Positions 1-39,594 of a DNA stretch of 39,594 bases are shown here, one piece after another. The notes below the pieces were generated by a model. That model did no database searches, was not told the DNA's origin, and was given only the letters and a program-made list of their open reading frames with translations. How positions within the stretch are numbered: position 1 is the first letter of the stretch; each line of letters opens with the position of its first letter. The position numbers were made by a program, and so were the translations under genes. This DNA is from an uncultured Lachnospiraceae bacterium (GTDB lineage Bacteria > Bacillota > Clostridia > Lachnospirales > Anaerotignaceae), in NCBI GenBank assembly GCA_944380405.1, contig CALWHO010000026.1, forward strand, positions 1 through 39,594, given 5' to 3'.

Positions 1-99
1 CATCGGCAGCAGCGCATTGACATTTATTATACCTTTATTGGTGAAGCTGGTGCATCCCAGGTGATTGCACAGCGCAAGCTAAAAGGAAAAGTAGCGTAA
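1..99 (+). CDS. C-terminal fragment of a probable site-specific recombinase
   Basis: An open frame runs in from the window edge and stops at a TAA at 97-99, giving the last 32 residues of a protein. It contains RIDIYYTFIG followed by a basic tail, a pattern I associate with the extreme C-terminus of large serine recombinases (DUF4368 type). The other two forward frames are closed within this stretch. The fragment is short, so the family call rests on that motif alone. The stop codon lies inside a hairpin that probably ends transcription. If correct, a mobile element or its remnant borders the left edge. Confidence 0.45.
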   Translation, partial: HRQQRIDIYYTFIGEAGASQVIAQRKLKGKVA

Positions 100-124
100 C
101 ATACTTTCGTACATTACGCTACTT
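89..124. terminator. Hairpin, probable bidirectional terminator
   Basis: An 11-bp perfect stem (AAGTAGCGTAA at 89-99 with TTACGCTACTT at 114-124) encloses a 14-nt loop. On the minus strand it is followed by a pyrimidine-rich run, so it may also stop transcripts of the minus-strand operon ending at 205. The plus-strand U-tract is weak. The remaining ~80 bases up to 204 hold no gene I can support. Confidence 0.5.
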
Positions 125-204
125 ATCCTTAATTCAAAAAAGTTTCCTTAAGCGTCCTCGCCTTTAGTCAGTCGGGCTTTTTATATTATTTTCAGCCGAT
201 TTTT

Positions 205-885
205 TTAAGCTGTTTTTTTCTTTTCGTTAAGGAAAAGAAGTACACCGATACCTATACTTAATAATATTGCTCCAGGGAATCTTGTAATGCTTGGAACAGG
301 GAGCTTGCATATAATTACGCAAAGTACGAATATAAGTGGTACGAAAAGTTTATTTTTAGGGAAATACTGAGCCATAACAGCACCAAGTATTGCAGGAAGT
401 GTATAGTTAAATGCATTAATTACAAATTCAGGAAGAACAGCAAGTATACCCTGACCTGCAAGGGCTGCAAGTGTAACAAAACCTACGTTTACAAATACTG
501 ACATACCAATGGCAATAACGCCTACAAGTTCGCCTTTATGTGTACCAGCTTCTGTGTTTGTTGCAGCTCTGGCTGCAAGCATAGCAGGAAGACGAACAGA
601 TGGAATATTACCAGCAAGATAACCTACATAAATACCTGAAAGACCCATTGAAGGATAGAAGCCTAAAGGCTCAAATATGTAAATAAAGAAGTATGATGAA
701 ACGATAATGCCCCAACCTGCAAGTATGTTGCTCCAGTCAGCTTTGTAGCCTAAAACAAGCCAAAGATAAAGAGCAGGAACAAATGTAAGAAGTGCTGCTA
801 TAAGAGTTGTGAGTCGACCGTTTCTAATCATTTTTACGGTGTACTCATCATGAAACCTTTTATCGATATCAGTTGCGTTTGACAT
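205..885 (-). CDS. Small integral membrane protein, last gene of the sigma-54 operon
   Basis: This is a 226-residue, very hydrophobic protein with about six or seven predicted membrane segments and a short cytoplasmic N-terminus (MSNATDIDKRF). A small loop near residue 105 reads AATNTEAGTHKGE. The start has a good ribosome-binding site (GGGGGGAT, 8-9 bases upstream). It follows the DUF5058-like gene by 15 bp, so the two are almost certainly co-transcribed and may form a two-component permease. I do not recognise a characterised family. Position behind an M20 amidohydrolase suggests uptake or export of the hydrolase's substrate or product; this is inference. Confidence 0.7.
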   Translation of the reverse strand: MSNATDIDKRFHDEYTVKMIRNGRLTTLIAALLTFVPALYLWLVLGYKADWSNILAGWGIIVSSYFFIYIFEPLGFYPSMGLSGIYVGYLAGNIPSVRLPAMLAARAATNTEAGTHKGELVGVIAIGMSVFVNVGFVTLAALAGQGILAVLPEFVINAFNYTLPAILGAVMAQYFPKNKLFVPLIFVLCVIICKLPVPSITRFPGAILLSIGIGVLLFLNEKKKTA

Positions 886-900
886 ATTGTATCCCCCCTA

Positions 901-1635
901 TTAAATCATTTGAGCCACAAACTGGGCTACAAGAATACCAATAATAAGAGCTATACCAAGGGTATACTCGGAAAGTCTTGGATGTTTCTTTGTTACAAAA
1001 AGTAAAAGTGTCATTGAAAGGAAACCAGCTATTGCTGCTGTAAGCTGTGGAATACCTGCTACTACCTGCTGAGCAAGGAACATAGCGATACATCCTATCA
1101 TAAGACAGCCGCCAATAGTGTTGAACATTCTGATGTCGTGTTTTTCCATTGCAACCTTAACAGATTCCATTTTATGTGCAAAAAGAAGGTTAACAATAAA
1201 GAAGCCCCAAGTATTAAGAGTAATTACCCAAACGGAACAAGTAAATGCTTCTATACCATAGTTTGGACCTGCAAGGTCAACGCCCATTGCAGTAGCACCG
1301 GCAGTAGCACCAAGCATTTCAGTTGTTATGGTACCTATGATTGAAAGACGAAGCCAGGCAAAAGGTGCACCTATAAGGCTCATGAAAGCAACCATAACAG
1401 TAAACATTGATATACCAGGACCTATTGTACAAATAGCACCTGCACGCATAGCTTCTTTACATTCCTGTTTTGTAAGACCTACAAGGTCACCAGCTTTTAT
1501 AGCATCTCGTATGAAAATAGCAGCCTGTGCAAGTTCTACAATAACTACTGGTATAACACAAAGCCATAAACCCCAAGAATTGGCTATTTCCATATATCCG
1601 CCATTAGTCATGGTATCAAGCAAAAATGATGGCAT
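901..1635 (-). CDS. DUF5058-like integral membrane protein
   Basis: A 244-residue membrane protein with about six hydrophobic segments. The arrangement (N-terminal helix, short basic linker KAGDLVGLTKQECKEAMRAG, then a glycine-rich helix and a WLRLS loop) matches my recollection of DUF5058 proteins, whose function is unknown. I start it at the ATG at 1635, which has AAGGGGGA eight bases upstream; a TTG two codons earlier is less likely. It lies between the amidohydrolase and a second small membrane protein, spaced for co-transcription. A role in transporting the amidohydrolase substrate is plausible but unproven. Confidence 0.7.
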   Translation of the reverse strand: MPSFLLDTMTNGGYMEIANSWGLWLCVIPVVIVELAQAAIFIRDAIKAGDLVGLTKQECKEAMRAGAICTIGPGISMFTVMVAFMSLIGAPFAWLRLSIIGTITTEMLGATAGATAMGVDLAGPNYGIEAFTCSVWVITLNTWGFFIVNLLFAHKMESVKVAMEKHDIRMFNTIGGCLMIGCIAMFLAQQVVAGIPQLTAAIAGFLSMTLLLFVTKKHPRLSEYTLGIALIIGILVAQFVAQMI

Positions 1636-1718
1636 AAACAATCCCCCTTTTTAAAGAGCGTCTGCAAGACGAATGTTTTAGTATCCGCCTTGCAGAACTA
1701 AAAAATCCCAATTAAAAA

Positions 1719-2981
1719 TTATTCTTTATCCAGTTTTAACACTGCATTAAGCATTACAGAAGCACCGTCTGTACACTGTTCAACTGATGTATGCTCTACT
1801 TCACAGTGTGAAAGACCTTTGTCTGATGGTACGAAAATCATTGTTGTTGGAAGCATGTATGATACATACTGTGCGTCGTGACCTGCACCTGAGTTAATGT
1901 CCATATGAGAAATGCCAAGTTCTTCTGTTGCTTCTCTTACGAAACCTACAAGCTTTTTGTCCCAGTAAACTGTATCTCTGTTCCAGCCAAGAACTACTTC
2001 ACAGTCGCAGCCCTGCCATTTTTTGTTTGGAAGAGCAAGAAGTATTTCTCTAACTTTATTTAATACATCTGGATTTTCGTGTCTTACGTCAATTGAGAAA
2101 TCGAAGTAATCAGGAATAACTGTGTTTACACATGGATGAATAACAACTTCGCCTGTCGTATAAACAAGGTCTTCATAACCAAGTTTATCAATTTCTTCAT
2201 GGAGATAGCAAAGAGCTTCAGCTGCTGCATGGAAAGCGTCATGTCTTTTCTTCATTGGGAATGTACCAGCATGAGCTGCAAAGCCGTAGAATTTAACTCT
2301 GTAAATCATCTGTCCCAGTACGCATGTAACAACACCTACGTTTTTGCCTGCATCCTCAAGAATTGGACCCTGTTCAATATGAAGTTCAAACATAGCTTCG
2401 TATTTGTCTGGGTTTAATCTATTTTTCTCGTCGCCTTTGTATTTGAATGTTGAAAGCTTCTTACCAAATGTCATTTCTGGGTCAAGTATTGACTTAGAAG
2501 CCATCATTTTGTTGTATTCAAAGTTATCTCTAAATCTTTCAGGCATATAATCATGACAAACAATACCTGAACACATCATACATGGTGGGAATTCGGAGCC
2601 TTCTTCATTAGTCCAAATCATAGCTGTTAAAGGATGTTTGTGTTCAATTTTTTCAGCAACAACTGTTTCAAGAACTTCCATAGCACCCATAACGCCTAAA
2701 ATACCGTCATAGTTACCGCCATTTTTAACTGAGTCACAGTGAGAACCCATTACAATTCTTTTTGCGTCAGGGTCTGTGCCTGGAATAGTAGCATACATAT
2801 TAGCAAGGTCGTCTGTTTCAATAACAGCGCCAATAGCTTCCATTCTTCTTACAAATTCATCTCTTGCCATTTCAGCCTCTGGTGAAAGAGAGTATCTTGT
2901 TATACCGCCGTGACCAGCATCGCCGAATTTAGAAAAAGTTTTGATTTTGTCTTCCATTCTTTCTTTACTGCATTTGTACAT
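1719..2981 (-). CDS. M20-family Zn-dependent amidohydrolase (N-carbamoyl-amino acid hydrolase/allantoate amidohydrolase type)
   Basis: A 420-residue cytoplasmic hydrolase of the hydantoinase/carbamoylase family, about the usual length (400-420). Metal ligands typical of the family are visible: H81 in GSHCDSV, D92 in NYDGILG, E126/E127 in NEEGSEF, H201 in HIEQGP, and H397 in the C-terminal VEHTS. The central lid/dimerisation domain spans roughly residues 215-330. Known members cleave N-carbamoyl-L-amino acids, allantoate or ureidoglycolate to release ammonia, with two Mn2+ or Zn2+ ions. The exact substrate cannot be read from sequence. It is the first gene of a three-gene unit with two membrane proteins, driven by a sigma-54 promoter, which fits inducible use of a nitrogenous substrate. 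Confidence 0.85.
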   Translation of the reverse strand: MYKCSKERMEDKIKTFSKFGDAGHGGITRYSLSPEAEMARDEFVRRMEAIGAVIETDDLANMYATIPGTDPDAKRIVMGSHCDSVKNGGNYDGILGVMGAMEVLETVVAEKIEHKHPLTAMIWTNEEGSEFPPCMMCSGIVCHDYMPERFRDNFEYNKMMASKSILDPEMTFGKKLSTFKYKGDEKNRLNPDKYEAMFELHIEQGPILEDAGKNVGVVTCVLGQMIYRVKFYGFAAHAGTFPMKKRHDAFHAAAEALCYLHEEIDKLGYEDLVYTTGEVVIHPCVNTVIPDYFDFSIDVRHENPDVLNKVREILLALPNKKWQGCDCEVVLGWNRDTVYWDKKLVGFVREATEELGISHMDINSGAGHDAQYVSYMLPTTMIFVPSDKGLSHCEVEHTSVEQCTDGASVMLNAVLKLDKE

Positions 2982-3064
2982 GATTAAAACGCCTGCCTTT
3001 CAATTTGTATTTGTGGGCATATAAAATAAATATGATTGCGAACGAAACGTTCTGATTATATATA

Positions 3065-3081
3065 TAGCAATGACTATGCCA
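3065..3081 (-). promoter_or_regulatory. Sigma-54 (-24/-12) promoter of the amidohydrolase operon
   Basis: Read on the minus strand this is TGGCATAGTCATTGCTA, an almost exact match to the sigma-54 consensus TGGCAY-N5-TTGCW. The invariant GG (3080-3079) and GC (3068-3067) are separated by exactly ten bases. Transcription should begin near 3055, giving a leader of about 75 nt before the start at 2981. An enhancer-binding activator is encoded directly upstream. Confidence 0.9.
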
Positions 3082-3147
3082 AAAATATGTCAAACTTGTC
3101 AAAAATATAAAAAAAAGGACAAGTTTGTTATTTTACAAACGTAGTTT

Positions 3148-3431
3148 TATGCAAAAATGCATAAAATTTGTGGTGGAAGGGAGAAATGCCTTGTTTTGCT
3201 GCATGTAAAAATGCATAAATATGATTTTTTGCATTAAAAATTAGCTTGCAAACTAAATAATTTTTTATTTAACGTATGGAAAAGTATAGTATGAATAAAA
3301 TATTTTGCATTGAAACTATATGCAAAAATGCATAATAAAAAATATATATTGTACATTATTATTTAAAAATGCTGTGAAATCAACAAAAAAATAGATAATA
3401 TGCAAAAATGCATAACATGCATTTTTGCATA
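3148..3431. promoter_or_regulatory. Array of TATGCA-N4-TGCATA palindromes (predicted activator enhancer sites)
   Basis: Five 16-bp inverted repeats with an A4 or T4 spacer lie at 3148-3163, 3202-3217, 3319-3334, 3399-3414 and 3416-3431. Three are perfect (3148, 3319, 3399); those at 3202 and 3416 differ by two and one base. A degenerate sixth copy is at 3220-3235. They lie about 70-350 bp upstream of the -24 element, the usual range for sigma-54 enhancer sites, and fill the gap between the activator and the operon. Binding by the adjacent activator is inference. Outside these sites the 2982-3441 gap holds no gene. Confidence 0.8.
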
Positions 3432-3441
3432 TATGGTAAAA

Positions 3442-4839
3442 TCAGTAAGTTATGTTATATTTGCTCAATTTTCTGGATATTGTGGACTGGTCTGTTTTTA
3501 ATACCTTTGCAAGAGTAGAGCCATTTTTATATATTTTTATGTATTCTTCCAGAATATGCTTTTCATATATTTCTGTAAGCTCTTTTAAAGATGTGTCTGG
3601 AGGTATGCTTTGGAAGTCAAAAGGTATGTCTGATGAGCCTATTTTTAACATACCCATAGCCTCATATGCTTCCTTTGATGTTATAATGCCGTCTGAATTT
3701 TGAATTATAAGCCTTTCAACTACGTTTCTTAATTCTCTTACATTTCCTGGCCAGCTGCACTGGCAAAGGTATTTTACGGCTTCGGCATCTATTGTTTTTT
3801 TCATGTTGTATTTGGCATTAAAAAGCCTTATAAAATGGTCAGTAAGAAGGGGTATGTCCTCTCGTCTTTTTTCAAGAGGTGGTACCTTTATCTCTATAAC
3901 ATTAAGACGGTAATAAAGGTCTTCCCTAAACTGCTTTTCCGTAATTTTTTCTTTTAAATTAACATTTGTGGCTGTTATAAGACGAAAATCCACCTTTATA
4001 AGTTTGTTTCCTCCAAGACGCCTGAACTCTCTTTCCTGTAAAACTCTTAAAAGCTTTGACTGAAGCATAAGAGGAAGCTCGCCAACTTCGTCAAGAAGAA
4101 GTGAACCGCCTTGAGCTGCTTCAAAAAGGCCTTTTTTACCCTTTGGACTGCCGCCTGTAAATGCTCCCGGCTCATAACCAAAAAGCTCGCTTTCAAGAAG
4201 CTGTTCAGGAATTGCGGCACAGTTTATTTTTACAAAGGGCTTATTTTTTCTCTTGCTGCTGTGGTGTATAATGTCGGCTATATGTTCTTTTCCGACGCCT
4301 GATGGCCCTGTTATAAGTACTGTTACGTCTGTTTCTGCAATTTTTTTTGTTTTTTCCACAACCTGCTGCATTACCTGGCTTTGGTATATAAGGCTGCCTT
4401 CTCTGTCTATAACCTGTTTAAGAAGCTGGTTATATTCCTCCATTTCGGCAACCTTTTCTTTTGTTTTTGTAAGCTCTGTAAGGTCTGTAAGTAAGTTTAT
4501 AACAAGTATCAGATTGCCGTCTTCGTCATAAATAGGTATGCCTCTTACTTCAAATGAATTGCCGCCAGATGCTTCCTGTGTAAGTATGACTTCCTTTCCT
4601 GTCTGAAGCACTTTTACAGTGGCTGAAACGGATACAGAGCCTTCTTTTTCCATTTCATACATTGTTTTGCCTTTATACATTTCCTTACTGTGGCCAGTTA
4701 TTCTTGTATGGGCGTCATTTAAAAATATAACTTCGCCATTTCGGTTTGTTATGTTTATACCTACAAGGTCGTTATATAGAAGTTCCTTGCAAAGTAGGTT
4801 TTTTGTACGTTGAGAAAGATTGTTAAAAAATGTATACAT
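3442..4839 (-). CDS. Sigma-54-dependent enhancer-binding activator (PAS-AAA+-Fis-type HTH)
   Basis: A 465-residue bacterial enhancer-binding protein. A PAS sensory domain covers about residues 20-125, a coiled linker follows, the AAA+ domain spans about 150-375, and a Fis-type helix-turn-helix is at the C-terminus (LAKVLKTDQSTISRKLSKYN). Walker A is GPSGVGKE and Walker B LLLDEVGE. The sigma-54 contact loop reads GAFTGG instead of GAFTGA, a mild variant. I start it at the ATG at 4839 (GAAGGGAC upstream) rather than 28 codons earlier, where the added residues do not look like protein. Its 3' end abuts the palindrome array of the amidohydrolase operon, so that operon is its likely target. The PAS ligand is unknown. 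Confidence 0.9.
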   Translation of the reverse strand: MYTFFNNLSQRTKNLLCKELLYNDLVGINITNRNGEVIFLNDAHTRITGHSKEMYKGKTMYEMEKEGSVSVSATVKVLQTGKEVILTQEASGGNSFEVRGIPIYDEDGNLILVINLLTDLTELTKTKEKVAEMEEYNQLLKQVIDREGSLIYQSQVMQQVVEKTKKIAETDVTVLITGPSGVGKEHIADIIHHSSKRKNKPFVKINCAAIPEQLLESELFGYEPGAFTGGSPKGKKGLFEAAQGGSLLLDEVGELPLMLQSKLLRVLQEREFRRLGGNKLIKVDFRLITATNVNLKEKITEKQFREDLYYRLNVIEIKVPPLEKRREDIPLLTDHFIRLFNAKYNMKKTIDAEAVKYLCQCSWPGNVRELRNVVERLIIQNSDGIITSKEAYEAMGMLKIGSSDIPFDFQSIPPDTSLKELTEIYEKHILEEYIKIYKNGSTLAKVLKTDQSTISRKLSKYNITY

Positions 4840-4899
4840 AAAAATGTCCCTTCTTACTGTAAAACAAATAAAAAAACGCAAAATAAAGTCTATAGAACA

Positions 4900-4928
4900 A
4901 GGATAAATACTTTTTTTTGACATGTCAA
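4900..4928 (-). promoter_or_regulatory. Predicted housekeeping promoter of the activator gene
   Basis: On the minus strand TTGACA (4928-4923) and TATCCT (4905-4900) are 17 bp apart, a good -35/-10 pair, about 60 bp upstream of the start at 4839. The -35 sits in a perfect 12-bp palindrome, TTGACATGTCAA (4918-4929), which could be an operator. Confidence 0.5.
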
Positions 4929-4957
4929 TAAAATGATTTTAAAAGGATTTTTTATAT

Positions 4958-4973
4958 AGGCATGAATTTTGCT
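4958..4973 (+). promoter_or_regulatory. Sigma-54 (-24/-12) promoter upstream of the hydrogenase operon
   Basis: The sequence AGGCATGAATTTTGCT carries GG (4959-4960) and GC (4971-4972) separated by exactly ten bases and matches TGGCAY-N5-TTGCW except for the first base. Predicted start of transcription is near 4984, about 110 bases upstream of the GltD-like gene. No TATGCA-type palindrome lies between it and the activator, so any enhancer would have to act from the array beyond the activator gene (over 1.5 kb) or be a different sequence. Confidence 0.7.
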
Positions 4974-5015
4974 ATGAAAAATATCATATTTGTTGTAAAC
5001 TATTTTATTATACTG

Positions 5016-5024
5016 TGGTATAAT
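5016..5024 (+). promoter_or_regulatory. Possible extended -10 promoter of the hydrogenase operon
   Basis: TGGTATAAT is a perfect extended -10 element about 75 bp upstream of the start at 5097. A weak TTGTAA lies 20 bp upstream, too far for a normal -35. It could give basal expression alongside the sigma-54 promoter. Confidence 0.4.
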
Positions 5025-5096
5025 TGTTTAAAACTTTTTTTACTAAGTGAAATATTGACATGCCTATTCAATATATCAGGGAACGGAGGTAGATTT

Positions 5097-6932
5097 ATGA
5101 GCAGACTGAGAATTAAGACACCAAATGAAGCCCAGACTGTGGTTGAAGAACTTTATAGGGATGTGGAACGCAGAATAACTGCAAGCCCTCCTGGCATCTG
5201 TCCTGTGGACATTTCAAATGCATTTTTAAAGGTGTGTCACGCACAGACTTGTGGTAAATGCGTACCATGCCGTGTTGGCCTTGGCCAGCTTTCAGAGCTT
5301 CTTGAAAAGGTTTTGGAAGGCGAAGCAGACATTTCAACAATAGACCTTATAGAAAAAACAGCAAGAGTAATTAAAAATTCTGCTGACTGTGCCATAGGCT
5401 TTGAAGCAGCAAACATGGTATTAAAAGGCGTAATGGGCTTTAGAGACGACTATGTAGAGCATATTACAAATAACAGATGTTTGTTTAATATCTACCAGCC
5501 AGTGCCTTGCGTATCACTCTGTCCAGCAGGAGTTGATATCCCTGGTTACATAAGCCTTATATCTGCAGGAAGATATGCAGATGCTATACGTCTTATAAGA
5601 AAGGATAATCCATTCCCAACAGCCTGTGCTATGGTTTGTGAGCATCCTTGTGAAAGCAGATGCAGACGTAATATGATAGACGATGCTATTAATATTCATG
5701 CCCTTAAGAGATTTGCCGTTGATAATGCAGGGTGTGTACCTGTGCCAAAATGCCAGCCACCAACAGGTAAAAAGGTTGCCATTATAGGCGGTGGTCCAGG
5801 TGGTTTAAGTGCGGCGTATTATCTGGCTCTTATGGGTCATCATGTTGAAGTATTTGAAAAAAGAGAAAAACTTGGCGGTATGATGCGTTATGGTATACCA
5901 AGCTATCGCCTTCCAAGAGAAATGCTCCATGATGATATAGACAGTATTCTTTCAACTGGCGTTATTGCCCATACAGGAGTTCAAATAGGTGAGGATATAA
6001 CAATACCTCAGTTAAAAGAAGATTTTGACTGTATTTATATTTCAATAGGTGCTCATACATATAAGAAAATGGGTATAGAGGGCGAAGATAAGAGAGGCGT
6101 TATATCAGCAGTTGAAATGCTTAGAAATATAGGCGATGGTTCACTTCCTGACTTTACTAAAAAGAGAGTTGTTGTTGTAGGCGGCGGTAATGTTGCCATG
6201 GACTGTACAAGAAGTGCAAAGCGTCTTGGAGCAGCCAGTGTAACATGCGTATACAGAAGAAGAAAAATAGACATGACAGCTCTTCCTGAAGAAGTAGAAG
6301 GTGCAATAAACGAAGGATGCGAAATTATGTGTCTTCAGAAGCCTTTAAGAATAGCAGGCGATGATGATAACAACGTAACAGCTCTTTGGGTACAGCCTCA
6401 GATTATAGGCCCTGTTGATAAGGCAGGCAGACCGGCACCTCTTGATGCTAAAGCACCAGAGGTACGAATACCTTGCGATATTGTAATAGTTGCCATTGGT
6501 CAGGGTGTAGAAATACAGCCATTTGAGGAATTTGGTATACCTGTTAAAAGAGGCGTAATAGATGCCCTTGCCAGCAGTAACCTTGCCAATATAGACGGTA
6601 TATTTGCAGGCGGTGACTGTGTAACAGGCCCTGCAACAGTAATCAGAGCCATAGCAGCAGGAAAGGTTGCAGCAGCAAATATTGACGAATATCTTGGATA
6701 CCACCATATGATAGAAGTGGATATTGATATACCTGATGCTAAAATTGGCGTAAAACCAGCCTGCGGCAGAATTAACACAACAGAAAGAAACGCAGGCGAA
6801 AGAAATAATGACTTTAACCTTATTGAAAGCGGTCTTACAGAGGAAGAGGCGTTAGCCGAGTCTGCAAGATGCTTAAGATGTGACCATTACGGATATGGAA
6901 TATTTAAGGGAGGAAGGGAGATTAAATGGTAA
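5097..6932 (+). CDS. GltD-like FAD/NAD(P)-binding flavoprotein with NuoF-type [4Fe-4S] domain, hydrogenase partner
   Basis: A 611-residue iron-sulfur flavoprotein. The N-terminal domain (about 1-125) resembles the NuoF iron-sulfur region, with C52-x2-C55-x2-C58 in TCGKCVPCRVG and C98. A GltD-type cysteine-rich domain follows (C138, C142, then CEHPCESRCRR near 181-191), then FAD binding (GGGPGG, 231-236) and a pyridine-nucleotide fold (VVGGGNVAMD) with VYRRRK, typical of NADP(H) enzymes. I start it at the ATG at 5097, preceded by CGGAGG; the frame is open 45 codons further upstream but lacks protein-like sequence. It overlaps the [FeFe] hydrogenase by 7 bp. The likely job is to pass electrons between NAD(P)H and the hydrogenase, consistent with glutamate-synthase-linked (HydDB A2) hydrogenases as I recall them. 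Confidence 0.88.
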   Translation: MSRLRIKTPNEAQTVVEELYRDVERRITASPPGICPVDISNAFLKVCHAQTCGKCVPCRVGLGQLSELLEKVLEGEADISTIDLIEKTARVIKNSADCAIGFEAANMVLKGVMGFRDDYVEHITNNRCLFNIYQPVPCVSLCPAGVDIPGYISLISAGRYADAIRLIRKDNPFPTACAMVCEHPCESRCRRNMIDDAINIHALKRFAVDNAGCVPVPKCQPPTGKKVAIIGGGPGGLSAAYYLALMGHHVEVFEKREKLGGMMRYGIPSYRLPREMLHDDIDSILSTGVIAHTGVQIGEDITIPQLKEDFDCIYISIGAHTYKKMGIEGEDKRGVISAVEMLRNIGDGSLPDFTKKRVVVVGGGNVAMDCTRSAKRLGAASVTCVYRRRKIDMTALPEEVEGAINEGCEIMCLQKPLRIAGDDDNNVTALWVQPQIIGPVDKAGRPAPLDAKAPEVRIPCDIVIVAIGQGVEIQPFEEFGIPVKRGVIDALASSNLANIDGIFAGGDCVTGPATVIRAIAAGKVAAANIDEYLGYHHMIEVDIDIPDAKIGVKPACGRINTTERNAGERNNDFNLIESGLTEEEALAESARCLRCDHYGYGIFKGGREIKW

Positions 6933-8683
6933 AGCTTACAATAGACAATATACCTGTTGAGGTAAATGAAAACACAAGTATTTTGGAAGCAGCTCGTTCT
7001 GTAGGCGTTAATATACCAAGCCTTTGCTTCCTTAAGGATATAAACGAAATAGCAGCATGCCGAATTTGTATTGTAGAAGTAGAAGGCGTTGATACACTTG
7101 TTTCCAGCTGTAATAACCCTGTAAAAGAAGGCATGGTTGTTTATACCAATAGCCCAAAGGTAAGGGAAGCCAGAAAAACAAATGTAGAGCTTATACTTTC
7201 ACAGCATAAAACAAACTGTGCTACATGTTCCAGATGCGGCAACTGTACACTTCAGAAAATAGCAACAGACCTTGCCATAACAGATGTGCCTTATGAAATA
7301 AAGCCTCAAAAGGGTCAGTGGAGTAAGAGAAGTATACTTATAAGGGACTTTTCAAAATGCATAAAATGCATGAGATGTATACAGATTTGTGATAAGGTAC
7401 AGAGCCTTGGAGTATGGGACGTAGAAGGCACAGGTGCAAGAACAACTGTAGACGTAAGCCATAACAGACGTATTATGGATTCTGACTGCTCACTTTGTGG
7501 TCAGTGTATTACTCACTGTCCAGTAGGTGCTCTTAGAAGTAGGGATAATACACAGGAATTTTTCGATGCCCTTGCAGATAAAGAAAAGGTTGTTGTTGTT
7601 CAGATAGCTCCTGCAGTAAGAGCTGCATGGGGTGAAGAACTTGGCCTTACAAGAGAAGAGGCAACAACTGGTAAAGTTGTAGCTGCACTTAAACATATGG
7701 GTGTTGATTATGTATTTGATACTGACTTTTCTGCCGACCTTACAATTATGGAAGAAGGCAGTGAGCTTTTGGAAAGACTTAAACACGGAAATAATGGCTG
7801 TACATACCCAATGTTTACTTCCTGCTGTCCAGGCTGGATAAGATTTATGAAGAGCCAGTATCCAGACATGGTTAAATGCCTTTCTACTGCTAAATCACCT
7901 CAGCAGATGTTTGGTGCAATATTTAAGGCATACTATGCTGAAAAACTTGGCATCAAAAAAGAAAACGTATTCCTTGTTTCAATAATGCCTTGTGTATCAA
8001 AGAAAAGAGAGGCTATGCTGCCTACTATGAATGATGCAGGCACAGAAAGAGACGTTGACCTTGTTCTTACTACAAGAGAATTTTCAAGAATGATAAGAGC
8101 AGAGCATATAAACCCTGCATATCTTAAAGAAATGCCTTTTGATTCACCTTTAGGCGAGTCAACAGGTGCTGCTGTAATATTTGGTGCAACAGGCGGCGTT
8201 ATGGAAGCAGCTTTAAGAAGTGCATACTTCCTTGTAACAGGTGAAAACCCTGATGCAGACGCATTTAAAGACGTAAGAGGTATGGACGGATGGAAAGAAG
8301 CTACATTTGAAATAGCAGGCACAGAGCTTAAAGTGGCTGTTGCCAGTGGCCTTGGAAACGCAAGAAAGCTTATAAAGGCTATACGAAAAAATAAAGTGCA
8401 TTATGACTTTGTTGAAATTATGGCGTGTCCTGGCGGCTGTGCAGGCGGCGGCGGTCAGCCTGTTAAAGATGGCGTTGAAATGGCAGAAGAAAGAGCAGAT
8501 GTTCTTTACTTCCTTGATAAAACAAGCCCAATAAGATATAGCCATGAAAACCCGGAAATACTTGCCCTTTATGAGGACTTCCTTGAAAAACCTCTTTCAC
8601 ACAAAAGCCATGACCTTCTTCATACAGACCATGAAGGCTGGGTAATGCCTTTGGCTCCTTTCAGGGCTAATATGCGAAAATAA
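6926..8683 (+). CDS. [FeFe] hydrogenase catalytic subunit (glutamate-synthase-linked type)
   Basis: A 585-residue group A [FeFe] hydrogenase of full modular length. The order is: [2Fe-2S] domain (C34, C45, C48, C62); His-ligated [4Fe-4S] cluster (H94, C98, C101, C107); two [4Fe-4S] ferredoxin motifs (C145/148/151/155 and C188/191/194/198); and the H-cluster domain. All three signatures are intact: TSCCPGW (C300, C301), MPCVSKK (C356) and MACPGGCAGGGG (C501, C505). C300 matches the proton-relay cysteine of clostridial hydrogenase I. It reversibly interconverts protons and H2 in the cytoplasm. The overlap with the GltD-like flavoprotein indicates a two-subunit NAD(P)H-linked enzyme. Maturation genes hydEFG are not in the window. 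Confidence 0.95.
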   Translation: MVKLTIDNIPVEVNENTSILEAARSVGVNIPSLCFLKDINEIAACRICIVEVEGVDTLVSSCNNPVKEGMVVYTNSPKVREARKTNVELILSQHKTNCATCSRCGNCTLQKIATDLAITDVPYEIKPQKGQWSKRSILIRDFSKCIKCMRCIQICDKVQSLGVWDVEGTGARTTVDVSHNRRIMDSDCSLCGQCITHCPVGALRSRDNTQEFFDALADKEKVVVVQIAPAVRAAWGEELGLTREEATTGKVVAALKHMGVDYVFDTDFSADLTIMEEGSELLERLKHGNNGCTYPMFTSCCPGWIRFMKSQYPDMVKCLSTAKSPQQMFGAIFKAYYAEKLGIKKENVFLVSIMPCVSKKREAMLPTMNDAGTERDVDLVLTTREFSRMIRAEHINPAYLKEMPFDSPLGESTGAAVIFGATGGVMEAALRSAYFLVTGENPDADAFKDVRGMDGWKEATFEIAGTELKVAVASGLGNARKLIKAIRKNKVHYDFVEIMACPGGCAGGGGQPVKDGVEMAEERADVLYFLDKTSPIRYSHENPEILALYEDFLEKPLSHKSHDLLHTDHEGWVMPLAPFRANMRK

Positions 8684-8695
8684 TAAAAATATATA

Positions 8696-8725
8696 TTGAC
8701 AAAGTAATTGGTTATAAATTATATT
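8696..8725 (+). promoter_or_regulatory. Predicted promoter of the riboswitch-ATPase unit
   Basis: TTGACA (8696-8701) and TATATT (8720-8725) are 18 bp apart, immediately downstream of the hydrogenase gene and about 25 bp upstream of the riboswitch. Confidence 0.6.
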
Positions 8726-8750
8726 AATTACAAGTTAATATACCTTTTTG

Positions 8751-8856
8751 AAAATAAAAGGGAGTAATCATCGTCTTAAATAAAGACGTTTGCGACAGCG
8801 TCATTCCCGATGGCATTGCTATCCGCTTCGTAAGTAATTGGTGAGACTTTTATTGC
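8751..8856 (+). ncRNA. yybP-ykoY-type Mn2+ riboswitch
   Basis: The outer helix pairs AATAAAAG (8753-8760) with CTTTTATT (8847-8854). The 5' strand runs into GGGAGTA and the 3' strand is preceded by GTGAGA, the paired conserved loop segments of the yybP-ykoY family, known to sense Mn2+. Internal stems (for example CGTCTT/AAGACG around 8773-8788) lie between. The 3' strand of the outer helix is also the 5' arm of the following terminator, so ligand binding should prevent termination. It precedes a P-type cation ATPase, a recurrent gene for this class. Detailed internal folding was not computed. Confidence 0.85.
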
Positions 8857-8889
8857 ATTATTTCTAATGCAGTAAAAGTCTCTTTTTTT
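8843..8889 (+). terminator. Riboswitch-controlled intrinsic terminator
   Basis: An 18-bp stem (8843-8860 with 8865-8882, one G-U pair) with a TTTC loop is followed by seven T residues. Its 5' arm overlaps the closing strand of the riboswitch outer helix, the arrangement of an ON switch. Confidence 0.9.
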
Positions 8890-8952
8890 ATTACCAAAAT
8901 GGTATTTAACATGGACTAAATGACCATTATATACATAAAAGGAGGATTTAAA

Positions 8953-11556
8953 ATGAAAAATTATTATGAGATGACAAGAGACGATGTTCTTTTGGATATA
9001 AACGGCAGTACATCGCCTCTTTCGGCAGAACAGATTAAAGAAAATCAGCAAAAGTTTGGCCCTAACGAACTTATGGAGGAGAAAGAAACGCCGGTTTGGC
9101 AGATATTTATTGAGCAGTTTAAGGACTTTCTTGTAATTATACTTATTATTGCTGCCATAGTTTCAGGTCTTTTGGGCGAAGCAGAAAGCGCAATAGTAAT
9201 ACTTGTTGTAATTACAATGAATGCAATACTTGGTACTGTTCAAACAGTAAAGGCTACACAGTCTTTAAAAAGCCTTAAAAATATGTCTGCACCAGAGGCA
9301 AAGGTTTTCCGTGATGGTGCTGTTAAGCATGTGCCATCAAGAGAAGTAACAATAGGCGATATTGTTATGCTTGAAGCCGGCGACTGTGTGCCTGCTGACG
9401 GACGTATAATCGAAAATGCCAGCCTTAAAGTAGACGAAAGTGCCCTTACAGGGGAAAGCCTTGCAGTTGAGAAAAATGATGATGTAATAGAAGGCGAAGT
9501 TCCTTTAGGCGACAGAACAAACATGGTTTTCTCTGGCAGCTTTGTTTCATACGGCAGAGGCTCATTTGTTGTAACTGCCATAGGTATGGATACAGAGGTT
9601 GGAAAAATAGCAGGTCTTTTAAAAAGCACTTCAGAAAAGAAAACACCTCTCCAGCAAAATCTTGATGACTTCGGCAAAAAGCTCTCTATTATAATACTTA
9701 TATTCTGTGCCATACTTTTTGGTTTAAGTGTATTTAGAGGCGAGTCAGCAGGCGAGGCATTCCTTTTTGCTGTTGCTCTTGCAGTTGCAGCTATTCCAGA
9801 GGCTTTAAGCTCAATAGTAACAATAGTTCTTTCATTTGGTACTCAGAAAATGGCTAAGGAACACGCCATTATAAGAAAACTTCAGGCTGTTGAAGGCCTT
9901 GGCAGTGTTTCTGTAATCTGTTCAGATAAAACAGGTACACTTACACAAAACAAAATGACAGTTGAATATTACTATGTTGACGGCAGACAGATACCGGCAG
10001 ACAGCATAGACCTTGCAGTTCCGGAAGAAAAAAGACTTCTTCGTCACAGCGTGCTTTGTAACGACTCCAGCTCAATAAATGGCGAAGAAATAGGCGACCC
10101 AACAGAAACAGCCCTTGTAAACTTAAGTATTAAATTAGGCAGACCAGCAGAGGTTTTCAGACAGAAGTATCCAAGACTTTCAGAAATACCTTTCGATAGC
10201 GACAGAAAACTTATGTCAACACTTAACCCTCTTAAAGGAGGCATTACGCTTATAACAAAAGGCGCCGTTGACGTGCTTTTAAAGAGAGTTACTTCAATAG
10301 ATAAAAAAGGCGAAGTTTGTCCAATAACAAAAGAAGATATGGCAAATATTGAAGCTGCTAACGAAAGCTTTTCAAAAGGCGGTCTTAGAGTTTTGGCATT
10401 TGCATATAAAAGAATGCCAGAAGAAAGACCTCTTACACTGGAAGACGAAAATGACCTTATATTCCTTGGTCTTATAGCTATGATGGACCCACCAAGGGAA
10501 GAATCAGCACAGGCAGTAAAAGAATGTATAAAAGCAGGTATTAAGCCTGTTATGATTACAGGTGACCATAAGGTTACAGCAGCAGCCATAGCAAAAAGAA
10601 TAGGCATACTTAAAGATGAAAGCGAAGCATGTGAAGGTGCTGTAATAGAAAAAATGACAGACGAAGAGCTTCAAAACTTTGTTGAAGGCATATCAGTATA
10701 TGCCAGAGTTTCACCGGAGCATAAAATACGTATTGTACGTGCATGGCAGGATAAGGGCAATATTGTTGCCATGACAGGTGACGGTGTAAATGACGCACCT
10801 GCTTTAAAACAGGCAGATATTGGTGTTGCTATGGGTATAACTGGTACAGAAGTTTCTAAAGATGCAGCAGCTATGGTCCTTACAGATGATAACTTTGCTA
10901 CAATAGTAAAGGCTGTTGAAAACGGCAGAAATATATACTCAAATATAAAAAGCGCTATACAGTTCCTTCTTTCAGGTAACTTTGCAGGCATACTTGCCGT
11001 ATTATACGCTTCAATAGCAGGACTTCCAGTGCCTTTCTCACCTGTACACCTGCTTTTTATAAACCTTCTTACAGACAGCCTTCCAGCTATAGCCCTTGGT
11101 CTTGAGCCAGATAAAAAATCTGTAATGGAAGAAAAGCCACGTCCTATAAATGCTTCTATACTTGATAAGCCTTTCCTTACAAGCGTAGGCACAGAAGGCC
11201 TTGTAATAGCCATAATGACTATGATTGCATTTATGATAGGCTATAAAGAAAACGCACTTCTTGCAAGCACAATGGCTTTTGGCACACTTTGCACATCAAG
11301 ACTTGTTCATGGCTTTAACTGCAAAGACAGAAAACCTGTTCTTTTTTCAGGTAAGTTCTTCAACAACAAGTATTTAATACTTGCCTTTGCAGTAGGTCTT
11401 GTGCTTATTTCATCTGTGCTTATGATACCTGCTCTTCACAGCATATTTGCAGTACAGACACTTACAGTAAGCCAGCTTTTAACAGTATTTGGACTTTCTA
11501 TTTCAAACCTCTTTATAATACAGATATTAAAATTTATAAGAAGCAAAATTAAATAA
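8953..11556 (+). CDS. P-type (P-IIA) Ca2+/Mn2+-transporting ATPase
   Basis: An 867-residue P-type ATPase with the actuator motif TGES, phosphorylation site D325 in SDKTGTLTQNK, and hinge motif TGDGVNDAPALKQAD. Ion-binding residues resemble SERCA: PEAL in M4 and NLLTD in M6 are kept. In M5 the segment SGNFAGI keeps the Asn but has Gly where SERCA has the site-I glutamate, as in one-site pumps that also carry Mn2+. I start it at the ATG at 8953 after AAAGGAGG. It stands alone behind a Mn2+ riboswitch and a terminator follows. The most likely role is export of excess Mn2+ (and/or Ca2+) across the cytoplasmic membrane. Confidence 0.93.
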   Translation: MKNYYEMTRDDVLLDINGSTSPLSAEQIKENQQKFGPNELMEEKETPVWQIFIEQFKDFLVIILIIAAIVSGLLGEAESAIVILVVITMNAILGTVQTVKATQSLKSLKNMSAPEAKVFRDGAVKHVPSREVTIGDIVMLEAGDCVPADGRIIENASLKVDESALTGESLAVEKNDDVIEGEVPLGDRTNMVFSGSFVSYGRGSFVVTAIGMDTEVGKIAGLLKSTSEKKTPLQQNLDDFGKKLSIIILIFCAILFGLSVFRGESAGEAFLFAVALAVAAIPEALSSIVTIVLSFGTQKMAKEHAIIRKLQAVEGLGSVSVICSDKTGTLTQNKMTVEYYYVDGRQIPADSIDLAVPEEKRLLRHSVLCNDSSSINGEEIGDPTETALVNLSIKLGRPAEVFRQKYPRLSEIPFDSDRKLMSTLNPLKGGITLITKGAVDVLLKRVTSIDKKGEVCPITKEDMANIEAANESFSKGGLRVLAFAYKRMPEERPLTLEDENDLIFLGLIAMMDPPREESAQAVKECIKAGIKPVMITGDHKVTAAAIAKRIGILKDESEACEGAVIEKMTDEELQNFVEGISVYARVSPEHKIRIVRAWQDKGNIVAMTGDGVNDAPALKQADIGVAMGITGTEVSKDAAAMVLTDDNFATIVKAVENGRNIYSNIKSAIQFLLSGNFAGILAVLYASIAGLPVPFSPVHLLFINLLTDSLPAIALGLEPDKKSVMEEKPRPINASILDKPFLTSVGTEGLVIAIMTMIAFMIGYKENALLASTMAFGTLCTSRLVHGFNCKDRKPVLFSGKFFNNKYLILAFAVGLVLISSVLMIPALHSIFAVQTLTVSQLLTVFGLSISNLFIIQILKFIRSKIK

Positions 11557-11568
11557 ATCCACAAAAAA

Positions 11569-11606
11569 AGAGCCATATTTTTGGTTATAAATACGGTTCT
11601 TTTTTA
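11569..11606 (+). terminator. Intrinsic terminator after the cation ATPase
   Basis: AGAGCCATATTT (11569-11580) pairs with AAATACGGTTCT (11589-11600), with G-U pairs, followed by a T-run. It separates the ATPase from the pst operon. Confidence 0.75.
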
Positions 11607-11647
11607 TTTTGTAAAAACACATTTCATTCATGTTCTTTTAAATAAAT

Positions 11648-11812
11648 TTACATTTAATTTACTTTTTAAAAATAAAAAAACACAGTAAAAATAAGCCATT
11701 AGGGTTATAAAACATCAAAAACAATGCTTTTTGGTGTAAATTTAATTTATAAAAATTTGACGTAAAATTCACATTACACTGATTTTTAAATTTACATATG
11801 AGAATTTATAAT
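11648..11812 (+). promoter_or_regulatory. Candidate Pho-regulated promoter region of the pst operon
   Basis: The 340-bp gap before pstS is very AT-rich and holds repeated TT(T/C)ACA(T) elements: TTTACAT and TTTACTT 11 bp apart (11648-11665), TTCACAT (11768-11774) and TTTACAT (11791-11797). The last ends ten bases before a perfect TATAAT (11807-11812), and no -35 hexamer is present. Activator-type Pho boxes replace the -35 in this way. The regulator (PhoB/PhoP) is not in the window, so the assignment is inference from position and repeat spacing. From about 11870 to 11930 the leader is almost only A and C. Confidence 0.45.
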
Positions 11813-11940
11813 AAAACCATGCTTGAGGGCGTAAACAGAAAATAAAAACAGCTCTCCATTAGCATACAACGCATACAAATACAAACAAACAACAAAACAA
11901 AAAAACAAAAAACAAAAAAAGAAAAGAGGACTATTTTATT

Positions 11941-12870
11941 ATGAAAATGAAAAAAATCTTATCTTTAGCAATGTGCATGATTATGACAGGTGCAGTTTTA
12001 ACAGGCTGTAGCTCATCAAGTGAAGGCGAAAGCTCAGCAGCAGCTTCTTCTTCAGCAGCAGCTTCTTCAGCTGCAGCAGAAGAAACAACAGGCGGTGCAA
12101 TTTCTGTAATCTCTCGTGAAGACGGTTCAGGTACAAGAGGTGCTTTTGTTGAACTTTTAGGCATCGAAGAAGAAATCGACGGTCAGACAGTTGATGCAAC
12201 AACTCAGATGGCAGAAATAACAAACAGCACATCAGTTATGATGACAACAGTAGCTGGTAACACAGATGCAATCGGTTATATCTCACTTGGTTCACTTAAC
12301 GATACAGTAAAAGCTCTTAAAATCGACGGAGCAGAAGCAACTGTAGACAACATCAAATCAGGTACATATAAAGTTTCAAGACCATTTAACGTAGCAGTTA
12401 AAGAAGACCTTAGCGAAACAGCAACAGACTTTGTAAACTTCATTCTTAGCGACGAAGGTCAGGCAGTAGTTGAAGAAGCTGGTTATATCAGCGAAGGCAG
12501 CACAGGTGCTTTTGCAGGCACAAACCCAGAAGGTAAAGTGACAGTTTCTGGTTCTTCTTCAGTAACACCTGTTATGGAAAAACTTAAAGAAGCTTATGTA
12601 GCAGTAAACCCTAACGTTGAAATCGAAATTCAGCAGAGTGACTCAAGTACAGGCGTTCAGGATGCTATCAGCGGTACAAGCGACCTTGGTATGGCTTCAA
12701 GAGAACTTAAAGACAGCGAACTTTCAGAAGGCGTATCTCCAATAGTAATCGCTCTTGACGGTATAGCAGTAATCGTAAACAACGACAACGCAGTAAGCGA
12801 GCTTACAAGCGAGCAGGTACAGCAGATTTACTTAGGTGAAATTACAGATTGGGCTGACCTTTCAAAATAA
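11941..12870 (+). CDS. pstS: Phosphate ABC transporter substrate-binding lipoprotein PstS, circularly permuted
   Basis: A 309-residue lipoprotein with signal peptide, lipobox LTGC (C23) and a Ser/Ala-rich linker to about residue 55. The body has both halves of a PstS fold in reversed order. The part beginning SREDGSGTRGAF, which in ordinary PstS follows the first half, comes first (about 57-185); the part usually at the N-terminus (VSGSSSVTPVMEKL ... GIAVIVNNDN ... YLGEITDW) comes last (about 197-309). The phosphate-binding SSSVTP and SGTRG segments are both kept. It binds inorganic phosphate outside the membrane for PstCAB. Context with pstC, pstA, pstB and phoU confirms the role. The leader is A/C-rich with AAGAGGA before the ATG. 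Confidence 0.93.
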   Translation: MKMKKILSLAMCMIMTGAVLTGCSSSSEGESSAAASSSAAASSAAAEETTGGAISVISREDGSGTRGAFVELLGIEEEIDGQTVDATTQMAEITNSTSVMMTTVAGNTDAIGYISLGSLNDTVKALKIDGAEATVDNIKSGTYKVSRPFNVAVKEDLSETATDFVNFILSDEGQAVVEEAGYISEGSTGAFAGTNPEGKVTVSGSSSVTPVMEKLKEAYVAVNPNVEIEIQQSDSSTGVQDAISGTSDLGMASRELKDSELSEGVSPIVIALDGIAVIVNNDNAVSELTSEQVQQIYLGEITDWADLSK

Positions 12871-12882
12871 GAATATGAAATT

Positions 12883-12912
12883 AGCCCGAAGGAAAACTTC
12901 GGGCTTGTTTTT
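12883..12912 (+). terminator. Intercistronic terminator between pstS and pstC
   Basis: AGCCCGAAG (12883-12891) pairs with CTTCGGGCT (12897-12905) and is followed by TGTTTTTTT. Placed right after pstS, it should let most transcripts end there, giving more binding protein than permease, as is common in pst operons. Confidence 0.88.
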
Positions 12913-12936
12913 TTGGATATATAAAAGGAGTTTTAT

Positions 12937-13800
12937 ATGAAACAAACAGGTCATTCGATAATTGATAAAGAAATTTTTATGAAATACGTTTTCCTTATTT
13001 GTGCCTGTACTTCAATATTAGCGGTTCTTCTTATTTGCCTTTTCCTTTTTGTTATTTTTATTCCTGCCATAGGAAAGATTGGACCTCTTAAGTTTTTAAC
13101 AGGTACAACTTGGAAACCATCAAGCAATATATACGGTATTTTACCTATGATTATAGGCAGTATATACGTTACTGCAGGAGCAATAATAATAGGTGTGCCT
13201 ATTGGTGTTTTAAGTGCCATATTCCTTGCAAAGTTCTGTCCAAGAGAAGTTTATAGATTTGTAAAGCCTGCCGTTGAGCTTATGGCTGGCATACCTTCTA
13301 TTATATATGGTTTCTTCTGCCTTGTTGTGGTAGTGCCTTTATTAAAAGACCTCCTTGGAAACGGCAAAACAATGCTTACAGCCAGCATACTTTTGGGCAT
13401 TATGATACTTCCTACTATAATAGGCGTTTCCGAGTCTGCTATTCGTGCCGTGCCTGATAGCTATTACGAAGGTGCCCTTGCTCTTGGTGCAACACATGAA
13501 AGAAGCGTATTTTTTGCAGTACTTCCTGCTGCAAAGTCAGGTATATTTGCAGGCGTTGTGCTGGGCATAGGTCGTGCCATAGGCGAAACAATGGCAGTTG
13601 TTATGGTTGCAGGTAATCAGCCTATTATACCTGAAAGCCTTGTACAGGGCGTAAGAACAATGACAGCAAATATAGTTCTTGAAATGGGCTATGCAACAGA
13701 CCTTCATAGAGAAGCACTTATAGCTACAGGCGTTGTTCTTTTTGTATTTATACTTATAATAAATCTTTCTTTCTCAGCCCTTAAAAGGAGGAGCGAATAA
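12937..13800 (+). CDS. pstC: Phosphate ABC transporter permease PstC
   Basis: A 287-residue inner-membrane permease with six predicted membrane segments. The large extracellular loop after the first helix contains FLTGTTWKP, characteristic of PstC. The cytoplasmic coupling (EAA) loop lies around residues 180-205 (YYEGALALGATHERSVF), followed by GIGRAIGETMAVVMVAGN, a well-conserved PstC stretch. It pairs with PstA to form the phosphate channel of the high-affinity Pst system. The ATG at 12937 has AAAAGGAG upstream. The stop codon abuts the pstA start, so the two are translationally coupled. Confidence 0.95.
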   Translation: MKQTGHSIIDKEIFMKYVFLICACTSILAVLLICLFLFVIFIPAIGKIGPLKFLTGTTWKPSSNIYGILPMIIGSIYVTAGAIIIGVPIGVLSAIFLAKFCPREVYRFVKPAVELMAGIPSIIYGFFCLVVVVPLLKDLLGNGKTMLTASILLGIMILPTIIGVSESAIRAVPDSYYEGALALGATHERSVFFAVLPAAKSGIFAGVVLGIGRAIGETMAVVMVAGNQPIIPESLVQGVRTMTANIVLEMGYATDLHREALIATGVVLFVFILIINLSFSALKRRSE

Positions 13801-14715
13801 ATGGAAGCAGCAAAAAATATGCCGCCAATGCCTTCGGCAGCAGAAGAAATTAAAGCTATTAATAAACAGACTGTAAAGCAAAAGTTATGGGCTTATAGAA
13901 AACAGCCACTGTCATTTCTTCTTTTGCTTCTTGTACTTCTTTCAATTTCAATAACAGTACTTGTACTTTTATTTTTAATTGGATACATAGTTGTAAAGGG
14001 TGTTGTTAACCTTTCACCATCACTTTTTGAGTGGGAATATAACAGCGAAAACGTGTCTATGATGCCTGCCATAATAAACACAGTTATGGTAGTTGCTCTT
14101 ACACTTGTTATAGCAGTGCCTATAGGTATAGCATCAGCTATTTACCTTGTGGAATATGCAAAAAGAGGTAACAAAATTGTTGGTATAGTAGACGTAACAA
14201 CAGAAACACTTTCTGGTATACCTTCTATTGTATATGGTCTTTTTGGATACCTTCTTTTTAAAGAAACATTGGAATTTGGTTACTCAATAATGGGCGGTGT
14301 GCTTACACTTGCAATTATGATACTGCCTTTAATAATGAGAACAACTCAGGAAGCCCTTAAATCAGTTCCTGACTCATACAGAGAAGGAAGCTTCGGTCTT
14401 GGAGCAGGTAAGCTTCGTACAGTTTTCAAAATAATACTTCCAAGTGCTGTTCCAGGTATACTTGCAGGTATAATACTTGCCATAGGCCGTATAGTTGGTG
14501 AAACAGCAGCACTTATTTACACGGCAGGTACTGTTGCAGGTCTTCCAGGTGGTCTTTTCGACTCAGGTAGAACACTTGCTATTCATATGTATGCCCTCTT
14601 AAGCGAAGGTCTTTATACAAATCAGGCTTATGCTACAGCCCTTGTGCTTATGGTTATTGTTTTGGGCATAAACGCATTATCAGGCTTAGTTGCTAAGAAA
14701 GTAGGTACTAAATAA
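13801..14715 (+). CDS. pstA: Phosphate ABC transporter permease PstA
   Basis: A 304-residue permease with a charged, proline-containing N-terminal cytoplasmic segment of about 40 residues, then six predicted membrane helices. The coupling loop reads [20 protein letters not shown], followed by [15 protein letters not shown], typical of PstA. It partners PstC. The ATG follows the pstC stop with no gap, and AAAAGGAGGAG lies upstream inside the pstC 3' end. The pstB start follows by one base. Confidence 0.95.
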
Positions 14716-14716
14716 T

Positions 14717-15472
14717 ATGGATATGAATAAATTTAAAATTGAAAATCTTGATTTATATTACGGTGATTTTAAGGCACTTAAAAATATAAATCTTAATATA
14801 GGACAAAACGAAATTACTGCTTTTATAGGTCCTTCAGGCTGCGGTAAATCAACACTTCTTAAATCCCTTAACAGAATGAATGACCTTGTTGAAGGATGCA
14901 AAATAACAGGTAAAGTTCTTCTTGATAATGAAGATATTTACGGTAATATGGATATAAACCACCTTAGAAAAAGAGTAGGTATGGTTTTCCAGAAACCAAA
15001 TCCATTCCCTATGAGTATATATGATAATATTGCCTATGGTCCAAGAACTCACGGCATACGCTCTAAAGAAAAACTTGACCATATAGTTGAAAAATCATTA
15101 AGAGGAGCAGCTATTTGGGACGAAGTTAAAGACAGACTCAAAAAAAGTGCCCTTGGCATGAGTGGTGGTCAGCAGCAAAGACTTTGTATAGCAAGAGCCC
15201 TTGCAGTTGAGCCAGAGGTACTTCTTATGGACGAACCAACAAGTGCCCTTGACCCTATTTCAACATCTAAAATAGAGGACCTTGCTCAGGAGCTTAAGGA
15301 AAAATACACAATTATTATGGTTACTCATAATATGCAGCAGGCAGCCAGAATTGCCGATAAAACAGCATTTTTCCTTTTAGGCGAGGTTATAGAATATTCT
15401 GATACAGAAAAAATGTTCTCAACACCTGTTGATAAGAGAACAGAAGACTATATTACAGGAAGGTTTGGTTAA
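14717..15472 (+). CDS. pstB: Phosphate ABC transporter ATP-binding protein PstB
   Basis: A 251-residue ABC ATPase with Walker [10 protein letters not shown], the PstB hallmark [18 protein letters not shown] around the Q-loop, signature [10 protein letters not shown], Walker [13 protein letters not shown] and the switch histidine in MVTHNM. It hydrolyses ATP to drive phosphate import through PstCA. A second in-frame ATG two codons downstream is an equally possible start; no strong ribosome-binding site distinguishes them. It ends 5 bp before phoU. Confidence 0.96.
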
Positions 15473-15477
15473 TAATT

Positions 15478-16140
15478 ATGAGAGCTAAGTTTGACAGACA
15501 GCTGGATTTATTAAACAGCGAATTAATAGAAATGGGAGACATGTGCGTAAATGCCATAAGCAGCGTTGTAATGGGTCTTTTTGAAACAGACGTGGCAGTA
15601 GGCGATAAGCTTACTGATTTTGAAAACCAGATTAACCACAAAGAAAGAGAGATAGAAGGTCTTTGCATGAGACTTCTTCTTCAGCAGCAGCCAGTAGCAA
15701 GGGACTTAAGAGCTATTTCTTCAGCACTTAAAATGATTTCTGATATGGAGAGAATTGGTGACCAGGCTTTTGATATAGCCGAAATACTGGGAGTTATTGG
15801 CGATGAAAGAATTAAAGGCGCTGAGCATATTTCTGAAATGGCAAAGGCTGCCATAAAAATGGTTACAGACAGCGTACAGTCTTTCGTAAACAAAGATATA
15901 GACCTTGTAAAGAAAGTAATAAGCTATGATGATGTTGTTGATGAGCTTTTTGTAAATGTTAAAAAAGAGCTTATTAAGACAATAACTGAAAACCCTGAAA
16001 AAGGCGAAATTTGCCTTGATTTCCTTATGATAGCTAAATACTTTGAGCGTATAGGCGACCATGCAACAAATATTGCTCAGTGGGTTGAATATTCAATCAC
16101 AGGCAAACACATGGATAACATGGGTAATGTTGAGGAATAA
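15478..16140 (+). CDS. phoU: Phosphate transport regulator PhoU
   Basis: A 220-residue, all-helical cytoplasmic protein made of two PhoU repeats. Each has the typical acidic metal-binding segment (ISDMERIGDQAFDIAE around residues 85-101 and AKYFERIGDHATNIAQ around 184-200). PhoU proteins interact with PstB and with the PhoR-type kinase to restrain phosphate uptake and signalling. Its location as the last gene of the pst operon is standard. The stop codon is followed by a 52-bp gap before the lipase-like gene, which could be read through. Confidence 0.95.
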   Translation: MRAKFDRQLDLLNSELIEMGDMCVNAISSVVMGLFETDVAVGDKLTDFENQINHKEREIEGLCMRLLLQQQPVARDLRAISSALKMISDMERIGDQAFDIAEILGVIGDERIKGAEHISEMAKAAIKMVTDSVQSFVNKDIDLVKKVISYDDVVDELFVNVKKELIKTITENPEKGEICLDFLMIAKYFERIGDHATNIAQWVEYSITGKHMDNMGNVEE

Positions 16141-16192
16141 TTGTGTTTAAAATTAGCTTTTGATATAATTAACCTCAAAAAGGGGTGATTAT

Positions 16193-16969
16193 ATGAAAAA
16201 CTGCCGTACAAAATACCCAGTATTATTTGTTCATGGCTTAAACTGTAATGATGATAAGTTTTTCTATTGGGGCAGAATATTAAACGAGCTTAAAAAAAGA
16301 GGCTGCATAGTTTATACAGGCGATACAGACGCTTGGGGTACAATAGAAAATAATGCATTGCAGCTTAAAAGAAAGGTAGAGTATATATTAAATGAAACAG
16401 GATGCCAGAAAGTAAATATAATTGCCCATTCAAAAGGCGGTCTTGATTCAAGATATATGATTTCTGCTCTTAACATGGATAAATATGTAGCTTCACTTAC
16501 AACTATATCAACGCCGCATCATGGCTCAAAAACAGCAGAGGCATGGAGCAGAAGAAAAAGACTTATTAAAACGGCAGGCTTTTTAAATAACAGACTTTGG
16601 AAAGCGTTTGGAGATAATGACCCCCAATTTCAAAATGTAATTAATTCACTTTCCCCAAAAAATGTTAAAATACTTAACAGTAAATGTAAAAATAGTCCAA
16701 ATGTTTATTATCAAAGCTGGGGTGCTGTTATAGGCAGCTCAAAAGAAGATGTTTTAATGAGACTTTTAAGGCTTTTCTGCTTTAAACATGATAAAGAAAC
16801 AGATGGCCTTGTGTCGCCTGAATCTGCAAAATGGGGCGTATACAAAGGCACAATAAACAGTATATCTCATCGGGATATAGTTGACAGAAGAAAAATAAAA
16901 AATAAAAATTTTGACAGTGTTATGTTTATTATTAATATTGTTGAAGATTTAAGAAAAAAAGGATATTAA
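16193..16969 (+). CDS. Alpha/beta-hydrolase, triacylglycerol lipase-like
   Basis: A 258-residue alpha/beta-hydrolase. The oxyanion region VHGLN is at residues 13-17, the nucleophile S80 in AHSKGG, the acid probably D204 in TDGLVSPESAKWG, and the base H226 in ISHRDI. This D-G-L-V-S ... W-G arrangement resembles bacterial lipases of the Pseudomonas/Burkholderia families. No signal peptide is visible, so it probably acts inside the cell on an ester or lipid not identifiable here. The start has AAAAAGGGGTGA upstream. A strong bidirectional terminator follows. Confidence 0.82.
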   Translation: MKNCRTKYPVLFVHGLNCNDDKFFYWGRILNELKKRGCIVYTGDTDAWGTIENNALQLKRKVEYILNETGCQKVNIIAHSKGGLDSRYMISALNMDKYVASLTTISTPHHGSKTAEAWSRRKRLIKTAGFLNNRLWKAFGDNDPQFQNVINSLSPKNVKILNSKCKNSPNVYYQSWGAVIGSSKEDVLMRLLRLFCFKHDKETDGLVSPESAKWGVYKGTINSISHRDIVDRRKIKNKNFDSVMFIINIVEDLRKKGY

Positions 16970-16972
16970 AAA

Positions 16973-17005
16973 CAAAAACAGGAGTCCAAAGGACTCCTGT
17001 TTTTG
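16973..17005. terminator. Bidirectional intrinsic terminator
   Basis: A perfect 15-bp stem (16973-16987 with 16991-17005), loop AAA, is flanked by A-rich and T-rich arms on both sides. It serves the lipase-like gene on the plus strand and the amidohydrolase ending at 17006 on the minus strand. Confidence 0.93.
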
Positions 17006-18631
17006 TTATCTTTCGTAGACTATTTTGCCGTCTACCATTGTTATTTCAACTTTAAGGTTAAGTATGTCTTCTGGATTATATGTAAGTATATCGTCTTCAA
17101 GCATTATAATGTCTGCCAGCTTTCCAACTTCAAGACTGCCCTTTATGTCTTCTTCAAAGCTTACATAAGCACCGTTTATTGTAAACATACGAATAATATC
17201 CATAATGTCTACTTTCTGGTTTGGACCACATTCTGTAAGTGTTTTAAAGTCACGTCTTAAAAGAGCGCCGTATATGCTCATCATTGGGTTTGGCACAGTA
17301 ATAGGTGCATCAGAGCCAATGGCTGTTATAATGCCTTTTTCAACATAGCTCTTTAATGGGAACATATAATTTACTCTGTCACCATAAAAACGGTTGTAGT
17401 CAGGGGCATTTAAAGTTATAAATGAAGGGTTTGAAACAGGCACAATGCCTAATTTCTTTATTTTTTCAAGTACGCCTTCGTTTGTAATGCCACAGTGTTC
17501 TATTCTATGACGATGGTTTTCTTTAGGGTATTCATTAAGTATATTTTCGTATGAAGTTACCATGTTTGTAACGGCTCTGTCACCAACGGCATGAGCTGTT
17601 GTCTGGAAGCCTGCTAAATGGCATTTTTTAAGCATTTCTTCAACTTCTTTTTGTTCCCAAACAAGTATGCCGCTGTTATTTGGGTCGTGGCTGTATGGCT
17701 CAATAGTGGCACTACTTGGACCACTGGAGCTGCCGTCTGTCATTATTTTTACAGGACCTATTGTAAATTTTTCGTTGCCAAGGTTTGTAAATATACCTGT
17801 TTCAAGGAATTTTTCTATGTACGCTATGTTTGACTCCTTGCCAAACATATCAAATATCATAGGTCTTATACGTATATCAATAATGCCTTCCATTGAGGCT
17901 TTAAGCATAAGCCTTGTTGTAAGAGCACCATAAGCACCTGCATCATGGGCTGTTGTTACGCCAAATGAAAGAAGAAGGTCACTGCAGTTTTTAAGACCTG
18001 CAAGTATTTCTTCGTCACTAAATCCAACCTTTGTGCTCATGTACATGTGTGCAGTTTCTTTTAAAAGACCTGTAAGGTTTCCATTTTCGTCTGTAACGAC
18101 TTCACCAGGAGCAAAGCCTTCAGGTGAGGATACGTTGCCTTCTTTTAAAGCTGCTGAGTTATAAACGCCCATATGAGCGCAGCATCTGGCACACTGAACA
18201 GGATTATCAGGAGCCACTTCATCAAGGTCTTGAACAGAAGGGTGTCTTTTTTCTGCAAGTTTATTGTGGTCATAGCCTGAAAGCTTAATCCATTCGCCTT
18301 TTTTCTTTGTTTTAACTGCTTCTTTTATAAGTTTTTTTATGTCTTCTATGGAGTCTACATGGTTATAGTCAACATTTATAATCTGTTCGCCTAAAAGACC
18401 ATAAAGCAGGCAGTGAAGATGTGCATCTATAAAGCCAGGCATAACTGTTTTGCCTTTTGCATCTATTACTTTTGTTTCAGAACCAATATATGCTTTTGCA
18501 TCTTGGTTGTTGCCTACAAATATAATTTTATTGCCCTTTACGGCTATATCTGTAACTATGTCGTTGTTTTTGTTAACTGTAAGTGCCTTAGCATTTGTAA
18601 ATAAAACGTCTGCAAAAAGTTCCTGTATCAT
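17006..18631 (-). CDS. Amidohydrolase, YtcJ-like (metal-dependent hydrolase superfamily)
   Basis: A 541-residue member of the amidohydrolase superfamily, YtcJ subgroup. Metal and catalytic motifs appear in order: GFIDAHLHC in the first strand, HDAG, TAHAVGDRAV, RIEHCGI and GSDAPI. The composite beta-sandwich is built from N- and C-terminal segments (ADIIMLEDDILTYNPEDI near the end). Members hydrolyse amide or imide bonds or deformylate, but most have no known substrate. I start it at the ATG at 18631, preceded by AAGGAGGCAG; an upstream in-frame start 13 codons earlier lacks a ribosome-binding site. It is transcribed alone. Confidence 0.88.
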   Translation of the reverse strand: MIQELFADVLFTNAKALTVNKNNDIVTDIAVKGNKIIFVGNNQDAKAYIGSETKVIDAKGKTVMPGFIDAHLHCLLYGLLGEQIINVDYNHVDSIEDIKKLIKEAVKTKKKGEWIKLSGYDHNKLAEKRHPSVQDLDEVAPDNPVQCARCCAHMGVYNSAALKEGNVSSPEGFAPGEVVTDENGNLTGLLKETAHMYMSTKVGFSDEEILAGLKNCSDLLLSFGVTTAHDAGAYGALTTRLMLKASMEGIIDIRIRPMIFDMFGKESNIAYIEKFLETGIFTNLGNEKFTIGPVKIMTDGSSSGPSSATIEPYSHDPNNSGILVWEQKEVEEMLKKCHLAGFQTTAHAVGDRAVTNMVTSYENILNEYPKENHRHRIEHCGITNEGVLEKIKKLGIVPVSNPSFITLNAPDYNRFYGDRVNYMFPLKSYVEKGIITAIGSDAPITVPNPMMSIYGALLRRDFKTLTECGPNQKVDIMDIIRMFTINGAYVSFEEDIKGSLEVGKLADIIMLEDDILTYNPEDILNLKVEITMVDGKIVYER

Positions 18632-18832
18632 AATTTCTGCCTCCTTAAAAAAATAAAGATTATACAGCAATTATATTTTTTAGATATGCCCAATAAAATT
18701 ATAACATATAATTATATCTATTGAAATTTATTTTAGCCAAATAAACCAACAAAAAAATAAAAAATTTTAGTGTATAATTTTATAAAGGACTGTATAATTG
18801 TTCATATAAAATAATTTCGGGAGATGATTTTT

Positions 18833-19324
18833 ATGGCTGGTGAATATGCCCTTATAATGGAAATGATTAGATATTTTAAAGGTGACCCTAAAAGAATACA
18901 GCATTTTTTAAAGGTTTTATCATTTGCAAAGCTAATAGCCAAAGGAGAAAATGTAGATGAAAAAACTTTTTTTATAATTACTACAGCAGCCATTGTACAT
19001 GATATAGGTATAAGGGTATGCGAAGAAAAATATGGCTATCAAAACGGCAAGCTTCAGGAAAAGGAGGGTCCGGCAGAGGCTGAAAAAATGCTTTCATCTC
19101 TGGGCTATGATGAGTACATAATAAAAAGAGTGTGCCATATAGTATCAAAGCATCATACATATGAAAACGTAGATGCCATAGATTTAAGGATAATACTTGA
19201 GGCTGATTTTCTTGTAAATTATTACGAGTTTAAAATAGACAACAGACAAATTTATTCGTCATTTGAAAAAATAATGAAAACAAAAACAGGGAAAGAAATT
19301 TGCAGCACAATGTTTAATTTATAA
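18833..19324 (+). CDS. HD-domain phosphohydrolase
   Basis: A 163-residue HD-superfamily protein with H24, the H56-D57 doublet in VHDIGI, H102/H107/H108 in CHIVSKHHTY and D125 in LEADFLVNY. These match the metal-binding residues of HD phosphohydrolases, which cleave nucleotides or other phosphoesters. No extra domain is present and the substrate is unknown. I prefer the ATG at 18833 (CGGGAGATGA upstream) to one three codons earlier, which would overlap the ribosome-binding site. The gene stands alone with its own terminator. Confidence 0.85.
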   Translation: MAGEYALIMEMIRYFKGDPKRIQHFLKVLSFAKLIAKGENVDEKTFFIITTAAIVHDIGIRVCEEKYGYQNGKLQEKEGPAEAEKMLSSLGYDEYIIKRVCHIVSKHHTYENVDAIDLRIILEADFLVNYYEFKIDNRQIYSSFEKIMKTKTGKEICSTMFNL

Positions 19325-19353
19325 AAAAGCGGAGCTTAAATGCTCCGCTTTTT
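19323..19353. terminator. Bidirectional terminator between HD gene and alcohol dehydrogenase
   Basis: GCGGAGC (19329-19335) pairs with GCTCCGC (19342-19348), extended by A and T runs on each side. It lies between convergent genes. Confidence 0.9.
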
Positions 19354-19361
19354 GGTATGTT

Positions 19362-20450
19362 TTAGTGTGTTTTGTTGTATTCTTCAAGGTCAAGAATAGC
19401 TTTTCTCATCATTTCTTTTGTAATCTTGTATGGACCAAATTCGATGTCGTATTTTGTTACGGCATTGTCAAGAACTGGTTCAAGCTCGTCAACTGTAACT
19501 TCAATATCAGCAAGTTTTGTAGGGAGCTTAATTGATTTCATGAACTTGTAAATCTTGTCGAGAAGTTCCATCTGACCGTCCATCATAAGCATGCAAAGTA
19601 CGCCGTATGAAACAACTTCGCCGTGAAGATGTCTTTCTTCAATCTGTGGAAGGTTTGTCATACCGTAGAATATAGCGTGACCCATACCGCTGTTGTATTT
19701 GAATGAGTCGATAAGGTATGAAACCATACCGCTTGTAAGTACGATTGCTAAAACAACCTGTTCAAGTTCAAATGAAGAAGTGTTGTTTTTGCAGTCTTCC
19801 ATAGCTTTTTCGCCATATTTAAGAAGAGGTTCGCCAGTCATAACGCTAAAGCAAGCTGGGAATGCATCTTTATGTGCAAGCTCAACGCCTCTTGCAGAGA
19901 AAGGAACTTCTGTATATTTAGCAAGTGTATCGCCAATACCTGCCCAAAGGTAAACTTCAGGAGCCTTTGCGATAATGTCAAGGTTGATGAAGTTATGTAC
20001 AGCTGGTCTTGGTCCAATAAATACGTCTTTCTGAACACCGTTTGGATAGTACATAACTGCAATAGCTGTTGTTGAAGCACATGTTGAAGCTATTGTAGGG
20101 AATGTAAAGAAAGGTTTTTTGCTCTCTCTTGCTACATATTTACATGTGTCGATAGCTTTACCGCCGCCTACAGCAAAAATCATGTCAGCTTCTTTAACTG
20201 TATCAAGAGCAAGAAGTCTTTCGCCGTTTTCGTATGAAGCAACTCCGCCGTACCATTCGTAGCCTATTATTTCAAGGCTTGTTTTTGCTACTGCTTCTTC
20301 AAGTACGTCTTTAATAGAAGCTAAAGCCTTTTCGCCGCCGATAACTACTACTTTTTTTCCGTATACGGAGCAGATGTCCTCCATTTTTTCATAAGTGTCA
20401 ATGCCTGAGCCTACGGAATAGCCGGCAAACTGAACATTTGTTGTTACCAT
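19362..20450 (-). CDS. Iron/zinc-containing alcohol dehydrogenase, glycerol dehydrogenase-like
   Basis: A 362-residue NAD-dependent dehydrogenase of the Fe-ADH/glycerol dehydrogenase fold. The N-terminal Rossmann-like domain has GGGKAIDT, followed by TIASTCASTT. The metal site is intact: an Asp in GIGDTLAKY and two His in GMGHAIFYG and ERHLHGEVVSYG. It is only distantly like the GldA at 31037-32134, so the substrate (glycerol, a hydroxy-acid or another polyol) is open. The start has AAGGGGGAG upstream. It is divergent from a PrpR-like sigma-54 activator, which suggests control by it, but I found no -24/-12 promoter in the 312-bp gap. Confidence 0.87.
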   Translation of the reverse strand: MVTTNVQFAGYSVGSGIDTYEKMEDICSVYGKKVVVIGGEKALASIKDVLEEAVAKTSLEIIGYEWYGGVASYENGERLLALDTVKEADMIFAVGGGKAIDTCKYVARESKKPFFTFPTIASTCASTTAIAVMYYPNGVQKDVFIGPRPAVHNFINLDIIAKAPEVYLWAGIGDTLAKYTEVPFSARGVELAHKDAFPACFSVMTGEPLLKYGEKAMEDCKNNTSSFELEQVVLAIVLTSGMVSYLIDSFKYNSGMGHAIFYGMTNLPQIEERHLHGEVVSYGVLCMLMMDGQMELLDKIYKFMKSIKLPTKLADIEVTVDELEPVLDNAVTKYDIEFGPYKITKEMMRKAILDLEEYNKTH

Positions 20451-20489
20451 GTCTAATACTCCCCCTTATAATTTAAAGAATACTTATCT

Positions 20490-20502
20490 GTGGTAATACC
20501 AC
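20490..20502. promoter_or_regulatory. Palindrome GTGGTAATACCAC upstream of the alcohol dehydrogenase
   Basis: A perfect 13-bp inverted repeat (arms GTGGTA/TACCAC with one central base) lies about 40 bp upstream of the dehydrogenase start, a typical operator position. What binds it is unknown. Confidence 0.45.
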
Positions 20503-20722
20503 TGAAAAATATTTCATACTATACATGATAATTATATATAAAAAAAACATTTAGCACAAGAAGTATTAGTAAAAGTAATTAACAATTTTAAACATTGGTT
20601 TTTATATATTATTTTGAAAAGGCGTTATTCAAGGCAAAACAATCTACAAAAACAGTAAAAATTTTTGTCACCTTTTTTAATGGAGGTATGTGTTGTTACT
20701 TTAATATCTTTGTGATAACATG

Positions 20723-20741
20723 GTTTAAACGGTGTTTAAAC
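20723..20741. promoter_or_regulatory. Tandem GTTTAAAC palindromes before the PrpR-like activator
   Basis: Two identical 8-bp palindromes, GTTTAAAC, are separated by GGT, an 11-bp (one helical turn) repeat. They lie 21-40 bp upstream of the activator start at 20763. Such spacing suits cooperative binding on one DNA face, perhaps autoregulation. Nothing else in 20451-20762 looks coding. Confidence 0.45.
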
Positions 20742-20762
20742 AGCGGTGGAGGTGTGGACATT

Positions 20763-22730
20763 ATGGAAGAGAAAATGCTTATGAAAAGTATTTCATTTAT
20801 TGCCTTTTCTTCGGAATATGCATCAAGACTTGAAGCATTTAGAGAAAACAGCCGTAAGGATATAAGAATTGAAATTACAGAGGAAGAATATATAAAACCC
20901 TTGTGTAAAGAGCTTTTTCAAAAGGGTATAAGGGTTTTTATGTGCGAAAAAACGCCTTTTGAAAAGTATGAAACCGCTATTTATATACCTGTTATATGTA
21001 AGACGGCAGACTTTATGCAGGTCTATATAAGCAGTGATGAAATGAACAACATTTTTGTTTTATCTGATGAACCAGATGTAATAAACAAGAAAATATTGGG
21101 ATATTATTGGAATGTAGAACCTGTAATTATTGACGCAGGTATGACCATAGACAAGAGAAAGGCATTTTTTAAGGAGGCAGCTTCATTAAAGGCTACATGC
21201 CTTGGCCCTGCAAGATTTGCCATGGAGGCAGGTCTTTGCGGTGTAAGATATAAAACTGTTTTGCCTTCTGACGAAACTCTTAATGATGCCGTGAATACTG
21301 CCTTGGCTGTTTTAAAGACAAAAATGGAAGAAACAGAGAAAAATAAAGAAAACCTCCTTAGAATGGAGCAGTATAAGGTTGTATTTAACTTTACAAATGA
21401 CGCAATACTTGCAACAGACGAAAACGGCATAATAATAGCTGCAAATGATATGGTTTATAAATTCCTTAAACTGGATAAAAAAGACCGTTTGGAGGGCAAA
21501 AGAATTGACGCTGTTGTGCCTGGCACAAAAATGATAAAAGCCATGGAAAAAGATGGCGGAGATATAGGCGATGTGTTTGAGCTTCCTGCCTGTACAGTTC
21601 TTACCCACAGAATACCTATTGAAATAGACGGCAAAAGACGAGGGGTTGTGTCTACGTTTCAGGATTTGGCAGTGCTTCAGGAGCATGAGAAAAATGCCCG
21701 TGTCCATGCCATGAAAAGCAAAAAAGGCTTTGCTGCAAAGTACAGCTTTGAAGATATAAAAGGCTCAAGCCAAATAATAAAAGAAGCCATAAACATAGCT
21801 AAAAGCTATGCCATGTCCACATCAACTGTTTTGATACTTGGCGAAACAGGCACAGGTAAAGAGCTTTTTGCCCAAAGTATACATAATAACAGCAAGTGTT
21901 CAAAGGGCCCTTTTGTGGCTGTAAACTGTGCTGCCATACCTAAAAATCTTCTGGAAGCTGAGTTTTTCGGTTATGAAGAAGGTGCTTTTACTGGTGCTTC
22001 AAAAGGCGGTAAAGCAGGCGTTTTTGAAATGGCTCATAAAGGCACAATATTCCTTGATGAAATAGGCGAAATGCCTCTTGAAATGCAGGTGCAGCTTTTA
22101 AGAGTAATACAGGAAAAAGAAGTCCGCCGTATAGGAAGTGACAAGGTTGTGCCTGTGGAAGTAAGGGTAATAGCTGCCACAAACAGGGATTTACAGGGCG
22201 AAGTTATAAAGGGCAACTTTAGAGAGGACTTATATTACAGACTTAATGTTTTGGAGCTTAAACTGCCGCCTTTAAGAATGAGAAGAGATGACATTAAGGA
22301 AATAGCCGTAAGTTTTTTAAAGGGCTTTGACTACAAAAAATATAAGTCAAACGAGGCTTTATGGGACGAGATAATTGAAGAAATAGAAAAATTTGACCTT
22401 AAGGGTAACGTCAGAGAGCTTCAAAATATACTTGAAAGAATTTGTGTAATGATGGATAACAAGCATATAAATACGTCAGCACTTTTTATGGAAATAAGTA
22501 AGGGCATGAATATGTCTTCAAAAGCCATAAGACGAGAGGAAAATAAAAGTACTTCCATGAAATATGAAGATGAGAGCTTTTCAAAAAGTGAAAGTGATTT
22601 ATGGGAGAAAAACCGCATAATAAAAGCTCTTAAAAATAACGGTTTTTCACGTACAAAGGCAGCAGCAGAGCTGGGTATAAGCCGTTCTACACTTTGGAAT
22701 AAAATGAAATATTACAAAATAGAGGTATAA
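20763..22730 (+). CDS. Sigma-54-dependent activator with PrpR-like sensor domain
   Basis: A 655-residue enhancer-binding protein. The N-terminal ~195 residues resemble the PrpR-N sensor fold (CLGPARFAMEAGLCGVRYKT), which in PrpR senses a small carbon metabolite. A PAS domain follows (about 215-310), then the AAA+ domain (Walker A GETGTGKE, canonical GAFTGA loop, Walker B IFLDEIGE) and a C-terminal Fis-type helix-turn-helix (SRTKAAAELGISRSTLWNKM). I start it at the ATG at 20763 with TGGAGGTG upstream; the frame is open 56 codons earlier but that part is not convincing. Divergent from the alcohol dehydrogenase, its likely target. Confidence 0.88.
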   Translation: MEEKMLMKSISFIAFSSEYASRLEAFRENSRKDIRIEITEEEYIKPLCKELFQKGIRVFMCEKTPFEKYETAIYIPVICKTADFMQVYISSDEMNNIFVLSDEPDVINKKILGYYWNVEPVIIDAGMTIDKRKAFFKEAASLKATCLGPARFAMEAGLCGVRYKTVLPSDETLNDAVNTALAVLKTKMEETEKNKENLLRMEQYKVVFNFTNDAILATDENGIIIAANDMVYKFLKLDKKDRLEGKRIDAVVPGTKMIKAMEKDGGDIGDVFELPACTVLTHRIPIEIDGKRRGVVSTFQDLAVLQEHEKNARVHAMKSKKGFAAKYSFEDIKGSSQIIKEAINIAKSYAMSTSTVLILGETGTGKELFAQSIHNNSKCSKGPFVAVNCAAIPKNLLEAEFFGYEEGAFTGASKGGKAGVFEMAHKGTIFLDEIGEMPLEMQVQLLRVIQEKEVRRIGSDKVVPVEVRVIAATNRDLQGEVIKGNFREDLYYRLNVLELKLPPLRMRRDDIKEIAVSFLKGFDYKKYKSNEALWDEIIEEIEKFDLKGNVRELQNILERICVMMDNKHINTSALFMEISKGMNMSSKAIRREENKSTSMKYEDESFSKSESDLWEKNRIIKALKNNGFSRTKAAAELGISRSTLWNKMKYYKIEV

Positions 22731-22800
22731 AAACATACATTTTTTTGTAAAAAATTTTCTGAAAAAATTAAGGTATATTTTAAATTTATGTGCTGTTTTG

Positions 22801-22809
22801 TGCTATAAT
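22801..22809 (+). promoter_or_regulatory. Extended -10 promoter of the cdaA operon
   Basis: TGCTATAAT is an extended -10 element 33 bp before the first gene of the operon. No good -35 was seen. Confidence 0.5.
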
Positions 22810-22841
22810 TTATGATGGAGATATATTAAGGAGGGATGATA

Positions 22842-23246
22842 ATGGAGGACTTGAAAAAAGTAAGAACAATGATTCACCTTGCCATATACGATAAACGGTA
22901 TGGCGAAAAGGACAGAAGAATTGTGTCTCATTATCGTCATGGCTATGTCTCCAAAAAAAATATGAGCGTTCGAGCAGGAATTATACTGGGTTTTCTTATA
23001 TGGGAATGTGTGAAGCTGCTCTATTATATGATGTTTATGGATTCGGTTTTTTTATCAATGCTTACAAAGGAGTATGCCATTAAAGAGGCTGTTAAACTTA
23101 TATTGCTTTTGGTTGTATTTTCGGTATTTTCTACTGTTAAGTACAAAAGGCAGTATGACACAGCACAAAAAAGAACTGATGAATACGAAAGGCGTTTTGA
23201 TAAGCTCTGCCAGTATGAAGATAATACGCCTGAAAGGACAGTATAA
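22842..23246 (+). CDS. Hypothetical membrane protein, first gene of the cdaA operon
   Basis: A 134-residue protein with a basic N-terminal cytoplasmic segment of about 45 residues (RIVSHYRHGYVSKKN), two predicted membrane helices (about 48-68 and 82-102) and a charged, probably coiled C-terminus. I do not recognise a family. The ATG at 22842 is preceded by AAGGAGGGATGATA. Its stop overlaps the start of the next gene by one base (TAATG), so it is translationally coupled to it and ultimately to cdaA-cdaR. A link to c-di-AMP synthesis or the cell envelope is only contextual. Confidence 0.7.
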   Translation: MEDLKKVRTMIHLAIYDKRYGEKDRRIVSHYRHGYVSKKNMSVRAGIILGFLIWECVKLLYYMMFMDSVFLSMLTKEYAIKEAVKLILLLVVFSVFSTVKYKRQYDTAQKRTDEYERRFDKLCQYEDNTPERTV

Positions 23247-24265
23247 TGAAGGATTATTTGGTATTAAGAAACAGCATCATAAAACTTTATAAAAAAAATG
23301 AGCCTGCAAGCGAAAGTGCAGTAAGATTTCTGGCAGGATTTATTGTATTTTTGTGCGTGGCTTCATTTATGCCTTATGGACTTATTTCTTTAAAGACTTT
23401 GGCAGTTGCCGTATTAGGGGGCGTTATTGCTGTTTTTGCAACGCCAAGTATATTTATAGTTTCTGCAGGAATTATACTTAGTGTTTGTGCTACACTTTCA
23501 TCCATAGAGGCAGGTGTAGCTGTGGCTGTTTTTGCATTTATAGGGTATTTAATGTATGGCAGAATATTCCCAAAAGAAAGCCTTCTTTTTGTGGCAATGG
23601 TTGTGCTTTATAAATTAAGACTGCCATTTATAGTGCCTTTAATTGCAGGTATCTATGTTGGGCCAGCAGGCATTGTGCCTGTTTGTGCCGCCGTATTTGC
23701 CGTTGATTTTGCATACATAATAAGGCAGATAATAACTGCTTTGCCATACTCTGAATTTACTGTAAGCGGCATACTTCAAGACAGCATGACAGCATTAAAA
23801 TACTTATATGAAGGCATTATGTCATACTCAAGGGGCATTATAGCCGTTTCAGCTGTTTTGGCTGTGGGAATTATTGTTTCATGGGCAATAAATACATCTT
23901 TTACAGACAGAGAAAAAGAAAAAGGTATATTATCTAACGGCATTATACTTTTTTTAGGCATTGTAATTTGCAGTATATTGTCATATACATCAAGAGCTGT
24001 ATCATTTGGAATATTTGGAACATTAATTTCTGTAGTGATTTCAATGGCTGTTTGCTATGTAATAACTATTTTCGACTGTGTAAAGGATTATGATAAAACA
24101 GAAAAAGTACAGTTTCAGGACAGCCACTATGTCTATTATGTAAAGGCTGTGCCTAAAATTGAGTTTGCTGAAAACAATAAGCCTAAAAAAAGCAAAATAA
24201 AAGTAGAGGACGGATTTAGAAAGGTTAAGAAAACCTCAAATAAAAAAAGTAATGATTTTGAGTAA
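23246..24265 (+). CDS. Hypothetical polytopic membrane protein upstream of cdaA
   Basis: A 339-residue protein with around eight to ten hydrophobic segments between residues 28 and 280 and a basic, lysine-rich cytoplasmic tail ending NKKSNDFE. The many short Gly/Ala/Val helices resemble the membrane half of some sporulation or transport proteins, but no catalytic domain is attached. I do not recognise a characterised family. The ATG overlaps the preceding stop and the gene ends 27 bp before cdaA, so it is part of the same operon and could modulate the membrane-bound cyclase. Confidence 0.7.
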   Translation: MKDYLVLRNSIIKLYKKNEPASESAVRFLAGFIVFLCVASFMPYGLISLKTLAVAVLGGVIAVFATPSIFIVSAGIILSVCATLSSIEAGVAVAVFAFIGYLMYGRIFPKESLLFVAMVVLYKLRLPFIVPLIAGIYVGPAGIVPVCAAVFAVDFAYIIRQIITALPYSEFTVSGILQDSMTALKYLYEGIMSYSRGIIAVSAVLAVGIIVSWAINTSFTDREKEKGILSNGIILFLGIVICSILSYTSRAVSFGIFGTLISVVISMAVCYVITIFDCVKDYDKTEKVQFQDSHYVYYVKAVPKIEFAENNKPKKSKIKVEDGFRKVKKTSNKKSNDFE

Positions 24266-24292
24266 ATAATTTAAAGAAAAGCGGTGAAATTT

Positions 24293-25162
24293 ATGGACCC
24301 TATCAAATCACTGTTTTCTAATGTAAATATGTTTGATTACGGTATGCCGTCAATAGGCATTATAGACCTTCTGGACATATTTATAGTAGCATATTTGATA
24401 TATAAAATTATATTCTGGATAAAAGAAACAAGAGCCTGGACACTTTTTAAGGGCATTGTTGTAATACTTATATTTGCCCTTGTTTCAAAGGTTCTTCATC
24501 TTAATACAATACTTTGGATAATGTCTAAAACAATATCTGTTGGTATTATAGCTCTTATAGTTGTGTTCCAGCCAGAACTTAGAAAGGCTTTAGAGCAGAT
24601 AGGTAAAGGCAGACATTTATTTAACTTCTTTGATTTTGACGGTGAAAAAGACGAGCAGAAAATAACAGAAAGAACAATTGAGGAAATTGTAAAGGCTTGT
24701 GAAAAAATGAGCCCTGTAAGAACAGGTGCTCTTATGCTTGTGGAAAAAGATGTGCCACTTGGTGACCTTGAAAGAACAGGTATACCAATAGATGCTGTTG
24801 TATCAAGCCAGCTTCTTATAAATATATTTGAAAAAAACACACCTCTCCATGACGGTGCTGTAATTATAAAAAATAACAGAGTAGCTGCTGCTACATGCTT
24901 TTTGCCTCTTACAGACAGCACAGAGGTCAGCATGGAACTGGGTACAAGACACAGAGCCGGCATTGGTGCCAGCGAAGTAAGTGATGCCAGTGTAGTTATA
25001 GTTTCTGAAGAAACAGGCGCTATTTCACTTGCAAGAGGCGGCGTTCTTTATAGAAACATAACAGTTGACACATTAAGAACAATGCTTCTTCATGGCGTTA
25101 AGGAAAAGAAAAGAACAATAAAACGATTTAAAATATGGAAAGGATGGAGAGATAATGAATAA
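24293..25162 (+). CDS. cdaA: Diadenylate cyclase CdaA
   Basis: A 289-residue membrane-anchored diadenylate cyclase. Three predicted helices (within about residues 20-95) precede the DAC domain, with catalytic DGA at 187-189 (in LHDGAVII) and RHR at 219-221 (in GTRHRAG). It makes c-di-AMP from two ATP at the inner face of the membrane. I start it at the ATG at 24293; a GTG three codons earlier is possible. It overlaps cdaR by 8 bp, the usual cdaA-cdaR pairing. glmM, often third in such operons, is absent here. Confidence 0.95.
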   Translation: MDPIKSLFSNVNMFDYGMPSIGIIDLLDIFIVAYLIYKIIFWIKETRAWTLFKGIVVILIFALVSKVLHLNTILWIMSKTISVGIIALIVVFQPELRKALEQIGKGRHLFNFFDFDGEKDEQKITERTIEEIVKACEKMSPVRTGALMLVEKDVPLGDLERTGIPIDAVVSSQLLINIFEKNTPLHDGAVIIKNNRVAAATCFLPLTDSTEVSMELGTRHRAGIGASEVSDASVVIVSEETGAISLARGGVLYRNITVDTLRTMLLHGVKEKKRTIKRFKIWKGWRDNE

Positions 25163-26438
25163 ACTTAAACCCATTCTTACCAAGGACTTAGGCTGGAAAT
25201 TTATTTCCGTATTAATTGCTGTTTTCATGTGGTTTATAGTGCTTAATATAGAAAACCCTATTGAGTCAAGAACATTTTACAGCAATCTTACTGTTCAAAA
25301 CGAAAATGCAATACTTGACGGCGACAAAACAATAACAAACATAGACGAAATTGAAGATATGCAGATAAGAATACGCCTTAGAGGCAAAAGACTTACCCTT
25401 GACAGTCTTCAGCAGTCAAAAGAAGTTTCTGCATATATAGACCTTTCTACAATAGGCGAAAACTATAACGGAAATGAGGCAGTTGTGTCTGTTAAAGTTA
25501 AAATGCCGTCTATATCAGGTGAGGCTGTAAGTGTTGAATATATAAGCCCATCAACAGTCACATTAAAGGTTGATGACCTTGTGTCAAAAGAAATACCTGT
25601 TACACTTGAAGAAACAGGAGAAGTGGCAGCAAATAAGGCTGTTGGAAGTCTTACTGCAGAACCGGCAACTATAACAGTATTTGGCCCATCGGCAGATGTT
25701 GAAAAAGCATCAACTATTCATGGCGTAGTTGATGTAACAGGTCTTGAAGATGATAAAGATGTAGAGGTTACGCCTGCTGTGTATGATGCAGAAGGCAATG
25801 CAATGCCGGGCCTTATATTAAGTGACCCTACAATAAATGTATCTGTTGATATGAAAGATGTTAAAACTGTGCCTATAGAAGGCTATATATCAGGAGTGAC
25901 AACAGAAGGATATGTTGTTGAAAGCGTAAGCGCTCAGCCAAGCACAATAGATGTTATGGGTGAGGAAAGCGAACTTGAAAACTTTGATATGGTGCTTATA
26001 AATTCTGTAAATGTGTTTGGTCGTTACCAGACGTTTACAACAGATGTATATATATCTAATTACCTGCCTCAGGGTATAGATGTTAAAAAAGGCACTTCTG
26101 AAAAAGTACAGCTTACAGTTAATATAGGCAGACAAAGTGAAAAGGAATTTACATTTAACACAGATTCTATTGTGTTTGAGGGATACGACAGCTCGCTTTA
26201 TAATGTTCAGGTTCAGGAAGAAGAGCTTACTATGACAGTAAGCGGAAACAGGGAAAATATAGGAGCTTTTGACCCTTCAAGCCTTAAATATTCTGTAAAT
26301 TTAAGTGGTCTTGAAGAAGGAACCCATACAGTTGGGGTATTTTGCGAATTGCCTTATGGCATAGACTTTTATGGCGACATACCTATGGTTACTGTAAATA
26401 TTGTAAGCGTTAATGAGAATATGGAAGAAACAAACTAA
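25155..26438 (+). CDS. cdaR: YbbR-domain protein, CdaA regulator CdaR
   Basis: A 427-residue protein with one N-terminal membrane anchor (about 15-32, ending MWFIVLNIENP) and an extracytoplasmic part made of about four YbbR repeats, with recurring motifs such as KEIPVTLEETG and PSTVTLKVDD. YbbR/CdaR proteins bind CdaA through the membrane helix and tune c-di-AMP synthesis. The 8-bp overlap with cdaA supports equal expression. A terminator follows 4 bp after the stop. Confidence 0.93.
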   Translation: MNKLKPILTKDLGWKFISVLIAVFMWFIVLNIENPIESRTFYSNLTVQNENAILDGDKTITNIDEIEDMQIRIRLRGKRLTLDSLQQSKEVSAYIDLSTIGENYNGNEAVVSVKVKMPSISGEAVSVEYISPSTVTLKVDDLVSKEIPVTLEETGEVAANKAVGSLTAEPATITVFGPSADVEKASTIHGVVDVTGLEDDKDVEVTPAVYDAEGNAMPGLILSDPTINVSVDMKDVKTVPIEGYISGVTTEGYVVESVSAQPSTIDVMGEESELENFDMVLINSVNVFGRYQTFTTDVYISNYLPQGIDVKKGTSEKVQLTVNIGRQSEKEFTFNTDSIVFEGYDSSLYNVQVQEEELTMTVSGNRENIGAFDPSSLKYSVNLSGLEEGTHTVGVFCELPYGIDFYGDIPMVTVNIVSVNENMEETN

Positions 26439-26441
26439 AAA

Positions 26442-26467
26442 AAGCATGGCAAAAGCCATGCTTTTTT
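26442..26467 (+). terminator. Intrinsic terminator after cdaR
   Basis: GCATGGC (26444-26450), loop AAAA, GCCATGC (26455-26461), followed by TTTTTT and preceded by A residues that extend the stem. It closes the cdaA operon. Confidence 0.93.
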
Positions 26468-26543
26468 ACAATTAAAAATATATAAATGATAATTAAAAAT
26501 AATAAGGAAATATAGCGTATAGACTAATGGGGGAAAATATGAT

Positions 26544-26583
26544 ATAATCAATATGCACATATTTTTTGGAAATAATCAATATG
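26544..26583. repeat. Direct repeat ATAATCAATATG in the opu upstream region
   Basis: The 12-mer ATAATCAATATG occurs at 26544-26555 and 26572-26583, 28 bp apart. The first copy continues into an imperfect palindrome ATATG-CA-CATAT (26551-26562). It lies in the 307-bp AT-rich gap between the cdaR terminator and the transporter operon and may be an operator. The rest of that gap shows no gene. Confidence 0.4.
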
Positions 26584-26774
26584 TATTATATAAAATAGAA
26601 TATTTTGGAATAAAATGGAAGAATGCTTTTATTTTTACAGCAGAATAGAAACACTGATATTTTATTAAAATTTTTTTGATTTATTGAAATATTTTTCATC
26701 GGTTTTGATGTTTAAATTTCTGATATGTGCTGTTATGTTGTTTTGTAAATTAAATTAGTAAGGCAGGTGTTCAT

Positions 26775-27884
26775 ATGATTGAGTTTAAAAATGTTTCAAA
26801 AAAGTTTCAGGATAAGTCTGTTATTGAAGACATAAATTTTGTTATTAATGACGGAGAGTTTGTTGTGCTTTTGGGCGAAAGTGGCTGCGGAAAAACAACA
26901 ACACTTAAAATGATTAATAAACTTATACTTCCTTCTTCAGGCACTATAGAAATTAACGGAAAAGACATATCAAAAATGAATACTATAAGCCTTAGAAGAA
27001 GAATGGGCTATGTAATACAGCATATAGGTCTTTTTCCTCATATGACCATACGAGAAAACATAAGCGTTATTGCAAACCTTAATTTTAAAGACAAAGAAAA
27101 AATTGAGGAAACAGCATACAGACTTATGAAAATGGTTAACCTTGACCCAGATACATATATGGATGTATATCCATCTGAAATGAGTGGCGGTCAGCAGCAA
27201 AGAGCCGGTGTTGTAAGAGCATTTATGGCAGAGCCTGAAATAGTTCTTATGGACGAACCTTTCTCTGCCCTTGACCCTATAACAAGAACACAGATACAGG
27301 CATCTCTTATAGACATGCAGTCAGCATTAAAGCGTACAATAGTGTTTGTTACCCATGATATGGACGAGGCTATTCGTCTTGCAGACAGGATTTGTATTAT
27401 GGACAAAGGCAAAATAGTGCAGTTTGATACGCCTGAAAACATACTTAAAAATCCAGCAAATGACTTTGTAAGTAATTTTATAGGTCCTAAGAGAATTTGG
27501 ACTTCTCCAGAGTTTATAAAAACAAGGGATATTATGATTTCAGACCCTGTATGCTGCCATCCTAAGATGCCTCTTTTCAAATGTGTTGAAATTATGGGCA
27601 GAAGACGTGTAGATACACTTGTAATTACAGACCAGTACAAGAGAATGTACGGCGTTCTTTTTGCAGAGCAGCTTATAGGCGGCTATGACGGTCATCAGGC
27701 AGTGGAGACTATTATGGAAAAGAAGTTTACATCAGTATCTCCTGATAGCTCCATAGTAGACCTTTTAACTCTTTTTGATGAGCATCATCTTTCAACACTT
27801 CCAGTTGTTAACTCACAGGGTATTATTGAAGGGCTTATAACAAGAAGTACTCTTATCAATACTCTCAGCAGACAGTTTATCTAA
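26775..27884 (+). CDS. Quaternary-amine-type ABC transporter ATP-binding protein with CBS domains
   Basis: A 369-residue ABC ATPase of the OpuCA/OpuBA/ProV type: Walker A GESGCGKTT, Q-loop YVIQHIGLFPHM, signature MSGGQQQR, Walker B VLMDEPFSALDP, switch His in VTHDMDEA. Two CBS domains fill residues about 255-369 (RDIMISDP, RRVDTLVITD, STLPVVN). In Listeria and Staphylococcus OpuC, the CBS domains bind c-di-AMP and shut off carnitine uptake; the same control here is an inference strengthened by the neighbouring cdaA. The substrate may be glycine betaine, choline, carnitine or ergothioneine. Confidence 0.9.
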   Translation: MIEFKNVSKKFQDKSVIEDINFVINDGEFVVLLGESGCGKTTTLKMINKLILPSSGTIEINGKDISKMNTISLRRRMGYVIQHIGLFPHMTIRENISVIANLNFKDKEKIEETAYRLMKMVNLDPDTYMDVYPSEMSGGQQQRAGVVRAFMAEPEIVLMDEPFSALDPITRTQIQASLIDMQSALKRTIVFVTHDMDEAIRLADRICIMDKGKIVQFDTPENILKNPANDFVSNFIGPKRIWTSPEFIKTRDIMISDPVCCHPKMPLFKCVEIMGRRRVDTLVITDQYKRMYGVLFAEQLIGGYDGHQAVETIMEKKFTSVSPDSSIVDLLTLFDEHHLSTLPVVNSQGIIEGLITRSTLINTLSRQFI

Positions 27885-27908
27885 GAGTAATGAAAGGAGG
27901 AAATGTTT

Positions 27909-29483
27909 ATGACAGAATTTTTTAATTATATGGTAGCTTCAAGGGCTGAGGTACTTGGGTTATTTTTTGACCATATTCAGCTTACAGTTATGGCACTTTT
28001 AGTTGCCATACTTATAGGCATACCTCTTGGTATACTTATTTCTTATGTAAAACCGGCAGGAAAGCCTGTTATGGCATTTGCAAACCTCGTTCAGGCAATA
28101 CCAAGTATGGCTCTTTTGGGTCTTGCAATACCTTTTCTTGGTATAGGTACAAAGCCAGCAGTTTTCCTTGTTGTTATATATTCTCTTTTGCCTATTATTA
28201 AAAATACATATGCAGGCCTTATGAATATTGATAAACAGACCCTTGAGGCAGCAGAAGGCATAGGCTTTACAAAATGGCAGATACTTTTTAAGGTACGAGT
28301 GCCTATGGCACTTCCTGTTATAATGGCAGGTGTTAGAATTTCAGCCGTTTCAGCAGTAGGTCTTATGACCCTTGCAGCTTTTATAGGCGGTGGCGGTCTT
28401 GGCTCACTTGTATATGCCGGTATTCGTACAGTTGATAATACAAAGATACTTGCCGGTGCTATACCTGCATGTATACTTGCTCTTTTGGTAGACAGAATAT
28501 TTGCTGCTGTTGAAACAATAGTAACTCCTTTAAGCCTTATGGTTGGAGGTACTAAGCAGGAAAGAATTAAAAGAAAGAAAAGGGACAAAATTGTTGCTCT
28601 TGTATCTGTAATACTTGTTGCAGCCCTTGGCGGTGTAAGCGTTGCTGCACCTAAAAATAACGCAGACATTGTAATAGGCAGTATGGACTTTTCTGAAAAC
28701 GAAATATTTGCTTATATGCTTGCAGAGTCCATAGAAACAGACCTTGGAATAAGCGTTGAAACTATTATGGACTTAGGCGGCTCTTCAATATGCTTCTCTT
28801 CAATACAGACAGGTGATATTGATGGCTATGTGGAATACACAGGTACAGCCTATGTAAGTATACTTAAGCAGGAAGCCATTTCCGATGTTGAAAAGGTTTA
28901 TGAGGATACAAAATCAGGTCTTAAGGAGCTTTATGACCTTGATGTACTTTCATCACTTAATGTAAATAATACATTTACACTTTCTACAACAAAGGAAATA
29001 GCCGAAAAGTATGGTCTTGAAAAAATAAGCGATATATCAAAAGTAAATGGTCAGCTTAGAGCCGTAACTACTATTACATTTATAAACAGAGAAGACGGAC
29101 TTCCAGCTGTTAAGGATATGTATAATATAACATTTGCTTCAGAGTCAGGCGTTGACGGTGCACCGAGATATACTGCTCTTTTAAATGGTGAGGGCGATGT
29201 TATAGATGCTTACTCAACAGATGGTCTTTTAAAGAAATTTGACCTTGTTGTTCTTGAAGACGATAAGGGCGTATTCCCTCCATATTACGCAGTGCCAGTT
29301 TTCAGAAGCGAAGTAATGGAAGAATACCCAGAAATAGCTACTATAGCTGAAGACTTAGCTTCTGTACTTTCAACAGAAAAAATGCTTGAGCTTAACTACC
29401 TTGTAGACGAAGAAGGTCAGGATGCAGCAGAGGTTGCACATAACTTCCTTATGGAAAACCTTCCTCAGTATGCAGCAAAATAA
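27909..29483 (+). CDS. Fused permease and substrate-binding protein of a quaternary-amine/ergothioneine-type ABC transporter
   Basis: A 524-residue fusion. Residues about 1-215 form a BPD-type permease with five to six helices and the coupling loop EAAEGIGFTKWQILFKVRVP. A linker rich in Lys/Arg is followed by one more hydrophobic segment (about 223-243) that anchors an OpuAC-type binding domain (about 250-520; ADIVIGSMDFSENEIFAYM, VEYTGTAYVS). The same fusion occurs in OpuB/C-like and EgtUBC importers. I start it at the ATG at 27909 (GGAGG eight bases upstream). It follows its ATPase by 24 bp; the two genes make a complete importer. Confidence 0.92.
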   Translation: MTEFFNYMVASRAEVLGLFFDHIQLTVMALLVAILIGIPLGILISYVKPAGKPVMAFANLVQAIPSMALLGLAIPFLGIGTKPAVFLVVIYSLLPIIKNTYAGLMNIDKQTLEAAEGIGFTKWQILFKVRVPMALPVIMAGVRISAVSAVGLMTLAAFIGGGGLGSLVYAGIRTVDNTKILAGAIPACILALLVDRIFAAVETIVTPLSLMVGGTKQERIKRKKRDKIVALVSVILVAALGGVSVAAPKNNADIVIGSMDFSENEIFAYMLAESIETDLGISVETIMDLGGSSICFSSIQTGDIDGYVEYTGTAYVSILKQEAISDVEKVYEDTKSGLKELYDLDVLSSLNVNNTFTLSTTKEIAEKYGLEKISDISKVNGQLRAVTTITFINREDGLPAVKDMYNITFASESGVDGAPRYTALLNGEGDVIDAYSTDGLLKKFDLVVLEDDKGVFPPYYAVPVFRSEVMEEYPEIATIAEDLASVLSTEKMLELNYLVDEEGQDAAEVAHNFLMENLPQYAAK

Positions 29484-29491
29484 TACCATTT

Positions 29492-29805
29492 CGTCAAAGG
29501 CTCATTCCATTCAAGCCTTTGACGAGCAGACACAAGTATAAAGCACATGGTCAGCACTTTTCTTCGAAAAGTCAGCTTCGCTGACCCGCACATCTTTGCG
29601 GGTGCCAAGTTCCATGGGAGAACCCGACGAAAAAGGGCGAATGGGGTTTCATTATGAAACCCCATTCGTTTTGCCACAGGCAAAATTCCGAAGCTAAAAA
29701 GCCTTGAAACTCTCTGTCGGCATTTTCCTTCGGAAAACGGCTTCGCCGCCTTAGTTCGTCAGGTGCTTTGCTTTTTCTCGTCGGAAGTAAATTCCGCAGT
29801 ATATA
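29492..29805. repeat. Hairpin-rich dispersed repeat, copy 1 (long form)
   Basis: This 300-bp non-coding stretch is more GC-rich than its surroundings and is packed with short hairpins: CGTCAAAGGCT/AGCCTTTGACG (29492-29524), CTTTTCTTCGAAAAG, GTCAGCTTCGCTGAC, CCGCACATCTTTGCGG, and a 13-bp stem at 29638-29668. Three segments recur in the same order at 39118-39181: AAGTTCC(T)ATGG, AAAGCCTTGAAACT (29698-29711) and CTCGTCGGAAGT-ATTCCG (29777-29796). It may also end the transporter transcript. Open frames across it look like translated hairpins, not genes. Confidence 0.7.
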
Positions 29806-29836
29806 TAATTTTAAAAAATAGGTTTTTTGCAGTCTA

Positions 29837-29866
29837 AAAGCCACCCATATGGGTGGCTTTGATTTT
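29837..29866. terminator. Bidirectional terminator with perfect 24-bp palindrome
   Basis: AAAGCCACCCAT/ATGGGTGGCTTT at 29837-29860 is a perfect palindrome with T-rich flanks on both strands. It ends the minus-strand EamA gene. Confidence 0.85.
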
Positions 29867-29867
29867 T

Positions 29868-30920
29868 TTAAGCTAAATGTACATGATTATGGTCGTTTAA
29901 GTTACTGTGTGTATGGCTATGGTCATCAGAATTATTTTTGTGTATGTGTATATGGCTATGAACATGTGTATGCTCATGGGTATGGGTTACATTACCATGA
30001 CTGTGTTCATGGCTATGGCTGTGCTGGTGCTGGTGATTATGCTGCAAAGATATAGTGTCTTTAACCATCATTATTGTGCTTATAATCATAATTGTTAAAG
30101 CTATATAAAACTGAAAGGCAGGTCTTTCGCCTACTATAATTATGCTAAATATTACAGCCCAAAATGGCGATATTGAATAATAAGCACTTGTTTTGGCAGC
30201 ACCTAAATCCTTTTGTGCCATAATATAAAAATTTATGCTTAAGCCGTATGATATAAAGCCTAATATAAGCACAGATATAATCCAAATAATATCTGGTATA
30301 GCTTCGCCTGTTATTAAAGCTATTATTAAACTGCCTAAGCCTGAAAAACAGCCCTTTATAATTACAATTTCTTGGGAACTTTTGTTGCTGAGCATTTTTG
30401 TGCAGTTGTTTTCAAATCCCCAACATATACAAGCCATTATAACAAGCAAAGAACCTGTGTTAAATGTAAATGCACCTTTTCCTTCAAATGAAAGTATAAT
30501 GCTGGAAATAGTTACAAGTATTATGGCGATAAAAAGCCTTTTTGAAATTACTTCTTTAAATATAATAAAAGCAATTAAAGATGTGGCAACAATTTCAAAG
30601 TTATTTAGCAAAGAAACATTGGCTGAAGTTGTTTTGGCAATACCAAACATTAAAAATATAGGTGCTGCAATATCAAGCACTACCATGGCTATTGTATAAG
30701 GCAGTTCTTTTTTTGTTAGAGGCTCTTTATGGTACGGTTTTCCAAAAGCACTGCTTAAAAGAGTGCTTATAAACATTCCTATACCTGCACCAATATAAAG
30801 AAAAGCTGCCATCATAGTTGCACTTACATGATTTAGCAGTATTTTTGATAATGGTATGTTTATGGCATATAAAGCTGCTGCCAAAACAGCAAAAAAAGTA
30901 GCAACATTTTTTGTTTTCAT
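29868..30920 (-). CDS. EamA/DMT-family transporter with histidine-rich C-terminal tail
   Basis: A 350-residue membrane protein with about ten predicted helices (two EamA repeats, roughly residues 5-145 and 155-290; PLSKILLNHVSATMMAAFLYIGAG at the start of the first). Drug/metabolite transporters of this family export amino acids, metabolites or other small molecules. What is odd is the last ~57 residues: 22 histidines in alternating patterns such as HSHSHEHSH and HVHSHIHIH, as seen on zinc, nickel and cobalt handling proteins. The tail suggests metal binding at the membrane. The ATG has AGGGATGA upstream. It is transcribed alone. Confidence 0.87.
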   Translation of the reverse strand: MKTKNVATFFAVLAAALYAINIPLSKILLNHVSATMMAAFLYIGAGIGMFISTLLSSAFGKPYHKEPLTKKELPYTIAMVVLDIAAPIFLMFGIAKTTSANVSLLNNFEIVATSLIAFIIFKEVISKRLFIAIILVTISSIILSFEGKGAFTFNTGSLLVIMACICWGFENNCTKMLSNKSSQEIVIIKGCFSGLGSLIIALITGEAIPDIIWIISVLILGFISYGLSINFYIMAQKDLGAAKTSAYYSISPFWAVIFSIIIVGERPAFQFYIALTIMIISTIMMVKDTISLQHNHQHQHSHSHEHSHGNVTHTHEHTHVHSHIHIHKNNSDDHSHTHSNLNDHNHVHLA

Positions 30921-30998
30921 TATAAATCATCCCTATAATAATATAATTAATGGCATTATTATATCATGACAAAATTATGTTTTAAATACAATAAAAAA

Positions 30999-31025
30999 AC
31001 GGCAGAATATAAATTCTGCCGTAAT
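30999..31025. terminator. Terminator after glycerol dehydrogenase
   Basis: ACGGCAGAAT (30999-31008) pairs with ATTCTGCCGT (31013-31022). On the minus strand the stem is followed by TTTTTTAT, ending the gldA transcript. Confidence 0.88.
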
Positions 31026-31036
31026 TTATTAAATAA

Positions 31037-32134
31037 TTATTCACCAAGGAAATAGTGACCATAAGCGTCTGCTGCCATAATAGCTGCATATACTTTTTCT
31101 GGTGTAACTTCAAATGGCATGTTGTGAAGTGTGTCGTTTTCTGCACAAGCAGCTTCTGCAACAGCCATGATTTTTTCTTTTGTAATTTCTTTTACGCCAA
31201 GTTCGCCAAGTGTTACAGGAAGACCTACTTCTATGCAGAATGAAATTATGTCTTCAAGTTCTTCTGCTGAAACATCTTCAAGTACAAGCTGTGCTATTGT
31301 ACCGAAAGCAACTTTTTCACCATGGTACATGTGGTGGCATTCTTCAAGTACTGTAAGACCGTTATGGATAGCGTGAGCGCCTGCAAGACCAGCACTTTCA
31401 AAGCCTATACCTGATAAAAGTGTGTTAGCTTCAATTATTTTTTCAACAGCTGGTGTGCATACGCCTGCTTCAAGAGCACATTTTGCTTTAATGCCTTCTT
31501 CCATAAGTGTGTCAAAACAAAGTTTTGCAAGTGCCATGGCAGCTTCTGTGCTTTTGCCGCCTGCGCATGATGTAGCATCTGAATTTTTGCAGGCTCTTGC
31601 TTCAAAATATGTTGCAAGGGCATCACCAATACCTGCTACTGTAAGACGAACAGGTGAAGCAGCAATTATTTCTGTGTCCATAAGAACAAGGTTAGGGTTT
31701 GCTGGAAGGAAGAGGTATTCTTCAAATACACCTTCGTCTGTGTAAATAACCGATAAAGCACTGCAAGGAGCGTCAGTTGAAGCTATTGTAGGGCAGATAA
31801 CAACAGGTGTTTTCTGGTAGTAAGCAGCAGCCTTTGCTGTGTCGAAAATCTTACCGCCGCCGATACCGATAATCATATCGCAGCCCTTTTCTTCCATAAT
31901 TTTCATAATACGGTTAATTTCATTTTTTGAGCATTCGCCATTGAAATAATCAAATGCAAATGAAACGCCTGTATCTTTAAAGCTTTCTTCGATTTCAGTG
32001 CCTATTCTCTTGTAGCCGCCTGCACTTATTAATATAAGTGCGTTTTTGCCATAAGAAGCAGCGTATGAACCTAATTTTTTCATTTCGCCTGCACCCTGAA
32101 CATATTTGCTTGGGCTGATTAAAATTTTTGCCAT
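31037..32134 (-). CDS. gldA: Glycerol dehydrogenase
   Basis: A 365-residue NAD-dependent glycerol dehydrogenase of normal length. NAD binding shows GIGGGKIFDTAKA and PTIASTDAPCSALSVIY. The zinc site is complete: Asp in GIGDALATYFEA, His in GAHAIHNGL and His in MYHGEKVAFG. It oxidises glycerol to dihydroxyacetone or runs in reverse in fermentation; some members act on related diols. The start has TAAGGAGGAAA upstream. It lies 96 bp downstream of proC on the same strand, possibly as its own unit. Confidence 0.94.
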   Translation of the reverse strand: MAKILISPSKYVQGAGEMKKLGSYAASYGKNALILISAGGYKRIGTEIEESFKDTGVSFAFDYFNGECSKNEINRIMKIMEEKGCDMIIGIGGGKIFDTAKAAAYYQKTPVVICPTIASTDAPCSALSVIYTDEGVFEEYLFLPANPNLVLMDTEIIAASPVRLTVAGIGDALATYFEARACKNSDATSCAGGKSTEAAMALAKLCFDTLMEEGIKAKCALEAGVCTPAVEKIIEANTLLSGIGFESAGLAGAHAIHNGLTVLEECHHMYHGEKVAFGTIAQLVLEDVSAEELEDIISFCIEVGLPVTLGELGVKEITKEKIMAVAEAACAENDTLHNMPFEVTPEKVYAAIMAADAYGHYFLGE

Positions 32135-32230
32135 AGTTTATTTCCTCCTTAATATTATATAGACATATTTTGACTCTACTCTTACGTTAGTATTATGTAA
32201 GAATAAAAAACTATTCAATAATATAGACAG

Positions 32231-33037
32231 TTATTTTTTGTTTTGTATAAATTTATCCTTTGCCAAAACAGCATCAAAAGCTCTGAAAACTGTGTTTTGG
32301 AATCCTTTTTCCTCAAGGGCATATATGCCTTCTATTGTTGTGCCGCCAGGTGAGCAAACCATGTCTGCCATTTCAAGAGGATGTATGCCGCTTTCCAGAA
32401 CCATTTTTGCACTGCCCATAGTTGTCTGGGCTGCAAATTCAAGAGCCTGAGCTTTAGGCATGCCTGCTCTTTGAGCTGCTCTTGCAAGAGAGTCTATGTA
32501 CATATACACAAATGCTGGTGATGAGCCGGCAACAACGCCGAATATGCTAAACATGCTTTCTGGTATCTCTGTTATAGATCCTACAGAAGAGAAAAGCTCT
32601 TCAACAATTTTTTTCTCGTCGTCAGTTACGTTTTTGTTTACGCAGTAACCGCTAGTTGAGCAAAGCACCTTTGCATTTATATTTGGCATTACTCTTACTA
32701 TTGCCTGATCTTCACCAAGACCTTTTTCAAGAAAATCTATTGTTTTGCCAACAGCTATTGATATTATAAGGTGTTTTCTTGACTGAAGGTCTAACTTAAT
32801 ACTGCCCATAAGACCTGTAAGAACCTGCGGCTTAACTGCAAGTATAATTACGTCAGAAGACTCTATAAGCTCTGACTGGCTTTTGCAAACCTTTACACCG
32901 CATTCATCAGCAAGCTTTTGTGATTTTGCTTCTGTTATGTTGTATACATTTATTGAAGAGCCTTTAAAACCGCCCTTAACCATTCCTCTTATAATAGCCC
33001 CTGCCATATTTCCAGCACCTAAAAAGCCGTATATCAT
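32231..33037 (-). CDS. proC: Pyrroline-5-carboxylate reductase
   Basis: A 268-residue reductase with the N-terminal dinucleotide fold (YGFLGAGNMAGAIIRGM), VKPQVL, the segment VRVMPNINAKV, and the C-terminal domain ending in the signature VCSPGGTTIEGIYALEE. It reduces 1-pyrroline-5-carboxylate to L-proline with NAD(P)H in the cytoplasm. I start it at the ATG at 33037, preceded by AAAGGAG; an upstream in-frame ATG 24 codons earlier adds non-homologous residues. It is divergent from the Stn-like operon. Confidence 0.95.
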   Translation of the reverse strand: MIYGFLGAGNMAGAIIRGMVKGGFKGSSINVYNITEAKSQKLADECGVKVCKSQSELIESSDVIILAVKPQVLTGLMGSIKLDLQSRKHLIISIAVGKTIDFLEKGLGEDQAIVRVMPNINAKVLCSTSGYCVNKNVTDDEKKIVEELFSSVGSITEIPESMFSIFGVVAGSSPAFVYMYIDSLARAAQRAGMPKAQALEFAAQTTMGSAKMVLESGIHPLEMADMVCSPGGTTIEGIYALEEKGFQNTVFRAFDAVLAKDKFIQNKK

Positions 33038-33188
33038 ATCAAGAACTCCTTTCGTGAATGTCATTATATTAACAATCAAAATTTTATCAGGTATTGAATT
33101 TTTATTCAATGTTAATTATGTAAGAAAAAAAGACATAAAAATATACAAAATTTGTAGGACAATTTATGGCTTATAACGCTTCTTTCAG

Positions 33189-33217
33189 TTGAATTTAAAT
33201 TTTGGCTATGATAAAAT
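33189..33217 (+). promoter_or_regulatory. Predicted promoter of the NuoEFG-like operon
   Basis: TTGAAT (33189-33194) and TAAAAT (33212-33217) are 17 bp apart, about 90 bp upstream of the first gene. No sigma-54 element was seen here. Confidence 0.55.
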
Positions 33218-33309
33218 ATTAAAATGAGAGAATTATAGGGGTAAAAGATTTAATCTCTTTTGGTGGTTTTAAATCAAAAAAAAGTATAAATGAAAAGGAG
33301 TTGTTTTAG

Positions 33310-33840
33310 ATGAGTAGCTGCTGCAATTGTGCGCAGGCTAGCGCAGAGGCTTTGCAAAAAGCCGGAATTGATGTAACACTTCTTCAGCCTACACTTGATA
33401 AGTATGGTGCTGTGGAGGGCAGTCTTATTACAATTTTGCAAAATGCTCAGGAGATATATGGCTATCTTCCTATAGAGCTTCTTAACTACATTGCAATTAA
33501 AACTGGCAATAAACCAGCTAAGGTATTGGGCGTAGCTACATTTTATGCACAGTTTAGACTTCAGCCTGTAGGCAAGTATCTTATTATGCTTTGCCAGGGT
33601 ACAGCATGCCATGTAAATGGTAGTGAAGCTATAGAAACAGCTATTTGTGAGGAGCTTGGAGTTAAAGAGGGAGAAACAACACCAGACGGTCTTTTTACTC
33701 TTAACAACGTGGCTTGTCTTGGCTGCTGTTCACTTTCACCTGTTATGATGATAAACGGTGAAACATACGGTTCTCTTACACCAGCTAAGGCTAAATCTAT
33801 AATTGCTGATTTAAGAGCAAAGGAGGCTGAAGGCAAATGA
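33310..33840 (+). CDS. NuoE/HydC-like [2Fe-2S] subunit
   Basis: A 176-residue thioredoxin-like ferredoxin of the NuoE/HydC family. Four cysteines bind the [2Fe-2S] cluster: two in MLCQGTACHVNG and two in NNVACLGCCSLSP. A helical N-terminal part (YGAVEGSLITILQNAQEIYGYLP) is typical. An additional CCNCAQA motif at the extreme N-terminus is unusual. In bifurcating hydrogenases and Stn/NfnABC complexes this subunit sits beside the NuoF-like flavoprotein. Its stop overlaps the next start (ATGA). The ribosome-binding site is AAAAGGAG. Confidence 0.93.
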   Translation: MSSCCNCAQASAEALQKAGIDVTLLQPTLDKYGAVEGSLITILQNAQEIYGYLPIELLNYIAIKTGNKPAKVLGVATFYAQFRLQPVGKYLIMLCQGTACHVNGSEAIETAICEELGVKEGETTPDGLFTLNNVACLGCCSLSPVMMINGETYGSLTPAKAKSIIADLRAKEAEGK

Positions 33841-35585
33841 AAATGATAGTAGGTAAGGGCAGCTGCGGTATTGCCGCTGGTGCTAATAAAGTTTCTGACT
33901 CAGCTGAACAGTACATAAAGGATAATAACCTTGATATTGATGTAAGCGTAACAGGCTGTATAGGTATGTGCTACCTTGAGCCAATTGTTGACTTTATAAG
34001 AGATGACGGCACAAAAACTACATATGTACTTGTAAATGCCGAAAACATTAAAGAAATTATCGACAGCGAATTAAAGGGCGAAACATTAACAAAATATGAA
34101 ATGCCTGAAGTTGATAAGCAAAGACTTGAAAAACAGACAAGAATTGCTCTTAGAAACTGCGGCGTTATAAACCCAGAACATATTGAAGAATATATCGCTA
34201 AAGGCGGATATAAAGCTATTGAAAAATGCGTAACTGAGATGACACCTGAAGAAGTAATTGAAGAAATTAAAGTTTCAGGTCTTGCAGGTCGTGGTGGTGC
34301 TGGTTTCCCAACATGGTTTAAATGGAATGCTGCAAGAAGCGCTCAGGGTACAAAGAAATATACTATCTGTAATGCCGACGAAGGTGACCCAGGTGCATTC
34401 ATGGACCGTGCCGTACTTGAAGGCGACCCACATGCTGTACTTGAAGGTATGCTTATAGGCGCTTATGCTATGGGCTCAGATGAAGGTGTTATTTACGTTC
34501 GTGCTGAATACCCACTTGCTATTGTTCGTCTTAACATTGCTATTAAGCAGGCAGAAGAAAAAGGCTTCTTAGGCGACAATATTTTTGGTTCAAACTTCAG
34601 CTTCCGTATCAGAATTAAAGCTGGTGCAGGTGCTTTCGTTTGTGGTGAAGAAACAGCTCTTATTGCTTCTCTTGAAGGTGAAAGAGGTATGCCTCGTCTT
34701 AAACCTCCATTCCCTGCAAACAAAGGTTACTGGCAGAAACCTTCAAACATCAACAACGTAGAAACATATGCAAACGTTGCTTGGATAATATTAAATGGCG
34801 GTAAAGCTTTCTCTGCTATGGGTACTCCAAACAGTAAGGGTACAAAAGTATTTGCTCTTACAGGTAAAATTAAAAAAGGCGGTCTTGTTGAAATCCCTAT
34901 GGGTGCAACAGTTAAAGACGTTATATTTGATATCGGTGGCGGTATTAAGGAAGACAGAGCGTTTAAGGCTGTTCAGATGGGCGGTCCTTCAGGCGGATGT
35001 ATTCCTGCTGACCTTGTAGATACACTTATCGACTATAAGACACTTGCTGCAACAGGCGCTATTATGGGTTCTGGCGGTATGGTTGTTATGGACGAAACAA
35101 CATGTATGGTTGATATGGCTCGTTTCTTCCTTGACTTTACATGTAAGGAAAGCTGCGGTAAATGTATCCACTGCCGTTTAGGTACAAAGAGAATGCTTGA
35201 AATTCTTACAAGAATTACAGACGGCGAAGGAAAAGACGGCGATATCGAGCTTCTTGAAAGCCTTGCCCTTAACATAAAATCTTCTGCTCTTTGTGGTTTA
35301 GGTCAGACAGCACCTAACCCAGTTCTTACAACAATAAGATACTTCAGAAACGAGTATGAAGATCATATCTACAAAAAGAAATGTACAGCTCATCAGTGCA
35401 AGAACCTTGTTTCATACACTATTGATGCAGATAAATGTAAAGGCTGTACACTTTGTGCAAGGAACTGTCCAGTTGGAGCTATCAGCGGCACTGTTAAAAA
35501 TCCACACGTTATTGATACAGATAAATGTATTAAGTGCGGTAAGTGCTTATCAAGCTGTAACTTCGGTGCAGTAATAGTAGATTAA
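33837..35585 (+). CDS. NuoF/HydB-like FMN- and NADH-binding subunit with C-terminal ferredoxin domain
   Basis: A 582-residue NuoF/HydB homologue. The N-terminal ferredoxin-like domain (about 1-85) has cysteines in GSCGI and TGCIGMC. The FMN/NADH core follows (GRGGAGFPTWFKW, CNADEGDPGAFMDR, GAGAFVCGEETALI), then an SLBB segment and the NuoF [4Fe-4S] motif ESCGKCIHCRLGT. At the C-terminus two [4Fe-4S] motifs (CKGCTLCARNCP and CIKCGKCLSSC) form a bacterial ferredoxin domain, as in HydB. It takes electrons from NADH via FMN, the proposed bifurcation site in this superfamily. It lies between the NuoE-like gene and the large fusion. Confidence 0.94.
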   Translation: MKMIVGKGSCGIAAGANKVSDSAEQYIKDNNLDIDVSVTGCIGMCYLEPIVDFIRDDGTKTTYVLVNAENIKEIIDSELKGETLTKYEMPEVDKQRLEKQTRIALRNCGVINPEHIEEYIAKGGYKAIEKCVTEMTPEEVIEEIKVSGLAGRGGAGFPTWFKWNAARSAQGTKKYTICNADEGDPGAFMDRAVLEGDPHAVLEGMLIGAYAMGSDEGVIYVRAEYPLAIVRLNIAIKQAEEKGFLGDNIFGSNFSFRIRIKAGAGAFVCGEETALIASLEGERGMPRLKPPFPANKGYWQKPSNINNVETYANVAWIILNGGKAFSAMGTPNSKGTKVFALTGKIKKGGLVEIPMGATVKDVIFDIGGGIKEDRAFKAVQMGGPSGGCIPADLVDTLIDYKTLAATGAIMGSGGMVVMDETTCMVDMARFFLDFTCKESCGKCIHCRLGTKRMLEILTRITDGEGKDGDIELLESLALNIKSSALCGLGQTAPNPVLTTIRYFRNEYEDHIYKKKCTAHQCKNLVSYTIDADKCKGCTLCARNCPVGAISGTVKNPHVIDTDKCIKCGKCLSSCNFGAVIVD

Positions 35586-35599
35586 GGGAGGAAATTAAA

Positions 35600-38500
35600 A
35601 TGGCGAATAAGTTAAGACTTAATATAAACGGCATTGAAGTTACAGGTTATGCTGGACAGACAGTGCTTGAAGTTGCAAAAGAAAACGGCATTGATATACC
35701 TACCCTTTGCTATGACGAAAGAGTAAAAGTATACGGTGCCTGCGGTCTTTGTGTTGTTGAAGCAGAAGGAAATCCAAAGCTTTTAAGAGCTTGTGCTACA
35801 ACAATTGCAGAAGGCATGGTAATTAAAACAAATACACCTAAAGTTAAAGAATCAAGAAAGGTTGCTCTTGAACTTCTCTTAAGCGACCATACAGGCGATT
35901 GCCGTCCACCTTGTGCTCTTAACTGTCCAGCAGGTACAGACTGCCAGGGCTATGTAGGCATGGTTGCAAATGGTCAGTATAAAGAAGCTGTTAAGCTTAT
36001 TAAAGATATATTCCCACTTCCATCATCAATCGGTAGAGTATGTCCACATCCTTGTGAATCAGCTTGCCGTCGTCAGATGGTAGAAGAACCTATCTCAATA
36101 GCTTTCATTAAGAGCTTTGTAGGTGATAAAGACCTTGCAAGCGGCAATCCATATATGCCAGAATGCGAAGATGTAACAGGTCATACAGTAGCAGTTATCG
36201 GTGGTGGTCCTGCTGGTCTTACAGCTGCTTATCAGCTTAGAAGAAAAGGCCATGACGTAACAATTTATGATGCTATGCCAAAAATGGGCGGTATGCTTAG
36301 ATATGGTATTCCTGAATACCGTCTTCCAAAGGCAGTTCTTGACCAGGAAATAGCTCTTATTGAGGGTATGGGCGTTAAGCTTATAAATAACATCAAAATC
36401 GGCAAAGATGTAACATTTAGCCACCTTCAGGAAAGTTATGATGCAGTTCTTGTGGCAGTAGGTGCATGGACAAGCATTAAAATGGGCGTTGCTGGAGAAG
36501 ACAATGAAAACGTATTTGGCGGTATTGACTTCCTTAGAAAAGTAGCTCTTGGGGAAGAAGTTCTTGCAGGACAGAAGATAGCTATTGTAGGCGGCGGCAA
36601 CACAGCTATGGACGCTTGCCGTACAGCAGTTCGTCTTGGTGCTGAAAAAGTATACTGCGTATACAGAAGAACAAGAGCAGAAATGCCTGCTGAAGAAATA
36701 GAAATTAAAGAGGCAGAAGAAGAAGGCGTAATATTCAAATACCTTACAAACCCTCTTGAAATAGTTGCAAAAGAAGATGGCAAGATTGACCATGTTAAAC
36801 TCCAGAAAATGGAACTTGGTGAGCCTGATGCCAGCGGCAGAAGAAGCCCTGTTCCTATTGAAGGTGCAGTAGAAGACCTTGAAATCGACAGCCTTATTAT
36901 GGCTCTTGGTCAGAAACTTGACCCAGCAGGTCTTGAAGGAATTGACCTTACAAGAAAAGGCACAATCTCTGCTGATGAACAGACATTTAGAACAAATATT
37001 GAAAACGTATTTGCTGTAGGTGATGCTACAAATAAGGGTGCAGGTATTGCTATTGCTGCTATTGGCGAAGCTGAAAAGGCTGCAAAGGTTATTGACAGCT
37101 ACCTTAAAGGCGCAATCGTTCCTTATAAGGCACCTATACTTGTTGAAAGACATGACCTTACAGAAAAAGACTTCTTAGACAGAGAAAGAATTGCAAGAGC
37201 TCATATGAACCACCTTTCTCCTGAAGAAAGAAAAGATAACTTCCATGAAGTAAACTTCGGCTTTACAGAAGAACAGGCTCTTAAAGAAGCAAGCAGATGT
37301 CTTGAATGTGGCTGCCACGATTACTTTGAATGTAAGCTTATTCAGAGAGTTAACGAAAACGACGTTGACCCTAACGTATTTGTTGGCGAAAGCCATAACA
37401 GAAGCATTGATAACAGCCATCCATTCATCGACAGAAACCCAGATAAATGTATACTCTGTGGTCTTTGTGTAAGAGTTTGTGATGAAGTTATGGGTCGTAC
37501 AGCACTTGGTCTTGTAGACCGTGGTTTTGACACAATAGTTAAACCAGCTCTTGACCTTCCACTTAAAGAAACAGACTGTATCTCATGTGGTCAGTGTATT
37601 AACCTTTGCCCAACAGGTGCTCTTGGTGAGAAATTTACATATGGCAAGAGAGTTCCTCTTAACACAAAGAAAACACTTACAACTTGCTCATTCTGCTCTG
37701 TTGGATGTAAAACAACTCTCCAGACAGAAGGCGATATGATTGCAAAATCAACTCCTGATGATGAAAAAGCAGGCGTACTTTGTGTTAAAGGTCGTTTCGG
37801 CTTTGGCGAAGCTGTAAAGAGCAACCGTCTTACAACACCTATGGTTAAGAAAAACGGCGTTCTTACACCTGTTTCATGGGAAGAGGCTTCAATGTATATA
37901 GCTAAGAAACTCCAGAGTGTAGCTGTTAGATATGGCAAAGACGCTGTAGCAGTTTCTATTTCAGATAAATTTACAAATGAAGAAATATACTTTGCTAAGA
38001 AGTACGCAGAAGAAGTTGTAAAAGCTCCTACAGTATTCAGCTTTGGCGTAAATAAGAGCGGTGTAGCTGAGGTTATGGGTAAAGATGGTTCAACAGTTAA
38101 GATTGATGAACTTCTTTCAACAAACCTTATTGTACTTGTTGGTACAGATATTATGAAAGACCATGCTTCACTTGGCGTTAAAGTTCGTCAGGCTGTTGAA
38201 AGAGGTGCTAAACTTCTTGTAATCAGCAATAAGGCAGATAGTCAGGAAGCTCAGGAATCAAATCTCTTTGTTCCTGCTGAAGATACAAAGGCTATTAAGG
38301 CAATACTTAAAGCACTTGTTGATGGTGGCTGCACAGCAGAAGGCATTGAAGACCTTAAAGCAAGCCTTGAAGGCGTAACAGTTACAGAAGAAGCTGCAAA
38401 AGCTGCTGCTATGCTTATGGAAGCTAAGAAGGCTATTGTTGTTGTTGACCAGTTCAACGTAACAGCAGAGGCTGCAAAAGCGGCTGCTGACATGGCTCTC

Positions 38501-39067
38501 TTAAGCGGACACGTTGGTTCACCTCGTAATGGTATTCTCCAGATTAAGGCTAACGTAAATACACAGGGACTTTGCGACCTTGGTGTAACACCTCTTTGCC
38601 TTGCTAAGGAAAACCTCAAAAACGTAAAAGCTATGTTTATACTTGGCGAAGACGTTAAGGGCTTTGACAGAAGCAACATGGAATTTGTAGCTGTTCAGGA
38701 TATCTACCTTACAGAAACAGCTATGCAGGCAGATGCTGTAATTCCTGCTGTTTCACTTGCTGAAAGCACAGGTACAGTTACAAGCTGTGACGGTACATTA
38801 AACGAAGTTAAGGCTGCTATTCCAGCTCTTGGAAAACCAAACTTTATGGGGCTTCAGTCTGTAGCAAATGCTATGACAGTAAACTACAGCTATAAGAGCG
38901 AAAAAGAAATTGCTCGTGAAATGTTTGAAAAAGGCGTTTACACAAAGGCAGAAGCTAAAGCAGCTCTTAAAGCAGTTGAAGATGCTCCAATGTATATGGA
39001 CAGAAACAACACAAATACAGTTGTAGCAAGCTTTAACAAAGTTCTTGAAGAAAACGGAATTAAATAA
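35600..39067 (+). CDS. NuoG-GltD-NuoG-like iron-sulfur flavoprotein (Stn/NfnABC-type large subunit)
   Basis: A 1155-residue fusion. A [2Fe-2S] domain (C37, C48, C51, C65) comes first, then a GltD/NfnB-like module (about 95-545) with cysteine-rich CRPPCALNC, FAD-binding GGGPAGLTAAY, NADP-type GGGNTAMD and VYRRTRAEMPA. A two-[4Fe-4S] ferredoxin domain follows (CILCGLCVRVCD, CISCGQCINLCP; about 615-680). The rest (about 695-1080) is a NuoG/formate-dehydrogenase-like domain with CSFCSVGC and CVKGRFGFGEAV. It lacks a Cys or Sec where formate dehydrogenases coordinate Mo/W and lacks the C-terminal cofactor-binding domain, so it probably only carries electrons. With the two upstream subunits it resembles electron-bifurcating transhydrogenases linking NADH, NADPH and ferredoxin. 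Confidence 0.88.
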   Translation: MANKLRLNINGIEVTGYAGQTVLEVAKENGIDIPTLCYDERVKVYGACGLCVVEAEGNPKLLRACATTIAEGMVIKTNTPKVKESRKVALELLLSDHTGDCRPPCALNCPAGTDCQGYVGMVANGQYKEAVKLIKDIFPLPSSIGRVCPHPCESACRRQMVEEPISIAFIKSFVGDKDLASGNPYMPECEDVTGHTVAVIGGGPAGLTAAYQLRRKGHDVTIYDAMPKMGGMLRYGIPEYRLPKAVLDQEIALIEGMGVKLINNIKIGKDVTFSHLQESYDAVLVAVGAWTSIKMGVAGEDNENVFGGIDFLRKVALGEEVLAGQKIAIVGGGNTAMDACRTAVRLGAEKVYCVYRRTRAEMPAEEIEIKEAEEEGVIFKYLTNPLEIVAKEDGKIDHVKLQKMELGEPDASGRRSPVPIEGAVEDLEIDSLIMALGQKLDPAGLEGIDLTRKGTISADEQTFRTNIENVFAVGDATNKGAGIAIAAIGEAEKAAKVIDSYLKGAIVPYKAPILVERHDLTEKDFLDRERIARAHMNHLSPEERKDNFHEVNFGFTEEQALKEASRCLECGCHDYFECKLIQRVNENDVDPNVFVGESHNRSIDNSHPFIDRNPDKCILCGLCVRVCDEVMGRTALGLVDRGFDTIVKPALDLPLKETDCISCGQCINLCPTGALGEKFTYGKRVPLNTKKTLTTCSFCSVGCKTTLQTEGDMIAKSTPDDEKAGVLCVKGRFGFGEAVKSNRLTTPMVKKNGVLTPVSWEEASMYIAKKLQSVAVRYGKDAVAVSISDKFTNEEIYFAKKYAEEVVKAPTVFSFGVNKSGVAEVMGKDGSTVKIDELLSTNLIVLVGTDIMKDHASLGVKVRQAVERGAKLLVISNKADSQEAQESNLFVPAEDTKAIKAILKALVDGGCTAEGIEDLKASLEGVTVTEEAAKAAAMLMEAKKAIVVVDQFNVTAEAAKAAADMALLSGHVGSPRNGILQIKANVNTQGLCDLGVTPLCLAKENLKNVKAMFILGEDVKGFDRSNMEFVAVQDIYLTETAMQADAVIPAVSLAESTGTVTSCDGTLNEVKAAIPALGKPNFMGLQSVANAMTVNYSYKSEKEIAREMFEKGVYTKAEAKAALKAVEDAPMYMDRNNTNTVVASFNKVLEENGIK

Positions 39068-39077
39068 TAAAGTATTT

Positions 39078-39100
39078 TCGACAAAATGATATTTTGTCGA
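39078..39100. terminator. Hairpin after the NuoG-GltD fusion gene
   Basis: TCGACAAAAT (39078-39087) pairs perfectly with ATTTTGTCGA (39091-39100) around a GAT loop, 10 bp after the stop codon. The T-run is poor, so it may protect the mRNA 3' end more than terminate. Confidence 0.55.
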
Positions 39101-39117
39101 GATTGATTTAGGTATAA

Positions 39118-39219
39118 ACGGGAAGTTCCTATGGCATAAAGCCTTGAAACTTCCCGTTTTCCTCGTCGGAAGTGAATTCCGACTGCGGATTAAAAAAGGG
39201 AAACTCTTCGTTTCCCTTT
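39118..39219. repeat. Hairpin-rich dispersed repeat, copy 2 (short form)
   Basis: The stem ACGGGAAGTT/AACTTCCCGT (39118-39127 with 39148-39157) encloses the shared segments AAGTTCCTATGG and AAAGCCTTGAAACT. CTCGTCGGAAGTGAATTCCG (39162-39181) and a second stem AAAGGGAAAC/GTTTCCCTTT (39195-39219) follow. It is shorter than copy 1 at 29492-29805, with which it shares three segments in the same order. Confidence 0.65.
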
Positions 39220-39260
39220 ACCCTTCAGCAGTATTAAATTAAAAAATATCTATATAAAAT

Positions 39261-39293
39261 AAAAAAGGTGTTGGCACAGCCGGCACCTTTTTT
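39261..39293. terminator. Intrinsic terminator
   Basis: GGTGTTGG (39267-39274) pairs with CCGGCACC (39280-39287), with two G-U pairs, flanked by A6 and T6 that extend the stem. Confidence 0.8.
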
Positions 39294-39300
39294 GCATTTT

Positions 39301-39329
39301 TTGACAAATTATATAAATCAATATATTCT
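39301..39329 (+). promoter_or_regulatory. Strong predicted promoter of the hydrophobic mini-ORF
   Basis: A perfect TTGACA (39301-39306) and TATTCT (39324-39329) with a 17-bp spacer. Transcription should start near 39336, giving a leader of about 65 nt before the mini-ORF. Confidence 0.75.
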
Positions 39330-39400
39330 AAAATAACGCAAGAGGAACAGCCACAAAGGCGGTTTAGTCAATCACCCTTTAAAGAAAGGGGGTTGATATT

Positions 39401-39469
39401 ATGGATTACATATATCAGATTATATTATTAATAATAGTTCTGGAGATATTAAAAACCATAAAAAAATAA
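39401..39469 (+). CDS. 22-residue hydrophobic peptide, candidate type I toxin
   Basis: The ORF encodes MDYIYQIILLIIVLEILKTI followed by two lysines: a polar start, one membrane-spanning helix and a basic end, the layout of small membrane toxins of type I toxin-antitoxin systems. It has a strong promoter at 39301-39329. Its ribosome-binding site (AAAGGGGG) lies in the 3' arm of a hairpin with CCCTTT (39375-39380). A leader segment AGGCGGTT (39357-39364) can pair with AACCGTCCT (39468-39476) at the stop codon, like the 5'-3' pairing of known toxin mRNAs. The antitoxin RNA was not located. An IS end begins 20 bp after the stop. It could instead be a leader peptide. Confidence 0.55.
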   Translation: MDYIYQIILLIIVLEILKTIKK

Positions 39470-39488
39470 CCGTCCTCCCGGCAAGAAC

Positions 39489-39594
39489 TGCACCCCATTT
39501 GTTAGACAGTATGATATACTAAATAACAAGTGGGGTGATTTTTTATGTCAAAAGGAATACCAAAGAAAAAATATACACCTGAGTTTAAGAAACT
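39489..39594 (+). mobile_element. Left end of an IS3-family insertion sequence
   Basis: A terminal-repeat-like sequence TGCACCCCATTTGTTAGACA begins at 39489, followed after about 35 bp by a ribosome-binding site (GTGGGGTGA) and an ORF start. The TG...CCCC...GTTAGAC pattern is typical of IS3-family (IS150-group) ends. The element continues past the window edge. Confidence 0.75.
39545..39594 (+). CDS. IS3-family transposase OrfA, N-terminal fragment
   Basis: The first 16 complete codons read MSKGIPKKKYTPEFKK, the usual start of the helix-turn-helix OrfA (InsE-like) protein of IS3 elements, which would continue with its DNA-binding domain outside the window. The gene is cut by the window end, not truncated biologically as far as can be seen. 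Confidence 0.8.
   Translation, partial: MSKGIPKKKYTPEFKK

Follow-up and report, generated by a model that had tools for sequence, protein, structure and literature searches.

A sigma-54 promoter and an array of putative activator sites upstream of a probable pyrimidine-degradation operon in an uncultured Lachnospiraceae bacterium

Sigma-54 regulons of the Clostridiales have been catalogued by Nie et al. 2019 (PMC6615313), and in that study a PAS-AAA+-HTH activator is encoded beside its target operon, has multiple upstream sites, works on promoters with the consensus TTGGCAT-N5-TTGCT and serves amino-acid metabolism or fermentation. Activator sites of this class are reported there to lie mostly 100 to 250 bp upstream, and fifteen of the 39 activator groups use TGT-N10-12-ACA motifs. 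Going by its main table (Table 1), none of the 39 groups has a pyrimidine-degradation operon. Clusters for reductive pyrimidine degradation (PydA/B/C, PMC7332683) bring together the genes for dihydropyrimidinase, ureidopropionase, PreA/PydA and DUF1097, and in Anaerostipes hadrus the DUF1097 gene (ycdZ) sits in ycdZ-preTA-hydA (PMC11036815). Reductive pyrimidine catabolism in Pseudomonas putida is regulated by PydR, which appears in PMC7332683, citing Hidese et al. 2012, as a RutR-like repressor. In E. coli, the sigma-54 activator gene ygeV has as neighbors hyuA, for a hydantoinase, and ygeY, for a peptidase-like hydrolase, in a cluster that concerns purines and uric acid, not pyrimidines. We found nothing relevant on sigma-54 control of dihydropyrimidinase or pyrimidine degradation in the literature searched.

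The locus described here lies in a 39,594-nt contig (CALWHO010000026.1, assembly GCA_944380405.1) from an uncultured Lachnospiraceae bacterium of the family Anaerotignaceae; we refer to this whole stretch of DNA as the window. The locus is organized like the Clostridiales regulons above, and its mechanism is that of a textbook enhancer-binding-protein system. Its gene content, taken with that of related loci, resembles the known reductive pyrimidine clusters, from which it differs in having a sigma-54 activator and a palindrome array where PydR is a repressor, and in the presence, in one type of operon, of DUF5058 together with an unclassified membrane protein. Taken as a whole, the sequence evidence is best explained, we think very probably, by an array that serves as the upstream activating sequence of the adjoining activator, driving pyrimidine-degradation operons.

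We read the minus strand of the 460-nt intergenic region (2982-3441) directly and found TTTGGCATAGTCATTGCTATAT, a −24/−12 element with standard spacing. The −24 GG is at 3080-3079 and the −12 GC at 3068-3067, so that the two dinucleotides lie 12 bp apart within TGGCAY-N5-TTGCW, as expected of this promoter class. The site itself, TTGGCATAGTCATTGCTA (TTGGCAT-N5-TTGCT; 3082-3065, minus strand), is canonical, in agreement with the original prediction of a near-perfect promoter, and an equivalent was present in all 14 promoter regions that we collected. Transcription of the hydrolase operon is predicted to start at about 3055.

Upstream of this element, between the activator gene and the operon, lie six putative activator sites of the form TATGCA-N4-TGCATA, each scored by its match to the 12 defined positions. 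The site nearest the promoter (3148-3163, 12/12) is centered 75.5 bp upstream of the −24 GG and is retained in the sister species (G001). It is followed by a 10/12 site found by the motif scan (3202-3217), a degenerate 9/12 site (3220-3235) whose equivalent in the sister species is 12/12, and a 12/12 site (3319-3334) found by the scan and the sister comparison. The distal end is a doublet, its proximal half 12/12 (3399-3414) and its distal half 11/12 (3416-3431), with 17 bp from center to center. All spacers are A4 or T4. Thus, the five copies and degenerate sixth that had been claimed from inspection of the letters, A4/T4 spacers included, resolve into three perfect, two near-perfect and one weak palindrome. 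This is far above chance: the intergenic region has five sites of at least 10/12, a number that none of 300 dinucleotide shuffles reached (mean, 0.2), and four of at least 11/12, for which the shuffles averaged 0.03. A loose scan of the whole window, allowing three mismatches, gave 41 matches against 35 expected and thus no enrichment, so the signal lies in exactness and clustering. Across the genome's 209 contigs (2.03 Mb), the exact palindrome turned up at four places: three belong to the window array, and the fourth, on contig C40, precedes a second copy of the hydrolase gene, whose start lies 217 bp further downstream; a reversed control pattern did not occur at all. A lone ATGCA-N4-TGCAT palindrome on contig C35 (9154-9167) lies away from both operons and is probably there by chance.

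The adjoining gene (3442-4839, minus strand) encodes a protein with the PAS, AAA+ and Fis/TyrR-like HTH domains that had been read from its translation. Its start codon is probably at 4839 and not at 4923, where the open reading frame begins, because orthologs align from 4839 and AGAAGGG precedes it. A Pfam search returned PF00158 (240 bits) and PAS, with HTH_50 just under its cut-off (26.1 against 27). The protein thus has what defines a sigma-54 activator: an AAA+ domain with Walker motifs, a GAFTGA-type loop, a regulatory domain and an HTH. The loop reads GAFTGG, as it does in 10 of 12 aligned orthologs, and other GAFTGA variants are reported to be functional in Clostridiales (PMC6615313). 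The genome has one sigma-54 gene. Activator orthologs in relatives of the same family are 51 to 74% identical, and the HTH segment DQSTISRK is identical across all aligned M20-linked activators. Two named regulators were considered and rejected as identities for this protein: PrdR, the proline reductase activator, as the NCBIfam equivalog NF041552 gave 366 bits against a cut-off of 795, and YgeV, whose match (42% identity) is limited to the AAA+ and C-terminal HTH part and leaves the regulatory domain unmatched. A further sigma-54-activator-like gene is present in the window at 21762-22619 (plus strand; open frame of 712 amino acids).

Three genes, all on the minus strand, make up the target operon. 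The first (1719-2981) encodes an M20 hydrolase of the hydantoinase/carbamoylase family (TIGR01879), a probable beta-ureidopropionase (PydC) by its sequence relatives, which include the N-carbamoyl-beta-alanine amidohydrolase 8c46 and the beta-alanine synthase 1r3n; its best NCBIfam name is an "allantoate amidohydrolase" subfamily. The second (901-1641, first ATG at 1635) encodes a DUF5058 membrane protein, identified by domain search, and the third (205-885) a membrane protein without a family that always adjoins DUF5058. We infer that these two are a probable importer subunit and its probable partner. Structures predicted for them from seven-sequence alignments had mean pLDDT values of 41 and 53, too low for use, and a literature search on DUF5058 returned no paper. 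As a possible further member of the operon, a gene for a DUF2812 protein of about 415 amino acids lies downstream of the second membrane protein gene in several genomes (L042, L044 and L045); the window contig stops before the position where such a gene would fall.

The window operon encodes only the hydrolase of the dihydropyrimidinase/hydrolase pair that marks reductive pyrimidine degradation; relatives have both genes, as does a second operon elsewhere in the genome. This second operon, M20 hydrolase-dihydropyrimidinase-DUF1097, is split between contigs C40 and C126, which appear to join through the second hydrolase gene since the ends of the two contigs are identical to the window's hydrolase sequence over 66 and 36 bp. 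Its dihydropyrimidinase shares 95% identity with its counterpart in Tyzzerella sp. An114 (G008), whose score of 499 bits exceeds the cut-off of 393. The gene order in Anaerotignum lactatifermentans is M20-dihydropyrimidinase-DUF1097-PreA, and at locus L075 it is dihydropyrimidinase-NCS1 permease-M20-PreT-like protein-PreA. In three genomes (G008, G011 and G033), the activator gene has two neighbors that run in its own direction, one encoding beta-alanyl-CoA:ammonia lyase and the other a class III CoA-transferase; the lyase is so called from its sole sequence match, PDB 4mtu, and a match to it was found in 12 of the 12 genomes checked. On this composition, in its own genome and in relatives, the consistent reading is that the hydrolase belongs to reductive pyrimidine (ureide) degradation and feeds beta-alanine use. 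The operon had originally looked like a new substrate uptake-hydrolysis pathway, which the same composition contradicts; the uptake branch, DUF5058 with its partner, is the sole part that might be new.

The same switch could instead control another ureide pathway, acting on hydantoins, allantoate or N-carbamoyl amino acids (for example, N-carbamoyl-glutamate or -aspartate) and not on dihydropyrimidines. Both the hydantoinase and the carbamoylase families are promiscuous, and the allantoate name of the hydrolase subfamily points the same way, as does the lack of a PreA hit over the cut-off in the window genome. Against this, the operons of A. lactatifermentans and L075 include PreA, the dihydropyrimidinase passes its equivalog cut-off where the allantoinase and hydantoin-propionate models fail, and the lyase gene adjoins in three genomes. 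We therefore regard another ureide pathway as unlikely. PreA scored over the cut-off in G029, G049, G055 and L075; it did not do so in the window genome (a MAG, 92% complete) or in several relatives, so that uracil itself may not be the substrate there. Dihydropyrimidines or ureides may be what the window organism takes up in place of uracil; a role of DUF5058 and its partner as importers would agree with this, and ureide uptake is probably what these two proteins serve.

We looked across 84,980 species genomes for relatives of the hydrolase and obtained 74 loci, of which 73 included sufficient upstream sequence. Two or more sites scoring 10/12 or higher were present upstream of the hydrolase gene at eight of nine loci with the activator and at none of 64 without it (Fisher p = 6.7e-10, a value that overstates the certainty, as the hydrolase loci are related and not independent). 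At the ninth activator locus, L075, the operon begins with the dihydropyrimidinase gene, and four sites together with a sigma-54 promoter precede that gene. Clostridium sp. MD294/ASF356, Chakrabartyella piscis and a Selenomonadaceae MAG have no close activator anywhere in the genome (best identity, 28 to 35%); they keep the hydrolase and lack the palindrome sites. Chakrabartyella even keeps the whole M20-DUF5058-membrane protein operon, with neither activator, palindromes nor sigma-54 site. Among relatives that keep the operon, then, the palindromes are present with the activator and absent without it, which is the conservation the original prediction had called for and the behavior of an upstream activating sequence, here seen across both loci and genomes.

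The motif together with a −24/−12 element was found at 14 promoters, the window's own and 13 more: the second copy in the same genome; one each in G001, G008, G011, G019, G026, G029 (A. lactatifermentans DSM 14214), G033, G049 (Anaerotignum sp. MB30-C6, with ATGCT as its −12 element) and G055 (A. neopropionicum DSM 3847); two in G015; and one at L075. Over 40 sites, the central four palindrome bases were A or T at 152 of 160 positions. Two of the 13 further promoters carry sites although they are unlinked to the activator gene. One is that of the second operon (C40/C126), with one perfect site, one 11/12 site and AGGCAC-N5-TTGCT; the other is in G015 (L224), where the hydrolase and activator genes are on different contigs and sites together with TTTGGCACAACTATTGCTATAT precede the hydrolase gene. 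In G019 the activator gene lies behind the operon, and the sites are nonetheless at the hydrolase promoter. Such rearranged and unlinked loci favor action in trans over a reading of the palindromes as a terminator or RNA hairpin belonging to the activator gene.

Many dimeric regulators recognize palindromes this short, and a protein other than the activator might occupy the sites, such as a repressor that works on this promoter. However, the sites track the activator across the 73 loci and across whole genomes, unlinked cases included, and their position, 65 to 370 bp upstream of the −24/−12 element, is typical for this activator class; we consider such a regulator very improbable. A reading of the palindromes as A+T-rich repeats that arose by chance, or as terminators or RNA hairpins belonging to the activator gene, has a negligible probability. 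In most genomes they do come immediately after the activator gene, and a short hairpin could form from each, but the stems are just 6 bp with two G/C pairs, the sites in G019, G015 (L224), L075 and the second copy are not behind the activator gene and still precede the operon, and the shuffles exclude chance.

The sites that we assign to the activator also share an arrangement. In the window, its second copy, G001, G008, G033 and G011, the distal end of the array is a pair of sites with centers 17 bp apart, and a third site follows 61 to 80 bp after it, counting some members that score just 9/12. A 17-bp doublet is also present at L075, and G026 and G055 have 19-bp pairs. Measured from the promoter, all six site positions in the sister species lie within 3 bp of their counterparts in the window, even though much of the intervening sequence differs; in the 3202/3220 pair, the stronger site of one species corresponds to the weaker site of the other.

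The promoter, the sites, their co-occurrence with the activator and the operon contents are all read from sequence, and from these we infer the binding, inducer, looping, substrate and transport as follows. The PAS domain would sense a metabolite of the pathway, with dihydrouracil and N-carbamoyl-beta-alanine as candidates. The activator would bind the TATGCA-W4-TGCATA sites, oligomerize, reach sigma-54 RNA polymerase by DNA looping and open the promoter with ATP. One activator would in this way control two operons, M20 hydrolase-DUF5058-membrane protein and M20 hydrolase-dihydropyrimidinase-DUF1097, which together would form the hydrolytic end of the pathway, from dihydropyrimidine through N-carbamoyl-beta-alanine to beta-alanine, CO2 and ammonia. 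Beta-alanine would pass onward, probably via beta-alanyl-CoA:ammonia lyase, and ureides would probably enter through DUF5058 and its partner. A broader proposal, which we put forward tentatively and at rather less than even confidence, is that this is an unrecognized sigma-54 regulon for reductive pyrimidine degradation across anaerobic gut Clostridia, with a new motif, a recurring architecture (a 17-bp doublet and, 61 to 80 bp closer to the promoter, a single site) and a new importer of N-carbamoyl-beta-alanine made up of DUF5058 and its partner.

These results turn an uncharacterized activator into a specific, testable regulon with one DNA motif, two operons in the genome and a defined metabolic route, and they give a first functional lead for DUF5058. 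They suggest how fermenting gut anaerobes may control the release of ammonia and beta-alanine from pyrimidines; enzymes of the reductive pathway are also used by gut bacteria to convert 5-fluorouracil (PMC11036815). The system is carried by the type strains A. lactatifermentans DSM 14214 and A. neopropionicum DSM 3847.

A second sigma-54-like site in the window, AGGCATGAATTTTGCTAT (4958-4974, plus strand), points in the opposite direction to the hydrolase promoter and faces a two-gene operon (NADH/glutamate-synthase-like and [FeFe]-hydrogenase-like) whose true start is at about 5097. No good palindrome was found near it, the main array being 1.5 kb away. The same gap in the sister species (L035:9531) holds TTTGGCACGGTTTTTGCTATAT, which is not aligned base for base with the window site.

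Other clusters with dihydropyrimidinase and M20 hydrolase genes were seen that lack the palindrome upstream. Anaerotignum sp. MB30-C6 has a second, separate cluster (L225, 9833-17062) of dihydropyrimidinase, permease-like, M20 hydrolase (71%), PreT-like and PreA genes, with no palindrome sites in front. In Marinisporobacter and Vallitalea MAGs (L105, L107 and L109), a different activator (38 to 41% identity) adjoins dihydropyrimidinase and M20 hydrolase genes, accompanied at L105 and L109 by NCS1-permease-like and PreA-like genes; these loci have sigma-54 sites, and their upstream repeats are TGCATCA elements instead of the palindrome. Sigma-54 control of pyrimidine degradation may thus extend beyond this family.

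Two further observations come from G015. On contig C7 (L036, 8003-8270), the activator gene is followed at once by two palindromes and a sigma-54 site, but that strand carries no gene after them; the promoter seems to have lost its operon, and the hydrolase gene is located elsewhere with its own sites. On contig C3 (L037, 5268-5484), a paralogous activator with the recognition helix DRTTISRK instead of DQSTISRK adjoins TGTGCA-N4-TGCACA palindromes and a sigma-54 site, before the gene for a 408-amino-acid protein, possibly a diverged pair of motif and helix.
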